A stretch of DNA of 64,000 nucleotides, taken from contig NZ_VTRT01000001.1 in the NCBI RefSeq assembly GCF_008274585.1, positions 310,001-374,000 of the forward strand, in the 5' to 3' direction. Origin of the DNA: Pedobacter sp. BS3 (GTDB lineage Bacteria > Bacteroidota > Bacteroidia > Sphingobacteriales > Sphingobacteriaceae). This document shows, piece after piece, positions 1 to 64,000 of the stretch; within the stretch, counting starts at the first letter, position 1, and every line of letters begins with the position of its first letter. The position numbers were made by a program, and so were the translations under genes. A model generated the notes under the pieces. The model worked only from the letters and a program-made list of their open reading frames with translations. It did not search any database and had not been told where the DNA came from.

Positions 1-514
1 TGCAGTGGGGGCCATTATTGGTGGTGCTATTGGCGGTACAGCCGGAGCGTTTATCGGGCGCAAGATGGACAGGCAGGCCGCAGAGATCAAGCAAACCGTC
101 CCCGGTGCAGAGGTGATCAATACCGGCGAAGGCCTGATTGTTAAATTTGATTCGGGTATTTTGTTTGATGTAGATAAATCAGATCTGAAAGCCAATGCAA
201 AAACCAATATTGCTAACCTGGCAAAGTCTATGCAAAACAATCCTGAAACCAACATTACCATAATTGGTCATACCGATGATACGGGCTCTGATGCCTATAA
301 CCAGGCTTTGTCAGAACGTCGTGCTGCTGCTGTACGTGATTACACTGTGGCGCAAGGCGTATCAGCCTCGCGGTTAACAACCATTGGTAAAGGTGAATCT
401 GAACCTATTGCTGATAACACTACCGAGGCTGGCCGTGCACAAAACCGCCGTGTGGAAATTGTAATCGTAGCCAGCGAGCAGTTAAAGCAGGAAGCTAAAC
501 AAAGCGCTCAATAG
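1..514 (+). CDS. OmpA-family protein, 5' end outside window
   Basis: The frame is open to the window edge, so the true start lies upstream. The visible part begins with a glycine-zipper segment (alternating GG/GxxxG, about 15 residues), typical of outer-membrane-associated proteins. An OmpA C-terminal peptidoglycan-binding domain follows, with the expected IIGHTDDTGSDAYN and LSERRAAAVRDY blocks and the closing NRRVEI motif. Family knowledge: such proteins anchor the outer membrane to peptidoglycan non-covalently. A hairpin terminator follows closely. Substrate and exact subfamily cannot be told from the fragment. Confidence 0.9.
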   Translation, partial: AVGAIIGGAIGGTAGAFIGRKMDRQAAEIKQTVPGAEVINTGEGLIVKFDSGILFDVDKSDLKANAKTNIANLAKSMQNNPETNITIIGHTDDTGSDAYNQALSERRAAAVRDYTVAQGVSASRLTTIGKGESEPIADNTTEAGRAQNRRVEIVIVASEQLKQEAKQSAQ

Positions 515-540
515 AGACAATATTGGTCGTTTATACAGGA

Positions 541-567
541 AGCCGTTCTGAAAAGAGCGGCTTTTTA
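541..567 (+). terminator. Rho-independent terminator after the OmpA gene
   Basis: A 9-bp stem (541-549 pairing with 554-562, one G-U) closes a GAAA tetraloop and is followed by a T-run. It sits 27 bases after the OmpA stop codon and fits an intrinsic terminator. Confidence 0.85.
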
Positions 568-901
568 GTTTCTGCTTATTTGGATTTGTCCTTTTGAATA
601 ACCTGCAATAGTGCAAATCTCTTAAAAAGATAAGGGTTAAGGGTTTAAGAAATAAACTGTTTAGGCGACAGTCGGGCGAAACACTTGTCGAGCGTTAGTT
701 CTTATCATCAGCTTTTATATCTTTGTTCAGCCAGCAACCTATACCCAAGAGGAGGGTTTACTGGTTTTCCAATCAATTTAGAAGATGAAATTGAGGAAGA
801 TTTTTATTATTGGGATAAAGTATTTATCAGCTCTAACATTTGGCACTGGGTGTGATAAGCTGCCGAATGGGGTTAGTGAATACGTAATTTAAATTTTCAT
901 T
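568..901. other. Intergenic, AT-rich, no gene seen
   Basis: I find no convincing coding frame or RNA here. The stretch is AT-rich like the Fic gene that follows and probably carries the Fic promoter, but no promoter match is good enough to mark. Confidence 0.5.
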
Positions 902-1999
902 ATGGTTTTAAAATCGAACAAACCCAATAATAACCTGCAGAAACTTCCACCTAAGCAATCTTTGATAGAAACAATTGCCATTCTCAAACAGGAAAGCAGA
1001 TCTGCCGTTGCTTTGGCAGAGTTAAAAGGATTGGCAAGAACGTTACCTAATCCGCATATTCTTGTCAATGCAGTTGTATTAAAAGAAGCTCAGGCGAGTT
1101 CCGGAATAGAAAATATTGTTACAACTCAGGATAAATTATATCAGGCGCTATACGCAAAATCCGCAAAACCAGATGTTGCAACCAAAGAAGTGTTACGATA
1201 TAGAGAAGCCTTATTGATGGGAACAGATCTTATCAAAGAGAAAGGCTTTTTAAATGTAAATGGGATCGTTGCTATTCAAAAAGAATTAGAAGAAAATAAT
1301 GCCGGATTTAGAAAACTGCCGGGAACAGCTTTGATCAATAATTTGACGAATGAAGTTATTTATACGCCTCCTGATAATTTTGAGACCATCAGTGAGTTAA
1401 TGAAAAATTTAGAAGAGTATCTGAATGACGACTCTGATAATGTCTCTCCGCTGATAAAGCTGGCTATTCAACATTATCAGTTCGAAAGCATTCATCCGTT
1501 CTATGATGGAAATGGCAGAACCGGAAGAATTATAAATGTACTTTACTTAATTCTAAAAGGTCTATTGAATGAACCTGTTTTGTATTTAAGTTCGTTTATT
1601 ATTCAAAACAAAGGCGATTATTACCGTTTATTGCAAGAGGTTAGAACAAAAAATAATTGGGAGGACTGGATCCTATACATTCTGAAAGGTATTGAGCATA
1701 CGGCTATTGAAACCATTAAGCAAATCAATCAAATTAATACCTTGTTTTCCCAAACACAGCAAATGGTGCAAAAGCATTATCCGAGAATTTACTCTAAAGA
1801 TTTAATTGAGCAGCTATTTATTCATCCGTACTGTAAGATCGAGTTTTTGGTAAATGCACTGAATCTGAATAGGAAAACAGCATCCACTTATCTGAAAAAC
1901 CTGGAAGAGTTGGGCATACTTAAGGCTGAAATAAAGGGAAAAGAAACTATTTTTCTGCATGTACCACTTTATGATTTACTCAAAAAAGGCAAAGCATAA
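902..1999 (+). CDS. Fic family protein, class II (N-terminal inhibitory helix)
   Basis: Fic enzymes usually transfer AMP from ATP to a hydroxyl side chain of a target protein. The core motif HPFYDGNGRTGR is at residues 198-209, with H198 the predicted catalytic base and D202/N204/R206 the ATP-handling residues. Upstream, S66-S-G-I-E70-N71 matches the (S/T)xxxE(G/N) autoinhibitory motif, whose Glu blocks the ATP gamma-phosphate. Its place before the core makes this a class II Fic that needs no separate antitoxin. The last ~65 residues look like a winged-helix domain (LNLNRKTASTYLKNLEELG). The gene is AT-rich compared with the neighbouring core genes, suggesting transfer. The target is unknown. 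Confidence 0.92.
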   Translation: MVLKSNKPNNNLQKLPPKQSLIETIAILKQESRSAVALAELKGLARTLPNPHILVNAVVLKEAQASSGIENIVTTQDKLYQALYAKSAKPDVATKEVLRYREALLMGTDLIKEKGFLNVNGIVAIQKELEENNAGFRKLPGTALINNLTNEVIYTPPDNFETISELMKNLEEYLNDDSDNVSPLIKLAIQHYQFESIHPFYDGNGRTGRIINVLYLILKGLLNEPVLYLSSFIIQNKGDYYRLLQEVRTKNNWEDWILYILKGIEHTAIETIKQINQINTLFSQTQQMVQKHYPRIYSKDLIEQLFIHPYCKIEFLVNALNLNRKTASTYLKNLEELGILKAEIKGKETIFLHVPLYDLLKKGKA

Positions 2000-2000
2000 A

Positions 2001-2083
2001 CGTGTCCCATTTTTACCCACGTTTTAAAAACGTGTCCTATTTCTGTCTTTTTTTACCCATGTTTTAAAAACGTGTCCTATTTT
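2001..2083 (+). repeat. Imperfect tandem repeats with palindromic core, downstream of fic
   Basis: Units begin CGTGTCC(C/T)AT and end ACCCAYGTTTTAAAAA: unit 1 at 2001-2030, unit 2 at 2031-2070 with an internal T-rich insertion, and a partial third at 2071-2083. The first junction forms a palindrome, CACGTTTT-A-AAAACGTG, at 2018-2034. It may act as the fic transcript end or be a remnant of a mobile-element end. The remainder to 2360 shows no gene. Confidence 0.7.
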
Positions 2084-2360
2084 GGGACATAAGGCAATTG
2101 GCTTAGAAATATAAATAATCAAATCTTTCGTTCCCTTTTCGCTGATGCGAGCATTGCCCGCTCATACCTAAAAAAGTAATCATATCAATTTTCACCCGAT
2201 CATCTCCACTCGGGAATAAACTGCAGTTCAGACTGGTGGACAAATCCTATCGGTGAAATATATTTATTTTCAGACGGCTCAAGTAATTTTGCATCCATAA
2301 AAAGTATTCCGGCTTAAAGCCGTATTAAAATAAGAAGCTGATCTTCACTATTTTTGTCTT

Positions 2361-3143
2361 GTGGAAAAAATCGGCTTTATAGAGATCAGAATTACAGGAT
2401 CAAAAGGAAATCTTGATCTGTCACCCGATAATTATGACATTCGGGAACTGATTACTATGCTTGAAAACGCCGAAGATTTGCTTTATTCGGGCGAAAAAAA
2501 AGACAGGCCTACAATTAGTTACAGGATCGAAGAGGGCTCTGTTAAGCATATTTTCAAAACATCAATTCAGTATATCATTGGCTTTAATGCTGTTATTGGA
2601 CAGATTAACCAGGTACAGAACATTGATTTTCTTGACATTGGAACAGCAAAAGCATTTGAGAACATTCAGGATATTGCCGCTAAAAAGAATTATACTTTCA
2701 ATATAAAAACATCGCTTGACCAAACAAACGAAGTAAAGATTGACAGAACTACCCACTTTTACAGAACTGAGGCAATTTGGGCAGACGCCAAATTTTACTT
2801 TTACGGAAAGGTTACAAATGCAGGTGGTAAGGATAAGGCTAATATTCACATTTCAACCGAAGAACTTGGAACAGTAAGAATACAAACCCCGATTAGTTTT
2901 CTGGAGCAGTATAACGAAAACATGCTTTATAAAACCTTTGGTATTCGTGCCACAGGGAAACAACACTCTGAAACAGGCGAAATAGATACTTCAACACTAA
3001 AATTTATTGAATTGGTTGATTACCAGCCAAAATATGATGAACAATATTTAAGATCACTTCGGGAAAAAGCAAAGAAAAATTGGCTTGGATCAATTAACCC
3101 CGATAATTGGCTAAAAGAAATTAGAGGAGGTTATGAAGTATAA
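2361..3143 (+). CDS. Conserved hypothetical protein, partner of a PIN-domain gene
   Basis: A 260-residue soluble protein starting at GTG, without signal peptide or membrane segment. I do not recognise a named domain. It has mixed alpha/beta character, with conserved-looking blocks ERPTISYRIEEG-like near residue 50, FYFYGKVTNAGGKDKANIH near 145-165, and a C-terminal LRGGYE-type end (IRGGYEV). Its stop overlaps the ATG of the following PIN gene, with a strong GAGGAGG site inside its last codons. The two genes are therefore translationally coupled and probably work together. I recall similar long partner proteins beside PIN genes in Bacteroidota, but cannot confirm this here. An antitoxin-like role is inference only. 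Confidence 0.75.
   Translation: MEKIGFIEIRITGSKGNLDLSPDNYDIRELITMLENAEDLLYSGEKKDRPTISYRIEEGSVKHIFKTSIQYIIGFNAVIGQINQVQNIDFLDIGTAKAFENIQDIAAKKNYTFNIKTSLDQTNEVKIDRTTHFYRTEAIWADAKFYFYGKVTNAGGKDKANIHISTEELGTVRIQTPISFLEQYNENMLYKTFGIRATGKQHSETGEIDTSTLKFIELVDYQPKYDEQYLRSLREKAKKNWLGSINPDNWLKEIRGGYEV
3124..3130 (+). promoter_or_regulatory. Strong Shine-Dalgarno of the PIN gene
   Basis: GAGGAGG lies 3 bases before the ATG at 3133, inside the end of the upstream gene. Such a strong site is unusual in this window and fixes the PIN start. Confidence 0.7.
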
Positions 3144-3613
3144 AAGAGCGGTACTGCTTGATACAAGTTTTTTTCTCCGCTTTCTAAACGAAAGCGACCC
3201 ATTATTCAGAAATGCGGACGGTTATTTTCGTTACTTTTTGAAGAAATTGATATGTTAATTTCAACAATCAGCATAGCCGAATACTGTATCGGTGGCGACA
3301 TTCACGAATTACCGTTGAAAAATTTACAAATCCTTTCAACCTGAATCACGCACAACGAACAGGCGAATTTGCAAAGATTGCTTTTCAGGAAAGAGCAAAT
3401 AAAAATCTGCAAGTAAACGACCGAAAAATTATACCGAACGATACAAAACTTTTCGCCCAGGCAGATTATGAAAAAACGGTAGAATTTTACCTGTCGTCAG
3501 ACGCAGAAAGCCTGAAAGTTTACAACGCAATCAAAGACAAAACTAATCCAAAGTTTCAGTTCATTAACCTGGCTACACCACATCATCATACATTCGGAAT
3601 ACTTGACCTGTAA
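3133..3613 (+). pseudogene. PIN-domain RNase, two frameshifts
   Basis: Reading across frames gives one PIN-like protein. Frame 1 has VLLDTSFFLRFLNESDPLF (first catalytic Asp) and stops at 3258. Frame 2 continues as EEIDMLISTISIAEYC (acidic Glu) to a stop near 3342. Frame 3 continues as FNLNHAQRTGEFAKIAF, then IIPNDTKLFAQAD and SSDAES, and ends GILDL. The first shift fits loss of one T in the T5 run near 3236-3240. The second lies near 3331-3337. PIN proteins are Mg-dependent RNases, often VapC-type toxins. As sequenced the gene cannot make the enzyme. Both shifts could be decay or sequencing error. Confidence 0.8.
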
Positions 3614-3868
3614 GACAAGAGCGTGCCTACTCATACTTAAAAAACAGCTATTGTCAAGTTAATTATAAACTGCATAAATGTGTTTTTATGCCGTTTATTA
3701 TAAATGTTTTACAAATTATTATCCCAAACCCCGAATTACTCAGGGCAGGTAATCGCGATTTTCCCGTACTGCCTGTTCCGAGAAGAAGGATTCGGGATAC
3801 GGGATTCAACCCCCGAAAGCCGGGATCTCACTACGTTCATCTTTTGAATTTTTACGTTTGACTTAACA

Positions 3869-4486
3869 CTACTTATAATCCCCTATCTGCAACCTGTGAT
3901 CACAAAAGGCATATTCATTTTGCTGGTTTGAACCGATAATAACCAGCCGGTTAGCGGTGTAATGCTGTATAAGCTGAAGATACCAGGCCTCGCCCTGGGA
4001 ATCGAGGTTTGAAGTAGGCTCATCAAGCAGTAAAAGCGGCGTATCCGAACAAAAAGCCAGGGCCAGTCTAACCCGTTGCTTCATACCCGACGAAAAGTGC
4101 TTGATGTATTTATGCTTTGCTTTTTCCAGACCCAGTAAAGCTATCAGCGTTGCCACGGTAACACCCGGATAAAATTTTTTGAACCGGAAATGAAAATCAA
4201 TTTGCTCGGCCAGGGTAAATTCTTCGATCAGTTCCAGGTAAGGAGCAGCAACAGACAGGTAATTAAAGATATGGCTACCTTCAATTTCCCTGTCAGTATC
4301 ATGATAGTTTATTGTTCCGGCTGATGCTGACAGGCTGCCTGCGATAATTTGAAGTAAGGTAGATTTCCCTGATCCGTTGGGACCCAGGATAGCGTACGAT
4401 GAGCCTGAGATGAATGTATAGTTGATGTTGCGGAATATCCAGTCGCGGTTAAACCTTCTGCCTATATCATTCAGCGTAATTTGCAT
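3869..4486 (-). CDS. ABC transporter ATP-binding protein in the lpx operon
   Basis: A single 205-residue nucleotide-binding domain. Walker A GPNGSGKST is at 35-43, signature FSSGMKQR at 131-138 and Walker B LLLLDEPTSN at 151-160 followed by a D-loop. The position that normally holds the switch histidine reads GSNQQNEYAFCD, so Asn replaces His. No permease gene is adjacent. It is the last gene of the lipid A operon, 3 bases after lpxA, which suggests a role in envelope lipid handling. Whether it hydrolyses ATP normally is open. The cognate membrane subunit must be elsewhere. Confidence 0.88.
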   Translation of the reverse strand: MQITLNDIGRRFNRDWIFRNINYTFISGSSYAILGPNGSGKSTLLQIIAGSLSASAGTINYHDTDREIEGSHIFNYLSVAAPYLELIEEFTLAEQIDFHFRFKKFYPGVTVATLIALLGLEKAKHKYIKHFSSGMKQRVRLALAFCSDTPLLLLDEPTSNLDSQGEAWYLQLIQHYTANRLVIIGSNQQNEYAFCDHRLQIGDYK

Positions 4487-4489
4487 GCA

Positions 4490-5272
4490 TCATCCGTTAG
4501 AAAAACCTTTCATGATACCGCGGTTAGAGTTACGGATAAAATCCAATATTTCATCACGTATTTCAGTAGGTTGTTTCTCGGCCTCAATAATATCCAATGC
4601 CGTAGCAATGTTATGGTTTTTTACAAAGAGCGTGCGGTAAATATCCTGTATTTCGTTGATCTGCTCAGACGAAAATCCTCTCCGGCGTAAGCCAACAGAG
4701 TTGATACCAACGTATGATAGCGGCTCGCGGGCGGCCTTAACATACGGCGGAACATCTTTACGCACCAGCGAACCACCGGTTACAAAAGCATGCGAGCCTA
4801 TTTTAACAAACTGGTGGATGGCAACCAGACCTGCCAGTACCACGTAATCGCCAATGGTGATATGCCCTGCCAGCGTGGTGCTGTTTGAAAAAATGCAATT
4901 ATCGCCAACTTCGCAATCGTGGGCAATATGGCAGTATGCCTGTATCAGGCAGTTCTTACCCACTACGGTTTTCCACCGGTCTTTGGTTCCGCGATTAATG
5001 GTCACGCATTCGCGGATGGTGGTATTATCGCCAATTTCAACGGTAGTTTCTTCGCCTGCAAATTTTAGATCCTGCGGAATACCGGAGATTACAGCCCCTG
5101 GAAAAATACGGCAGTTTTTACCGATGCGGGCCCCATCCATAATGGTAACGTTAGGGCCAATCCAGGTTCCCTCGCCAATAACCACATCCTTGTGGATGGT
5201 CACGAAAGGTTCAATAACCACATTATCGGCAATTTTTGCCTGCGGATGTATATATGCTAACGGTTGAATCAT
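4490..5272 (-). CDS. lpxA: Acyl-ACP--UDP-GlcNAc O-acyltransferase LpxA
   Basis: First committed enzyme of lipid A synthesis: it moves a 3-hydroxyacyl chain from ACP to the 3-OH of UDP-GlcNAc in the cytoplasm. The 260-residue protein is a left-handed beta helix of hexapeptide repeats. AYCHIAHDC at 112-120 contains the catalytic His (H118, equivalent to His125 in E. coli), and a helical C-terminal third follows. Length is normal. Its ATG overlaps the lpxC/fabZ stop by four bases, indicating coupled translation in the lpxD-lpxC/fabZ-lpxA operon. Confidence 0.97.
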   Translation of the reverse strand: MIQPLAYIHPQAKIADNVVIEPFVTIHKDVVIGEGTWIGPNVTIMDGARIGKNCRIFPGAVISGIPQDLKFAGEETTVEIGDNTTIRECVTINRGTKDRWKTVVGKNCLIQAYCHIAHDCEVGDNCIFSNSTTLAGHITIGDYVVLAGLVAIHQFVKIGSHAFVTGGSLVRKDVPPYVKAAREPLSYVGINSVGLRRRGFSSEQINEIQDIYRTLFVKNHNIATALDIIEAEKQPTEIRDEILDFIRNSNRGIMKGFSNG

Positions 5273-6678
5273 GCGTCGTTACCCTTTACTTTTACAATTT
5301 GTGCCATTAACTCTGCTTCTACCACCACACGTTCGCCTACCATGCCTATGCCTTTCATCTGGGCAATACCACGGCGTATGGGCGCCATCAGGTCGCAGCG
5401 GAAAATAAGCGTATCGCCGGGAAGCACCTTATCTTTAAACCGGGCATTTTCTATCTTAAGGAATAAAGTAAGGTAGTTTTCAGGATCGGGAACGGTATTT
5501 AATACCAGTATCCCACCGGTTTGTGCCATAGATTCAATTTGCAGCACACCCGGAAATACAGGTGCATCCGGGAAATGTCCCACAAAGAAATTTTCGTCCA
5601 TGGTAACATTCTTCAATCCCACTACGTGACTTTTGGTAAGCTCCAGGATCTTATCCACCAGCAAAAATGGCGAGCGGTGTGGCAGAATGTTCATGATCTG
5701 CACGGTATCGTACACCGGTTTAGCGTTCGGATCGTATATTTTTACGTATTTCTTGCTGCGCTCTTTTTTAATCTGAGCCTTGATACGTTTGGCAAAGGCT
5801 ACATTGGCGGCATGTCCGGGACGGGCAGCCATGATATGTCCCCGTAAGGGAACGCCAACCAGGGCCAGGTCGCCGATCATATCCAGCAGCTTGTGCCGGG
5901 CAGGCTCATTCTGATGGCGCAGCTCAATATTATTCAGAATGCCTTCGCGGGCTACGTCGATATCTTCGCGGTGAAATAAAGTGGCCAGATGTTTCAGTTC
6001 ATCTTTGCTTACTTCTTTATCAACCACCACAATAGCGTTGTTTAAGTCGCCGCCCTTAATCAGGTTATGTTTCAGCAGCATTTCAAGCTCATGCAGGAAA
6101 CAGAACGTACGGCTTGAGCCGATCTCTTTTTTAAATTCCGACAGTGATGATATGGCGGCATGCTGGCTACCCAGTATCGGCGAATTGTAGTCTATCATGC
6201 AGGTAAAACGGTAATCATCGTCAAGCGGCATGGCTACCATTTCTACCTTACGGTCGGGCTCGGAATAATGAATATTATACGGAATGCTGTAGTATTCGCG
6301 GTTGGCCTCCTGTTCTTTGTAACCCACTTCTTCAAGTGCGTTGATAAACTGCAGGGCACTGCCATCCATAATTGGTGTTTCGGGGCCGTTTACCTCTATC
6401 AGCACATTGTCTACTTCTAAGCCCACCAACGCCGCAAGCACATGTTCTATGGTACTTACGCTGGCGCCGTTTTGCGAGATGGTGGTTCCCCGCGATGTAT
6501 CGGTAACATTATCCACATCGGCATCTATAACGGGCTGGCCTTCAATATCTACCCTTTTGAACTTATACCCGTGGTTTTCGGGTGCCGGTTTAAAGGTCAT
6601 AGTTACGGCCTTACCGGTATGTAAACCCACACCCGATACAGAAACTTCTGATTTAATGGTTCGTTGTTTTATTTCCAT
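5269..6678 (-). CDS. lpxC/fabZ: Bifunctional LpxC deacetylase / FabZ dehydratase
   Basis: A fusion of two enzymes, as is usual in Bacteroidota. Residues 1 to ~305 are LpxC, the Zn-dependent deacetylase of UDP-3-O-acyl-GlcNAc: ligand H79 in STIEHVLAAL, H262 and D266 in RHKLLDMIGD, and the catalytic His in RPGHAANV (H289). Residues ~320-469 are FabZ, the 3-hydroxyacyl-ACP dehydratase: H368 in FFVGHFPDAP and E382 in LQIESMAQ. The fusion couples lipid A deacetylation with fatty-acid elongation, which compete for 3-hydroxyacyl-ACP. It lies between lpxD and lpxA. Confidence 0.97.
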   Translation of the reverse strand: MEIKQRTIKSEVSVSGVGLHTGKAVTMTFKPAPENHGYKFKRVDIEGQPVIDADVDNVTDTSRGTTISQNGASVSTIEHVLAALVGLEVDNVLIEVNGPETPIMDGSALQFINALEEVGYKEQEANREYYSIPYNIHYSEPDRKVEMVAMPLDDDYRFTCMIDYNSPILGSQHAAISSLSEFKKEIGSSRTFCFLHELEMLLKHNLIKGGDLNNAIVVVDKEVSKDELKHLATLFHREDIDVAREGILNNIELRHQNEPARHKLLDMIGDLALVGVPLRGHIMAARPGHAANVAFAKRIKAQIKKERSKKYVKIYDPNAKPVYDTVQIMNILPHRSPFLLVDKILELTKSHVVGLKNVTMDENFFVGHFPDAPVFPGVLQIESMAQTGGILVLNTVPDPENYLTLFLKIENARFKDKVLPGDTLIFRCDLMAPIRRGIAQMKGIGMVGERVVVEAELMAQIVKVKGNDA

Positions 6679-6751
6679 ATATTAGATTTTCACAGCAGTA
6701 ATCAGTGATACTTATGGTTTCAGGTTATTATGTTTTGAACGCAACAGCGGT

Positions 6752-7789
6752 TCACTTCTCATTCAATTGCCTTATTAAGGATTCCAGTTCTTCAATTTTG
6801 CGCTCAAGCTCCGGCAGGCGCTGCAATACAACCTGTGCACGCATGTGGTTATTATAGCTTGTGGCAGGAGAGCCTGCCCATTTTTTCCCTTCTTCTTCAA
6901 GCGAACGGTTTACACCCGATTGTGCCTGTATTTGCGAGCCTTTGCTGATAGTAATGTGACCAACAATGCCTACCTGACCGCCAATAACTGCGTTTTCGCC
7001 AACCTTAGTGCTGCCCGAAACGCCGGTTTGCGATGCGATAACCGTATTGGAGCCGATCTCTACATTATGCGCAATTTGTATCAGGTTATCCATTTTTACG
7101 CCTTTGCGGATAATGGTAGACCCGATAGTTGCCCTATCGATACAGGTATTTGAGCCAATTTCTACATCATCTTCTATAATTACGTTACCGATCTGGCTGA
7201 TTTTAGTATAGCTTCCGTCGGCCTGCGGGGCAAAGCCGAAACCATCGCTGCCAATAACACAACCGGCATGGATAATTACGCGGTCGCGGATCTCGCAATC
7301 CGAGTAGATCTTTACGCCGGCAAACGCGGTGCCGTCTTTACCGAACTTCACATTATCGCCTAAATAGCAATGCGGATATATTTTGCTGTTATTGCCAACA
7401 ACAACACCGGCGCCGATATAAGCAAAGGCGCCGATATAAACATTGTCGCCGATTTTTGCCGTGGGGTGGATGAACGAAGGCTCTTCTATCCCCTTTTTAT
7501 CCAGCTTAATGGTATTGTATTTTTCAAGCAGTACCGAAAAGCTGCTGTATGGATCGGCTACGCGTATTAATGTTGCGGCAATAGGTTGTGCTGGTACAAA
7601 ATCCTGGTTTACAATAACAATAGAAGCCTGGGTGTTATAAACGTAAGGCTCGTATTTAGGGTTAGCCAGAAAGGATAATGAACCTTGTGTGGCTTCTTCA
7701 ATTTTAGCCAGCTGATTTACTGTCACATCCGGATTTCCTTCAACCGTTCCGTGCAATAAAATTCCAATTTGATGAGCAGTAAATTGCAT
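6752..7789 (-). CDS. lpxD: UDP-3-O-acylglucosamine N-acyltransferase LpxD
   Basis: Third enzyme of lipid A synthesis: N-acylates UDP-3-O-acyl-GlcN. The 345 residues comprise an N-terminal uridine-binding domain (1-100), a hexapeptide left-handed beta helix (105-310) and a C-terminal helix (LERKIEELESLIRQL). The catalytic His is H241 in LIQIAHNVEIG, and the GSDGFGFAP block at 180-188 is typical of LpxD. It starts 66 bases after the HD-domain gene on the same strand and precedes lpxC/fabZ by 73 bases. Confidence 0.97.
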   Translation of the reverse strand: MQFTAHQIGILLHGTVEGNPDVTVNQLAKIEEATQGSLSFLANPKYEPYVYNTQASIVIVNQDFVPAQPIAATLIRVADPYSSFSVLLEKYNTIKLDKKGIEEPSFIHPTAKIGDNVYIGAFAYIGAGVVVGNNSKIYPHCYLGDNVKFGKDGTAFAGVKIYSDCEIRDRVIIHAGCVIGSDGFGFAPQADGSYTKISQIGNVIIEDDVEIGSNTCIDRATIGSTIIRKGVKMDNLIQIAHNVEIGSNTVIASQTGVSGSTKVGENAVIGGQVGIVGHITISKGSQIQAQSGVNRSLEEEGKKWAGSPATSYNNHMRAQVVLQRLPELERKIEELESLIRQLNEK

Positions 7790-7855
7790 GCGGCAAATTT
7801 ATAGGTTATTACTTAATGAACAAATGTTTAACAGGTTGTTAACAAATTAATTATC

Positions 7856-9091
7856 CTAATCATTCGGTTTGAGGCTTTTATCATAACATAAAATATACTT
7901 TTGAACCGTTTTTACCAGGGTTTCCAGGTTAGAGTTATCAGAAGCCGTGGTAATATCCTGTATGCTGCCATCTTTCATTAAAATATTGATGTTTCCATCG
8001 TCAACACGGTAAGCATTATTTTTAATGGTATCGGTAAACACAAAATACGAAGCCTCTTTTTCAGAAATACCGTATTTTGCTATGGCGTAAGCCGCTAATT
8101 TTTCTACTTCTGCCTTATCGGGACTTAAATTACTGATTTCTACATGATATAAATTACGTTCTGTTAAATTTTTGCATAACGTTGATAAAATGAAATCAGG
8201 CTCATTAACCCAAACTTTTACAGAGGTATAAATATCGTGATCATCAAGCTTCGAAAACCGCTGCAAGTGCTCGGGATCATCGTTAAAATTGGTACAATTA
8301 ACAGTATTATATAAAAAATGCGCCAGGTTTGGTGTGGCAAATAGCTTTGTGCCGGCAATAGCCAGGTTTTTAGCACGCTCTAAGATCTTAACCAGCAGCC
8401 ATTCTCCGGCAATCACGGTTTTATGCAGGTAAACCTGCCAGTACATCAAGCGGCGGGCAATCAGGAATTTTTCTATAGAGTAAATGCCTTTTTCTTCAAC
8501 AACAAGCTGATCATCAACCACATCCAGCATTTTTATGATGCGGTCAAAGCTGATAACACCCTCGGCAACCCCGGTAAAAAAGCTATCCCTGTTTAAATAA
8601 TCCATGCGATCCAAATCCAACTGCCCCGAAACCAACTGATGCAGGAACTTCTTTTCATAACGATTATTAAACACATCTATTGCCATACTTAACCTGCCTC
8701 CAAACTCGTTATTGAGATTTTGCATCAGCAGGGCTGAAATATGCTCGTGCGATACACCACCTACAATAGTGTGTTCCAGCGCATGCGAGAACGGCCCATG
8801 GCCGATATCATGTAATAATATGGCTATAATAGCTGCGTTTTCCTCTTCGGGTGTTATATTGTGACCTTTGCTGCGTAACGTTTCTATAGCCAGGCACATC
8901 AAATGCATAGCGCCAAGGGCATGATGAAAACGGGTATGAAGCGCACCGGGATAAACCAGATGGGTCATGCCCAGCTGTTTGATATAGCGAAGCCGCTGAA
9001 AATAAGGATGCTGTATTAAATCAAATACCAGCTCTGACGGAACATTGATAAACCCGTATACCGGATCGTTAATGATTTTTTTCTTGTTCAA
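7856..9091 (-). CDS. HD-domain phosphohydrolase (dGTPase/SAMHD1-like)
   Basis: A 411-residue cytosolic HD-superfamily protein. Metal ligands are visible as H in TRFHHALG (56/57), HD at 94-95 in LLHDIGHGPFSH, and Asp in the LDLDRMDYLNRD block (159-168). This arrangement is shared by dGTPases and SAMHD1-like nucleotide triphosphohydrolases. It is probably the first gene of the lpx operon. In relatives it is often annotated only as HD-domain protein, so the nucleotide substrate is inference. Confidence 0.88.
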   Translation of the reverse strand: MNKKKIINDPVYGFINVPSELVFDLIQHPYFQRLRYIKQLGMTHLVYPGALHTRFHHALGAMHLMCLAIETLRSKGHNITPEEENAAIIAILLHDIGHGPFSHALEHTIVGGVSHEHISALLMQNLNNEFGGRLSMAIDVFNNRYEKKFLHQLVSGQLDLDRMDYLNRDSFFTGVAEGVISFDRIIKMLDVVDDQLVVEEKGIYSIEKFLIARRLMYWQVYLHKTVIAGEWLLVKILERAKNLAIAGTKLFATPNLAHFLYNTVNCTNFNDDPEHLQRFSKLDDHDIYTSVKVWVNEPDFILSTLCKNLTERNLYHVEISNLSPDKAEVEKLAAYAIAKYGISEKEASYFVFTDTIKNNAYRVDDGNINILMKDGSIQDITTASDNSNLETLVKTVQKYILCYDKSLKPND

Positions 9092-9189
9092 AGTAATGGA
9101 TTCCCGGATGCAAAAATTGTTAATTTTAATGAGACAAAAAACTTATTTCTTTGTTACAGCATAACAACAATTCAAATATTTAACGCAAT

Positions 9190-10743
9190 ATGCAGAATTC
9201 TAAAATACTATGGGCCGATGATGAGATTGACTTGTTAAAGCCTCATATTCTTTTTTTAAATGAAAAAGGCTACGATATAACAACAGCAACCAATGGTAAC
9301 GATGCTCTTGAATTATTTAAAAGCAACTATTTTGACCTGGTGTTTCTGGATGAAAATATGCCGGGCTTAACCGGGCTGGAAACCCTGACGGAGATCAAGA
9401 ACAGCAACCCGGATATTCCTATTGTTTTGATCACCAAAAACGAAGAAGAATACCTGATGGAAGATGCCATTGGTTCTAAAATAGACGATTACCTGATCAA
9501 ACCGGTAAACCCGAAACAAATTTTGCTTACCATAAAAAAATTGACGCAAAACAAGCGCCTGGTAAGCGAAAAAACTACAATGGCCTATCAGCAGGATTTC
9601 AGGAACCTGGGTATGATACTAAACGATAACCTGGATTTTAACGAGTGGGTAGACGTTTATAAAAAACTGGTTTACTGGGAACTTTCACTCGAAAAACTGG
9701 AAGACGAAGGCATGCATGAAGTGCTTACCCTTCAAAAGGCCGAAGCCAATATGCAGTTCTGCAAGTTTGTAGAAAAAAATTATCTCAACTGGCTTAAAAA
9801 TCCCGATTCGGGCCCCGTTACTTCCAATCAATTATTTAAAAAGAAGCTGTTCCCGGCATTAGAGAATAATAAACCCACTTTTTTTATCCTGATAGACAAT
9901 CTGCGGTACGACCAATGGAAAATGATCAATTCTATTATTACCGATTATTTCCGCCTGGAAGAAGAGGATTGTTATTACAGCATTTTGCCTACCGCCACGC
10001 AGTATGCCCGCAATGCCATTTTCTCCGGCCTGATGCCGCTGGATATGGAAAAGCGTTTTCCGTCTATGTGGCAGAATGATGAGGACGAGGGCGGAAAAAA
10101 CCTGTACGAAGAGCAGTTTATGGGCGATCAGATACAGCGAAGCCTGCGCAGGGATTGCAAATATTCATACACCAAAGTGTTAACATACGAACAGGGTAAG
10201 GAAGTCAACGAGAATATCAATAACCTGTTAGGGAATGATCTGAATGTTATTGTTTATAATTTTGTGGATATGCTGTCGCATGCCCGCACCGATATGGCTA
10301 TGATACGCGAACTGGCTAACGATGAGGCGGCTTACCGTTCACTCACGCTGTCATGGTTTGAACATTCGCCATTACTGGATGCCCTGAAAAAGCTTTCGCA
10401 GAAAAATGTAAAAGTAATTATTACTACCGATCACGGAACCATACGCGTTAAGCATGCCAGCAAGGTTATCGGCGATCGTAATACCAATACCAACCTCCGC
10501 TACAAACAAGGTAAAAATCTGAACTTTATTGCTAAAGACGTATTTCACATCAAAAATCCGCACGATGCGCTGCTGCCACGCCTGCACGTAAGTTCGGGAT
10601 TTATCTTCGCTAAAGAAGATACCTATTTTGTTTACCCGAACAATTACAACCAGTTTGTTAATTACTTCAATGAAACATTTCAGCATGGCGGGATCTCGCT
10701 GGAAGAAATGATCGTACCTTATGTAACCTATACACCCAAATGA
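9190..10743 (+). CDS. porX: PorX: response regulator with PglZ domain, T9SS regulator
   Basis: Residues 1-120 form a receiver domain with acidic D10/D11, phospho-acceptor D54 (LVFLDENMPG) and K104 (YLIKPVNP). A helical linker follows. Residues ~215-517 are an alkaline-phosphatase-fold PglZ domain (FILIDNLRYDQW near 232, TDHGTIRV near 414). This architecture is that of PorX, the response regulator that works with PorY and sigma factor SigP to control type IX secretion. The PglZ part of PorX is known to be a phosphodiesterase acting on oligonucleotides. It is divergent from the HD gene, 98 bases apart. Confidence 0.93.
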   Translation: MQNSKILWADDEIDLLKPHILFLNEKGYDITTATNGNDALELFKSNYFDLVFLDENMPGLTGLETLTEIKNSNPDIPIVLITKNEEEYLMEDAIGSKIDDYLIKPVNPKQILLTIKKLTQNKRLVSEKTTMAYQQDFRNLGMILNDNLDFNEWVDVYKKLVYWELSLEKLEDEGMHEVLTLQKAEANMQFCKFVEKNYLNWLKNPDSGPVTSNQLFKKKLFPALENNKPTFFILIDNLRYDQWKMINSIITDYFRLEEEDCYYSILPTATQYARNAIFSGLMPLDMEKRFPSMWQNDEDEGGKNLYEEQFMGDQIQRSLRRDCKYSYTKVLTYEQGKEVNENINNLLGNDLNVIVYNFVDMLSHARTDMAMIRELANDEAAYRSLTLSWFEHSPLLDALKKLSQKNVKVIITTDHGTIRVKHASKVIGDRNTNTNLRYKQGKNLNFIAKDVFHIKNPHDALLPRLHVSSGFIFAKEDTYFVYPNNYNQFVNYFNETFQHGGISLEEMIVPYVTYTPK

Positions 10744-10751
10744 TAAAATTA

Positions 10752-10792
10752 AGATTGCTTCGTTATTGCGAGGAAGAATGACGAAGCAATCT
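10752..10792. repeat. Short palindromic REP-like element after porX
   Basis: A perfect 12-bp inverted repeat (AGATTGCTTCGT at 10752-10763, its complement at 10781-10792) with a 17-base loop containing ATTGCGAGG. The same terminal word, AGATTGCTT, bounds the element at 26613-26715, so this is a dispersed repeat family. It may also end the porX transcript. Confidence 0.7.
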
Positions 10793-10923
10793 ATGTACTA
10801 TGTAGAATTCGAGCGGCATCGAGAAAAAAGATGAGTAACCTTTGTGGCAAAAGATAAAATAATCACGTTGTGTCTTTGTGCCCAGCCTTACAATCACTTA
10901 ATTTTGTGGTTCAAAATAAACAG

Positions 10924-11340
10924 GTGAAAATACAACTTATAGCTATCAATGAGCTTGAAAAGGCCGCACAGCAATTGCTTGATGTAGCAGGCAAGCATAA
11001 AGTATGGCTGTTTTATGGCGATATGGGCGCCGGTAAAACCACACTCATCAAAGCTATTTGCAGGCAATTAGGTATAACCGATACCGTTTCAAGCCCTACA
11101 TTTTCTATTGTTAACGAATACGCCTCGCCGCAGGGCCCCGTTTATCATTTTGATTTTTACCGGTTAAAAGCAGAATCAGAAGCGCTGGATCTGGGTTATG
11201 AAGATTACCTGTATTCAGGTAATTACTGTTTTATAGAGTGGCCTGAAAAAATATCCAACCTCTTGCCGCAAAATACGTTAAACATAACCATCGGCCTTAG
11301 CGGCGATACACGGATTATTGAAGTTAAAAGTCAAAATTAA
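10924..11340 (+). CDS. tsaE: tRNA threonylcarbamoyladenosine biosynthesis ATPase TsaE
   Basis: Needed with TsaB and TsaD for the t6A modification at position 37 of ANN-decoding tRNAs. Walker A GDMGAGKT is at residues 32-39 of the protein counted from the GTG at 10924, followed by SSPTFSIVNEY and the HFDFYRL and FIEWPEK motifs typical of TsaE. An in-frame GTG at 10870 would add 18 residues with no family match, so I chose 10924, giving 138 residues, close to the usual length. The gene lies 85 bases before ald. Confidence 0.93.
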   Translation: MKIQLIAINELEKAAQQLLDVAGKHKVWLFYGDMGAGKTTLIKAICRQLGITDTVSSPTFSIVNEYASPQGPVYHFDFYRLKAESEALDLGYEDYLYSGNYCFIEWPEKISNLLPQNTLNITIGLSGDTRIIEVKSQN

Positions 11341-11425
11341 AAAGTAAAAAAGCAAATTTATCAGCCGATGCAATTGCTGAAACAATTTCGTATCTTCAAA
11401 CACTCGTTTTTACTAACCGGAGAAC

Positions 11426-12646
11426 ATGATAAGTGAACTATCAGCCATTGCCAAACAAGCGCTTATGCAATTGCAGCCGCAGGAAGCAATGCTTGAAACC
11501 AAGGTAAAGAAGAACTCTCTGTTTATAGGCATTCCCAAAGAAACTTCATTCCAGGAAAATCGTATTGCGCTTACCCCATTATCCGTAGCGGCCCTGGTAA
11601 ACAACGGACACCAGGTATATATTGAATCGGGGGCTGGTATGGGCGCAAACTTTAGTGATAAAGATTATAGCGAGCAGGGAGCACGAATCATTTATGATAA
11701 AAAGGAGATCTTCGCAGCAGACATCATCATAAAGATCGGCCCTCCAACCATGGCCGAGATCAATATGATGAAAACCGGTCAGGTGCTGTTTTCAACGCTT
11801 CAGATGTCATCATTAAAACCCGAAAACCTGGAGGCGATGATGAAAAAGAAGATCACGGCGCTGGCCTTTGAGTACCTGCTTGACGAGGGTGGCATACTGA
11901 GCGTTGTGCGGGCTATGAGTGAAATTGTGGGCGCTACCTCCATCCTGATCGCCGCAGAATACCTGAGCAATGTTTTTGAAGGCAAAGGGCTTATGCTGGG
12001 CGGCATTACCGGCGTTCCGCCAACAGAAATTGTCATATTAGGAGCCGGTACGGTAGGCGAATTTGCTGCCCGTACCGCTATATCGCTTGGCGCAGAAGTA
12101 AAGGTGTTTGACAGCTCGATCTATCGCCTCCGGCGATTACAAACCAATATCGGAACCCGGATCTTTACATCGGTGATACAGCCCATTGTGTTGGAAAAAG
12201 CCATTACCACCTGCGATGTTGCCATTGGCGCCATACGTGCAACCAATGGTCGCAGTCCGTGCATCATTACCGAAGAAACCGTTAGCCGCATGAAACCCAA
12301 TTCGGTATTGATCGACGTTAGTATAGACCAGGGCGGGTGCTTTGAAACTTCGCGGGTTACCAACCATACGCACCCGGTTTTCAGAAAATACGATGTTATC
12401 CACTATTGCGTGCCTAATATTGCATCGCGGGTATCGCGTACAGCCACATACGCGTTAACCAATATTTTCACACCCATCTTGCTTGATATTGGCGATATGG
12501 GCGGCATTATGAATGTTATCTGGGAAAAACCGGGCGTACGCAATGCCATTTATCTTTTCCAGGGACATCTCACCAATAAAGACCTTGCAGCACGGTTCAA
12601 TCTTCCGCCGAAAGACCTGGATCTGCTCATTGTTTCAAACCGCTAA
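11426..12646 (+). CDS. ald: Alanine dehydrogenase
   Basis: NAD-dependent interconversion of L-alanine with pyruvate and ammonia. The AlaDH/PNT N-terminal domain begins at IGIPKET (34-40). The Rossmann NAD site GAGTVG is at 206-211, followed by VFDSSIYRLRRL. The C-terminal part has the PNIASRVSRTATYALTNI block typical of AlaDH rather than transhydrogenase. A ~30-residue N-terminal extension precedes the usual start, as in many Bacteroidota homologues. Confidence 0.92.
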   Translation: MISELSAIAKQALMQLQPQEAMLETKVKKNSLFIGIPKETSFQENRIALTPLSVAALVNNGHQVYIESGAGMGANFSDKDYSEQGARIIYDKKEIFAADIIIKIGPPTMAEINMMKTGQVLFSTLQMSSLKPENLEAMMKKKITALAFEYLLDEGGILSVVRAMSEIVGATSILIAAEYLSNVFEGKGLMLGGITGVPPTEIVILGAGTVGEFAARTAISLGAEVKVFDSSIYRLRRLQTNIGTRIFTSVIQPIVLEKAITTCDVAIGAIRATNGRSPCIITEETVSRMKPNSVLIDVSIDQGGCFETSRVTNHTHPVFRKYDVIHYCVPNIASRVSRTATYALTNIFTPILLDIGDMGGIMNVIWEKPGVRNAIYLFQGHLTNKDLAARFNLPPKDLDLLIVSNR

Positions 12647-12798
12647 TATTAACGTTTTAAAACGATGTGTATGTAAATTTGTTAAGGCACTTGATATCAC
12701 CATGTAAGGTCAATTATAACCGGTCTTGTTAATATATTTTTATATTAATGATTTTAAACCGGTTACCTGTTTTGACTTTTTAATTTTGACTTAACAAT

Positions 12799-13764
12799 AT
12801 GAACATCAAAATTAAACGCTTCCTGAAAAAGATCTGGGCTTTACTATTAGCCAGCTTTAACGGGTTTACTAACGACAGAGGATTAAAGCTAAGCGCTTCG
12901 CTGGCCTACTATACCGTGTTTTCGTTAGCGCCTATGCTTATCCTGATCATATCGCTAACCAGCTTTTTTTATGGAAAAGATGCCATCGAAGGGCAGGTGT
13001 TTTCACAGCTAAAGGCCTTTGTTGGCGATACGGCCGCTGCACAGATACAGGATATCATCAAAAACCTGCAACTATCCGGCAAAACCAATATTGCACTCAT
13101 TGCCGGCATTGTAACCCTGGTGGTTGGCGCTACCGGTATTTTCCTCGAAATACAGGATTCTATCAACATTATTTGGCGGGTAAAAGCCAAGCCAAAAAGA
13201 GGTTGGGTAAAGATGCTTAAAAACCGGTTTTTATCGTTTTCGCTGATCATCAGTTTGGGATTTCTGCTCATGGTATCGCTAATTATTAATGGCATTATTG
13301 TAGCGCTGCAAACCAAATTACAATACTACTTCCCCGATATCACCATACTGGTTGTTAACGGACTGAACATACTGGTTACCTTCCTGGTCATTTCCTTTTT
13401 ATTCGGCATTATCTTTAAGTTTTTGCCCGATGTTAAAATTTCATGGAAGGATGTACGTACAGGAGCTTTCTTTACCGCTATTCTGTTCATGATCGGGCGT
13501 TACGGCATAGGCCTGTATATCGAATCATCAGGTACTACTTCAGTGTACGGCGCTGCCGGCTCCATCATTATTATCCTGCTCTGGATCTATTATACCTCGG
13601 CTATTTTATATTTTGGTGCGGAATTTACCCAGGTTTATGCCGAGCAGTCGGGCAGCAGAATTGAGCCCGCCGATTATGCTATTCATATTGAACAGATTGA
13701 ACGTAAGGTTGACGTGGATGTATTACCCCCGCAAAATCCGCAGTTAAAAAAGGATACTAAATAG
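12799..13764 (+). CDS. YihY/virulence factor BrkB family membrane protein
   Basis: A 321-residue inner-membrane protein with about six hydrophobic segments. The family hallmark LKLSASLAYYTVFSLAPML is near residues 29-48, with further segments near 95-115, 150-175, 190-215, 225-245 and 255-280, and a charged C-terminal tail. Family function is uncertain (once annotated as RNase BN, wrongly; a transport role is suspected). It stands alone, downstream of ald. Confidence 0.92.
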   Translation: MNIKIKRFLKKIWALLLASFNGFTNDRGLKLSASLAYYTVFSLAPMLILIISLTSFFYGKDAIEGQVFSQLKAFVGDTAAAQIQDIIKNLQLSGKTNIALIAGIVTLVVGATGIFLEIQDSINIIWRVKAKPKRGWVKMLKNRFLSFSLIISLGFLLMVSLIINGIIVALQTKLQYYFPDITILVVNGLNILVTFLVISFLFGIIFKFLPDVKISWKDVRTGAFFTAILFMIGRYGIGLYIESSGTTSVYGAAGSIIIILLWIYYTSAILYFGAEFTQVYAEQSGSRIEPADYAIHIEQIERKVDVDVLPPQNPQLKKDTK

Positions 13765-13959
13765 CTAATTACCTGCCGTAAACTTAATATACCTAAAAAG
13801 TTACAATATGTATAAATAATTGATTAATAATCAATTAACCTATTTTTAGGTTGTTATCCTCCTGTTAAGCACACACTAAAAAGCCCGGTGGAACGTATTT
13901 TGTATTATACAAATTAAGCTTGTGTTGAGCTTACAGATTAGGATTTAAATAGATGTGTT

Positions 13960-14433
13960 ATGAAAAAGTTGGTTCTTTTGATAGCAGTAGTGACATCGGC
14001 AGCTTTGTTTAAAAAAGCCGATGCGCAAGTTGGCGTAAATGTTAACATTAACCTGGGAGCTCCGCCCGTTTATGTGGCTCCGCCGGTTGCCCAGGTTTCC
14101 TATTATTATATGCCGGATATAGGCGCTTATTATTATGTACCTGCCCGGCGATATTATTACCATAGCAACGGCCGGTGGATCTCTGCGGCTTACCTGCCCG
14201 GTGCTTACCGTAGCTGCAATGTATATTCGGTAAGGCACGTAGCTGTATATGGCCCTAAACCCTATTTGCGACATGACTATTACCGCAGCCGGTATCAGCC
14301 GCATCAGGCTACCGTTTACCACACTAACTACTATTATTCGCAGCCATCACGCAGCTATAAAAGCTATAGTGCATACCGTGGTGGAAACAGTCACGGGCAT
14401 AGCAGCCATCACAGCCACGGCCGGCATCATTAA
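13960..14433 (+). CDS. Secreted Tyr- and His-rich low-complexity protein
   Basis: A 157-residue protein with a signal peptide (MKKLVLLIAVVTSAALF, cleavage after KADAQ). The mature part is dominated by tyrosine (YYYMPDIGAYYYVPARRYYYH) and ends in a Ser/His/Gly-rich tail (HGHSSHHSHGRHH). A His tail like this can bind metal ions, while Tyr-rich segments resemble surface or amyloid-like proteins. I recognise no named domain. It is flanked by its own upstream AT-rich region and convergent to the sulfatase gene. Confidence 0.8.
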   Translation: MKKLVLLIAVVTSAALFKKADAQVGVNVNINLGAPPVYVAPPVAQVSYYYMPDIGAYYYVPARRYYYHSNGRWISAAYLPGAYRSCNVYSVRHVAVYGPKPYLRHDYYRSRYQPHQATVYHTNYYYSQPSRSYKSYSAYRGGNSHGHSSHHSHGRHH

Positions 14434-14519
14434 AACAAACTGAATAGGGTGTTTCCTTATAGTTGCCTTTAGCAAGGGAAACACCCTGTTATAACATAAA
14501 AACAAGTTGTTTTCCCGGA

Positions 14520-16118
14520 TCAATGTTCGCGTGGGAACATTTTACCACGCTGCTTCATATCTGTACCATTAATGGGCAATACATGGTTTGCTTCTGCCCA
14601 CTTGTTCCATTTATCTTCAAGCTCTTTTACTTTTTGAGGATATTTTGAAGCCAGATTCTGTACCTCGGTTTTATCTGTGTTCAGATTATACAGCTCCCAT
14701 GCTCCTGCATAAGGTATCTTATCTGAGCTTTTGGAAACCAGCTTCCAGCTACCGTCCCGTATAGCTTTATTCCCCTCGTGCTCCCAATATAATGTACGGT
14801 CAGGCAAAGCTTTACCTAAAAATACCGGCGCTATGTTTTCGCCGTTCAACGGGTTTATGTCATTATCCTGGTATGTTTTAGGGTACGATGCTCCTGCAAT
14901 AGCCATGAACGTAGGCATAATATCAATAACATGAGCAGGCTGGTTATTTAACAGGGTTCCTTTTGGAGCTGTGTGCCCCGGCCAGCTCACAATAAAGGGT
15001 GTATGTATACCGCCTTCATGGACACGGGTTTTGTATAGCCTGAACGGCGTATTACTCAAATTTGCCCAATAGCCCCGGTAGCTTTCATAACTTTCATCTG
15101 TACCAATGGTTTCAAGCGTTGGTTTAGAACGGCTAAGATATTCTGCACAAGCGCCATTATCTGCCATAAATACTACTATGGTATTTTCTGATAAGCCGTT
15201 TTTTCTCAATGCTTCTGTAATGCGTCCAACTCCCTGGTCCATGCAATCAACCTGGGCCGCGTATATAGCCATACGTTTTACCCACATCTTTTTTTCCTGC
15301 TGTGGTATATCTTTCCACGCCGGCACGGTATCTTTAGGACTTAGCAGCACATTTTTGTCAATGATCCCTAATTGCAGCTGGCGCTTATAACGCTCTTCAC
15401 GCAATTTGTCCCATCCCTGCTCATACAGTTTCATATACTTCTGAATGTCTTTTTCTTTAGCATGTAAAGGCCAGTGCGGTGCAGTGTAGGCTACATATAA
15501 AAAGAACGGTTTTTTAGCAGACGCCTGTTTGTTAATAAAAGCTGCGGCCGAATCGGCTATGGCATCTGTTAAATAAAACCCTGGTTTGGCGGTGATCAGC
15601 TTATTTCCGGTAGTCAGGGTTTTGGGCGTAAAATAACTGGCTGAGCCTTGTAAAATACCAAAATATCCGTCAAAGCCGCGTTGCAAAGGCCAGTTGCTTT
15701 TATCGCCTTTGGGGCGGATGTTAGCACATACATGCCATTTTCCGCTCGCATAAGTAGTGTATCCTGCCGGTTTAAGCACCTCTGCAATGGTCAGGCAGTT
15801 TTTATTCAGATCTCCGCGATAGCCATATTCGTGTTGATCGTAGCCGGTCATGTAACCCATACCTGTATTATGTGGATACTGGCCCGTTAGTAAGGAGGCC
15901 CTTGTTGGACAACAGCGACCGGTATTATAAAACTGTTTTAATCTCACTCCGTTCTCTGCCAGCTTATCAATATTCGGTGTATGGATCTCGCCGCCATAAC
16001 ATCCAATGTCTGAGAATCCCATATCATCAGCCAGGATCAACACGATATTGGGTTTAGTCTGGGCATTCAGCCCTAAACAGGCGAATATTAAAGCCAGAAT
16101 AATAGCTGCATTTTTCAT
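14520..16118 (-). CDS. Sulfatase (arylsulfatase-like, type I)
   Basis: A secreted type I sulfatase of 532 residues, with signal peptide MKNAAIILALIFACLGLNAQ. The formylglycine motif CxPxR reads C69-C-P-T-R73 in GRCCPTRASLLTGQ. Metal-site residues are in ILADDMGFSDIGCYGG (28-43) and the later VVFMADNGACAEY block. It hydrolyses sulfate esters, perhaps of polysaccharides. An anaerobic maturase or FGE must act on C69. No glycoside hydrolase or transporter is adjacent, so the substrate is unknown. Confidence 0.93.
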   Translation of the reverse strand: MKNAAIILALIFACLGLNAQTKPNIVLILADDMGFSDIGCYGGEIHTPNIDKLAENGVRLKQFYNTGRCCPTRASLLTGQYPHNTGMGYMTGYDQHEYGYRGDLNKNCLTIAEVLKPAGYTTYASGKWHVCANIRPKGDKSNWPLQRGFDGYFGILQGSASYFTPKTLTTGNKLITAKPGFYLTDAIADSAAAFINKQASAKKPFFLYVAYTAPHWPLHAKEKDIQKYMKLYEQGWDKLREERYKRQLQLGIIDKNVLLSPKDTVPAWKDIPQQEKKMWVKRMAIYAAQVDCMDQGVGRITEALRKNGLSENTIVVFMADNGACAEYLSRSKPTLETIGTDESYESYRGYWANLSNTPFRLYKTRVHEGGIHTPFIVSWPGHTAPKGTLLNNQPAHVIDIMPTFMAIAGASYPKTYQDNDINPLNGENIAPVFLGKALPDRTLYWEHEGNKAIRDGSWKLVSKSSDKIPYAGAWELYNLNTDKTEVQNLASKYPQKVKELEDKWNKWAEANHVLPINGTDMKQRGKMFPREH

Positions 16119-16438
16119 TAATTTGAATTTAAGTTTATAAATATGGTTACAACTGGTTACCGGAAAAGCTATGTTTCTTTCAAGTTATTTCTAAATTCAA
16201 AACATAACATAACAAAGTAAAATAATAAAAACGAAAGTGACAAAATAAAACACAATGTGGCGTTCCTCTCCCCTGGGACGAGAGCTGCTCATCCTTTGCC
16301 AGGAGATGAATACGATAAGTTTTTAACAGGTGCTTAGAGCATGTTCAAATTTTATGAATAAGATCCTTTACAGAGGCCTTCCGAAAAGCCCCTCTGCCAT
16401 ATTAAAATTTAAACGTATTCATGTGAGCCAATAACTAT
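16119..16438. other. Intergenic between sulfatase and PepSY gene
   Basis: No coding frame is convincing. A CAGAGG...CCTCTG hairpin near 16373-16400 could end the sulfatase-side or PepSY-side transcription. The rest is AT-rich promoter-type DNA of the sulfatase gene. Confidence 0.4.
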
Positions 16439-17638
16439 TTAAGTCATTTTGCCGACCAATTGCCTGGCTTGTTTGTGCACTGCGGGTTTTTTCTTCTTCT
16501 TTCGTCGTCCCCACCAGATGCAAAACCCGGTTATCGGTAAGCTGGTTGCAATCAATCCGCCGGTAAAGGTTACCAGTTTTCCCAGCCATCCCATCCAGGT
16601 TCCCATGTGAAGCGCCCAGTAAGTGTTTTCTATGTTTTCGTGAAGTACCGCTTTATGTGGCAGATTGATTTCATTGCCGGTGTATTTATCGAAAAATGCC
16701 GGGTAGTTTCCATCGCGGCTCTTCAGGCCAACGCGTTTGGCAAAAGCCATGCTGTAATATCCGGACGAATCCATTTTAAAGGTGGCTACTTGGGCCGCTT
16801 CTGCCCAGGGCAGTTTTTTAAAGTACGCCTGGATAATATCATTTAATTCGGCAGGTTGCTTGTCCCCTTTGAAGGCCGGCAGCTCTTTCTCCCAGGCATG
16901 CGAAGTAGCGCCGCCAAAAGTGCCAACGGTTAATTTAGCCAGCGGCTTAAACGCAATGATCAAGCCGGTAACGGTTAGCACCAGGCAAATGGATAATGCA
17001 TAAAATCCGAGTACATTATGCAAATCATAATTCAGGCGTTTAAACCGTGCATTCCACTTTATTTTAAAGCTTTGCTCACGGGTGGTTTTGGTCCATTTGG
17101 CCGGCCACCACAATATAAGGCCGGTTATTAACTCTATCAGGAAAATAACAGAGGCAATATCAATGATCCATTCGCCGGTTCCATGCCATAATAAAGATGC
17201 ATGAATATGCGCAGTTATGTAAAAAAAGTAAATGGTGCCATCGTCTTTCAATATCTTCCCGGTGTACGGATCCATGTAAACAAACCGTAATCCTTTTTCT
17301 TTATCAAAGGAATTGAATTTAAGGGAGCGGGCGGGATCTTTATACACGATCATGTAACCGGGATTGCGGCGTTTGGGATAAGCTTCTTTAAACCGTGCCA
17401 GAATTTCGGTCATAGGCAGGCGTTCTTTTTTTACCTCGGGCACATACAGCGCATCCTTATTGGCCGCGTCAATAATTTCATCACAATACACTACAATGGT
17501 TCCCGTAAGGCAAACTACAATAAGTATGATCGCCGAGATGAGACTGGGCCACAGGTGTATCCAGGCTACAATTTTCCCGAATGTTGATTTGGTTCCTTTC
17601 TTTGGCGGAACCTGGTTTGCTGACTTTGCACTTTTCAT
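16439..17638 (-). CDS. PepSY-associated TM protein, probable siderophore-iron reductase
   Basis: A 399-residue inner-membrane protein of the PepSY_TM (PiuB/FoxB-like) family. It has a hydrophobic segment near 25-50, the HASLLWHGTGEW block (His ligands) followed by TM near 160-180, TM near 210-235, and a last TM near 345-375 (LHMGTWMGWLGKL), ending in a basic tail. Homologues reduce or release iron from imported siderophores. It lies 70 bases downstream of the TonB receptor gene on the same strand, forming an iron-uptake operon. Confidence 0.9.
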   Translation of the reverse strand: MKSAKSANQVPPKKGTKSTFGKIVAWIHLWPSLISAIILIVVCLTGTIVVYCDEIIDAANKDALYVPEVKKERLPMTEILARFKEAYPKRRNPGYMIVYKDPARSLKFNSFDKEKGLRFVYMDPYTGKILKDDGTIYFFYITAHIHASLLWHGTGEWIIDIASVIFLIELITGLILWWPAKWTKTTREQSFKIKWNARFKRLNYDLHNVLGFYALSICLVLTVTGLIIAFKPLAKLTVGTFGGATSHAWEKELPAFKGDKQPAELNDIIQAYFKKLPWAEAAQVATFKMDSSGYYSMAFAKRVGLKSRDGNYPAFFDKYTGNEINLPHKAVLHENIENTYWALHMGTWMGWLGKLVTFTGGLIATSLPITGFCIWWGRRKKKKKPAVHKQARQLVGKMT

Positions 17639-17708
17639 CCTATCTCATTTAAATACAAAAGATTAGCTACCCGGAGGCAGCTAATCTGATGCAGCTGTTT
17701 TTCATGTG

Positions 17709-20120
17709 TTAGAATTTGTACGATATAGAGCCGAGCACTTCGCGGGGATTTTGAGGTTGCCCGTAAAAATTCCAGTATTGCTCGTTAGTGAAGTTATTTA
17801 CTTTTATCCCGATACGGTATTTAGGCTGATCGTAAAAAGCTGTTGCTCCAAAAATAGTATAGGCCGGAACGCCGAACTTATTCGAGATCTCCATGTATGT
17901 TTTACCGGCGTAGTTTACACCAGCTCCAACACCAATACCTTTAACCTTACCTTCCAGGAACTTGTAGCTGGCCCAGGCATTAAATACATTTTCAGGCGTC
18001 CATGGCATCCGTTTATCCTGGTAAGCGGCATTGTATTGGGTATATTTGTTATCGTTGTACCCGTAGCCCAGCACAAGATTAAGCCCGGTAACGGGATTAG
18101 CGATCAGCTCGGCTTCAAAACCCTTGCTTTTTTGAGTTCCATCCTGTACAGATGTACCATCGGGGAGGCTACGCACCATATCCTTTACTTTGATATCGTA
18201 ATAGCTCAATGTACTGTTCAGCTTGCCGTCAAACAGTTCCAGCTTAATACCACCCTCTGTTTGATAGGCCTGTTGCGGATCCCATACCGAAATGGTTCCT
18301 GTAGCTGCATTTACCGATGGCGCTACGTTGATAAACCCGTTAGAATAGTTTCCAAACAGCGATACTTTATTCTTTATCGGCTGGAATACCAAACCGAATT
18401 TAGGCGAATATTGTACCTGTGTATAATTATCTGTTCCGGCTACGCCGTTGGTGAGTGTCTTTTTGTTTTCATAGCGGTCTACACGTAAGCTGGCAACAGC
18501 AACCAGGTAATCGGTAATGTTTACCGCATCAGAGGCGTAAGCGCTTAAAGTAAAATACGTGTTCCGGATGCCGGTAGTGAATGCCCTGGTCAGCTTATCC
18601 ACCTGGTTCCGTGAGATGGGGTTCCAGGGTGTTTTGTCGTCAAGCACTACGTTATCGTACGGAGCAAATACACTATAAACCGGGTTTCCGGTTACCGGGT
18701 TAGTTCCTGTCTGGAAAGTTCCGTACTGGTAGTTGGTTACGTGGCCGTAATAATCCAGTCCGGCAACTAACCTGTTGCGTACATTACCGATCTTGAAATC
18801 GCCAATGAAATTTTGCTGCAGGTTATCGGTAGTAAGCTGGTACACGTCAAATGGCCGTATGCCGCGTGAGATATGAGTATCGTCTACGTAAGATAATACC
18901 AGGAATACGGATTGGTTTTCGCCCGACTCACCATGCTGGTAAGAAGTTTTTGAAATCCACTGATCTGAAATTTTGTGCTCTATTTCTGCCATAGCGTATA
19001 CCGACGACCGTTTAGTCCCGATATCATTGCTGGAGAATGATCGGTTATGGATCAGGTTCAGGTCTTTCATGGATGTTACGGTTAGCTTATCCGAGCTTCT
19101 CACGTAAGCATTCAGGTTTTTATAGGGCGCATACACATCGGCATCAAAGCGTACGGTAGTGCGCTCGCTGGTTTTGAACGACATGCTGGCCGCAAATGCC
19201 AGGCTGCGTACAAAACCTGCATCCTGGAATGAATTGGCTGTATGGGCAGCAGTGTTGATGCGTATCAATGCGGTTCTGTCTTTGTTGAGCGGGGTATTAA
19301 TATCCGCTGTAAAGCGATTCAAGCCCCAGCTACCTGTGGTATACGAAACTTCGCCGCGAAAACTCTCAAACGGACGTTTGGTAATCGTGTTTATCACACC
19401 GCCATAAGTAGCCATTACACCGCCATACAAGGTTGCTGACGGCCCTTTAAGCACCTCAACCCGTTCAATATTTACAATTTCGGTTTGTGTACGCGGGTCT
19501 ACCACCAACCCGTTCCTGAATGTGGCATTGCTTCTGAAACCGCGAAGCGTAAAATCGTTGCCGCTATCGTTAACACCGTTCGAGGCCACAACACCGGGCA
19601 CACTGGCAACTGCCGTATTAAAATCTACGGCCAATTGTTCCTGCATGATTTCTTTGGTTACCATGCTGTACACCTGCGGATTTTCTAAATCGGCCAGCGG
19701 AATTTTTGCCGGTGTGGTTGTAGGTTTCTTGGCAAATTTATTTTTCTGGATGTCGGCCACTACCACTTCGCGTAGCTGGTTAGCTGCCGATTTTACCGTG
19801 ATCTGCCTAACGTTATTTTCCTGCCCGGATGTAACCGTAATGCTTTGCTGCGTGGTGATATAACCCGCATAAGTTATGATCAACGTGTAATTACCGGCGG
19901 GCGCATCAAATTTAAACCGGCCATCTTCTTTGGCCATGGTGCCGTAACGGGTATCTTTAAGCATTACGGTAGCAAATGCCAGGGGTTGGTTATCTGCTGT
20001 AACAACTGTACCGGTTATAATTCCTTTAGCCCGTTGTGCAAACGAACTGTTGCTTAATAGCAGCATCGTAATAAGCTGTAAGCAAGCAAGTTTTCCTGAT
20101 CTGTGTATCTTTTTTATCAT
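17709..20120 (-). CDS. TonB-dependent siderophore receptor
   Basis: An 803-residue outer-membrane receptor. After the signal peptide (ends SSFAQ) comes a carboxypeptidase-like beta domain (35-115), typical of Bacteroidota. The plug follows, with DFTLRGFRSNATFRNGL and VEVLKGPSATLYGG, then a beta barrel ending in a terminal Phe (VLGSISYKF). The plug style (RGF, VLKGPS) is that of the ferric-siderophore class. It is co-oriented with a PepSY reductase and divergent from an AraC regulator, which supports siderophore uptake. The siderophore is unknown. Confidence 0.95.
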   Translation of the reverse strand: MIKKIHRSGKLACLQLITMLLLSNSSFAQRAKGIITGTVVTADNQPLAFATVMLKDTRYGTMAKEDGRFKFDAPAGNYTLIITYAGYITTQQSITVTSGQENNVRQITVKSAANQLREVVVADIQKNKFAKKPTTTPAKIPLADLENPQVYSMVTKEIMQEQLAVDFNTAVASVPGVVASNGVNDSGNDFTLRGFRSNATFRNGLVVDPRTQTEIVNIERVEVLKGPSATLYGGVMATYGGVINTITKRPFESFRGEVSYTTGSWGLNRFTADINTPLNKDRTALIRINTAAHTANSFQDAGFVRSLAFAASMSFKTSERTTVRFDADVYAPYKNLNAYVRSSDKLTVTSMKDLNLIHNRSFSSNDIGTKRSSVYAMAEIEHKISDQWISKTSYQHGESGENQSVFLVLSYVDDTHISRGIRPFDVYQLTTDNLQQNFIGDFKIGNVRNRLVAGLDYYGHVTNYQYGTFQTGTNPVTGNPVYSVFAPYDNVVLDDKTPWNPISRNQVDKLTRAFTTGIRNTYFTLSAYASDAVNITDYLVAVASLRVDRYENKKTLTNGVAGTDNYTQVQYSPKFGLVFQPIKNKVSLFGNYSNGFINVAPSVNAATGTISVWDPQQAYQTEGGIKLELFDGKLNSTLSYYDIKVKDMVRSLPDGTSVQDGTQKSKGFEAELIANPVTGLNLVLGYGYNDNKYTQYNAAYQDKRMPWTPENVFNAWASYKFLEGKVKGIGVGAGVNYAGKTYMEISNKFGVPAYTIFGATAFYDQPKYRIGIKVNNFTNEQYWNFYGQPQNPREVLGSISYKF

Positions 20121-20225
20121 TTTATTATATATTTATTTAGACTTATTTTAAATTGCGGCAAATTTAAAGCCGGCTGCTGCATTTGAGGTAACGCAAAAGG
20201 GATTATTAATGACGCAAAAAGGATA

Positions 20226-21212
20226 ATGAGAAGTATATTACGGAGCAACGATATCAGGGAATTAGTGCGGATATACGATTACCCGGAAGCCAGGGATATG
20301 CCTCATGGACTGATAGAGCGAACGGAGGCATGGGATTATAACGGTATAAAAAGTAATGTGCAGCATATATTGCTTGATGGGATTTATATTTCGCAGCGCA
20401 GGCAAAGTCAAACCCGCGATTTTATACTGGAAACCGAGCACGATTTCCCGTTCCTGAAAATGCAATTTGAAATGCACGGTCACTCTGATTTTGTCCGTTC
20501 TAAGCACGGCAGCTTTGATCTGACCATTGACGCCGGCCGGCATCAGCTATTTTTCTTTCCGGAGGTTAAGGGCCAACTGACTTATCCGCGTTTCCAGGAT
20601 CGTAATACGCTGGAGATCATATTAGCTGTCAGTTTTCTGAAACGGTTGTTTAACAATAACCTGGATATTCTGAAACATTTTGGTGCAGGCATTGAGAAAA
20701 ATCAGCCGGTGTTTGCTGCTAACAGTTGTATGCCGATAACTCCCGAAATGTTCCTGGTGATATCGCAGATCAGGCAATGCACCTATACCGGGTTGTTCCG
20801 TAAGGTTTACATCGAAAGCAAGGTTGTTGAATTGCTGCTGATGCAAATAGAGCAATCGGACACTTATGGCGAACAGGCTAAAAGCGCTTTGCAGAAAAGC
20901 GATGTAGAGAAATTTCATTATCTCAAAGAGCTCATTGCCGATAATCCTTATAAGCCGTATTCCCTGGCCCAGTTATCGGAAATAGGCGGAATAAACAATT
21001 TTAAGCTAAAAAAAGGCTTCCGGCAGCTATTTGGCAAAACAGTATTTGGATACATTACCGAGGTACGCATGCAAAAAGCCCGGGAACTGATTATGCAGGG
21101 CGAAAAATCCATCGCCGAAATAGCTTACCTGAGCGGATACAAAAACCCGCAGCACTTTACCGTTGCCTTTAAAAAACAATTTGATTGTCTGCCGAGCAAT
21201 TTAAAACCTTAG
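20226..21212 (+). CDS. AraC-family regulator (PchR-like)
   Basis: A 328-residue protein with an unassigned N-terminal sensing part and a C-terminal AraC double helix-turn-helix (first HTH near 244-265, LAQLSEIGGINNFKLKKGF; second near 295-315, SIAEIAYLSGYKNPQHF). It is divergent from the siderophore receptor with 105 bases between, an arrangement seen for PchR-type regulators that sense ferri-siderophore and activate the receptor gene. That ligand assignment is inference. Confidence 0.9.
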   Translation: MRSILRSNDIRELVRIYDYPEARDMPHGLIERTEAWDYNGIKSNVQHILLDGIYISQRRQSQTRDFILETEHDFPFLKMQFEMHGHSDFVRSKHGSFDLTIDAGRHQLFFFPEVKGQLTYPRFQDRNTLEIILAVSFLKRLFNNNLDILKHFGAGIEKNQPVFAANSCMPITPEMFLVISQIRQCTYTGLFRKVYIESKVVELLLMQIEQSDTYGEQAKSALQKSDVEKFHYLKELIADNPYKPYSLAQLSEIGGINNFKLKKGFRQLFGKTVFGYITEVRMQKARELIMQGEKSIAEIAYLSGYKNPQHFTVAFKKQFDCLPSNLKP

Positions 21213-21277
21213 TTGTCTGCCCAATAGATTTGAATAGCATTGTCCTATTGCCTAACTTCATGTTTATATTTTAAAAC

Positions 21278-22528
21278 ATGTCGGGTGTATGGAGAGCTAA
21301 GCTTAAAAGGGGATGTACAGCGCTATTGCTGTTAGTGCTGGTGTTTCCGTTTTCGCTAAAGGCACAGTCGCTCCATTTATTGCACCGCAAGCGCTTGTCC
21401 ATACCATTTAAGGTTGTTAAAAACCTTATCGTTATTCCGCTGATGCTGAATGATAAAGGGCCGTTCAACTTTATAGTTGACAGCGGTGTGGGCCTGTTCA
21501 TCATTACCGACCCAACCTTAAAAGACTCTTTGCACGTTAAAAATATCCGTCAGATTATTATTAATGGTTTCGGCGAAGGCCATGATATTTCGGCTTACAT
21601 AGCACCTTCTATCGACATTAACATCGGTAATGCAATTTTGGGAAATGTATCGGCGGCCATTTTTAAAGAAGATACATTTAACCTGTCGTCATACACCGGG
21701 ATGCCTGTTCATGGCTTAATCGGTTTTGAATTATTCAATAGCTTTACCGTACGTATTAATTATGCCACCAATGTATTAACTCTTTACAGACCGGAAAGCA
21801 TGTTCATCCCTAAAAAAGGTGTCAGGATACCCCTGAGCATTGAAGAACATAAACCTTATATTCAGGCTTCGGTCACGCTGGATGATCAAAAAACAATACC
21901 GGCACATTTAATTGTAGATACCGGCGCCGGACATCCATTATCACTGGAAACTATTTCGGGTGTGCCGATAGAACCACCGGAAACCAAAATTGCAGCTAAC
22001 CTCGGCGTGGGACTGGCCGGGCCGATAAACGGTTACCTGGGCCGCATTGCTCGTATCAGGATCGGTAAATATGAGTTGAATCAGGTCATATCATCGTTCC
22101 CGGATTATAATGATGTTACGGCAAAAATTAATTCCATTAGCCGTAACGGGAATATTGGATACGGTATTCTGAAACGCTTTAACCTGGTTTTTGATTATGC
22201 CCGTGGATATATTTACCTGAAACCGTTCAGTACCTTTAAAACACCGTTTGAGCACGATATGACAGGTATGGAACTGCTGGCGCTGGGCGATAAGTATGAT
22301 CACATAGTAATCTCGAGGGTAGAGCCGGGGTCGGCCGCTGCTGAGGCCGGTTTGGAGAGCGGCGATGAAATTTTAGCGATCAATTTCAAAGCCGTAAAAA
22401 CGATGAGCATGCAGGAAATCGACGACCTGTTTGCTTCAAAGGAAGGCCGTAGCTTCATGATCGATTTCATACGGCACGAAGACAAGCAAAAAGCGTACGT
22501 GATCTTAACGCTGAAGCGGCGGATTTAA
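21278..22528 (+). CDS. Secreted retropepsin-like aspartyl protease with PDZ domain
   Basis: Signal peptide in residues 1-30 (ends LKAQ). Two aspartyl-protease half-sites follow: FIVDSGVG near 65-72, where the motif is DSG, and LIVDTGAG near 208-215, where it is DTG. A PDZ domain at ~340-410 contains PGSAAAEAGLESGDEILAIN. This architecture is common in Bacteroidota as an extracytoplasmic protease of unknown substrate. It follows the AraC gene by 65 bases, but a functional link is not evident. Confidence 0.9.
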   Translation: MSGVWRAKLKRGCTALLLLVLVFPFSLKAQSLHLLHRKRLSIPFKVVKNLIVIPLMLNDKGPFNFIVDSGVGLFIITDPTLKDSLHVKNIRQIIINGFGEGHDISAYIAPSIDINIGNAILGNVSAAIFKEDTFNLSSYTGMPVHGLIGFELFNSFTVRINYATNVLTLYRPESMFIPKKGVRIPLSIEEHKPYIQASVTLDDQKTIPAHLIVDTGAGHPLSLETISGVPIEPPETKIAANLGVGLAGPINGYLGRIARIRIGKYELNQVISSFPDYNDVTAKINSISRNGNIGYGILKRFNLVFDYARGYIYLKPFSTFKTPFEHDMTGMELLALGDKYDHIVISRVEPGSAAAEAGLESGDEILAINFKAVKTMSMQEIDDLFASKEGRSFMIDFIRHEDKQKAYVILTLKRRI

Positions 22529-22698
22529 GTATAGACCTGAGTTCGATTGGTTTTTATGGTATTCATGAGCTCACTGCGTCCTGTTGCTTTCCCGAGGCCT
22601 CGGAATCCTCGTCCCGAGGTTTCGCATAGGCGTCAGGTTAATTTTATGAAATGTTAATAATTAGCTGTAAATCAATCAATTGTTAAAAAAGCACAGAC

Positions 22699-22840
22699 AG
22701 AGCTAAAAAGCCCGGAACCCCGTCACCCTGAACTTGATTCATCCCGAGACTTCGGGAGTAAAGCGGCGCTTATGCTGCTATTTAGGAGATTCCGGATCCC
22801 CCGAGTACTCGGGACGGGACGGCAGGGGCTTTTTAGCTCT
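22699..22840. repeat. MITE/REP-like intergenic inverted-repeat element
   Basis: Perfect 15-bp terminal inverted repeats (22699-22713 and 22826-22840) enclose a nested palindromic region: TCCCGA...TCGGGA at 22742-22757 and a 14-bp palindrome CCCGAGTACTCGGG at 22800-22813. It carries no coding frame. The remainder of the 22529-22880 gap holds no gene that I can see. Confidence 0.75.
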
Positions 22841-22880
22841 TAACTTAATGACATTTTAGTGCCTTCGTGGCAATAAATCC

Positions 22881-24584
22881 TTATTTCCTGATCACTTGCC
22901 TGCTTTCACTATCACTTTTTCCCATCAGACTGACAATATATGTTCCTGCCGGATAAGCGCCTAATGAAAGGATCTTACTGCCTTCTTTTTCATTCAGCCC
23001 GATATGCTGCAATATCCTGCCGTTAAGGTCGGCTACTTGCAGTTGGGTAAATTTACCTGCTGCAAAGGTTACGGTAACGTTGCTGGCTGTGGGGTTGGGA
23101 TAAAGGTTGAAAGTTATACGTTGTACGTTATACGTTACTGTTCTAACGCCTAATTCCGTTGTTTTTCCATCGTTATCTATTTGTACCAGTTTGTAATAGT
23201 TGGTGCCATTTAGGGGATTTTTGTCGTAAAAGGTATAAGGTGTAGGGTTTAAGGCGTAAGGTGTTTGACTGCTTACCTCCCCAATTTTTACAAAACCTTC
23301 CTTCCCTCCGCCTTTTAACCCTCCACCTCTACGATAAATCTCAAAACCTTTGTTATTGCTTCCTGATGAAGTTTTCCATTGCAATCTGGCAAAATTACCA
23401 TCAGCTTTGGCAGTAAAGTTTAACAGGCTTACGGGTAGTGGGCCTTCGTTAAGCGGATTTATGGTAAGGTTTACAGTTTGGGTATTGTCCGAAGTATAGG
23501 TGCCGTTATTTACCTGGTATACGAAATTGTCGCTGCCACTATAGCCGGCATCGGGCTGGTAGATCACGCGACGTGGATTACCCCCAATGTCTGTTAAAAG
23601 CGTTCCTGTACTGGTTATTTCGTCGCTTTTAGTCGTGCCGTCGTCAGTCTGGTAAAGTTTACCATGGGCCGACAGAGTGGTAATGACGGCTGTAGCTGAT
23701 GCCTGATTATCCAGATCGCTTCCACCCAGGCGAATCGGAATGCTGGCATCTTCATCCAGATTGGCGGTATAAGCCGTGTTACTATTTCCCCATTCATCGC
23801 CACTACCAGCTAGCGTCCCATCATTATGGCTTGCGCTCCGGTCGTGTATAACAGAACCGCTGCCTTCTTCAAAATTCCAGTAGCCTGCCAGGCCGGATTC
23901 TGTTCCGCTTAAGGGTGTATGCATATATTCCCGGAGTTCGGCCTGCGTGCGGGCAGTGTTCCATACCCGTACTTCGTCAATTGAACCGTTAAAAAACTCT
24001 CCCCAGACGGGCTTATAGCCTATACTTGCTTCGCCCAGACTGCTGACAGATACGGCCGAGGTGAATGTCATACTGTTATCAACATGACCATCGATATAAA
24101 TAGCTACCTGCTTTCCAACCGCGTCAAACACCCCGGCTACGTGGTGCCACTGGTTATCTGCAATGTCCGTAGTTCCGCTAATACCAACGCCCGCCGCAAA
24201 ACCAAGACGATTGTCGTCAAACCGGAAATAGTAACCGGGATATGCTCCGCCATATTGCTGCTTGGCAAAAATAGTGAAGTGACCGGAGCCGGAGCCTCTT
24301 TTTATCCAGGCCTCTATAGTAAAACTACCTATCCCAAGGTTCAGGGCAGGTTTATTGCCAATGAGTATTCCTTCATTATGATTACTTTCCAGCGTAATGG
24401 CCTGTCCTAAACCGGCTACCGGTTTAACCGGACTGGTATTTCCTGTCATTAAATGGGAACGCGATGTTGATAACGGGTCTGCAACGACCTGACGGGCATT
24501 AACCAAAACAAGGGCCAGGATAAAACAGCCTGCAAACAGGCGCAAAGTATTCAAGTAACGTTTTTTCATTGTTTTACACAGCAA
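22881..24584 (-). CDS. T9SS-secreted LamG-domain protein with C-terminal sorting tail
   Basis: A 567-residue surface or secreted protein. After an N-terminal signal sequence come a LamG/concanavalin-like jelly roll (~60-245; IEAWIKRGSG, GIGVSGTTDIADNQWHHVAGVF), a cadherin-like repeat (~270-380), a short fibronectin-type stretch, and a type A T9SS sorting domain in the last ~75 residues (FNLYPNPTASNVTV, then LPAGTYIVSL-type and a final VIRK). The sorting tail marks it as a substrate of the PorX-regulated type IX system. Function beyond carbohydrate or surface binding is unknown. Confidence 0.9.
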   Translation of the reverse strand: MLCKTMKKRYLNTLRLFAGCFILALVLVNARQVVADPLSTSRSHLMTGNTSPVKPVAGLGQAITLESNHNEGILIGNKPALNLGIGSFTIEAWIKRGSGSGHFTIFAKQQYGGAYPGYYFRFDDNRLGFAAGVGISGTTDIADNQWHHVAGVFDAVGKQVAIYIDGHVDNSMTFTSAVSVSSLGEASIGYKPVWGEFFNGSIDEVRVWNTARTQAELREYMHTPLSGTESGLAGYWNFEEGSGSVIHDRSASHNDGTLAGSGDEWGNSNTAYTANLDEDASIPIRLGGSDLDNQASATAVITTLSAHGKLYQTDDGTTKSDEITSTGTLLTDIGGNPRRVIYQPDAGYSGSDNFVYQVNNGTYTSDNTQTVNLTINPLNEGPLPVSLLNFTAKADGNFARLQWKTSSGSNNKGFEIYRRGGGLKGGGKEGFVKIGEVSSQTPYALNPTPYTFYDKNPLNGTNYYKLVQIDNDGKTTELGVRTVTYNVQRITFNLYPNPTASNVTVTFAAGKFTQLQVADLNGRILQHIGLNEKEGSKILSLGAYPAGTYIVSLMGKSDSESRQVIRK

Positions 24585-24918
24585 AAATTCCGGGACTAAA
24601 ATCGGTTAGAAATGCTTTTTTTACTAAAAAACAGGCGGGACAAATATGGGACAAATGATGGAAGGGTTAAAGGTAGAAGGCGGGAGGAAGGTAAAAAAGT
24701 TATACGTTTTACGTAGTACGTTTTAGGTAGCTAATAGTTCATGATTTATAGCGTATAGTAGGAAAGTCAGGAAAATCAGAAAAGACCGGAAGCTTACTCC
24801 CTCCCTTACGCCACCGCTAAAGCTAAGGCGGCACGCGGTTGGGAGGGTTGGGGTGGGCCAGGCAAGAAACAAGACATGGTGCACAGACCAGTTCCCTTTT
24901 TCCGCCAGTTGGCGGAGG
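24585..24918. other. Intergenic with degenerate repeats
   Basis: Positions 24757-24790 resemble 41135-41168 (both end GAAAGTCAG...AGACCGG), a dispersed intergenic repeat. A 7-bp palindrome, TCCGCCA/TGGCGGA, at about 24899-24915 lies just after the 7TMR-DISM stop codon on the minus strand and may help end its transcript. No gene seen. Confidence 0.5.
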
Positions 24919-26523
24919 CTAAAGATTCACTTTTTTACGCAGGCGCTGCCGGGCTTTGCGAACGGCTTCGGAAGTTACACCGAGCATAGCAGCCATTTCC
25001 TGGTTGGTCATGCCCAGCTTAAGCAGCGAAAGCAGGCGCAGGTCGTAGTCGGTGAGTTGCGGAAATTGATGGCGCAGGTTTTCAAGGTAACCGGGATAAG
25101 CGTTGTTAAATAATTTCCGGAATTCGAGCCAGTCCTTTTCAGTAAGAATTACCGCTTCCATCAGCTTGTTGAGATAATAAGCTTTTTGCTGTTCTGTCTG
25201 AGCCGATTCAGCTACACCTTTCCACTTCTCGGTTTCGGCCCTGACCTGTTCTACCAATTCATTTTTTTCTATCAGCTGGCGGGTGAACATCTCCAGCTCT
25301 AACCGGGCATATTCCAGCTGACGGGCCAGGGTTTCTTTTTCGGCTTCGGCCTGTTTGCTTAGCCATTTATAATACCGGATCTTATCGGCCAAAGCAAAAG
25401 CCATCAGGAGAGCTTCGCCGGTTATGCCAAATTTAAGCGAATGTGCCGTAAAGCTGTTGTACGGGATCCAGGCCATATCTTTTGCCAGAAATACCAATAC
25501 TGAAATAATCAGCATCGACCAGGCCGCCAGGAAAAAACGGGCTGGCTTGAAGCCCTGCCTGAGCAAGCGGATACCAAGGTATAAAAAGTAAATGCAGGTG
25601 ATAAAAACAATGCCCTGGCTGATACTCAATGCCGCGTATTTGTATCCCGTAAGGCTTACCAAACAACCACCTATCAATGCTGCAAAAAGGATTTGCAATA
25701 AGCGGAAAAGCTTTTTATCCTGCTGCCGCATGTTAAGAAACGCCGTTACAAATACAATGGCAAACAGAATAGGCAATGATGATATAATAGCCGGATGATC
25801 ATTAACAGACATATGATCTGGCCACAGATAGGCATAAGCCAGCCCGTCAAAGTGCATCAGCGTTATGCCGGAAAACACCAGGTAAAGCACATAATAGAGA
25901 TACGAACGATCCCGCAGGATAAACCAGAGAAACAGGTTGTAAATAACAATAGCGGCAACTACTCCGAAAAAGAGCCCGTTAATTAAAAAATTCCGGCTTT
26001 CGTGCTCCATATAACCTTCGGCAGAGATCACTGTTACCGGGAATTGACGGGGAAGCTTGATATGCAAACGTATATACGCGGTGTAATTTTCAGGTGAGAC
26101 CGGGAGCTTAAAGATCAGTCCGGGAGCTTTTACTTCCCGGTGCGCAAACGGCACTTTGTCTCCGCCATAGCGACTGAACAACACCTTGCCGGCCTTAACA
26201 CCGTACACCATTACACTATCAATGGTTGGATTTTTGATTTCCAGATACAGCTGCCGGACAAAGGGATTGCTTAATTCAAATTTAAGCCAGGCAAAGGTTT
26301 CTTTATCAGCAAAAACAGGCACATCCTGGTTTATGGGCTTAAATTTCTGTGGCCTAACTGCAACATCCTGAATAGTTAAGCTGCCGGAATCGTCAGTCAG
26401 CAGCAACATGCGGTGCAAGGGCCAGAATCTGCCGGAACTGTTAATCCGCAAGGTATCCTGGGCCAATGCTTTGACAGCAAAGATGAGCCAGAAACAACCT
26501 AAAAGCACTTTTTTAACAGGCAT
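24919..26523 (-). CDS. 7TMR-DISM sensor with coiled coil and LuxR-type HTH
   Basis: A 534-residue signalling protein: signal peptide (ends KALAQ), an extracytoplasmic 7TMR-DISMED2 beta domain (~25-165), seven transmembrane helices (~180-370), a coiled coil (~375-445; EKETLARQLEYARLELEMF) and a C-terminal LuxR-type helix-turn-helix (~485-534; TNQEMAAMLGVTSEAVRKARQRLRK). It is a one-protein route from outside signal to DNA binding, without kinase or receiver domains. The T9SS LamG protein lies downstream on the same strand, 334 bases away, and may be a target. Confidence 0.92.
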   Translation of the reverse strand: MPVKKVLLGCFWLIFAVKALAQDTLRINSSGRFWPLHRMLLLTDDSGSLTIQDVAVRPQKFKPINQDVPVFADKETFAWLKFELSNPFVRQLYLEIKNPTIDSVMVYGVKAGKVLFSRYGGDKVPFAHREVKAPGLIFKLPVSPENYTAYIRLHIKLPRQFPVTVISAEGYMEHESRNFLINGLFFGVVAAIVIYNLFLWFILRDRSYLYYVLYLVFSGITLMHFDGLAYAYLWPDHMSVNDHPAIISSLPILFAIVFVTAFLNMRQQDKKLFRLLQILFAALIGGCLVSLTGYKYAALSISQGIVFITCIYFLYLGIRLLRQGFKPARFFLAAWSMLIISVLVFLAKDMAWIPYNSFTAHSLKFGITGEALLMAFALADKIRYYKWLSKQAEAEKETLARQLEYARLELEMFTRQLIEKNELVEQVRAETEKWKGVAESAQTEQQKAYYLNKLMEAVILTEKDWLEFRKLFNNAYPGYLENLRHQFPQLTDYDLRLLSLLKLGMTNQEMAAMLGVTSEAVRKARQRLRKKVNL

Positions 26524-26612
26524 ACCGATAGAGAATCTAAAAGGTTAAATCTCGAAGATGTATCTAAAAACCTGGGGTCGATTAATAATCCTGCTCAAAA
26601 TAGATTTAACAA

Positions 26613-26715
26613 AGATTGCTTTCCCGTACGTACGGGATACCTCCTCGCAATGACGAAAAAAAGTGCGTCATTGCGAACCAAAGCGTTGGAAGTGGGCATT
26701 AGAGTGAAGCAATCT
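26613..26715. repeat. MITE-like palindromic element
   Basis: Terminal inverted repeats AGATTGCTT/AAGCAATCT bound a ~103-base element. It contains a perfect 14-bp palindrome, CCCGTACGTACGGG (26623-26636), and an 11-bp inverted repeat, TCGCAATGACG (26645-26655) with its complement at 26666-26676. The terminal word matches the element at 10752-10792. It has no coding capacity. Confidence 0.75.
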
Positions 26716-26789
26716 GCTAGTAATCAGCTAAATAATAATCGAATTCAGGTTAAAAAGTCAACAACGAATATAGCAATTTATACGCTCTC

Positions 26790-27057
26790 TTATTCGTAAT
26801 GGCCTTTAACGGAAAGGATAAAGACGACACTTTCTTTCACCTCATAGACCAATCTATGCTCCTTATTAATTCTTCGGGACCACATTCCCGACAGGCTATG
26901 CTTCAAAGGTTCAGGTTTTCCTGTTCCAGTAAACGGGTGTTCTGACAGTTCTTTTAAAAGATTTAACAGTTTATTGAGAACAGCTTTATTGCCGGTTTTT
27001 TTTATGGGCGGCAATATCTTCTTTAGCTTTATTGGTAAAATCTAAATGATATTCCAT
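26790..27057 (-). pseudogene. YoeB/Txe-type mRNA interferase toxin, frameshifted in an A8 run
   Basis: From ATG at 27057 the frame reads MEYHLDFTNKAKEDIAAHKK and then shifts. After the shift, TGNKAVLNKLLNLLKEL..KPEPLKHSLSGMWSRRINKEHRLVYEV..GHYE is unmistakably YoeB, with Glu of KPEPL, Arg of EHRLVY and the C-terminal His-Tyr as catalytic residues. The run of eight A (T on the plus strand, 26996-27003) needs seven for continuity. A restart at TTG 27014 would give 74 residues lacking the N-terminal beta strand. The start is 1 base after the antitoxin stop. YoeB cleaves mRNA on the ribosome; whether active toxin is made here is doubtful. Confidence 0.85.
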
Positions 27058-27058
27058 A

Positions 27059-27280
27059 TTACAAACCCAAAAATTCTTTTAGGTTTTCTTTTTTTACTCT
27101 TGTTACCTTACCCTCTTTAGCTTGCTGCCGGCTTTCCAGAACTTTCTGTACAAAATCTGGATTGTAGCTTTCTTCTTTAGACACTTCAAACTTAATTTTA
27201 AGAGCTTGCATAAAAGCCTTTAAGGCATTTACCTGTTCAACCGTTTGGGGATGTGCAATGAATATATCTTGTGCTTTCAT
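27059..27280 (-). CDS. Antitoxin of the YoeB-type pair (DUF2683-like)
   Basis: A 73-residue acidic/basic mixed protein, MKAQDIFIAHPQTVEQVNAL..., without a recognisable DNA-binding motif beyond its N-terminal part. The C-terminal half (VTRVKKENLKEFLGL) looks like a toxin-binding tail. It matches the small DUF2683 group that precedes RelE/YoeB toxins in Bacteroidota. Its stop lies 1 base before the toxin ATG, the usual antitoxin-first order. It probably neutralises the toxin and represses the operon. Confidence 0.82.
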   Translation of the reverse strand: MKAQDIFIAHPQTVEQVNALKAFMQALKIKFEVSKEESYNPDFVQKVLESRQQAKEGKVTRVKKENLKEFLGL

Positions 27281-27703
27281 AAGGTTACATTTTCATTTAA
27301 AACTCTTTGAGTTGCTTTTTGGTAGCATTGTATTAATGACTAAAAACGGTGTGCTTATCGATTAGGCTGCTACCTGCTTTTGCAATATGCCTTTGCATAT
27401 TTCTTTATGGTTATTACCTAATGCCAGTTAGCCAAATTACTATACCATACAAAAATAGCGATAAAGTGAACTTCGTGCAATAAATTACGAAAATAGAAAA
27501 CTGTAAATCTCAGAGCATTCTCCTGCATGTCAACTCATATACAGATTAAATCTATTCTTAATAGCGTCGCTTATCATTCATAGAAAAATGGCACATCCTT
27601 CTTTGGTCATAAAACAGCATTTAACAATTCCTTATTTTGAACTTATTAAAAATCTGCCTTATCTTGCCCATAAGAATTAGCCTTTAAGGGTTAATTTATA
27701 GGA
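27281..27703. other. Intergenic, no gene seen
   Basis: 423 AT-rich bases between the divergent antitoxin and patatin genes. Stops are frequent in all frames and there is no clear hairpin. Presumably it carries both promoters. Confidence 0.5.
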
Positions 27704-28735
27704 ATGAAAAAAATATTGTCAATAGACGGCGGCGGTGTGCGGGGCATTATCCCGGGCATGGTTTTGATTGCGCTTGAAGATAAGCTCAAGGCTAAAACGG
27801 GTAATCCCAATGCTGCCATTATGGATTATTTTGATTTTTTTGCCGGAACCAGCACCGGCGGCATATTAACCTGCCTGCTGCTGTGTCCCGACGATGCAAA
27901 CCCAGGCCGGCCAAAATATTCGGCCCGTGAAGCTGTTAACCTGTACCTGAGCCAGGGGAGCGATATTTTTAAAATGAGCTTCCTGAAAAAAGTGCTTTCG
28001 GGCATAGGCTGGGTGAGCGAACGTTACGACAGCACGGTATTTGAAAATGTGCTGGAATCATATTTTGATAAGATCAGGCTGAGCCAGCTCATCAAGCCCT
28101 GCATTATAAGCGCATATAATATTGAGTTGCGCAAAACGCATTTTTTCAGGCAGCAGGCCGCTATTAAACGCGGCGATATCCGCGATTTTTACATCAAGGA
28201 CGTATGCCGGGCTACCTGTGCTGCGCCAACTTATTTCAGTGTGGCCGAAATTTACTCGCTGGCCAATATCCGCTATCCGCTGCTTGACGGCGGCGTATTT
28301 GCCACCAATCCGGCTTTAAGCGCTTTGATCGAGGTTACCAAAACCAATGCCGATGCCCGTATCCAGGATCTGTTCATTGTTTCGCTGGGAACCGGAGCTT
28401 CCAAGCGCTCATACGATTATGAATATTTTAAACGAAGCAAGGCCATTGCCATTGTGCCGGCGCTGATCGATATCATGATGAGCGGTGTGGCCGAAACCAG
28501 TGACTTTTTCCTGAAACAGATATTTACATCGCTGCATAAACCTAACCAGTATATCCGTATTGACCCGGCAAGCCTCGGCAGCATCAACGAGCGGCTTGAT
28601 GCTGCCTACGATGTTAACCTTAAAAAACTTCAGGCGCTGGGCGATCAGACCGTAAGTGAAAAAGATGCCCTGCTTAACCATATTGTTGATCTGCTGATAG
28701 AAGAACACGAGAATTTAGAGGCAAGAAAAATGTAA
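27704..28735 (+). CDS. Patatin-like phospholipase
   Basis: A 343-residue patatin hydrolase. The oxyanion-hole loop GGGVRG is at 9-14, nucleophile Ser50 in GTSTG (48-52) and catalytic Asp195 in LLDGG. No signal peptide is present, so it acts in the cytoplasm. It likely cleaves acyl chains from phospholipids. No nucleotide cyclase, CBASS partner or ankyrin region is adjacent, so a housekeeping lipase is more likely than a defence effector. Confidence 0.93.
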   Translation: MKKILSIDGGGVRGIIPGMVLIALEDKLKAKTGNPNAAIMDYFDFFAGTSTGGILTCLLLCPDDANPGRPKYSAREAVNLYLSQGSDIFKMSFLKKVLSGIGWVSERYDSTVFENVLESYFDKIRLSQLIKPCIISAYNIELRKTHFFRQQAAIKRGDIRDFYIKDVCRATCAAPTYFSVAEIYSLANIRYPLLDGGVFATNPALSALIEVTKTNADARIQDLFIVSLGTGASKRSYDYEYFKRSKAIAIVPALIDIMMSGVAETSDFFLKQIFTSLHKPNQYIRIDPASLGSINERLDAAYDVNLKKLQALGDQTVSEKDALLNHIVDLLIEEHENLEARKM

Positions 28736-28942
28736 GGCAAAGCACCTTAGCCGAAAGTAAAACAGAAGCAGGAATTTAGGGCAAAACGGATTTTGATTTA
28801 AACGAGTATGTTATGGGTTATGTGTTTCGGGCCTCGTAACTCACAATTCGTAACCACAACATCCTTCTGCCTTCCCGACTATCAGCCATGAACTATGAAC
28901 CATACAGACATTATCCCTTGTCAACTCTCCATTATCCACTGT

Positions 28943-28977
28943 CAACTGTCAACTGTCAACTGTCAACTGTCAACTGT
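28943..28977. repeat. Heptanucleotide tandem repeat CAACTGT x5
   Basis: Five perfect copies of CAACTGT, preceded by a degenerate copy (CCACTGT), in the 344-base gap between patatin and uvrA. There is no gene in the gap; it also holds the presumed uvrA promoter. Confidence 0.85.
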
Positions 28978-29079
28978 CCATATATTATCAGCCACGCAAA
29001 ACTTCTTGACGCTTAAATTGCGTTTTATGCTAAATAAATTCGCATCTTTACCACTTAGTTTTCGAGCGGGTAATTTACT

Positions 29080-31923
29080 ATGAACAATACTGTTGCCGAC
29101 CTTGGCGAGCAAAGTGAGGTTGAAGTTTACGGAGCCAGGGTACATAATCTTAAAAATATCGATGTTTCTTTTCCGCGTAATAAACTGGTTGTAGTAACCG
29201 GCTTAAGCGGCAGCGGCAAATCGTCGCTGGCATTTGATACCATTTATGCCGAAGGGCAGCGGCGGTATATGGAAACGTTCAGCGCTTACTCACGCCAGTT
29301 CCTGGGCGGCATGGAGCGTCCCGACGTGGATAAAATATCGGGATTAAGCCCGGTTATTGCCATTGAGCAGAAAACCACATCCAAAAACCCGCGGTCTACC
29401 GTAGGTACTATTACCGAGATTTACGATTTTATGCGCCTGCTCTTCGCCCGTGTGGGTGAGGCATATTCTTACATAACCGGCAAAAAGATGGAACGCATGT
29501 CTGAAGACCAGATATTCAACACCATTTTAGAGCAGTTTCACGATAAACCCATCAATATACTGGCGCCCGTAGTAAAGGGACGTAAGGGGCATTACCGTGA
29601 GCTTTTTGAGCAGATACGCAAACAGGGATTTGTGAAAGTGCGGGTTGATGGACAGATTGAGGATTTACGTCCTAAAATGCAGCTTGACCGGTATAAAGTT
29701 CACGATATTGAGATCGTGGTCGACCGGCTTATCGTGCACGAAAAAGATAAAAAACGCATCCATACTTCCGTACAGTCGGCATTAAAAATTGCAAAAGGTA
29801 TTATTAAAATTACCGACAAGGATAACAACGAATACTTTTTCAGCAAATACCTGATGGATGCCGAATCCGGTATTTCGTACGACGAACCGCAACCCAATAC
29901 CTTTTCGTTCAACTCGCCGTACGGCGCCTGCGAACGCTGCGATGGCCTGGGCTATATTTTTGAAATCGACGAGGCTTCGGTTATCCCCAACCCGAAGCTA
30001 AGTATCATGCAAGGCGGTTTAGCACCTTTAGGCGAATACCGTGAAACATGGATATTCCAGGTGCTGAAAGCCCTTTCCAGGAAATATGACTTTTCGCTGT
30101 CAACGCCATTAGAGAAATTACCGAAAGAAATTATCCATATTATCCTTAACGGCTCGCACGAATTGCTTACGGTTCCGGTAGAGTATAACAAATGGAACGT
30201 ACAGAATTACCAGATTACGTTCGACGGGATTATTAAGATATTGGAAGAACAGACGGAGCGTCGTGGTGATGAATCTTCGGGCGACCTGGAAAGTTTTCGT
30301 GCCGTAAAAACCTGTCCGGAATGCCATGGGGCACGCCTCAAGAAAGAGTCCCTGCACATTAAAGTAGCCGATAAAAATATCTTTGAGCTGGCCTGCATGG
30401 ATATTGCGCAACTTTCCGCCTGGTTCCAGGATATTGAATCACGACTCAATGAGCGGCAAAATGTTATCGCCAAAGAAATTTTAAAAGAGATACGGGCCCG
30501 TATCGGCTTCCTGCTGGATGTAGGCTTAAACTACCTCACGCTTGACCGCACAGCCAAAACCCTTTCGGGAGGCGAAGCGCAACGCATCCGGCTGGCAACA
30601 CAAATAGGTTCGCAGCTGGTCAATGTGCTGTATATACTGGATGAGCCAAGCATCGGCCTGCACCAGCGTGATAATGCCCGTCTCATTGCCGCTTTGAAGA
30701 ACCTGCGTGATATCGGTAACTCCGTACTGGTTGTTGAGCACGATAAAGACATGATACTGGAAGCCGACCATGTAATTGATATGGGGCCGGCTGCTGGTGT
30801 ACATGGCGGTAAGGTAGTAGCCGAGGGCTCGCCGGAACAAGTTAAACAAGCTCATACCCTTACAACAGCTTACCTGAGTGGCGAAAAAGCTATTGCCATT
30901 CCGGCAGAGCGACGAAAAGGAAACGGTAAAAAGCTGGTGCTTAAAAATGCTACCGGCAATAACCTGAAGAAAGTAACAGCTACTTTCCCCTTGGGTACTT
31001 TTATTTGTGTAACCGGTGTATCCGGAAGCGGAAAATCAAGCCTGATTACAGAAACCCTATATCCCATTTTAAATCACCATTTTTTCCGGGCGAAAAAAAC
31101 ACCTTTGCCTTACGGGAAAATTGAGGGACTGGAGCATATTGACAAGGTTATTGAGATAGACCAGACGCCTATCGGCAGAACGCCACGCTCAAACCCTTCC
31201 ACTTATACCGGCGTATTTTCAGACATCCGGAACCTGTTCGTACAACTGCCCGAAGCCAAAATACGGGGATATAAGCCCGGCCGTTTTTCATTCAACGTAA
31301 AAGGCGGACGCTGTGAAACCTGCCAGGGCGCCGGTATGAAAGTAATTGAAATGAACTTCCTGCCCGATGTACAGGTTCCCTGCGAAGAATGCGGCGGCAA
31401 ACGCTATAACCGCGAAACACTGGAAGTGCGCTACCGCGGAAAATCCATCAGCGATGTGCTGGACATGAGCATTGAAGAAGCGGTTACCTTTTTTGAACCC
31501 ATTCCTGCCATCTACCGGAAGGTAAAAACGCTATACGACGTAGGATTGGGATATATCAAGCTGGGGCAGGCCTCTACCACACTGTCCGGCGGTGAGGCGC
31601 AACGCGTAAAGCTGGCTACCGAGCTCTCTAAAAAAGATACCGGCAAAACATTTTATATTCTGGATGAACCCACAACCGGGCTGCATTTTGAAGATATCCA
31701 TGTGCTGTTAGGCGTGTTGAATCGGCTGGTAGAACATGGCAATACGGTGCTGGTTATTGAGCATAACCTGGATGTTGTAAAAGTTGCCGATTGGGTCATT
31801 GACCTCGGCCCGGAAGGCGGTGCTGGCGGCGGACAAATACTTTTTGAAGGTACTCCCGAAGCATTAATCAAAGTTAATGAAAGCCATACAGGCAAATTCC
31901 TGAAGATAGAAATGGGGCGGTAA
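29080..31923 (+). CDS. uvrA: Excinuclease ABC subunit A
   Basis: DNA damage recognition ATPase of nucleotide excision repair; a UvrA dimer loads UvrB at lesions. Two ABC modules are seen: Walker [10 protein letters not shown] at 41-49 and a second (GVSGSGKSS) near 645. Signatures are LSGGEAQRI and LSGGEAQRV. Zinc-binding CxxC pairs appear in [18 protein letters not shown] and CETCQGAG...CEECGGKR. Length 947 is normal. The ATG at 29080 fits family starts. Confidence 0.98.
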
Positions 31924-32068
31924 ATCCTTTTCATGCAGAGACCGTAAAGAAAAAACCCGGCGCTCTTGGCGTGATCTCCTTTCACGCAGAGGACGCTAAG
32001 GTTTTTACGCTAAGCTCGCAAAGAGAAAACCTGGCGGTCTTGCTACTTATTCCTATATTCGTGGCTTG

Positions 32069-33211
32069 ATGAAAATAGCCGTTCGGATAGTTTTACCGCT
32101 TTTAGCCTGTTTTATCGTTAGTCAATCACTGGCCCAGCGAAAATTAATCGATAAATATCTTTCCAACGAAAAAGATACAACCCGCAATGGCCGGTTTATT
32201 GTGCTGCCCGGTTTAGCGTATGCCCAGGAAACCGGTTTTGAATTCGGCCTGGTTGGCATGTATGCGTTTTATACCGCAAAAGATGATACCCTGACACGCA
32301 GCTCATCGGTTTCGGGTGTGGTTACATTTACCACCAAGAAACAAACCAATTTGAAATTCCAGGCCGATGTATGGTCGCCGCAGAATAAATACCACTACCT
32401 GAGCGAGATCAGGTACAAAAATTTTCCGTTCAATTTCTATGGTGTCGGAGATGCCACACATGCGACCGATAAAGATGTACTGGTACAGCAATTGATCCGG
32501 CTGTATGGTGAGGTAGAGAAAAAAATCACATCGCATTATTACACAGGTATAAGCACCGATTATCAGCACTATCAATACACAGATAAAGTTGCAGGAGGCA
32601 TTTATGACGTTCCCAACCCTTCCTTTACCGGTCGTGATGGCGGTAACGTTTGGTACTGGGGCCTATCGCAAATCATAGACACCCGTAACACTAACACGTA
32701 TACCACCAAAGGAACGTATGTTAAATTAAACTATAGTTATGCCCCCGGTTTTTTTGGCGGTGATAACTTTACAGGAAGCTTTATTAAGCTCGATTTCAGG
32801 ACATTTGCACAATTAAAGCCTAAGCTGGTGCTTGGTATTAATGTAAATTACCAGGCGTTGCAGGGAAGCAACGCTCCATTTTATCTCATGCCGCAATTAG
32901 GTAACGACCAAATGATGAGGGGTTACTATACCGGGCGTTACCGCGATAAAAACCTGATGGCTGCCCAGGCCGAACTTCGCTATCGTTTTTTTAGTCGCCT
33001 GGGTATTGTTGGATTTGCCGGTGCTGGAAATATATACGGCATCCGCAAATTTGATATTGGCCGGCTTAAGCCTTCCTATGGCGCCGGTTTACGGTATTTC
33101 TTTGATATCGACCGCGATTTAAGCGTACGCTTTGATTACGGCATCGGCGAAAAACGCCCGGGAGAGAAACGTCAGACAGGCTTTTACGTTTCAATTGCCG
33201 AGGCGTTTTAG
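32069..33211 (+). CDS. Outer-membrane beta-barrel (BamA/TamA C-terminal-like)
   Basis: A 380-residue barrel-type protein with a signal peptide (VLPLLACFIVSQSLAQ) and alternating aromatic strands ending in a terminal Phe (YVSIAEAF), typical of Omp85-like surface-antigen domains without POTRA repeats. ATG at 32069 is chosen over the TTG at 32066. It follows uvrA by 145 bases. Role unknown; perhaps an outer-membrane transporter or enzyme of the D15 group. Confidence 0.85.
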   Translation: MKIAVRIVLPLLACFIVSQSLAQRKLIDKYLSNEKDTTRNGRFIVLPGLAYAQETGFEFGLVGMYAFYTAKDDTLTRSSSVSGVVTFTTKKQTNLKFQADVWSPQNKYHYLSEIRYKNFPFNFYGVGDATHATDKDVLVQQLIRLYGEVEKKITSHYYTGISTDYQHYQYTDKVAGGIYDVPNPSFTGRDGGNVWYWGLSQIIDTRNTNTYTTKGTYVKLNYSYAPGFFGGDNFTGSFIKLDFRTFAQLKPKLVLGINVNYQALQGSNAPFYLMPQLGNDQMMRGYYTGRYRDKNLMAAQAELRYRFFSRLGIVGFAGAGNIYGIRKFDIGRLKPSYGAGLRYFFDIDRDLSVRFDYGIGEKRPGEKRQTGFYVSIAEAF

Positions 33212-33414
33212 TTTCAATCTGGCATTGGGTATTGTGATGGATTGCTAAGTTATTATTCTTGCGTGTTATTTACGAGTTCTCATGACTCACAGCCCGTAAT
33301 TTATAACATATTTCTACTTCCGATCCAGCTTCGGGACTATAAGCCATCCGCTCCTTACACCTTCTGCCTGGCCTCTTTTCTTGTTTCTTGCCTTTATGCC
33401 CTTGCTTCGCTCCA

Positions 33415-34101
33415 TTACCGCCCTATAAGTCCCGAAATGATGTTGATGCTTAGCGCTACAATAGCCGCGTTAAAGGCAAACGAGATCATGCCGTGTATCC
33501 AGGCCAGGCGGCGAATTCTCCGGGATGAGATCTCCACGTCAGATACCTGGAACGTCATGCCGATGGTAAATGAAAAATAAACGAAATCCAGGTAATCCGG
33601 CTCACCGCCACCGGGAAAGTCGAGTCCGCCGGCAATTTCCTTTTTATTTGTAGAATTATCGCCGTAAAACAAGTGCGCATAACGCAGGGTAAATACCGTA
33701 TGCACCAGCAGCCATGAGCAGATCACACAGGAAATGCATAGCAAGATATATTTGCCCAGCTCTTTCTCCGAAAGACTTTTAGTGAATTTTAACAATATGA
33801 TAACCGCCGTTAGGCTGATAACGGATGCAGCAATAACCAGCAAAAATACGGTCGTCTGACTAGAATCCTGGAGTTTAAACTCACTTTTTGACTGTTTAGG
33901 ATGCGATGAAAGAATAATGATCCAGGCCAGCAGCAGACTGCCTGCGCAATAGCTCAGCCAGGAAATCATTAAACGCTCCGGTTGTTGCATTTGCCCCGTT
34001 AAGAAGTAACAGATAACTGCAACTATAACAGACAGGTAAAGCCGGTGATGCGAGTCGAGTTTATTAAACCGGCCCAGCAATGATGATTTTCGTTCAGGCA
34101 T
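33415..34101 (-). CDS. DUF1345 membrane protein
   Basis: An inner-membrane protein of about 228 residues with four to five hydrophobic segments. The hallmark PDYLDFVYFSFTIGMTFQVSDV block near the C-terminus identifies DUF1345. I choose ATG at 34101 (MPERKSSLLGRFNKL). The longer frame to 34260 would overlap the divergent DUF2007 gene and adds residues unlike the family. Function unknown. One end is convergent with the uvrA/barrel side. Confidence 0.87.
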   Translation of the reverse strand: MPERKSSLLGRFNKLDSHHRLYLSVIVAVICYFLTGQMQQPERLMISWLSYCAGSLLLAWIIILSSHPKQSKSEFKLQDSSQTTVFLLVIAASVISLTAVIILLKFTKSLSEKELGKYILLCISCVICSWLLVHTVFTLRYAHLFYGDNSTNKKEIAGGLDFPGGGEPDYLDFVYFSFTIGMTFQVSDVEISSRRIRRLAWIHGMISFAFNAAIVALSINIISGLIGR

Positions 34102-34168
34102 TATACTATAACTTATTAAAACAAGCCAGGCTTGTTTCATATTATTATATGTAAAACTGGTAAATAAG

Positions 34169-34405
34169 ATGGATAACCACAAAATAACCCCTAAAGAAAT
34201 ATTTATTGGCAGCGTATGGGAAGCCGAAATCATACAAGGCTTGTTAAACAATGCCGGCATTGATGCTTACGTATTGGATGAATCGAGCGGAACTATTGCA
34301 CCCTGGCGGGTAGCTTCTGGGGGTGCCGATACAGTGAAGCTGGTTGTAGCCGATGATAAAGAACAGGAGGCCCGGCAAATAATGAGCGCATACAGGCAGG
34401 CGTAA
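34169..34405 (+). CDS. DUF2007 small protein
   Basis: A 78-residue soluble protein. The N-terminal IFIGSVWEAEIIQGLLNNAGI and C-terminal VVADDKEQEARQIM match the DUF2007 (putative signal-transducing, ferredoxin-like fold) family. It is divergent from DUF1345, 67 bases apart. Role unknown. Confidence 0.85.
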   Translation: MDNHKITPKEIFIGSVWEAEIIQGLLNNAGIDAYVLDESSGTIAPWRVASGGADTVKLVVADDKEQEARQIMSAYRQA

Positions 34406-34552
34406 CCATGATTAAGTTAAAAATCAAAAGTCCCACGCCTATGTCAGAATTGTTCCATTGCTGAATTGCCCTGATTGTTGCTCCTTACAAATGTTCTACA
34501 TTAAGGGTGTTTAGAAAGACTCATCTTACGTCTAATATCTCACATCTAATGT

Positions 34553-35323
34553 CTAACTAAAAGCCAGCTCCAGCAAAACCGGACAATGATCAGAATGGCG
34601 TGCCTCCGGTAAAATGGCCGCACGTTTCAGGTTTTGTTTCAGCGGTTCTGAGGCCAGGTGATAATCAATACGCCAGCCCAGGTTTTTATTGCGGGCATTT
34701 GCCCTGAAGCTCCACCAGGTATAATGATGCGGATCCTGGTTAAAGTGCCTGAACGTATCGGTAAAACCACTATTAATAAAGTTTTCCATCCATTCACGTT
34801 CGGCAGGTAAAAACCCGGATGAATTGGCATTGGCCTTTGGATTATGAATGTCTATTGGCCGGTGACAGATGTTATAATCGCCGGAAATAATTAAATGCGG
34901 GAAGTCTGTTTTTAATTTATCAATGTATTGCTGAAAATCATCCAGGTACCTGAATTTAAAATTCTGCCTTTCTTCACCGCTTGATCCCGAAGGGAAATAG
35001 GTGCTCATGATAGAGAACTTATCAAAATCGGCACGTAAAACGCGACCTTCACGATCGTAATCGCTAATTCCGCAGCCATATTCTACGTGTTTGGGTGAAT
35101 GCTTGGTGAGGATAGCCGTTCCGCTATAGCCTTTTTTCTCTGCCGGGTACCAGTAATGCTCATAGCCCATTTGCTCGATCAGCAGCAGATCCATCAGCTG
35201 GTCTGGCGAAGCCTTTATCTCCTGAAGACAAACTACGTCGGCATCGGTAGCCTGTAGCCAGCCTAAAAAGTTTTTGCTTAATGCCGACCGTATACCGTTA
35301 ACATTGTATGTAATTAGTTTCAT
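34553..35323 (-). CDS. xth: Exodeoxyribonuclease III
   Basis: AP endonuclease / 3'-5' exonuclease of base excision repair. A 256-residue EEP-fold enzyme: catalytic Glu35 in VCLQEIKAS, metal residues in SGDYNICHRPIDIHNP, the RIDYHLAS block and the closing RHSDHCPVLLEL with the catalytic Asp-His. Length is normal. The gene is monocistronic, with AT-rich flanks. Confidence 0.96.
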   Translation of the reverse strand: MKLITYNVNGIRSALSKNFLGWLQATDADVVCLQEIKASPDQLMDLLLIEQMGYEHYWYPAEKKGYSGTAILTKHSPKHVEYGCGISDYDREGRVLRADFDKFSIMSTYFPSGSSGEERQNFKFRYLDDFQQYIDKLKTDFPHLIISGDYNICHRPIDIHNPKANANSSGFLPAEREWMENFINSGFTDTFRHFNQDPHHYTWWSFRANARNKNLGWRIDYHLASEPLKQNLKRAAILPEARHSDHCPVLLELAFS

Positions 35324-35513
35324 CTGATGTTAAGTTAAAATTATCTTCGATGAGCTCGCTAAAGCTCGGTTAAAAAGTCAAAAGCTCCCGCACATATCCA
35401 TCTGCCATTTTTGAACCAACCCGATTGAGCGAAGCTCCGGTTTCGTTTAGTAAATTTGAGCCTCCGGCTTGTACAAACACTTACGCTGACAGCCATTTAT
35501 CATCTTTTCCCTC

Positions 35514-36245
35514 TTAAAATAATTTAATATTCATAAACAGTTTCTTCTTGAAGGTGCCCTGCATCAGCTCTTTTTCAAGCTGGCGTACTTCGCGTTTTTT
35601 CAGTACCGATACCTGCATTTTTACATCTTCAAGCGGGCGGTTATTACTATCGGTAGCAACCTGCGCAATCGAGTCGACCATGGGTAGGCCTTTAACAATC
35701 TCGCCAAAAACAGTGTAATTCTGGTCGAGAAAAGGTGTACCGCCAACGGTTTTGTAAATTTCACGCTGCCATGCCGGGATTTTGCGTCCGTTTAACCGGA
35801 TTTGTTCCAGCCGGTTTAGCTCTTCGTCTGTATAAGTGCGGCCCTGTACCAGGTAAAACTGGCTCCCGTTTGAGGCTTTCTCAGGGTTATTATCCCGTGC
35901 AGCTGCCAGGGCGCCTTTTTTGTGGAATAAGCTGTCGCTGAATTCGGCTTTAATGGTATACCCCGGCCCGCCTTCGCCAATCAATTGCCCGGGTTGGGCA
36001 TTTTTAGAAGTAGGATCGCCCCCCTGTACCATAAAGCCGTTTATTACGCGGTGAAACAAGGTACCGTTAAAATATCCGGCATTAGCCAGTTTTACAAAGT
36101 TATCGCGATGCAATGGCGTTTGGTTGTACAGCCTTACAATACATTCGCCCTTGCTGGTGCTGATACGCACATATTGGTACAGTGGCTTTTTAGCGTAGGT
36201 TGTAAGCGTTGCAACAAGCAGCAAAAGGGTAGTCAGCTTTTTCAT
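35514..36245 (-). CDS. Peptidylprolyl isomerase, cyclophilin type, periplasmic
   Basis: A 243-residue secreted cyclophilin. Signal peptide 1-18 (MKKLTTLLLLVATLTTYA). The core has FHRVINGFMVQGGD (catalytic Arg) and GSQFYLVQGRTY. A ~40-residue helical insert (ELNRLEQIRLNGRKIPAWQ) and a basic C-terminal extension are seen, as in other Bacteroidota homologues. It assists proline isomerisation in the periplasm. It starts 9 bases after the 113-residue gene, same strand. Confidence 0.93.
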   Translation of the reverse strand: MKKLTTLLLLVATLTTYAKKPLYQYVRISTSKGECIVRLYNQTPLHRDNFVKLANAGYFNGTLFHRVINGFMVQGGDPTSKNAQPGQLIGEGGPGYTIKAEFSDSLFHKKGALAAARDNNPEKASNGSQFYLVQGRTYTDEELNRLEQIRLNGRKIPAWQREIYKTVGGTPFLDQNYTVFGEIVKGLPMVDSIAQVATDSNNRPLEDVKMQVSVLKKREVRQLEKELMQGTFKKKLFMNIKLF

Positions 36246-36254
36246 CAGCGGCTA

Positions 36255-36596
36255 TCAAAAAATAGTTTCGAAATAGGTTATAATAAGCGATTTAATAATC
36301 ATTTCCTGCTCAAGCAAGGTGTAGTTCGGTATGGGTTTTACCCGTTCCCAATGCGGCCAGCCGTCCTGGTCGATACCGCTAAGGCGATAAAATCCCATCT
36401 CGCTGAACAGCCGGCAGGTAGCAATATGCATCAGTTCTTCTTTCTGACGTTTACTGAATTTTGCCGGCCCTTTCCCTAATTCCTGCACGCCAATTAAAAA
36501 CAGCATTACTTTGATATCCGGCTTATCGGTATCAAAATCCTGTGCTATTTTTTGTTGCAACTGCGCCCATTTGGCGTTTACTTCAGAAGGACTCAT
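36255..36596 (-). CDS. Conserved hypothetical protein, 113 aa
   Basis: A soluble helical protein without signal peptide (MSPSEVNAKWAQLQQKIAQ..., with ELGKGPAKFSKRQKEELMHIATC and PHWERVKPIPNY blocks). I do not recognise a characterised domain, though the clear boundaries and tight spacing (9 bases) to the cyclophilin gene make it a real cistron, probably first in that operon. Confidence 0.78.
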   Translation of the reverse strand: MSPSEVNAKWAQLQQKIAQDFDTDKPDIKVMLFLIGVQELGKGPAKFSKRQKEELMHIATCRLFSEMGFYRLSGIDQDGWPHWERVKPIPNYTLLEQEMIIKSLIITYFETIF

Positions 36597-36720
36597 CCTT
36601 ACAAAGATACAGATTGCAAAGCTATCGCGATGTCAAAAAACAGACCTTTAACAGCCGTTATGATATTGTTACAACAAACAATATAACGTATTTTATTTTT
36701 ATATACCTTTGCTAAACTTT

Positions 36721-37068
36721 ATGCGTAAATTAAAAAGATCGTATAAGCTATTAACCAGTGTGGTGCTGTTGCTGAGTTTCTCGGTAACCATACTTCCGCT
36801 CGATCTTTTTCATAACCACTCGTTTAAAGACACCCGTTGCCAGGAAGAGCGCTTAACGGGTACATGCCATCATAAAGTTCACGTTTCAGAAAAAACACCT
36901 TTTTGCTGGGTTTGCGGTATCCATTACGATAAAACGTTTGATAAGCAGCAAACTGCCAAAAAGTTCGAATCGCTGCCTGTAGTATCTTTTTTCCTCGAAA
37001 ATCATGCTACAAAATACATAGCAGAACTACTCTTTACTGCACTACGCGGGCCTCCTTCCGGTTCATAG
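36721..37068 (+). CDS. Small His/Cys-rich exported protein before a TonB receptor
   Basis: A ~115-residue protein starting MRKLKRSYKLLTSVVLLLSFSVTILPL (signal or anchor segment). Metal-capable residues cluster next: FHNHSF, then CQEERLTGTCHHKVH and FCWVCGIHYD. The C-terminal part has little feature. It precedes a TonB receptor by 103 bases on the same strand. ATG 36721 is preferred to TTG 36709. A periplasmic metal chaperone for the receptor is inferred from composition and context only. Confidence 0.75.
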   Translation: MRKLKRSYKLLTSVVLLLSFSVTILPLDLFHNHSFKDTRCQEERLTGTCHHKVHVSEKTPFCWVCGIHYDKTFDKQQTAKKFESLPVVSFFLENHATKYIAELLFTALRGPPSGS

Positions 37069-37171
37069 TAATCTTCTCTGCCGTAGCGTAAAACACTACG
37101 GTTTCAATCATTTTATCATTTAATCAATTTTCCCGTGAATGTAAATACGGGGATACTTTTCGCTATATATC

Positions 37172-39496
37172 ATGACGAAATTAAAAATATACAGCTTAGT
37201 ATTATCTATGCTGATCTTTATTATACCTGCACAAGGGAAGCTCATAACTGTAAAAGGTAAAGTTACAGATGCTGTTACCCAACAGGCACTGCCTGGCGCT
37301 ACCATTGCGTTGCCGGATCTGAAACGTTCTGCAACAACTAATGCCGATGGCGAGTTCCACCTGGCCAACCTTCCGGCAAAAGGCCGTTACCTGGTTGAGG
37401 TAAGCTATATCGGCTATAAAAACTATACACAGGTTATTGATCTGTCTGCTATTTCCGACCTTACATTTGCCCTGCAACCTACTGCAATAGAAACCAAAGA
37501 AGTGGTCATTACAGGTACGCTTGTAAGCGGAAGCAATAAAAAGAGCAGCATTTCTGCTACTACGCTTGGCCGCAGCCAGCTTTTGCAACCGTCAACCAAC
37601 CTGATCGATGCCTTGGCTAAAGTACCTGGCGTGTCGCAGATCAGTACCGGACTTGCCATCTCAAAACCGGTTATCAGGGGATTAAGCTATAACCGTGTTA
37701 TTACGCTTGATGACGGTGTAAAACAACAGGGTCAGCAATGGGGCGATGAACATGGCATTGAAATAGACCAGTTTAAAGCCGAGCGTGTCGAGGTGCTGCG
37801 TGGCGCAGCTTCGCTGATGTATGGTTCTGATGCACTGGGTGGCGTAATTAATTTACTTGAGCCATTAACAGCGCCGGAAGGCCAGGTGAAAGGGGAGTTT
37901 ATTTCCAATTATTCTACCAATAACGGTTTAACAGCTAATTCGCTGATGCTGACCGGTAACGAGAACGGGTTTGTGTGGCGTGCCCGCGGTTCGTATAAAA
38001 ACGCATATTCGTTTAAAACTCCAACCGGGTATTTCCCCAATTCCGGCTACAATGAAACCGACCTGAGTGGTATGATCGGGCTGAACAAACGCTGGGGTTA
38101 TTCGCATCTTAATTTTTCGAGCTTTAAAAACAATATTGGCTTTTATGAGCCGGAATTTAATGCCAATGGCGATTTTGTTAATGAAGATGGTGATCTGTTC
38201 ACTTCTTCTGAATTTAAAAGCCGTAACCTGGAATATCCACGGCAGGATATCAGGCATTATAAAGTGGCCTTAAATAACAATTTCATTATTGGCAGCGGAA
38301 ACCTGAAAGTTGATCTGGGCTACCAGAAAAACCAGCGCCGTGAGCTGGAAGACGGTCCTGATCCATCGCTGTTCTTTGACATGAATACCTACAGCGCCGA
38401 CCTGAAATATTACCTGCCCCAAAGCAATGGCTGGCAACCGGTATTCGGCCTGAGTGGCGATGCCGCCCACAGTGTAAATAAAGGCGAAGAAGTTTTAGTG
38501 CCCAACTATGATACGTATGGCGTAGGAGTTTTTGCTTATGCGAAAAAAACCTGGACAGCCAGTACCTTTAATGCCGGGTTACGGTACGATTTCAGATCAA
38601 ACGAAGGGCACCAGCTTTTTGCCGATGGCGACGAGGTGTTTGCTCCGTTTAAAAACACGTTCTCTAACATAAGCGGCGCTTTGGGTTTCACACACCAGTT
38701 TACCGATGAATGGAATTTTAAAGCTAACGCGGGTTCTGCTTTCAGATCGCCCAACCCTGCTGAATTGGGCTCTAATGGTGTGCACGAAGGTACCTTCCGC
38801 TATGAAATTGGCGACCCGAACCTTAAACCTGAACGGAGCTACCAGGTTGATGCTGAGTTGGATTACGAAGGTAAAATAATAAGCGCCAGCCTGAGCGTAT
38901 ATAATAATTATGTTCATAACTACATTTATGCATCTCATAACGGTGAGTTCAGGGATGTTACCGATGAAGACGGTAATACAGACAATTACCCTGTCTATCG
39001 TTACGGTCAGGCAAATGCCAATTTATACGGTACTGAGGCAAGCTTTATCATACACCCGGTTCCGTTTATCCATTTCGAAAATACCTTTGGTTACACACAC
39101 GCACAGAATACGTCGTTTGATAAACCGCTGCCATTTATTCCGGCCGGGAATTTGCGAAATGAGCTGCGTTTTGAACCGAAGCTGAAAAACCTCAGCGACA
39201 GCTATATTTTTGTAGGCATTAATTCGGCCTTTAAGCAAACCCGTGTTGATGATGTGTTTGAAACGCCAACCAGCGGATATACCTTGCTTAATGCCGGTAT
39301 TGGCACTACATTTAAGCTGGGTAAGCAACCCGTCAGATTATCTGTATCGGGAAATAACCTGCTTGATAAAAAATATTACGATGCATTGAGCCGGTTAAAA
39401 CCGGGTCGTTTGGATCAGAGCGATCCTACACTGGGGGTTTATAATCCGGGACGGAACATTACATTTGGTATCTACCTGCCGTTCAGGTTTAATTAG
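37172..39496 (+). CDS. TonB-dependent receptor, probable metal type
   Basis: A 774-residue outer-membrane receptor: signal peptide, carboxypeptidase-like beta domain (~25-105), plug with KPVIRGLSYNRVITLDDGVK and QWGDEHGIEIDQF, VEVLRGAASLMYGSDALGG, and a beta barrel ending FGIYLPFRFN. The plug resembles the ZnuD-type metal receptors rather than siderophore receptors, and the upstream protein is His/Cys-rich. Zinc or copper transport is therefore the best guess, not proof. Confidence 0.92.
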   Translation: MTKLKIYSLVLSMLIFIIPAQGKLITVKGKVTDAVTQQALPGATIALPDLKRSATTNADGEFHLANLPAKGRYLVEVSYIGYKNYTQVIDLSAISDLTFALQPTAIETKEVVITGTLVSGSNKKSSISATTLGRSQLLQPSTNLIDALAKVPGVSQISTGLAISKPVIRGLSYNRVITLDDGVKQQGQQWGDEHGIEIDQFKAERVEVLRGAASLMYGSDALGGVINLLEPLTAPEGQVKGEFISNYSTNNGLTANSLMLTGNENGFVWRARGSYKNAYSFKTPTGYFPNSGYNETDLSGMIGLNKRWGYSHLNFSSFKNNIGFYEPEFNANGDFVNEDGDLFTSSEFKSRNLEYPRQDIRHYKVALNNNFIIGSGNLKVDLGYQKNQRRELEDGPDPSLFFDMNTYSADLKYYLPQSNGWQPVFGLSGDAAHSVNKGEEVLVPNYDTYGVGVFAYAKKTWTASTFNAGLRYDFRSNEGHQLFADGDEVFAPFKNTFSNISGALGFTHQFTDEWNFKANAGSAFRSPNPAELGSNGVHEGTFRYEIGDPNLKPERSYQVDAELDYEGKIISASLSVYNNYVHNYIYASHNGEFRDVTDEDGNTDNYPVYRYGQANANLYGTEASFIIHPVPFIHFENTFGYTHAQNTSFDKPLPFIPAGNLRNELRFEPKLKNLSDSYIFVGINSAFKQTRVDDVFETPTSGYTLLNAGIGTTFKLGKQPVRLSVSGNNLLDKKYYDALSRLKPGRLDQSDPTLGVYNPGRNITFGIYLPFRFN

Positions 39497-39502
39497 GCTA
39501 TT

Positions 39503-39548
39503 TTTATCCGGAGAAATTTTATGATACATCATGGTTTGTCCGGATAAA
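39503..39548 (+). terminator. Long inverted repeat after the TonB receptor
   Basis: TTTATCCGGA (39503-39512) pairs perfectly with 39539-39548, and the loop itself has a small ATGAT/ATCAT hairpin. It lies 7 bases after the receptor stop and probably ends transcription or protects the 3' end. Confidence 0.6.
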
Positions 39549-39639
39549 CTTATGTAAATCAGATGTTAATAAATCTATAGACTTTGTGGATAAAAATCAG
39601 GATTTCTTAATATTTAACTAATAATTTATAATTATACTT

Positions 39640-39740
39640 GCACAAGCTCTCGGGGAAAATCCAAATCGTTCTTTATACTCTGTCCCTGAAAAGTTAATGA
39701 TTAATAATAAGGAGCTGCCTGAAACAGGCGGCTCTTTTTA
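39640..39740 (+). ncRNA. Candidate intergenic small RNA ending in a terminator
   Basis: A strong hairpin (39712-39721 with 39725-39734, AAA loop) followed by TTTTTA ends a region with no coding frame. About 70 bases upstream, TATACTTG (near 39635-39642) is one base from the Bacteroidota -7 consensus TAnnTTTG, and an internal CGGGGA/TCCCTG stem is possible. No known RNA family is recognised. Confidence 0.3.
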
Positions 39741-39805
39741 TTTAAAGATCATCAATAGCTTATAAAAAACGCAGACAACGTTTGAAATGCTGCCTGCATT
39801 GCACA

Positions 39806-39852
39806 GCAATTTTGACAGCAATTTTGACAACTTTTAAAAAGTTGTCAAAATT
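39806..39852. repeat. Tandem 12-mer and 16-bp perfect inverted repeat
   Basis: GCAATTTTGACA occurs twice head to tail (39806-39817, 39818-39829). The second copy opens a perfect inverted repeat with 16-base arms (39820-39835 and 39837-39852) around one central A, containing TTGACAAC and GTTGTCAA. The T-rich arms could terminate in either direction or bind a regulator. The remaining 39853-40056 shows no gene. Confidence 0.75.
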
Positions 39853-40056
39853 AAATCAAATAAGCACTGCCCCGACCAAACTAAACCCGATTGAAGTGGA
39901 TACCGGCCTGGTGGCTAATGCCGTGTGGTAGTTAAGCGGGTTGGAGTGCAGTATGAACATAAAGCGGGACTACCGGCACCGAAGTGATACCGGCATTGCT
40001 TTTCAAAAAAAGTAAAAACCTGATACCGCTATGCTACGGTTGGGGCTTAAAGCGGT

Positions 40057-41043
40057 TTACCGGGGGAATTTATATACCAGCCCTAATGCTAAACTTTGGC
40101 TGGCCTGTATTTTGGTGCTGGCATCGTCATCATATATAGCAATGCCGTTTAGGGTAACGTTAACAAAACGGTTAACTTTTGCTGTTAGTGTGATATCTAA
40201 ACGATGGTCTATTTTTCCTAAAGCGTCATAGCTGGCAAACATCATATAACGGCTTTTCAGGTTAATATTTTCAAAAATATCCTTGTCAATGTTAGCCACT
40301 AACTGGAATGCCAGTTCATTTTTAAAGGTTTTTCCGGGCTCGACGCCGAAATTTTTGGCGTTGGTTTTATAGAGATTGGTATCTAATACAAACGTTTGGC
40401 GGGCGGTTCCGGTACCTATACGTAAACCGAAATATTTGGCGGGCTTATATTCAAAACCTAACGATTCGGTAAGATAAGCCGGCGCCATAAATTTGGATAT
40501 GATGGTCCGGGTTTCGTTACCGGCAGCGTCTTTTGCGTACGAATACCCGTTATCAAACTGTGATTCAAAGCTCAGCGAACCGAAAAAATACCAGCTTTTA
40601 GACATTTTTAAGGCCACTTTGTTATCAAAGAACATGCGGTCGTTTGTTTTACGTTCCAGCTGGTCTTTGTTTTTCAGCTTACCGTATTGCAATATAACTT
40701 CGGAGGTATAGCTTTTATCGCCTTTAACATATTCTGCTTTAAAATTAAGCAATGATCCAAGCGCAATGGAGTTCACCCCGCCGCCGCTCCAGTTATTGCT
40801 AAAAGTGGCCTGGTTAAGGTTTATTCCCAGGCTGGTGCTTGTTTTCCAGTAGTTTACCTTCAGGTTTAAATCGTTAATGGCGATGTCAACCGGTTGGATA
40901 GCAATAACAGGCACTCGTACCCGCATAGGATTTTTTGGCGGAGGTAACCTGAGTTCCCGAAGCTGGGTGATATTGCTGGTATCGCTCTGGGCATATAGTG
41001 CAGCAGGAATAATAAGAAATACAACAAGCAGCCTTTTGATCAT
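40057..41043 (-). CDS. DUF3078 outer-membrane protein
   Basis: A 328-residue protein with a signal peptide (ends AALYAQ) and a later beta-barrel pattern (GINLNQATFSNNWSGGG, then alternating strands, ending LGLVYKFPR). The SNNWSGGG block and length match DUF3078, a Bacteroidota family of outer-membrane proteins of unknown role. Monocistronic. Confidence 0.88.
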   Translation of the reverse strand: MIKRLLVVFLIIPAALYAQSDTSNITQLRELRLPPPKNPMRVRVPVIAIQPVDIAINDLNLKVNYWKTSTSLGINLNQATFSNNWSGGGVNSIALGSLLNFKAEYVKGDKSYTSEVILQYGKLKNKDQLERKTNDRMFFDNKVALKMSKSWYFFGSLSFESQFDNGYSYAKDAAGNETRTIISKFMAPAYLTESLGFEYKPAKYFGLRIGTGTARQTFVLDTNLYKTNAKNFGVEPGKTFKNELAFQLVANIDKDIFENINLKSRYMMFASYDALGKIDHRLDITLTAKVNRFVNVTLNGIAIYDDDASTKIQASQSLALGLVYKFPR

Positions 41044-41299
41044 CTGTACAAAGAAACTAATGTTAAGTCAAAAAATCAAAAAAGGTGGAAGGTAAAAGGC
41101 AGACGGTTGATGGCTGGGTGGTTCGTAGTTTTATAGTCCGGAAGTCGGGAAAGTCAGAAAAGACCGGGTATAACAAAATAATACTTAGCCGGTTAAGACT
41201 AAGGTGATGTTCAACTTGACAAATAGTATCATTCACATAACCTAACAGTAGCAGAACAGTTAAAAACAATTTATCTTTAGATTTATTATGTAAAAATCT

Positions 41300-41422
41300 G
41301 TGTATACAATTATTACCTCCAATAAATTTTTAAAAGATTTAAAGCTTCTTAAAAAGCGATCAAAAGAAACCATTAATCTTATTGAATTAGTAAAATTAGG
41401 CACTCATTCTGATTTGTTTTAG
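41300..41422 (+). pseudogene. YafQ-type toxin remnant with internal deletion
   Basis: The 40-codon frame reads VYTIITSNKFLKDLKLLKKRSKET..., matching the start of YafQ/RelE-type toxins, and then jumps to LVKLGTHSDLF, which matches their C-terminal RTGTHxxLF end. About 45 central residues, including most of the active site, are missing. It is not functional as seen. No antitoxin gene is recognisable upstream. Confidence 0.6.
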
Positions 41423-41438
41423 TAACCAATAGAGTCCT

Positions 41439-42014
41439 TTACTTCCAACGCAACGTTTTTATCATCACATTGATATCCTGCTTAATAAAATCCAGTACGG
41501 GCTGAATAGAATCCAGTCGTGGTTCTTCGTTAAAATACAATGCTCCGCGAAGGTAATTCCGGGTACTGTCTGTTAAAAAAAATTGCACCGACGACGCCGC
41601 GTTACCGTCTATGGTATAATAAATACCATACATTTTCCTTTCGGGATAGGCTATACGCCCTTCATCAATGGATGTTGCTTTTATGGTATGTTTAAAGGCA
41701 AACGTTCGGGCATCTTCCACCAGCTCATTAAACATCGCTTTTGATGCTATCTGCTGATAGCTTAAATGAACACGGGCATTAAACTGCGGAAAATATACAT
41801 CGTTCCAGCAGGGCTTTGCATCGCGGGCTTTATCAGGTACAACCTGTGCATATACGGGATAATCAAAAGAATAGGGACAGTTTCCGGTATATTGCCGGTA
41901 GGCTTTTTTGGGGAAATAAATACGAAAATATCCCCGTGGTTTGGGCGAATAGTTCGAATTGCCGCAGCCGGAAAAAATTAACAGAACTACAGCTAAAACT
42001 ATTGCCTTATTCAT
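41439..42014 (-). CDS. gldD: Gliding motility lipoprotein GldD
   Basis: A 191-residue lipoprotein: lipobox LLIFSGC with acylated C17, then PKPRGYFRIYFPKKAY, typical of GldD. GldD is needed for gliding and type IX secretion in Bacteroidota. It overlaps the aroE stop by 8 bases and is on the same strand, so it is likely the last gene of a comA-aroE-gldD operon. With PorX and the sorting-tail protein it shows the T9SS is present. Confidence 0.92.
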   Translation of the reverse strand: MNKAIVLAVVLLIFSGCGNSNYSPKPRGYFRIYFPKKAYRQYTGNCPYSFDYPVYAQVVPDKARDAKPCWNDVYFPQFNARVHLSYQQIASKAMFNELVEDARTFAFKHTIKATSIDEGRIAYPERKMYGIYYTIDGNAASSVQFFLTDSTRNYLRGALYFNEEPRLDSIQPVLDFIKQDINVMIKTLRWK

Positions 42015-42786
42015 TCCATATCTCCCACGATTTTTCAGCCTGTAAATGCAGCATTTCCAGTCCGTTTTTTGTGGCAGCTCCTTTGGCAGCTCCGCGTTTC
42101 AAAAATTCGGTCTGTTCAGGCGTATAAATTAAATCGTACAATAGATGCTCCGGTGTTAAAAACTCATACGGAATATCCGGACAGGCCTCTGTTTTCGGCG
42201 ACATGCCCAGGGGTGTAGTATTAATTATCAGCTTGTTTTTGCGGATAATATCTTTATTCAGCTCGTTAAAGTTGATCTGGTTTTTTATTACCCGGCGACC
42301 TACAACTGTAAAATCAATATTCAGTTTTTTAAGCACATAAATTACTGCTCTTGACGAACCTCCGTTACCAAGTACCAACGCTTTGTCGTGCTGTTTTTTT
42401 AACAAGGGTTTAAGCGATGCTTCAAAGCCGTAAGCATCGGTATTATATCCTTCAAGCTTTACTTTTGAGGAGGTTATTTCGCCTGAAAAAAACGATTCTA
42501 CCGGCTTATTTTTCTTTATTTTAATACAGTTTACAGCATCTATCTCTTTTGCAGCGGGATCTATTTTATCCAGGTAATACATCACGCCAATTTTATGCGG
42601 AATGGTAACATTCAAACCGCACAGATCAGGATGCGCTTTAAGCAAATCAGGCAGATCGCTGATGTTAGCTAATTCAAAAAGCTCATAAACATGATCCGTT
42701 AAGCCCTGCTCTTCAAACTTCCGGGTAAAATATCCTTTAGAAAAAGAATGTTTTATCGGGTAACCGATTAATCCATACCTCTTCAT
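42007..42786 (-). CDS. aroE: Shikimate dehydrogenase
   Basis: Reduces 3-dehydroshikimate to shikimate with NADPH in aromatic amino-acid synthesis. The 259-residue protein has GYPIKHSFSKGYF (substrate-binding Ser/Lys), LNVTIPHKIG with catalytic Lys, GYNTDAYGF, a nucleotide loop VLGNGGSSRAV, and TTPLGMSP. Normal length. Six bases separate it from the phosphosulfolactate synthase gene upstream. Confidence 0.96.
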   Translation of the reverse strand: MKRYGLIGYPIKHSFSKGYFTRKFEEQGLTDHVYELFELANISDLPDLLKAHPDLCGLNVTIPHKIGVMYYLDKIDPAAKEIDAVNCIKIKKNKPVESFFSGEITSSKVKLEGYNTDAYGFEASLKPLLKKQHDKALVLGNGGSSRAVIYVLKKLNIDFTVVGRRVIKNQINFNELNKDIIRKNKLIINTTPLGMSPKTEACPDIPYEFLTPEHLLYDLIYTPEQTEFLKRGAAKGAATKNGLEMLHLQAEKSWEIWNE

Positions 42787-42792
42787 AGCAAA

Positions 42793-43557
42793 CTACTTGT
42801 GGTTTAAAAAAAAGTCAAAGGTATCACCACGTAATCCCAGGCGAATAGTTTCGAGCGGGATAACCTCGGTAGGAGCTATATTGCCCAGGTTTACATTAGC
42901 TCCAATAAGCTTGATAAACCATACCTGCTGGTTTTTTTGCGGTGCTTCCCAGATGATGGTACCCTCGGGAACCTGGGTTAAAATTTCGTCTACCAAGCCT
43001 TGCCTCACTTCGCCCGAATCGCGGTAAATACCCACATTTCCTCCTTCACGGGCTTCGGCGATAATTTTCCATGAGCCTGCTTCTATTTCGGCTTTCATTA
43101 AGGCTATCCACTTGTAGGGTGCAAATATTTTTTCAGCGTCTTTTGAGCCTACTTCGGATATTACGGTAACCTGCCCGCTCAGCTTACGAATGTATTCACA
43201 TTTTTCCTGGTGCGGAATATCAATAGAACCATCTGATATTTCGGCATATTCCATCTGGTATTCATCCAGCACCCGGCGATAATCATCAAACTGGTTACGT
43301 ATGGCAAAGGCTTCAAATAATGTACCACCAAAATACGTTGGCATTCCGGCATCGCGGTATATCCTTAATTTCTCTTTAAGATTTGGCGTTACAAACGATG
43401 TTGACCAGCCTAATTTTACAATATCTGTGTGCGGACCTGCTACTTCAAGAAAATTTTCCACTTCACGTAAGCTCAGGCCTTTGTCCATCACCATAGTGAT
43501 GCCTTTTTCCCTGGGCTTTTGTGTACGCTCCGGAATATTATTGAGTGAATAATTCAT
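42793..43557 (-). CDS. comA: Phosphosulfolactate synthase (ComA family)
   Basis: TIM-barrel enzyme that adds sulfite to phosphoenolpyruvate to make (2R)-phosphosulfolactate. The family blocks KLGWSTSFVTPNL, YFGGTLFEAF and EISDGSIDIP are present, and VISEVGSKDA and MKAEIEAGSWK near the middle bear catalytic residues. Start at ATG 43557 gives 254 residues, usual length. In this phylum it may feed sulfonate or sulfonolipid precursors; that is inference. Upstream of aroE, same strand. Confidence 0.9.
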   Translation of the reverse strand: MNYSLNNIPERTQKPREKGITMVMDKGLSLREVENFLEVAGPHTDIVKLGWSTSFVTPNLKEKLRIYRDAGMPTYFGGTLFEAFAIRNQFDDYRRVLDEYQMEYAEISDGSIDIPHQEKCEYIRKLSGQVTVISEVGSKDAEKIFAPYKWIALMKAEIEAGSWKIIAEAREGGNVGIYRDSGEVRQGLVDEILTQVPEGTIIWEAPQKNQQVWFIKLIGANVNLGNIAPTEVIPLETIRLGLRGDTFDFFLNHK

Positions 43558-43637
43558 ATTGCTGCAAATCTTAAAAAAAAATCCCATACAATGGATATTT
43601 ACCAGTGTTGGGATATGATATTTTTACGTGCAACGCA

Positions 43638-45041
43638 CTAACGGGTATAACGGTTAATGATATCGATTATTACCTTATTCTCCTGTAATTGAGGAAGATA
43701 TTCAAAAAGAATATGATATTTTTCAGGGTCTGAGCTCAAAGCCAGCTCCAGGTAATTCAATGCTTCGTTATACTGTCCGTCGGCAAACAGGTAAGCCACC
43801 ATGCGGTAATACAGCTCGGCCGCATCGGGATTATTTTTTATGGCTTCGGCTATGGTTTCTATAGCATTAACAAGCTTACTCTGCTCGTATAAAACCGACG
43901 AATAATCCAGCCAGGCCTCAACATCCAACGGATTTAACTCTACTACCTTTTCATACGCTTTTTCCGACTCGCCTAATTGTTTAAGCTTATATTGCGCATC
44001 GGCAATGGCAAACCAGTAATCGGGATTATCGTTTTCAAGCTCCAATGCTTTACGGTAAAAATGTAATGCTTCAAAATTACGGTCTTCGTAATCCAGCGTA
44101 ACACCAATACCAAACCAACCATCGGCCAGTTTCGGATCTAATTTAACCGCTTTTTTATAGTATGAGCGGGCTTCTTCCATTTGCTCCAGCTTTTCGTAAC
44201 ACTCGCCAATAGCACAATAGGTATCCGCATTAGGTTGCTCATACTCAAAAGTTTGCTTATAAACTTCAATAGCTTCGCTGTATTTATCCAGGTGCACCAG
44301 CGAATTTCCTTTATTAAAGTAAGCGGATGCAAAGTTATCCTTTATCAGGATAGCATAATCATAGGCATCAATAGCTTTTTCGTACAAACCAAGCTTATTA
44401 TAGGCATTGCCTAAATTGTACCAGGCCGCATACGAATAGGGCTCATTATCAATATACTGCTGATAAAACTGGATGCTTTCTTCCTGTTTATCGAGCACAT
44501 CGTAGCAAAAAGCAAGCTCGTATAATGCATCCTGGTTTTCCATATTCTGCTCCAGGCATTTTTTCAGGTATTCTACCGCGGCTTCATAATCGCCAAGACT
44601 TTGATAAACATAAGCGATATGCAGTAAAATTTCATCAGTTGATTCGGCCAGTGCCAAAGCCTTTTCATAATTATCCAAAGCTTCCTGGTGCCGTTCTATA
44701 CTTTCATAAATATTACCGCGGATGACATAAATATCAGCTTCCGACGGCTCTAAAATTTCGGCCTTATCTAATACTTTAAAAGCATTATCCAACTGGCCGG
44801 TTGCCATAAATAACTGAGCCTGCCTAACTAAAAATACAACTGCAAACGGATGCTGATTAACAGCATAATCTACTACCTGGAGCGCTTTAACCGGATCGTT
44901 TTTTTCTATATAATAATCAATGATATTTTCAAATGCCTGAGCGTCAAAAAAGTACTGATCGTGGTTACGGATCATCTCCTCGTAACGCTCTACTGAAAAT
45001 TTAGGGTCTTCTGAATACTCAAAATCAAAGTTCTCTTCCAT
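43638..45041 (-). CDS. TPR-repeat protein
   Basis: A 467-residue protein made of about ten to twelve tetratricopeptide repeats (e.g. AAWYNLGNAYNKLGLYEKAI, DAYCAIGECYEKLEQMEEA), with no signal peptide. An acidic N-terminus (MEENFDFEYSEDP) precedes them. TPR arrays scaffold protein complexes; no enzymatic domain is visible. Closely related proteins are common and conserved in Bacteroidota, and may serve envelope or secretion assembly. Precise role unknown. Confidence 0.92.
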   Translation of the reverse strand: MEENFDFEYSEDPKFSVERYEEMIRNHDQYFFDAQAFENIIDYYIEKNDPVKALQVVDYAVNQHPFAVVFLVRQAQLFMATGQLDNAFKVLDKAEILEPSEADIYVIRGNIYESIERHQEALDNYEKALALAESTDEILLHIAYVYQSLGDYEAAVEYLKKCLEQNMENQDALYELAFCYDVLDKQEESIQFYQQYIDNEPYSYAAWYNLGNAYNKLGLYEKAIDAYDYAILIKDNFASAYFNKGNSLVHLDKYSEAIEVYKQTFEYEQPNADTYCAIGECYEKLEQMEEARSYYKKAVKLDPKLADGWFGIGVTLDYEDRNFEALHFYRKALELENDNPDYWFAIADAQYKLKQLGESEKAYEKVVELNPLDVEAWLDYSSVLYEQSKLVNAIETIAEAIKNNPDAAELYYRMVAYLFADGQYNEALNYLELALSSDPEKYHILFEYLPQLQENKVIIDIINRYTR

Positions 45042-45316
45042 ACATTACTAATTAAGAACTAATAAATTGTATTGCTTTATCAATACAATAAAATCAAAAT
45101 ACCCGGAAATAAGCGGAATTGCAGCGAATAGTTTTCAACACTGTACAGATATTTCTGTAAGTTATTGATAGATAAAATAATAGATTTTAAACATTACAGA
45201 CAATATTCCGGCCCTTCTTTCCGTATCTTCTTTTGTTGTGGAAAACGTTGGATATTTTTTACAAAGGTACGTAAAATATTATGACATGGGTAGAAACGCG
45301 ATTAATCGCGTTTCTA

Positions 45317-46309
45317 CTATAATCCCAATTTTGCCGAAATCTCCAGCATACGTTCTATAGGCTTACGGGCACGGGCTATAGTATCTGCCGGCAACGTAAC
45401 TTCCGGAAGCTCATTCTTAATGCACAAATACAATTTTTCTAAGGTATTGCGTTTCATGTGCGGACAATCGTTGCAGGCACAGGTATTAGTTGGCGGTGCC
45501 GGAATAAATACCTTATCGGGATTCGATTTTTCCATCTGGTGAATGATCCCGCTTTCAGTAGCTACAATAAATTCCTTTGCAGGATTATTGATAGTATATT
45601 TTAACAAACCCGTTGTAGAGCCAATGTAATCGGCCATTTTCAGGATGCTTTCTTCGCATTCCGGATGCGCTATAAACTTAGCTTCGGGATGACGCTCCTT
45701 AAGCTTTATAATGCGCTGCTGCGAGAATATCTCATGCACCATACAGGCCCCGTTCCATAAAACCAGATCCCTGCCGGTTTTCTTAGCTACATAAGCGCCC
45801 AGGTTTTTATCGGGCCCGAAAATGATTTTCTGGTCTTTAGGCAGACTTTCTACAATTTGTACAGCATTGCTCGATGTGCATACAATATCGCTTAAAGCCT
45901 TTAGTTCTGCCGTACAGTTAACATAAGTGATTACCAGATGATCAGGATAGCGTTCCTTGAACTTGGCAAATAAATGCGGCGGACAGCTGTCTGATAACGA
46001 GCAACCGGCTTTTACATCCGGTAATAACACTTTTTTATCGGGCGATAATATTTTAGCCGTTTCGGCCATAAAATGTACACCAGCGAATACAATAATATCA
46101 GCATCTGTTTTTGCTGCCTGTTGCGATAAACCTAAGCTATCGCCAATATAATCCGCAATATCCTGAATATCAGGATCCTGGTAATAATGAGCCAAAATAA
46201 TGGCATTTTTTTCCTTTTTTAACCGGTCAATTTCATCAAACAGATCAATGTCCGGATCAATAGGCTCATCAATATATCCTTTTACATTAATTTCTTCTAA
46301 AACATCCAT
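45317..46309 (-). CDS. nadA: Quinolinate synthase
   Basis: Condenses iminoaspartate with dihydroxyacetone phosphate to quinolinate, the second step of de novo NAD synthesis. The iron-sulfur ligands appear in [18 protein letters not shown] and [11 protein letters not shown]; the [13 protein letters not shown] block near residue 40 is typical. ATG 46309 is chosen over TTG 46324. Divergent from nadB, which makes its substrate. Confidence 0.96.
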
Positions 46310-46723
46310 TTTTTCACAATACAATAAATACTAATTATTTTATATAAATATCTTCTTATGGTTTATTAGTGTGTTAGTTTGGTGAATAAATCGAGATACA
46401 TTTAGTTGCTTTATTTGTTTCCCATAATTTACTAACAATTTTTTAACAGATTAGTAACTGTATCTCCTTGATTTACAGCTATTATTTATTTCATATCTTT
46501 TTTAAAGGATTTTTTCCTGTTAAGTTTTAGTGCTGTTTAAAACGTTAATATTTGTCCTTTTCGGTCGTTATAAAATCTGTATAAGTTCCTGTTTTAGCCG
46601 ATCTGCTTGGATGGTAATTTTTTTATTAAAAAAAATGAACACCTGTTTCGCACAAAATTAACATCTTTAAGCAGCTTTATTAACATCTTTGTATGTTATA
46701 ATTATTAATTGCAGAAGTTTTCA
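46310..46723. promoter_or_regulatory. nadA/nadB divergent regulatory region with direct repeat
   Basis: The 414-base divergent gap contains the 11-mer TTAACATCTTT twice, at 46658-46668 and 46680-46690, 22 bases apart (two DNA turns), just before nadB. This spacing suits an operator for a dimeric or tandem-bound regulator. The nadB promoter probably lies here. The rest is AT-rich with no gene seen. Confidence 0.5.
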
Positions 46724-48310
46724 ATGAAGCATGTTGATTTCTTAGTTGTAGGTTCTGGCATTGCTGGATTGAGTTTTGCCCTTAAGGCTGCAAAACATGG
46801 TAAGGTTCTGATAGTTACAAAGGCAAATGCCGATGAATCTAACACGAAGTATGCCCAGGGCGGTGTTGCTGTGGTTGTGGATAAAGAGGATTCTTTCGAC
46901 AAACACATGGAAGATACATTGATTGCGGGTGATGGATTATGTGATAAACACGTTGTTGAAATTGTAGTGACGGAAGGTCCGGAGCGTATTCAGGAGATCA
47001 TTGACTACGGTACTCATTTCGATAAAACCAACCAGGGCATGTTTGACCTGGCCAAAGAGGGTGGACATTCTGAGCATCGTGTGCTGCATTATAAAGATAT
47101 CACTGGCTTTGAAATTGAACGTGCACTGCTTGAAAAGGTAAAAGAAGAGCCTAATATAGAGATACTTACACACTACTTTGCTGTAGAGCTGATTACGCAG
47201 CATCACCAGGGCGTGTTTGTAGATAAAAGTTCAACAGATATTACATGCTATGGTATTTATGCGTTTAATAACCGTACGCATCATGTTGAAAAGATATTAG
47301 CTAAGGTAACGCTGATGGCAACCGGCGGAGCAGGGCATGTTTATTCAAATACTACAAACCCGGTTATTGCAACCGGCGATGGCGTAGCGATGGTTTACCG
47401 TGCAAAAGGTAAAGTGCGGAATATGGAATTTATCCAGTTTCATCCTACAGCATTGTATAATCCGGGAGAGTATCCGTCCTTTTTGGTTTCCGAAGCTGTC
47501 CGTGGATTTGGCGGTGTATTGAAAACACGTCAGGGTGAAGAATTTATGCAGAATTATGATCCCCGGAAATCATTAGCTCCACGTGATATTACTGCACGTG
47601 CTATTGACTCTGAAATGAAGAAATCGGGTGATGATTTTGTTTATCTCGATATCCGTCATCGTTCAAAAGAAGATATTTTAGCACATTTTCCTAATATATA
47701 CGCCAAATGCCTGAGCATTGGTATTGATATGACCAAGGATATGATCCCGGTAACTCCGGCAGCTCATTATATGTGCGGCGGCATTATGGTTGATGAATAT
47801 GGCAGGTCTTCCATTAAGCGTTTGTATGCCTGCGGAGAATGCTCTTCTACCGGGTTACATGGCGCTAACCGATTGGCTTCAAATTCATTGTTAGAAGCTA
47901 CTGTTTTTGCACATCGTATTTATGAAGATGCCTCGAATAATTTTACCAGCTATGCTATTCCTGGCGATATTCCGGAATGGGACGATACCAATACATCTTT
48001 ATCAAACGAGGATATTTTAGTAACGCATAATCTCCGTGAAACGCAAAAGATAATGAGCGATTATGTAGGAATTGTCCGTTCTGATTTTCGTCTTGACCGT
48101 GCTATGCGTCGTTTGGGTTTATTGCATGAGGAAACGGAGAGTTTTTATAAACAAACCAAAGTTTCGGTGAAGCTTTGTGAATTGCGTAATGTGATACAAA
48201 CGGCATATTTGATGATAAAGGCTGCGATGATGCGTAAAGAGAGCAGGGGGTTGCATTATACAACCGATTATCCGCAACACCAGGAAAACCCGGTAGATAC
48301 CATTTTTTAG
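46724..48310 (+). CDS. nadB: L-aspartate oxidase
   Basis: FAD enzyme that oxidises L-aspartate to iminoaspartate, first step of NAD synthesis. Residues 1-30 hold the FAD Rossmann motif VVGSGIAGLSFALKAA; active-site regions include HSEHRVLHYKDITG, ATGGAGHVYSNTTNP and CGECSSTGLHGANRLASNS near the C-terminal third. ATG 46724 is preferred over TTG 46709. Length 528 is usual. Confidence 0.97.
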   Translation: MKHVDFLVVGSGIAGLSFALKAAKHGKVLIVTKANADESNTKYAQGGVAVVVDKEDSFDKHMEDTLIAGDGLCDKHVVEIVVTEGPERIQEIIDYGTHFDKTNQGMFDLAKEGGHSEHRVLHYKDITGFEIERALLEKVKEEPNIEILTHYFAVELITQHHQGVFVDKSSTDITCYGIYAFNNRTHHVEKILAKVTLMATGGAGHVYSNTTNPVIATGDGVAMVYRAKGKVRNMEFIQFHPTALYNPGEYPSFLVSEAVRGFGGVLKTRQGEEFMQNYDPRKSLAPRDITARAIDSEMKKSGDDFVYLDIRHRSKEDILAHFPNIYAKCLSIGIDMTKDMIPVTPAAHYMCGGIMVDEYGRSSIKRLYACGECSSTGLHGANRLASNSLLEATVFAHRIYEDASNNFTSYAIPGDIPEWDDTNTSLSNEDILVTHNLRETQKIMSDYVGIVRSDFRLDRAMRRLGLLHEETESFYKQTKVSVKLCELRNVIQTAYLMIKAAMMRKESRGLHYTTDYPQHQENPVDTIF

Positions 48311-48367
48311 TTCGTGATTCGGATGGCTTTTTTGATTTTTTACTTTTTAATTTTGACTTGATCACCC

Positions 48368-48898
48368 ATGCCTTTAATACTATCTGTAAAGAATAAATAT
48401 CCCCGGTTCGGGAAAGATAATTTTATAGCCGAAAATGCTACGGTTGTTGGCGATGTGATACTGGGTGATCATTGCTCGGTATGGTTTAACGCGGTTATTC
48501 GCGGAGATGTCAATCATATCAGGATTGGAAATAATACCAATGTGCAGGATGGCGCTATTATACATTGTACCTACCTGAGAGCTGCAACAGAAATTGGTAA
48601 CAATGTATCTATCGGGCATTTGGCCGTTGTGCACGGATGCACTGTTCGCGATAATGTATTAATTGGTATGCGTGCTGTTGTAATGGATCATGCTGTTATA
48701 GAACCGTATTGTATCATAGCTGCGGGCTCGGTGGTTCTTGAAAATACCATTTGCGAAAGCGGCCATATTTACGCCGGTTCGCCGGCTAAAAAAATAAAGC
48801 CTGTTACCCCGGAACAACGGGAATTGTTAGACCGTTTGCCTAATAACTATATCCTATATTCCGGTTGGTTTATGGATTCTGAAGAGGAGGAATTGTGA
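48368..48898 (+). CDS. Gamma carbonic anhydrase family protein
   Basis: A 176-residue left-handed beta-helix trimer protein. The zinc ligands are the His of GAIIHCTY and the two His of SIGHLAVVHGC, the gamma-CA arrangement. The last helix (LDRLPNNYILYSGWFM) packs the trimer. It may be a carbonic anhydrase or a related acyltransferase. Its last 29 bases overlap the end of the convergent lipoprotein gene. Confidence 0.92.
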   Translation: MPLILSVKNKYPRFGKDNFIAENATVVGDVILGDHCSVWFNAVIRGDVNHIRIGNNTNVQDGAIIHCTYLRAATEIGNNVSIGHLAVVHGCTVRDNVLIGMRAVVMDHAVIEPYCIIAAGSVVLENTICESGHIYAGSPAKKIKPVTPEQRELLDRLPNNYILYSGWFMDSEEEEL

Positions 48899-50510
48899 TC
48901 TTTTCTTCCAGATCCCAGTTAGGCCGGATATTAAATTCCTTATCATAATTCCATATTCCTTCAGGGTATATTCTTTTTTTCACGTTACCGGTATCCCATT
49001 TCTTATTTTTATTGTCATCGTACACAATACGCAGGTTATATTTTGCAGCCTGTATATTGGTATAATGTATGGCACGGTTGCTGTTTATGGCATCAGACCG
49101 TACAATATCGCCGGTTGAGTTAAGCAGTAAGATCACATAGCTTTTAGCCGTATCAGGAACAGTAAAATTCAGTATCAGGTTACCGATATTGTCATCCACA
49201 TACGCAGTAAATGCTTTATTGTAGGCTTTATTTTTTCCGCCATCAATACCCGTAATAGCATTATCGGCTATAGTAATGTTATAGTTCCTTTTCAGCCGCC
49301 AGGGGAAGGTAAGCTTATATCGTCGCACAGAGGCAGTATCTCTAACCAGCTTAAAACCACCTACCGGGATGGAATCTTCGGCCAGCGTCATTTTATTCAC
49401 GTCAAAACCGGCGATGGGAGCCGAAAAAGTTAACAACAGATCCGACTTGGATTTTATTTTTCCGGATGCCAGGTTGTCTGAAATGGTTACCTCGTTTTTA
49501 TAGGTATCTTTTTTTCCCCTGCGTATCAGGGCCGTATCTAAGGCTTTTGAACTATCGTTAACGGCAATAGCAATGGAATCAAATTTAATTTCGGGCAGCC
49601 AGAGCGATACAGAATCAGCTTTCCGGTTAAATTCTACCGCCTTCCTGCTATCCAGGTCTGCCGGGTCAACTATTTTTACAGACGGTTTTTCAATCCCCTT
49701 GTTAAAAGCCAGAAGGATATGGCCATCGTTAGTTATCTTTTTATCCATTATCCTGAAATTCTCAGGCTCTTCATTAAAGGTTTCCAGCAGCAGATCTTTA
49801 ACATCGCTTTTCAGCACAATGGAATCTTTTAAGAAACCTATTTCTTCTTTTACAGAATTATAAATACGGTCGCCGCCTTCAGTTTCTTTGAGCGCATAAA
49901 TACGATAGGTATCTTCTTTCAGATTTTTAAGTGAGAAGTTTCCCGATGAATCGGTACTGGTAAAAATGCTGGCCCGTTTTTTTCCGAATATCGTATCACG
50001 GCTGATCGGAAGAATAAATACGGTAGCATCAAGAATGGGCTTTTTGGTAATGGTATTAATTACCTTGCCGGATATGGTCAGCGAGTCGAGCATGTTGCCC
50101 GTAGAAAAAACATAGCTGTAGTTTTTCAGGATATTTCCTTCATTGTAATCAACCAATCCCTTACCGAAGTTGATGGTGTAAGTGGTATTTTTTTCAAGCG
50201 TATCCTGGAGTTTTATTTCCAGTGTTTTTTTAACGATTTTAAACAAAGGCATTTTATCCGGGGCGGGTGACATGCTGATTTCCTTGAACTCGTCTTTCAG
50301 CTTAACGTATTCGTCAAATTGAATGTTGATCTGTTTTGCATTGAAGTTCCGGGTAAGATTCGCCGGAGTTTCTTTCAACACTTTGGGAGGAATACTGTCC
50401 TTAGGTCCGCCGGTGGGTTGTTGTATGCTGGCACATCCATAGGGTAATAAAATGGCCGCAACTAAAATTAAAAAAATTAACTTTGAATAGTGTTTTCGAA
50501 AATTGGCCAT
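48870..50510 (-). CDS. Ig-like-domain lipoprotein
   Basis: A 546-residue exported lipoprotein: lipobox LLPYGC, C26, then QPTGGPKDSIPPKVLKETPA, the typical start of bacterial Ig-like (SbsA-type Ig_5) domains. A carboxypeptidase-like beta domain follows near 150-215 (ISGKVINTITKKPILDATVFIL). The C-terminal half has more Ig-like repeats. It likely sits on the outer membrane; function unknown. The gene ends inside the carbonic anhydrase frame. Confidence 0.88.
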   Translation of the reverse strand: MANFRKHYSKLIFLILVAAILLPYGCASIQQPTGGPKDSIPPKVLKETPANLTRNFNAKQINIQFDEYVKLKDEFKEISMSPAPDKMPLFKIVKKTLEIKLQDTLEKNTTYTINFGKGLVDYNEGNILKNYSYVFSTGNMLDSLTISGKVINTITKKPILDATVFILPISRDTIFGKKRASIFTSTDSSGNFSLKNLKEDTYRIYALKETEGGDRIYNSVKEEIGFLKDSIVLKSDVKDLLLETFNEEPENFRIMDKKITNDGHILLAFNKGIEKPSVKIVDPADLDSRKAVEFNRKADSVSLWLPEIKFDSIAIAVNDSSKALDTALIRRGKKDTYKNEVTISDNLASGKIKSKSDLLLTFSAPIAGFDVNKMTLAEDSIPVGGFKLVRDTASVRRYKLTFPWRLKRNYNITIADNAITGIDGGKNKAYNKAFTAYVDDNIGNLILNFTVPDTAKSYVILLLNSTGDIVRSDAINSNRAIHYTNIQAAKYNLRIVYDDNKNKKWDTGNVKKRIYPEGIWNYDKEFNIRPNWDLEEKITIPPLQNP

Positions 50511-50644
50511 TTAGATGCGTTATAAAGCGTTTTCTATTTTTGATGAACTGAGCTCTGCCTTTGCCTGAGATAATTTAATATAGCTAATATAATGAAGTCG
50601 CTTTTAAATTATTATAATTAATTGATTATCAATATATTATATGA

Positions 50645-52507
50645 TCATCTGCTTAAATGTACCATCAATACGCTGATATCAGATGGCGAAACTCCCGAAA
50701 TCCGGGACGCCTGACCTAAGGTTCGTGGTTTTATCTTCATTAGCTTTTCCCTGGCTTCTTTTGATAAGGATACCAACGTATGATAATTAAAATCAGGATT
50801 TATTTCCTGGTCTTCCATACGTTTCATTTTAGAAACTATTTCCTGTTCCTTTTCAAAATAACTTTCATATTTGATTTTTATTTCAGCCTCTTCAATAGTT
50901 TCCTTGTTATAAGCAGAAAGTAATTTATCAAATGCCTGATTGACCTTACGTAGATCTGTAATGTTCACTTGTGGCCGGCTTAGCAGCTGAAACAGTTTTA
51001 CATTCTGGGTAAGGGGAGACGTTCCCAACAATTCAAGCAAACCATTAACTTCGCCTGCTTCAATACTTTTTGATTTGGTAAAATTGACGATAACATCTGA
51101 ATCGGTTATTTTTTGCTTTACTTTTTCCAAACGCTCGTCACTGATCAATCCCAGTTTATGCCCGATAGGGGACAGGCGGATATCGGCATTATCCTGCCTG
51201 AGCAATAAACGGTGTTCGGCCCGTGACGTAAACATACGGTAAGGCTCTTCGGTACCCTTTGTAACCAGGTCATCGATCAGTACGCCAATATAGGATTCTG
51301 ATCGTTTCATGATCAGCTCATGCAGATCATTGACTTTTTGATGCGCATTAATGCCTGCAATGAATCCCTGGCTGGCAGCTTCTTCATACCCGGTAGTTCC
51401 GTTTATTTGTCCGGCAAAGAACAGGTTGCTGATCAGCTTGGTCTCTAAGGTTAATGATAATTGGGTAGGTGGAAAATAGTCATATTCGATGGCATATCCC
51501 GGCCTGAACATTTTGGCGTTTTCAAATCCGGGGATTAATTTTAGTGCTTTGTATTGAACATCTTCCGGTAGCGAGGTGGAGAATCCGTTTACATAGATTT
51601 CGATGGTATTTAAACCTTCAGGCTCTACAAATATCTGGTGCCGTTCACGTTCTGCAAAACGATTGATCTTGTCTTCTATAGATGGACAGTAACGGGGGCC
51701 AAGACCTTTAATTCGCCCGGTAAACATGGGCGATTTTTCAAAGCCTTCTTTCAGCATTTCGTGTACGGCACTATTGGTATAGGTTATCCAGCAACAGCGT
51801 TGTTCTTCTATTCCCTTTACTTCGGTGTAGGAGAATCGGCCCCGTTCCTCATCGCCCCATTGCTCTTCCATTTTAGAATAATCCAGGCTTCGGCCGTCAA
51901 TACGGGGAGGAGTGCCGGTTTTCATTCTTCCGGCTTCAAAGCCTAACAAGGTTAGTTGTTCAGTAATGCCTGTTGCTGCTTTCTCAGCCGTGCGTCCGCC
52001 ACCAAAGCGTTTTTCGCCGATATGTATCAAACCGTTTAGAAAAGTTCCGTTAGTTAATACAACTGCTTTCGCCTCAATTTCAATTCCTAACGAAGTGATT
52101 ACACCAGCAACTGTATTGTTTTTTACGAGTAAACCGCTTACCATATCCTGCCAGAAATCTACGTTAGGTGTATTTTCAAGCATTAATCGCCATTCTTCGG
52201 CAAAACGCATGCGGTCGCTTTGTGCTCGTGGGCTCCACATAGCAGGCCCTTTTGAACGGTTCAGCATCCTGAACTGGATACTGCTTTTGTCAGTTACAAT
52301 ACCGGAATATCCACCCATCGCGTCAATTTCACGTACAATTTGCCCTTTAGCCACACCTCCCATGGCAGGGTTACAGCTCATTTGTGCTATCGTACCCATA
52401 TTCATGGTAATCAGAAGCACCTTTGAGCCTAAATTGGCAGCCGCAGCAGCAGCTTCACATCCGGCATGACCAGCTCCAACAACTATGATATCGTATTTTT
52501 TAAACAT
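50645..52507 (-). CDS. mnmG: tRNA uridine 5-carboxymethylaminomethyl modification enzyme MnmG
   Basis: With MnmE, adds cmnm5 to the wobble uridine of tRNAs. FAD motif [17 protein letters not shown] near residues 11-27; [37 protein letters not shown] and [12 protein letters not shown] are family signatures. 620 residues, usual length. Its 5' leader carries two parS-like palindromes; mnmG often lies near oriC and parAB in other phyla. Confidence 0.97.
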
Positions 52508-52516
52508 TTTCTATGC

Positions 52517-52530
52517 GTTCCACGTGGAAC
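52517..52530. promoter_or_regulatory. parS-like palindrome, copy 1
   Basis: GTTCCACGTGGAAC is a perfect palindrome matching the core of the ParB-binding parS consensus (TGTTNCACGTGAAACA, and TGTTCCACGTGGAACA in pseudomonads). The outermost bases here are C and T, so it is a slightly weaker match than copy 2. It lies 10 bases upstream of the mnmG start. Confidence 0.7.
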
Positions 52531-52548
52531 TTATTTTATAATATCTTT

Positions 52549-52570
52549 CTGTGTTCCACGTGGAACACAG
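52549..52570. promoter_or_regulatory. parS-like palindrome, copy 2
   Basis: TGTTCCACGTGGAACA at 52552-52567 is identical to the parS core known from pseudomonads and lies within a perfect 22-bp palindrome. Its centre is 36 bases from copy 1. It sits between mnmG and the ABC-F gene, both minus strand. Confidence 0.75.
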
Positions 52571-52577
52571 AAAAGTG

Positions 52578-54419
52578 CTATACAGACTCTGATAATTCTA
52601 ACCATTGCATAGACTTTTCGTCTAACAGGTTTTTGTAATCTTCTATTTGTTTCCCAATCTCAGTAAGCTCTACATGATTTGTACTGCGGTTTAGCTGCTC
52701 TGTTAAATCTTTAACTTTCTTTTCAAGCTGCTCTATTTCCTGCTCCAGATTTTCTAATTCTTTTTCCTGCTTATAACTTAGTTTAACTTTTTTCTCCGAA
52801 GTCTGTTTGGATAATGAAGTCCGGACTTCCTTTACAGGTTCCTTAGTTTTTTGCTTGAATTTATACTCGCTGTAATTACCGTTAAATACGTTAATATGGC
52901 CAGATTCTACAATAAATAGCTGGTCTGTCAGCTTATCCATCAAATACCTGTCGTGTGATACGAGGAACAGGACGCCGGTATAATTTTCCAGGAAATCTTC
53001 CAATACATTTAATGTATCGATATCCAAATCATTGGTAGGCTCGTCCAAGATCAGGAAATTTGGATTTTTCATCAGCACCTTCATCAGGTGAAGCCGCTTT
53101 TTTTCTCCGCCGCTTAGCTTGCTTACTACAGCATGCTGTTTTTTAGGCGGGAATAAAAACCGAGTTAACAGCTGTGATGCGGTAAGCGTTTTACCATCAG
53201 CCATCGGGATAAATTCGGCAATGTTTTTAACTACATCTAAAACACGTTCCTGCTCGTTAAATTCTAACCCGGCCTGGCTATAGTAGCCAAATACCGTAGT
53301 TTCGCCTATGCTTACCGTTCCTTCATCCGGCTTAATTTTACCGGTGATCAGGTTAAGTAGTGTTGATTTTCCGGAACCGTTTTTACCTGCAATGCCAATA
53401 CGGTCGCCTTTTTTTACAGTATATGAAAAATCGGTAATGATCTTTTTGTTCCCGAATGATTTACTGACGTGTGAAATCTCGAGTATCTTATTTCCCTGAC
53501 GGGATACGGTAACACTCAGATCAACCGTGCTGTTCCTGCTTAATTTGGTTTTCGCTTCCAGCTCATAAAAAGCATCGATACGGGCTTTTGATTTAGTGCC
53601 ACGGGCCTGAGGCTGGCGCCGCATCCATTCCAGCTCCTTTTTAAGCAGGTTGCTGTTTTTCTGAAACTGAGCTACTTCTTCGGTTTCGCGTTCGGCTTTC
53701 TTTTCAAGATAATAAGCATAATTACCCTTGTAAGTAAACAGCTTACCATTGGCCAGCTCGATAATTACATTACATACCTGGTCAAGAAAATAGCGATCAT
53801 GTGTAACCAATAAAACCGTTTTATTGCCGGTAGTAATAAAGCTTTCGAGCCATTCTATCATCTCAATATCCAGGTGATTGGTTGGCTCATCCAGGATGAA
53901 AATATCCGGGTCTTCGATCAGCAGCTTGGCTAGCGCAAGACGTTTTCGTTGTCCTCCCGAAAGGGTACTGATCTTTTGTTCGGGATTATAAACGGCCAGG
54001 CGCTCCAATATCGTTTTGATCTGGTATTCGTATTCCCAGGCGTTTACCTGCGTAAGCTGGTCTGTTAAACGGTAAATAAGCTGTTCATCCGGTTCTTTAG
54101 CCGAAATGGCTTCTTCATACTGGCGAATGAGCTGTTGCTGCTCATTATCCTGGCTATAAATAAAGTCGGCAATACGGTCAAATTGTGCGAATTGCGGATC
54201 CTGGTCTAAAAAGCCTATACGCAGGTCGCGTTCTGTAACAACCTTGCCTTCCTCCGGCTTTAATAAGCCGGAAATAATGCGTAATAAGGTTGATTTTCCG
54301 GCACCATTTGCACCTACCAGGGCAATACGTTGCCCACGGCTAATCCCGAATGTAATGTTTTGGAAAAGCCAGTTATCATTAAAAGAATGTCCTAATTGCT
54401 CGGTGGATAGTATGCTCAT
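52578..54419 (-). CDS. ABC-F family ATPase (Uup-like)
   Basis: A 613-residue soluble protein of two ABC domains: Walker A GANGAGKST (35-43) and GKNGSGKST (near 343-351), signatures LSGGQRKR and LSGGEKKR, Walker B IFILDEPTNH and LILDEPTND. A linker separates the domains and a C-terminal coiled coil (LEQEIEQLEKKVKDLTEQL) ends it, as in Uup. ABC-F proteins act on ribosomes or DNA structures; Uup prevents transposon excision errors in E. coli. Assignment to Uup is from architecture only. Confidence 0.9.
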   Translation of the reverse strand: MSILSTEQLGHSFNDNWLFQNITFGISRGQRIALVGANGAGKSTLLRIISGLLKPEEGKVVTERDLRIGFLDQDPQFAQFDRIADFIYSQDNEQQQLIRQYEEAISAKEPDEQLIYRLTDQLTQVNAWEYEYQIKTILERLAVYNPEQKISTLSGGQRKRLALAKLLIEDPDIFILDEPTNHLDIEMIEWLESFITTGNKTVLLVTHDRYFLDQVCNVIIELANGKLFTYKGNYAYYLEKKAERETEEVAQFQKNSNLLKKELEWMRRQPQARGTKSKARIDAFYELEAKTKLSRNSTVDLSVTVSRQGNKILEISHVSKSFGNKKIITDFSYTVKKGDRIGIAGKNGSGKSTLLNLITGKIKPDEGTVSIGETTVFGYYSQAGLEFNEQERVLDVVKNIAEFIPMADGKTLTASQLLTRFLFPPKKQHAVVSKLSGGEKKRLHLMKVLMKNPNFLILDEPTNDLDIDTLNVLEDFLENYTGVLFLVSHDRYLMDKLTDQLFIVESGHINVFNGNYSEYKFKQKTKEPVKEVRTSLSKQTSEKKVKLSYKQEKELENLEQEIEQLEKKVKDLTEQLNRSTNHVELTEIGKQIEDYKNLLDEKSMQWLELSESV

Positions 54420-54563
54420 GTTTAATCAGGCAAAAATACGGATAAAATTTTGGAATGATATGCCCTTAATGTTATGGAATAGCTCATAGCCGGGTATCAG
54501 TAAAATTTCGGTTTTTACAAACATTTTGATTCTTGCAGGCTTTTATTATAAAACACTACAGCT

Positions 54564-55016
54564 ATGGAAACAGTAAATGTAAATGCAGAAATTTTGAATG
54601 ATCTGATCCAGATTAACAACGATCGGATTGTTGGTTATGAAAAGGCGATCGAAGAGCTGAGGCCGGAAGATAGCGACCTCAAAACGCTTTTCATAAAAAT
54701 GATCGATGAAAGCCGGAGGAACAAAATGGCTTTAGCCACAGAGGTTCAGGCTTTGGGCAAAGATGCCGATACAGACACTACTACTTCGGGTAAAATTTAC
54801 CGGGCATGGATGGATGTTAAGGCAACTTTTACCGGACATGACCGCAAAACGGTGCTCAGCAATTGCGAATTTGGCGAAGATGCCGCCCAACGGGCTTATA
54901 AAATGGCATTGGATGACGAGGATCTGTCAGATGAGCTTCGTGGCATTATCAGCGAGCAAAAAGAAACGCTGAAAAATTCGCATGATACCATTAAAAGGCT
55001 GCGGGATGCTTCATAG
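54564..55016 (+). CDS. DUF2383 four-helix bundle protein (PA2169 family)
   Basis: A 150-residue helical soluble protein; the family block TFTGHDRKTVLSNCEFGEDAAQRAYKMAL near 93-121 is characteristic. The four-helix ferritin-like fold may bind metal, but ligands are not certain. It is often induced in stress; no direct evidence here. It is divergent from the ABC-F gene. Confidence 0.87.
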   Translation: METVNVNAEILNDLIQINNDRIVGYEKAIEELRPEDSDLKTLFIKMIDESRRNKMALATEVQALGKDADTDTTTSGKIYRAWMDVKATFTGHDRKTVLSNCEFGEDAAQRAYKMALDDEDLSDELRGIISEQKETLKNSHDTIKRLRDAS

Positions 55017-55090
55017 ATTTTAAAGAGTATGTCTGGAAAGCACTGTCATTATGCCGACCTTTGTGACAAAGCTTTTCAGACATGCTCTTG

Positions 55091-55918
55091 TTAATTATGC
55101 TCATCTTTTAAAAGTAAAACCGGTACCGAAGAACTGGCTGCAAGTCCCTGGCTGATGCTTGTATGCACCAATCCTTCAAAAAAGCTGTATTTACGCGGCA
55201 AGGCAATCAACAGATCGGCTTTATGTTTACTGACAAAGCTGGTTATACCGGTTATAACATCGGTATGCTCTGTATAATAGTACTTCGGGTTAAACTCACT
55301 GAGCATCTGTTTTAATGCGTCTTCCTCTTCGGCATGATGCCGCCCGATGTTGAGCACCCATAATTCAATATCGCGTTCAATCAGTAAACGTTTCAGGTTG
55401 TTAAGCGGAATAATATCCTTTACCTTTTTAAAATCGCAGGCCAGCACCACACGTTTAATGTTCTGCCATTTATTGCGTGGCGGCACTACTAAAACCGGTA
55501 CCGGACTGGTTTTTGAAACAGCAATAGCGTTACGGCCAATATCGCCGGCATCATCATTTTTACCATTGCTGCCGATGATTACTACTTCAATGTCTGTTGT
55601 TGAAATTTGTTCGTGTATAGCTCTTAAAACCGGCAAACGGCTCAAATGAGTTTCAACTTCGATATCCGGGTTTACCAGTTGCAATTCTTCCTTTAACTTT
55701 TCAAGCTGCCTTAACCGGCTGGCAATCTCATCAGATACAATTTGTTCGGTCGGTATGGTCAGATCAGGTGAAGGGAGAATACTCTCGTAAACAGAAATAT
55801 AGTATGAATTTAACAGGATAATGCGGTCGGCATGTTCGGCTGCACTAAGCTCGGCCGCATACAATGAAGCGTTTTTAGCAGTTCGTGAGAAATCTGTCGG
55901 TACCAGATATGTTTTCAT
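55091..55918 (-). CDS. Universal stress protein, two UspA domains
   Basis: A 275-residue tandem UspA protein. The N-terminal domain ends with an ATP-binding loop (VVIIGSNGKNDDAGDIGRNAIAVSKTSPVPVLVVPP, residues ~113-148), while the second domain (~150-275) lacks a clear ATP loop. It lies convergent to the DUF2383 gene, itself a stress-type protein. Role: general stress; details unknown. Confidence 0.9.
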   Translation of the reverse strand: MKTYLVPTDFSRTAKNASLYAAELSAAEHADRIILLNSYYISVYESILPSPDLTIPTEQIVSDEIASRLRQLEKLKEELQLVNPDIEVETHLSRLPVLRAIHEQISTTDIEVVIIGSNGKNDDAGDIGRNAIAVSKTSPVPVLVVPPRNKWQNIKRVVLACDFKKVKDIIPLNNLKRLLIERDIELWVLNIGRHHAEEEDALKQMLSEFNPKYYYTEHTDVITGITSFVSKHKADLLIALPRKYSFFEGLVHTSISQGLAASSSVPVLLLKDEHN

Positions 55919-56060
55919 GTTCGGTTTTTATCAATATATGGATGCTAAAGTAAAAATTATTCAATCGATTGATTAATAAAATAATGTAATTTGACTTATT
56001 GTAAACATAATTTAAAAGGCATAGTTAATTTAAATACATCAGTACCTAAAATAACATGCC

Positions 56061-56489
56061 ATGGAAACAAAAACAGCCCCGGCCAAAAGATCAGCAAAAA
56101 AACCGGAACCGGTAAAACCGGCCGCAGAGCAGAAAAAAGAAGTGAAGAAAGACCGCTCAACCACCTATAATAAATTTAAGAATTTTGAAGGTAAACAATA
56201 TACCGGCATGCAGATCGGCCGAAGCCACCATTGGGAGTATGACCAGGGCGACTGGAAAGAAACCAAAATCACTCCTGATCTGTGGGAGATATCATACGCG
56301 GTAACCAAACGCCGTAAGGGACACGGCGCCCCGGAAGGCTCGGGCGTCCCGGTAGGTACAGAATATCACTGGTATATATTGGCGCATCAAACCGCCCGCA
56401 AGCTTAATGCTAACGATTATTCTACCGCCATGTCTGGCCTGAAATTCAAGCTGGCGCATAAGCGGGCATACGCTTTGTTCAGGATATAA
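56061..56489 (+). CDS. Hypothetical protein, probably truncated at its C-terminus
   Basis: A 142-residue protein with a Lys/Ala/Pro-rich N-terminus (MET..KRSAKKPEPVKPAAEQKK) and a compact domain with TGMQIGRSHHWEYDQGDWKETK, PDLWEISYAVTKRRKGHGAPEGSG, and GLKFKLAHKRA. The family, as I recall, continues beyond AHKRA, but here the frame ends YALFRI. It overlaps the convergent gene 56417-57064 by 73 bases, which fits a deletion junction truncating both genes. Function unknown. Confidence 0.6.
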   Translation: METKTAPAKRSAKKPEPVKPAAEQKKEVKKDRSTTYNKFKNFEGKQYTGMQIGRSHHWEYDQGDWKETKITPDLWEISYAVTKRRKGHGAPEGSGVPVGTEYHWYILAHQTARKLNANDYSTAMSGLKFKLAHKRAYALFRI

Positions 56490-57064
56490 GGTACCGCGAC
56501 GAAAAGCCGGTTTTGCCGGTACGGTGAACTGGTGCGGGTAGGGTTATCATACAACGTTGTACTATCTATATTGGTGGTAAACAGGCCCTGCATCAGCGCA
56601 TCCTGCTTAATGCTGTGGTAAGCGTGGTTAAGCAGCAATATGGGCACATAGCCCTGCCGGTTAAAATCACCGGCCCATTCGCTTACCTGCGAGGGATGCG
56701 CCGGCGCATAAGAGGCCGATGTATCTAAAGCCGAATAATAAAAGGCGCTGTACACCTGCATGCCCTGGGCAGTAGTACGAATAGTGGAATCGTTGCTGTT
56801 TTTCCCGTCGTACGCCTCCGGGTCAAAAGCGCTTAACGACCTTTCCAGTAAAAAATGGGTGGTTACATCCTGCATATCCAGGTTACCGAAAACATAGTCT
56901 ACGTATTCCTGCGGGGTGAACCACAGGGAATCAACACGGGTAATGCTGTCCTGCGTAGAGGTGCTTACCCGCAGCGTTTGTGCTTTAGCCTGAATAATTA
57001 AGACACTATAAAATAATAAGAACCCAAGAAAATGCCTCGTCAGGTTGTGTATATGTTTATTCAT
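56417..57064 (-). CDS. Secreted hypothetical, probably C-terminally truncated
   Basis: A 215-residue protein with signal peptide (LGFLLFYSVLIIQAKAQ) and a domain with FTPQEYVDYVFGNLDMQDVTTHFLLER. The last ~17 residues (ARLCASLNFRPDMAVE) are read antisense to the coding end of the neighbouring 142-residue gene and are unlikely to be genuine. I recall longer relatives, suggesting loss of the 3' part. It is the last gene of the minus-strand lipoprotein island. Confidence 0.6.
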   Translation of the reverse strand: MNKHIHNLTRHFLGFLLFYSVLIIQAKAQTLRVSTSTQDSITRVDSLWFTPQEYVDYVFGNLDMQDVTTHFLLERSLSAFDPEAYDGKNSNDSTIRTTAQGMQVYSAFYYSALDTSASYAPAHPSQVSEWAGDFNRQGYVPILLLNHAYHSIKQDALMQGLFTTNIDSTTLYDNPTRTSSPYRQNRLFVAVPYILNKAYARLCASLNFRPDMAVE

Positions 57065-57083
57065 ACGCTGTTATTTAATGTAA

Positions 57084-57746
57084 TTATTCGACAATTTTAA
57101 AATTAATCCCATTTACTTGTTTCCCGTCAAAACGTCCTTCTTTTAACACGTATGTTTTTGCCCCGTTAATTTCAAAAGCGAACCTTCCCGGTACAGTGTA
57201 GGGATGGATTGGATTTTCTTTGGTACCATAATTTCCATGAGTATTGACTTTTACCTCCCCCATATATAATGTTCCCTTTCCCCGACCTCTTTTCTCTCCT
57301 CCGTAAGAAAGCCCTGCATAATTATTTGTGCTGTCTAATAAAATAACTTTCTTATTTAATTTCAGTAAATCGGCATCATTTGTAATATGTATGTTTTTTA
57401 TCACAAAGAATATCGCATTAGGCCCAAGCCCTTCTTCTAAGGAATATGGGGGAATCTTTTTATATCCTCCATTTAGAACCAATATGAGCGAATCGCCCTG
57501 GGGATAACTGTGAATTTCTAATGCAGGTATTTCAGGAATAAATGTAGGTCGCCAACATAACCATACATTATCATTTATAAACACCCCGCCCGAATTACTG
57601 CCTGTTTCTGAATAAGCAGGCAAGTCAGGAAACTCGTTATCCTGTTTAACTTTTTTACATGCGAAGAAGAACAGGATTATGCTTGCAAGCAGCAAAATTA
57701 GAGATTTGCCCTTAGGGCAACTACGGCACAACAATAAAGTCTTCAT
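57084..57746 (-). CDS. Lipoprotein of the DUF6252-like family
   Basis: A 220-residue exported lipoprotein: lipobox ending at C30 (ILFFFAC-KK), then a beta-sheet-type domain with GSNSGGVFINDNVWLC and a C-terminal VLKEGRFDGKQVNG block, the same ending pattern (GRFD) as the other lipoproteins upstream. Length and the N-terminal KKVKQDNEFPDL are divergent. Part of a minus-strand array of paralogues. Function unknown. Confidence 0.75.
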   Translation of the reverse strand: MKTLLLCRSCPKGKSLILLLASIILFFFACKKVKQDNEFPDLPAYSETGSNSGGVFINDNVWLCWRPTFIPEIPALEIHSYPQGDSLILVLNGGYKKIPPYSLEEGLGPNAIFFVIKNIHITNDADLLKLNKKVILLDSTNNYAGLSYGGEKRGRGKGTLYMGEVKVNTHGNYGTKENPIHPYTVPGRFAFEINGAKTYVLKEGRFDGKQVNGINFKIVE

Positions 57747-57934
57747 AGTGTCAGATATTAATTAGTACAGCTAATAGAATGCATAATATAGCTAAAACAA
57801 GTTTATAAAAAACAGTAATATTAACAAAATTATTTTTTACAATATGTAACCTTAAATAACTCATTACAGTTTAGCAAAAACAAATAAAATGGTAAACGTT
57901 AATTTCATAACATAAAAGATTAGTTAATATTTAG

Positions 57935-58485
57935 TTAGTATAATTTGAGCTCTCCAATGTCAAAACGGCCCTGGGTAACCTCTACAATTTCCCCGGTTTT
58001 TTCCGCTTTTACGCGGAAAAAAATTCACCGGAAACTATCTTGTTGACCACATCAAAACGGGTAAGCTTCAGGGTTCCGGCATTATCAAATTTGTATTCCT
58101 TACCGGTACCATCTTTTTGGTACACCCATATATCAATACTGGTATTTGAAGCATTTAATATGTACGTGCCCTCCTGCATGGGGCTATTGGTAAACCTGAT
58201 TCTCATATCATCCTCATATGGTATACCATCGCGGTATCTACTGCAAACAATGTATAAGCCACCTTCTTCCGTAAAATGTGCGTCCAAATCGGGATAGCCA
58301 ATAGTAAGGGTATATGCACGCAACCAAAGTTCGTTACCAAACATGCAGCCAAAGGTATCTTTGCCTTCGGTAGTAATAGGTGGTAAGGTGTTCAGGCTGT
58401 TTTTGTCTTTTTTGCACTTCATATTGGTAAAGAGCAGGAAACAACAGCCCAAAAGGATGAAAAATGTGCTTTTTAATGTTTTCAT
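57935..58485 (-). pseudogene. Lipoprotein (DUF6252-like), C-terminus frameshifted
   Basis: The frame from 58485 (MKTLKSTFFILLGCCFLLFTNMKC, lipid Cys at 24) ends early at 58009 as VNKIVSGEFFSA. One more T in the coding T7 run (58017-58023) would continue into RVKAEKTGEIVEVTQGRFDIGELKLY, stopping at 57935-57937, the family ending. So the protein lost its C-terminal strand by a single-base deletion or an error in sequencing. Confidence 0.78.
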
Positions 58486-58705
58486 AATTTCTGTGTTTTA
58501 ATTTAGTTTAAGAATGGCTAAATAATTGGATGTCAACCCATTTGGGTTATTTAATGATTATACGAATTTTTATTTGAAAACGTTACGCATAAGTGGCTGA
58601 TTTTTATGTATGTAGCGTGAACTTTAAGTTAATTTTTGAGCTAATTGAAACCATACTAAAGAAGCGGGATTCTGGCCAATCGCCACAAGCTGGTGAATGA
58701 GGCTT

Positions 58706-58898
58706 CATGGTTTAAATAGGTTAGTAAAACAAGTTTAGAAAAAATCCATTAATGAAACAACTTTATTTTTACTTAAAACGTGTGCGTTATGTCTAACGCT
58801 ACAAAAAATACCATTAAAAGATATTGCTTAACAGGTATTGCTTAAGAAGAGGCTTAAGTTAGCCCTTGCGTCCGGTCTAAGCTGAAACTTAAGCCAGG
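58706..58898. repeat. Duplicated leader segment, copy 1
   Basis: A ~190-base region here is clearly homologous to 60255-60442 (shared CATGGTTTAAATAGGTTAG, then CTTAAAACG, TATTGCTTAAGAAGAG, AGCTGAAACTTAAGCCAGG). Both copies lie upstream of a minus-strand lipoprotein gene (58009 and 59583), as part of the array duplication. The 58486-58705 stretch has no gene. Confidence 0.8.
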
Positions 58899-58959
58899 AA
58901 AGGGCAAAAGCCGCAGTTATAGAAATAAGTAACAAAATAGAGGTAAATAGTTTTTTCAT
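58828..58959 (-). CDS. Micro-ORF, 43 aa, hydrophobic N-terminus
   Basis: A short frame with ATG at 58959 encodes a Lys-Lys start, a hydrophobic segment (LFTSILLLISITAAFAL) and a short polar tail ending NTC. It starts 11 bases after the upstream lipoprotein stop, so it could be translated by coupling. The homologous copy 2 leader keeps only the WLKFQL part without a signal segment or start. Real gene status is uncertain. Confidence 0.45.
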   Translation of the reverse strand: MKKLFTSILLLISITAAFALSWLKFQLRPDARANLSLFLSNTC

Positions 58960-58970
58960 ATTACTAAGGT

Positions 58971-59564
58971 TTATTTTGAATCACATAAACAAACGTTCAT
59001 TTGTAAATCGAAGCGGCCATTTTTTAAAGTGATTTGTTTACCGCTGCCACCGTTATATTCATTCAGTATAAACTCAAACTCGCCGGATATAATCTTGTTA
59101 ACCGTATCTAACCTGGTAATGATAAATTTGCTGCCTGGTTGCAACCTGGTATAATTATCATCATTTTCATCTGAAAATTCCACTCCGATAGAATCTATTT
59201 TATTTCCTAATGAAGTGATTTTAGCTCCTATTCGATTATAGAGAGTTAATGATGAAGATTTGCCCGCTTTTTCTCTTTTTCTTCTAAACTGGCAATCAAA
59301 CACAGACTTATCGGGGCCCGTAAGGTGATATTCAGCAGATATTTTTCCACAAGCGTTACCACTGCCACTGCCTGCCATACTCCCACCACATTTGTAATAA
59401 GGCACCCAAACTTCGTTGTTAAGTATAAAGCCAGCGGTGTTTTTGCCCGCCTGGGTAGCCGGGGGCAAAACCGCGTTTTTGGTAGGGTCTTTTTTGCAGG
59501 TCATGGTTGTTAACAGCATGGTGCAAAGGGCTAAGAGCAATAAAGGTGTTTTAAATGTTTTCAT
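58971..59564 (-). CDS. Lipoprotein paralogue B (DUF6252-like)
   Basis: A 197-residue lipoprotein with acylated C23 (LLTTMTCKKDP). The first ~55 residues (to NNEVWVPY) are almost identical to those of the next gene, apart from one residue, as are the later part (KFIITRLDTVNKIISGEFE) and the C-terminal KQITLKNGRFDLQM. The centre (residues ~57-130) differs, with a GGSMAGSGSG insert. Tandem paralogue; function unknown; surface or periplasmic. Confidence 0.85.
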   Translation of the reverse strand: MKTFKTPLLLLALCTMLLTTMTCKKDPTKNAVLPPATQAGKNTAGFILNNEVWVPYYKCGGSMAGSGSGNACGKISAEYHLTGPDKSVFDCQFRRKREKAGKSSSLTLYNRIGAKITSLGNKIDSIGVEFSDENDDNYTRLQPGSKFIITRLDTVNKIISGEFEFILNEYNGGSGKQITLKNGRFDLQMNVCLCDSK

Positions 59565-59582
59565 ATCAATAAAAATTTATTT

Positions 59583-60155
59583 TTAATCACATAAACAAAC
59601 ATCCATTTGTAAATCGAAGCGGCCATTTTTTAAAGTGATTTGCTTACTGCTATTGCTTTCTCTCAATATCAGCTCAAATTCACCGGATATAATCTTGTTA
59701 ACCGTATCTAACCTGGTAATGATAAACTTACTACCCATTAACGGCCCAATATAATAATCTGTATTACCACTCGAATTTTCTCCTCTAAAACTCACATTTA
59801 TAGAGTCTATTTTTTCGCCGGTTGAAGTGATTTTAGTTCCATAGAGAGCTAAATATGAAGATTTGCCTGCTCTTTCTCTTTTCCTTGTAAAGACAAAACT
59901 AAAGTCAGACTCAGCGGGGCCTGTAAGGTGATATTCACCAGATATTTTTCCACAAGCGTTAGTTGACCAAGCATAACCACATTTGGCATAAGGCACCCAA
60001 ACTTCGTTATTAAGTATAAAGCCAGCGGTGTTTTTGCCCGCCTGGGTAGCCGGGGGCAAAACTGCATTTTTGGTAGGGTCTTTTTTGCAGGTCATGGTTG
60101 TTAACAGCATGGTGCAAAGGGCTAAAAGTAATAAAGGTGTTTTTAATGTTTTCAT
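59583..60155 (-). CDS. Lipoprotein paralogue A (DUF6252-like)
   Basis: A 190-residue lipoprotein with acylated C23. Same N-terminal start and GKNTAGFILNNEVWVPY block as paralogue B, different centre (YAKCGYAWSTNACGK...), then the same KFIITRLDTVNKIISGEFEL and KQITLKNGRFDLQMDVCLCD. It lies 18 bases before paralogue B, forming a tandem pair that arose by duplication. Conserved ends and a divergent middle suggest gene conversion or selection on the middle domain. Confidence 0.85.
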   Translation of the reverse strand: MKTLKTPLLLLALCTMLLTTMTCKKDPTKNAVLPPATQAGKNTAGFILNNEVWVPYAKCGYAWSTNACGKISGEYHLTGPAESDFSFVFTRKRERAGKSSYLALYGTKITSTGEKIDSINVSFRGENSSGNTDYYIGPLMGSKFIITRLDTVNKIISGEFELILRESNSSKQITLKNGRFDLQMDVCLCD

Positions 60156-60254
60156 AATTTCTGTGTTTTAATTTAAGAATAACTAAAATAACAGCTATGT
60201 ACACTTAGGCAACTATCACGGCGGCACGTCGCCGTAAATGGGTTGACAGGTTTT

Positions 60255-60442
60255 CATGGTTTAAATAGGTTAGTAAAACAAGTTTAATAAAAATGTATTA
60301 ATAAAGCAAAACTTATTTTGCTTAAAACGAGGCTGTTATGCGTAATGCTACAAATGTTATTAAAAGATAGTGCTTAACGGGTATTGCTTAAGAAGAGTTT
60401 AAGTTAGCTCTTGCTCTAATCCAAGCTGAAACTTAAGCCAGG
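60255..60442. repeat. Duplicated leader segment, copy 2
   Basis: Homologous to 58706-58898 with ~75-80% apparent identity by eye. It lies upstream of paralogue A. Its micro-ORF is broken: the frame lacks the hydrophobic start and continues only as WLKFQLGLEQELT. The rest of 60156-60522 holds no gene. Confidence 0.8.
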
Positions 60443-60472
60443 GGCGAGTTGTTCGAGTGATATCCCGGATAA

Positions 60473-60515
60473 CGTTGTCAACTTTACCGGCAAGCGCCCG
60501 GTAAAGTTGACAACG
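60473..60515. terminator. Long perfect hairpin between the island and the VOC gene
   Basis: CGTTGTCAACTTTACCGG (60473-60490) pairs perfectly with 60498-60515 across a 7-base loop, with T-rich DNA after it on the plus side. It lies 7 bases after the VOC stop codon (minus strand), so it probably ends that transcript. It shares the word GTTGTCAA/TTGACAAC with the palindrome at 39820-39852. Confidence 0.7.
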
Positions 60516-60522
60516 GTTTTGC

Positions 60523-60912
60523 TTACCCTTCGTATACGTGAAATTCAGTGATTATCAGATAATAGCCGTCCGGATCACGAAGCGCAAATTCCAGTTTCGT
60601 TGAATTCGGATTCAGGTGAATTTCTTCTTCTACAGCATAACCTGCTTTTTCCACATTTTGCCGGATAACGTTCATGTGCTCCGTTCTGAAATAAAGAATC
60701 AATCCGTTGCCGGGTGTAATGCCCGGATCCGCCATAGTGGGGTGCCCGTGCTCTCCCCATTTATGAAGACACAGTAAAACTTCATCATTTTCAGCTACCA
60801 GGATATCAAACGTTTTCCCGCCATGCATGCTTCTGCAATTAAATACCGATTGGTACCACCTGGAACTGGCTTCTACATCCCTTACAGCTATTATCGGATC
60901 AAGCTTTGTCAT
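60523..60912 (-). CDS. VOC (glyoxalase/bleomycin-resistance) family protein
   Basis: A 129-residue vicinal-oxygen-chelate fold protein: start LDPIIAVRDVEASSRWYQSVF, metal-type residues in VLLCLHKWGEHGHPT and the C-terminal LEFALRDPDGYYLIITE. Substrate unknown; could be a dioxygenase-like or resistance protein. It is 36 bases downstream of prfB on the same strand. Confidence 0.9.
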   Translation of the reverse strand: MTKLDPIIAVRDVEASSRWYQSVFNCRSMHGGKTFDILVAENDEVLLCLHKWGEHGHPTMADPGITPGNGLILYFRTEHMNVIRQNVEKAGYAVEEEIHLNPNSTKLEFALRDPDGYYLIITEFHVYEG

Positions 60913-60948
60913 GATATCGTGTAATGTGTCAGAAACTATGGCCCTTCA

Positions 60949-62026
60949 TCAGAACTCCATCAAATACGCTTTCAGGAACTCATTCAGGTCACCATCCAGC
61001 ACCGCCTGTGCGTTTGAAGTTTCGTAGTTGGTACGCAGATCCTTGACCAGCTTATACGGATGAAGCACATAGTTGCGTATCTGCGAGCCCCATTCAATTT
61101 TCTTTTTAGAACCTTCTATGGCCGCCGTGGTTTCCATGCGTTTACGCAATTCTATCTCATATAGCTGTGATTTTAACAAGCGGATGGCGTTTTCCTTATT
61201 CTGAAGCTGCGAACGAGATTCCTGGTTTTTGATGATAATGCCCGAAGGTTTGTGGTACAATCGAACCGCGGTTTCAACCTTATTTACGTTCTGTCCGCCG
61301 GCGCCGCCCGAGCGGAAAGTTTCAAATTCAATATCGGCCGGGTTAACCTCAATTTCAATGGTATCGTCAATAAGCGGGTAAACGTATACCGATGCAAACG
61401 AAGTATGCCGTTTGGCATTGGCATCAAACGGCGAAATGCGCACCAGCCGGTGAACGCCGTTCTCGCCTTTCAGGTAACCATAGGCGAAATTGCCCTCGAA
61501 CTGCAGCGTAACCGACTTAATACCGGCAACATCACCTTCCTGCGAATCCTGCTCGGTAACCTTGTACCCGTTCTTTTCGCCCCACATCAGGTACATCCGC
61601 ATCAGCATATAGGCCCAGTCGCAGCTTTCGGTACCTCCGGCGCCGGCCGTAATCTGTACAACGGCATTTAGTTGGTCTTCTTCAGAGCTCAGCATGTTCT
61701 TAAATTCCAGCTCCTCTACCTTAGCAATAGCCTTATCGTACAGTTCTTTCAGTTCATCTGCCGTAGCATCGCCGCTCTGGAAAAAGTCGAACATCACAAT
61801 CGCGTCGTCTACTGCGGCGTTCATATCGGCGAAAGCGTCGGTCCATACTTTTTTGGTTTTTATAGAGTGCAGTACTTTTTCAGCTTCCTTAGGGTTATCC
61901 CAGAAATGGGCGCTCAGGGTAATTTCCTGCTCTTTTTCAAGCTCCTCTAATTTGACATCAATGTCAAAGATGCCTCCTCAGGGACGCTGCTCTGTCCCTT
62001 AAATCCTGGATGTGTTCTTTCGTCAT
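60949..62026 (-). CDS. prfB: Peptide chain release factor 2, with +1 programmed frameshift
   Basis: RF2 ends translation at UGA and UAA. Frame 0 starts at ATG 62026 ([20 protein letters not shown]) and stops at TGA 61964-61966. A +1 slip at CTT-TGA-C continues as [13 protein letters not shown]... to the end, giving 358 residues. An SD-like AGGAGG lies upstream of the slip site (61973-61978), as in E. coli. In the full protein SPF, which recognises the stop codon, is at 198-200 and GGQ at 243-245. Low RF2 increases frameshifting, so it is autoregulated. VOC follows downstream. Confidence 0.95.
61964..61978 (-). promoter_or_regulatory. prfB programmed +1 frameshift site
   Basis: Coding-strand AGGAGG, three bases (CAT), then CTTTGAC: the slippery CTT codon and in-frame TGA match the classical RF2 autoregulatory site. 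The zero-frame stop is after codon 20. Confidence 0.95.
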
Positions 62027-62109
62027 AACGGCAAAGATAAAAAAAGCCTTCAAATAACATTTTCGGGAGCTTTTTGACGATTAATTTCCCTAATATATTA
62101 ATCAGGATT

Positions 62110-62283
62110 TTATCGTGAAATTACTGTCTTCTTTTGGGGTGAAGAAGTGATACGGTTTTTATGTATCGTCATTTTAGCTTTATAATCACGGATATACTGG
62201 CTGATTTTTTCCCGTTCTTCCTGTGTTAAAGGCTTGGGATCAACATAAAAATCAACATCTAAAGGTTCTCTGATAAGTCCCAT
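62110..62283 (-). CDS. Small conserved protein, 57 aa, downstream of a GNAT-like gene
   Basis: The frame from ATG 62283 encodes MGLIREPLDVDFYVDPKPLT followed by a basic helix (EEREKISQYIRDYKAKM) and a basic tail. I recall the MGLIREPLDVDF start as a conserved short protein adjacent to the GNAT-like gene here. It begins 3 bases after the stop of that gene, so the two are co-translated. Role unknown, TA-like partner possible. Confidence 0.7.
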   Translation of the reverse strand: MGLIREPLDVDFYVDPKPLTQEEREKISQYIRDYKAKMTIHKNRITSSPQKKTVISR

Positions 62284-62286
62284 AAT

Positions 62287-62810
62287 TTATGTTTTAAAAT
62301 ACTTTTCAATTAATGCCTTTGCCGGTAGTGTATCAATAATCATTAAGTTCCCGCCAAAGTGATGGGCACCTAATGATTTCATGTAATGGTCAATCAATTT
62401 TGTTTTTGAATGGAAGGAGATGAAACCATCGAAGCCTTTTTGAAACGAAAGACGGCAAGCGTAAGCAATTAAATTTCCCGGAACACCAACATAAATTTTT
62501 GTCTTCCCCTTATTAAACGGAGCGCTTTCGATCAGGTGCATGTAAATATGATCTACATCAATACTCAAACTAACCAATCCTTGAATAACATTGGGGTTGC
62601 CCTGAATTGTTAATTTATAAACTTCCCTGTCAGGTGCATCTAATTCTCTTTTCCAGTTAAAAAGCCAGCCGTTTTTCTTAGTTACTTGTTTAATGTCTGA
62701 TTTCAATAAATGCGAAACATCCGTTTGAAAGCTATCACCTGTGGTAACGTTTTCAATTGAGCGGTTAGCTTGTCAATTTCAAAATCCAAAAAATTGAGCT
62801 TCTCTTTCAC
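62287..62810 (-). pseudogene. GNAT-like two-gene module protein, frameshifted near the start
   Basis: From GTG 62810 the frame reads (V)KEKLNFLDFEIDKLT and then should shift, with one C missing at GG 62763-62764 on the plus strand, to SIENVTTGDSFQTDVSHLLK and the intact part MKSDIKQVTKKNGWLFNWKREL... to YFKT. The C-terminal part (KTKIYVGVPGNLIAYACRLSFQKGFDG) has the look of a GNAT acetyltransferase core. An internal start at ATG 62706 would give 139 residues without the first ~35. Partner is the 57-residue gene. Confidence 0.65.
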
Positions 62811-63024
62811 CACTACAAGATACAAAAAGTATTACCATTTCTCAAATCAGATAGGGCGCACTTCAAATTTTCCCCTATAGTGCAAATGAGGCACAAGGTA
62901 AATCTTCCATAGGTCAATTGCTTGATCTTACACCAGGGGTGCAAGTTTTTAACGATTAATTTCTCTAACATTCTAACATCGTCTTTCTTTTTTTGTTGTT
63001 TTGTAGCAGTTCAATAATTCATAA

Positions 63025-64000
<976 letters not shown>

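What the first reader, a model, noticed from the sequence alone, without database searches (positions are those of the whole stretch)
2361..3613. Two-gene module: 260-aa unknown coupled to a PIN-domain gene
The unknown gene's last codons hold a strong GAGGAGG and overlap the ATG of the PIN gene by 11 bases, so the pair is coupled. An antitoxin of 260 residues would be unusually large for a PIN pair, so the partner may have another job such as target recognition. The PIN copy here is broken by two frameshifts while the partner is intact.
Basis: partly seen in the sequence, partly recalled or inferred. Interest (0 to 1): 0.55.

Follow-up and report, generated by a model that had tools for sequence, protein, structure and literature searches.

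The report
Large-antitoxin PIN toxin gene pair
This is a wandering two-gene bacterial module in which a PIN nuclease, probably a toxin, is made together with an unusually large protein that looks like its antidote; in this genome the nuclease gene is dead while the antidote gene is still whole.

Summary
A 260-aa ORF (GTG 2361-3143) overlaps a PIN gene (ATG 3133) by 11 bases; the PIN copy here is split over three frames. PIN is the only recurrent neighbour. The large protein matches no curated family; AlphaFold gives a ferredoxin-like domain, an OB-like domain and a C-terminal tail with W241, W250 and R255 (97, 94, 99% of 70), the pattern by which VapB tails plug VapC active sites. Broken PIN with intact partner occurs 11 times, the reverse once. 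Best reading: a type II-like toxin-antitoxin module with an oversized two-domain antitoxin. New detail: in 34 of 74 loci the Bacteroidota promoter element ends 3-5 nt before the partner's start codon (mostly GTG), so its mRNA is probably leaderless. Binding, toxicity and neutralisation are not shown.

The parts
2349..2356 (+). TAttTTTG, Bacteroidota -7 promoter element; predicted transcription start at or next to the GTG (leaderless mRNA)
   Evidence: same placement (element ends 3-5 nt before the start codon) in 34 of 74 loci against 4 of 228 neighbouring ORFs; 4-5 nt element-to-start spacing from PMC6847099 (passages)
2361..3143 (+). 260-aa partner, proposed antitoxin
   Evidence: no Pfam/NCBIfam/PADLOC family
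2361..2771 (+). N-terminal domain, residues 1-137, predicted ferredoxin-like; G59 and S60 invariant in 70 of 70
   Evidence: AlphaFold pLDDT 91.6, pTM 0.86; fold comparison only at Z <= 5.8; conservation
2772..3026 (+). middle domain, residues 138-222, predicted OB-fold-like
   Evidence: AlphaFold model; VIA Z up to 8.2 with SSB/RecO-type OB folds; no Foldseek PDB match at E <= 1e-3
3039..3125 (+). C-terminal tail, two predicted helices, residues 227-255, with W241, W250, R255
   Evidence: compared with the VapB tail (PMC3384007 passages)
3124..3130 (+). GAGGAGG, Shine-Dalgarno-like, encoded by Arg-Gly-Gly codons, 2 nt before the PIN ATG
3133..3143 (+). overlap of the two genes (11 bases)
3133..3258 (+). 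broken PIN gene, piece 1 (holds the first catalytic Asp)
3243..3341 (+). broken PIN gene, piece 2, another frame (holds the catalytic Glu)
3335..3613 (+). broken PIN gene, piece 3, third frame (holds the last two catalytic Asp)

Best explanation
A mobile, self-contained toxin-antitoxin module of type II kind. The first gene makes a large antitoxin (ferredoxin-like domain, OB-like domain, C-terminal tail) and the second, overlapping gene makes a VapC-like PIN ribonuclease. Shown by sequence: near-exclusive linkage, conserved overlap, own promoter directly at the start codon in about half of the loci, common inheritance, strong purifying selection on both genes, an intact PIN catalytic set in relatives, and more frequent loss of the PIN than of the partner. 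Inferred: the antitoxin is translated first from a leaderless mRNA; ribosomes then start the overlapping PIN; the tail lies across the PIN groove with W241/W250 in the hydrophobic cleft and R255 in the metal site, keeping the RNase silent until the antitoxin is degraded, diluted or titrated. The two folded domains would give dimerisation, RNA/DNA binding or trigger sensing (unknown). In this genome the module is in decay: the toxin is dead, the antitoxin still open.
For: Linkage: 74 of 76 judged loci (78 distinct, 2 cut by contig ends) have a PIN or remnant directly downstream. Driven from the PIN side: 9 of 9 genomes with this PIN among 200 relatives and 13 of 14 among 395 of the phylum have the partner beside it; the 14th is an N-terminally deleted PIN relic. 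The PIN cluster covers 48 loci; the next neighbour cluster covers 4, all Dyadobacter. Start of PIN inside the partner gene in 56 of 60. Common inheritance: identity correlation 0.94 over 1326 pairs of 52 intact pairs; median dN/dS 0.043 (partner) and 0.059 (PIN) in 19 unsaturated pairs. Decay order: 11 loci with broken PIN and intact partner, 1 the other way (L052), sign test p = 0.006. Tail: W241 97%, W250 94%, R255 99% of 70 partners; in Shigella VapB, Trp47/Trp50/Phe51/Phe60 fill the VapC cleft and Arg64/Gln66 enter the active site, with FitAB alike (PMC3384007 passages). Promoter: 34 of 74 against 4 of 228 control ORFs, Fisher p 5e-20. Foreign look: G+C 0.36-0.38 in the pair, 0.45-0.48 in the flanks.
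Against: No toxicity, binding or neutralisation result exists for any member. No complex could be predicted here. Antitoxins usually carry a recognisable DNA-binding domain; none was recognised. The partner is as conserved as the PIN, which is not the usual picture of a fast-evolving antitoxin. L079 is an intact partner with no PIN, beside HsdS-like type I restriction genes, so the partner may act alone there. L052 has an intact PIN with a 5'-truncated partner (at a contig start). The loci were mostly found through the partner, which favours finding intact partners; the two PIN-driven searches soften but do not remove this. 40 of 74 loci lack the exact promoter element at the leaderless position. 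The PIN pieces of the window itself match no family model.
Confidence: 0.74

Rival explanations
1. A defence (abortive-infection) effector pair: the partner is mainly a sensor or target-recognition subunit (OB and ferredoxin-like domains bind phage or host nucleic acid) that switches the PIN RNase on, and inhibition is only its resting state.
For: Partner is large, two-domain and as strongly conserved as the nuclease; sporadic distribution (11 of 200 and 13 of 395 genomes); some copies in prophage-like gene clusters (L045, L048) or near methylase or HsdR-like genes (L038, L081, L059, L064; functions recognised by eye, not scanned); an orphan partner beside HsdS-like genes (L079); Foldseek likeness to a phage DUF6575 protein (E 1.1e-7), and DUF6575 is a component of a tested anti-phage system (PMC9519451 passages).
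Against: Toxin-first decay and the VapB-like tail are what an antitoxin predicts; most loci have no other conserved neighbour; no PADLOC match; profile comparison gives no sequence support for kinship with DUF6575.
Confidence: 0.17
2. A non-toxic RNA-processing pair: the partner is an RNA-binding cofactor that delivers substrates to a PIN RNase with a housekeeping or regulatory task.
For: OB-like and ferredoxin-like folds are common in RNA-binding proteins (general knowledge); conserved pairing and low dN/dS.
Against: Sporadic presence, unrelated neighbours and unrelated upstream DNA, a copy on a Bordetella plasmid, and frequent selective death of the nuclease (11 loci) fit an addiction module better than a housekeeping enzyme.
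Confidence: 0.07
3. Two neighbours without functional tie; overlap by chance.
For: In the window itself the PIN is dead, so nothing couples there now.
Against: 74 of 76 loci, 56 of 60 overlapping starts, identity correlation 0.94.
Confidence: 0.01

Closest known systems
VapBC (PIN toxin with RHH/AbrB/PHD-type antitoxin), e.g. Shigella VapBC and Neisseria FitAB
   Same: PIN toxin with the acidic catalytic set beside its antitoxin; antitoxin C-terminal tail with aromatics followed by an Arg near the end (PMC3384007 passages).
   Different: Partner is 260 aa (VapB of Shigella is 75 aa, same paper); predicted ferredoxin-like and OB-like domains in place of an RHH/AbrB/PHD/HTH domain; probably leaderless mRNA; partner evolves as slowly as the toxin.
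PIN-associated antitoxin families listed by Makarova et al. 2009 (RHH, AbrB, PHD, COG2442, COG2886, COG2856, COG2880, COG1753, MerR, xre)
   Same: Found by the same logic: a protein family whose neighbour is a PIN gene.
   Different: None of the listed families is described as a 260-aa two-domain protein; OB-fold does not occur in that paper (passages and term counts, PMC2701414).
DUF6575 proteins (component of an anti-phage system in E. coli, PMC9519451)
   Same: Foldseek aligns the partner model to a phage DUF6575 protein over 257 columns, E 1.1e-7, TM 0.38.
   Different: No sequence or profile support; the two DUF6575-like examples opened here (L084, L117) show no PIN-like neighbour by eye; the L117 protein is longer, 372 aa.

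Membership tests
Type II toxin-antitoxin module | Two adjacent, co-inherited genes encoding a toxin-family protein and a partner | tested here: met
   74 of 76 loci; correlation 0.94
Type II toxin-antitoxin module | Toxin arrests growth and partner neutralises it by binding | not testable with these tools
   needs the bench
Type II toxin-antitoxin module | Toxin is lost before antitoxin when modules decay (expected, not strictly defining) | tested here: met
   11 to 1, p = 0.006; 9 to 1, p = 0.02 without the two near contig ends; partner-driven sampling is a caveat
VapC (PIN toxin) | PIN domain with conserved acidic residues | tested here: met
   PF01850 in 18 of 18 members at E <= 0.1; D9, E50, D103, D123 invariant in 18; the window copy itself is broken
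VapC (PIN toxin) | Sequence-specific RNase (tRNA or rRNA) | not testable with these tools
   -
VapB antitoxin | Match to a known antitoxin sequence family | tested here: not met
   0 Pfam, NCBIfam or PADLOC families for the partner; 23 relatives gave only stray Pfam hits in single members
VapB antitoxin | N-terminal DNA-binding domain (RHH, AbrB, PHD, HTH) | tested here: inconclusive
   none recognised by profile; predicted fold is ferredoxin-like plus OB-like, but fold searches exclude nothing
VapB antitoxin | C-terminal tail with aromatics and an active-site Arg | tested here: inconclusive
   residues conserved (W241 97%, W250 94%, R255 99% of 70) but no complex could be predicted or solved
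DUF6575 family | Profile match to PF20215 or profile-profile kinship | tested here: not met
   no Pfam hit; hhalign probability under 1% against one DUF6575 protein

The most novel reading that the evidence does not exclude
The pair is the first described member of a distinct class of PIN modules whose antitoxin is itself a two-domain sensor. A ferredoxin-like/OB-like body reads a nucleic-acid or translation signal, a VapB-like tail holds the nuclease, and supply of the antitoxin from a leaderless GTG mRNA ties release of the nuclease to the state of translation initiation, for example during phage takeover or stress.
Probability: 0.2. Interest if true: 0.72.

Novelty: new variant of a known kind. 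Interest (0 to 1): 0.5.

Why it matters
It adds an unannotated protein family, sporadically spread through Bacteroidota and seen on a Bordetella plasmid, to the PIN toxin partners, and suggests that a PIN antitoxin need not be a small DNA-binding protein. It gives intact members to test, a defined tail residue (R255) for a one-mutation test, and a clear case of an antitoxin probably made from a leaderless message in a phylum where most mRNAs are leadered.

Tried and rejected
Family scans of the partner and of the three PIN pieces in Pfam, NCBIfam and PADLOC gave no family for this pair (one sub-threshold Surp hit at E 0.1 for piece 3). Stray Pfam hits in single relatives (DUF693 0.0023, T4_baseplate 0.05, DUF4495 0.29; N_NLPC_P60 0.0024 and Myosin_N 0.035 for the Bordetella protein) and a weak PDB profile hit to exopolyphosphatase (E 0.07) were judged chance. 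PHROGs: the window protein has only a weak hit (0.012); a remote relative (L011) matches phrog_19868 (4.4e-8, function unknown). Phage records: no tblastn match. Plasmids: one record only. Viral contigs: 2 loci, one of them (L080) identical to L045 and dropped. Weak phylum hits L112 and L116 were judged noise from the ORFs there; L113-L115 were not opened. The DUF6575 lead from the structure search has no sequence support. The N-domain fold search gave only a common arrangement (best Z 5.8), so no function is read from it; absence of a better match excludes nothing. A role for the neighbouring Fic gene: a Fic homologue lies within 4 kb in 3 loci, so it was dropped as part of the module. Chance overlap was rejected by the counts. 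Rows dropped before counts: duplicates L001 and L066 (the window itself), L002 = L025, L004 = L047, L067 = L031, L080 = L045 (L002, L004 and L067 judged duplicates from contig length and position, not aligned); contig-cut L061 and L065 from the linkage count; L013, L024 (PIN cut) and L043 (partner cut) from the intact/broken comparison. Some of the 78 loci are close relatives of each other (e.g. L017/L022, L012/L013, L031/L068), so they are not all independent. Literature searches that found no description of such a pair: (open-access library only, listings read, so absence is weak evidence).

Full report
What is there. The window lies on a 1.31-Mb contig of a 4.8-Mb genome, whose relatives are mostly Bacteroidota by record titles. 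A 260-aa ORF runs 2361-3143 (+) from GTG and overlaps by 11 bases an ATG at 3133. The downstream reading is a PIN gene in three frames; pieces match an intact relative at residues 1-40, 13-78 and 70-161. The partner is single-copy in its genome. G+C of the pair is 0.36/0.38, of the Fic gene upstream 0.35, of the flanks 0.45-0.48; DNA homology with the only same-genus genome met in these searches starts at 3871 and not before, so the pair sits in an acquired-looking stretch.

Relatives. The partner was found in 11 of 200 related genomes including its own, in 54 loci of the named genome collection, in 13 of 395 genomes of the phylum, in 2 viral contigs and on one Bordetella bronchiseptica plasmid at 23% identity. 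A broader profile (A3) gave 17 of 395 with weak hits included, of which one further, L111, is a credible relative (6e-24) followed by what reads as a decayed PIN (judged by eye). After removing duplicates there are 78 loci.

Neighbourhood. 76 of 78 could be judged (2 end at contig edges) and 74 have a PIN gene or a PIN remnant directly downstream. The two without are L007 (partner itself broken) and L079 (partner intact, beside HsdS-like genes). Clustering of 401 neighbouring ORFs gave one cluster in 48 loci, the PIN; the next covers 4 loci, all Dyadobacter synteny. From the PIN side, 9 of 9 PIN-positive genomes among 200 relatives, and 13 of 14 among 395, have the partner beside the PIN; the exception is a PIN lacking its N-terminal part. 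The start of the PIN lies inside the partner gene in 56 of 60 loci with a long PIN ORF, at -11 in 33 and -8 in 19.

Selection and decay. Partner and PIN identities correlate at 0.94 over 1326 pairs of 52 intact pairs; mean identities 0.65 and 0.63; median dN/dS 0.043 and 0.059 in the 19 unsaturated pairs among 108 close pairs. Both genes are intact in 56 loci; PIN broken with partner intact in 11 (window, L005, L017, L044, L046, L050, L051, L053, L060, L062, L071); partner broken with PIN intact in 1 (L052, at a contig start); both damaged in 3 (L063, L064, L111) (classes assigned by hand from these outputs). 11 to 1 gives p = 0.006; without L044 and L050, which lie near contig ends, 9 to 1 gives p = 0.02. 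The partner is the longer gene, so chance would break it more often. Caveat: most loci were found by the partner.

Anatomy of the partner. No curated family matches it. AlphaFold on 23 sequences gave pLDDT 78.7 and pTM 0.53: an alpha/beta N-domain, a beta-rich domain at 138-222 and two C-terminal helices. The N-domain alone with 69 sequences gave pLDDT 91.6 and pTM 0.86, order b-a-b-b-a-a-b-b, ferredoxin-like; its best solved match reaches only Z 5.8 (3.6 A over 93 residues). The middle domain aligns with OB folds (Rim1 Z 8.2, 3.0 A over 75 residues; RecO Z 7.9, 2.9 A over 68), a level that the tool itself calls middling. Most conserved among 70 partners: G59, S60, G155 (100%), R255, G149, G156 (99%), W241, P22, E38, Y148 (97%); W250 is at 94%.

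Mechanism. In Shigella VapBC the VapB tail puts Trp47, Trp50, Phe51 and Phe60 into the VapC cleft and Arg64 and Gln66 into the active site, and FitAB does likewise (PMC3384007, passages). The partner here ends in W241-x8-W250-L-x3-R255 followed by only a few residues. By analogy the tail should silence the PIN. This is inference: no complex could be computed.

Expression. The Bacteroidota -7 element TAnnTTTG stands in the 30 nt before the partner start in 36 of 74 loci, and in 34 it ends 3-5 nt before the start codon; among 228 other ORFs of the same loci 4 do so (5 if any start in the first 30 codons is allowed; Fisher p 5e-20 for 34/74 against 4/228). In Flavobacterium johnsoniae the element ends 4-5 nt before the transcription start and 87% of predicted leaders are longer than 10 nt (PMC6847099, passages). 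So the partner message is probably leaderless, with GTG starts in 45 of 74 and ATG in 24. Upstream DNA beyond the promoter is mostly unrelated between loci (25 aligned), so promoter plus two genes looks like the moving unit. 40 of 74 loci do not have the exact element at that place; a looser match was seen in some.

GAGGAGG at 3124-3130 is 2 nt from the ATG; it is written by the codons of a conserved Arg-Gly-Gly, kept as SD-like in 33 of 44 such loci. Bacteroidota mRNAs naturally lack SD sequences (PMC6847099, abstract and passages). Overlap, not the SD, is the evidence for coupling.

Comparison with the known. The PIN-partner families named by Makarova et al. 2009 (PMC2701414, passages) include none of this kind. 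Full-text searches found no description. I file the pair as a type II-like module with a VapC-superfamily toxin and a partner that would work like VapB but matches no known VapB family: new variant of a known kind. The DUF6575 likeness is by predicted fold only.

Verdict. Interest is moderate: a well-supported new antitoxin-like family with a testable tail and an unusual, probably leaderless start, but the general principle (toxin-antitoxin) is familiar and the local copy is dead.

Noticed in passing
window 902-1999 (+): Fic-family protein (SoFic-like: Fic_N, Fic, SoFic_C) directly upstream in the same low-G+C stretch; below NCBIfam's SoFic cut-off. Fic homologues occur near the module in only 3 loci.
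   Followed up: partly
window 2010-2090: Short direct repeats built around an ACGTTTTAAAAACGT palindrome between the Fic gene and the module (seen by eye).
   Followed up: no
L079 1456-2277: Intact partner homologue without any PIN gene, beside an HsdS-like gene, in a genome that also holds a complete pair (L073).
   Followed up: partly
L045 and L048, around 4001-5250: The pair sits inside a prophage-like gene cluster in both; the flanking ORFs are shared between the two loci, and L045 is identical over 8131 bases to a viral contig, L080.
   Followed up: partly
L058: A contig labelled Beijerinckiaceae carries a 63%-identical pair; probably a mis-binned Bacteroidota contig (not tested).
   Followed up: no
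L084 3332-4403 (own genome, contig C12): A 132-aa ORF overlapping a 233-aa ORF with a sub-threshold DUF6575 match; a small gene also precedes the DUF6575 gene of L117, suggesting a two-gene DUF6575 system.
   Followed up: partly
L077, L011: Remote partner homologues (about 20% identity to the window protein, 34% to each other) pair with a different-looking PIN subtype (CLDTH/CIDTN start), so the partner family may have changed or diversified its nuclease.
   Followed up: partly
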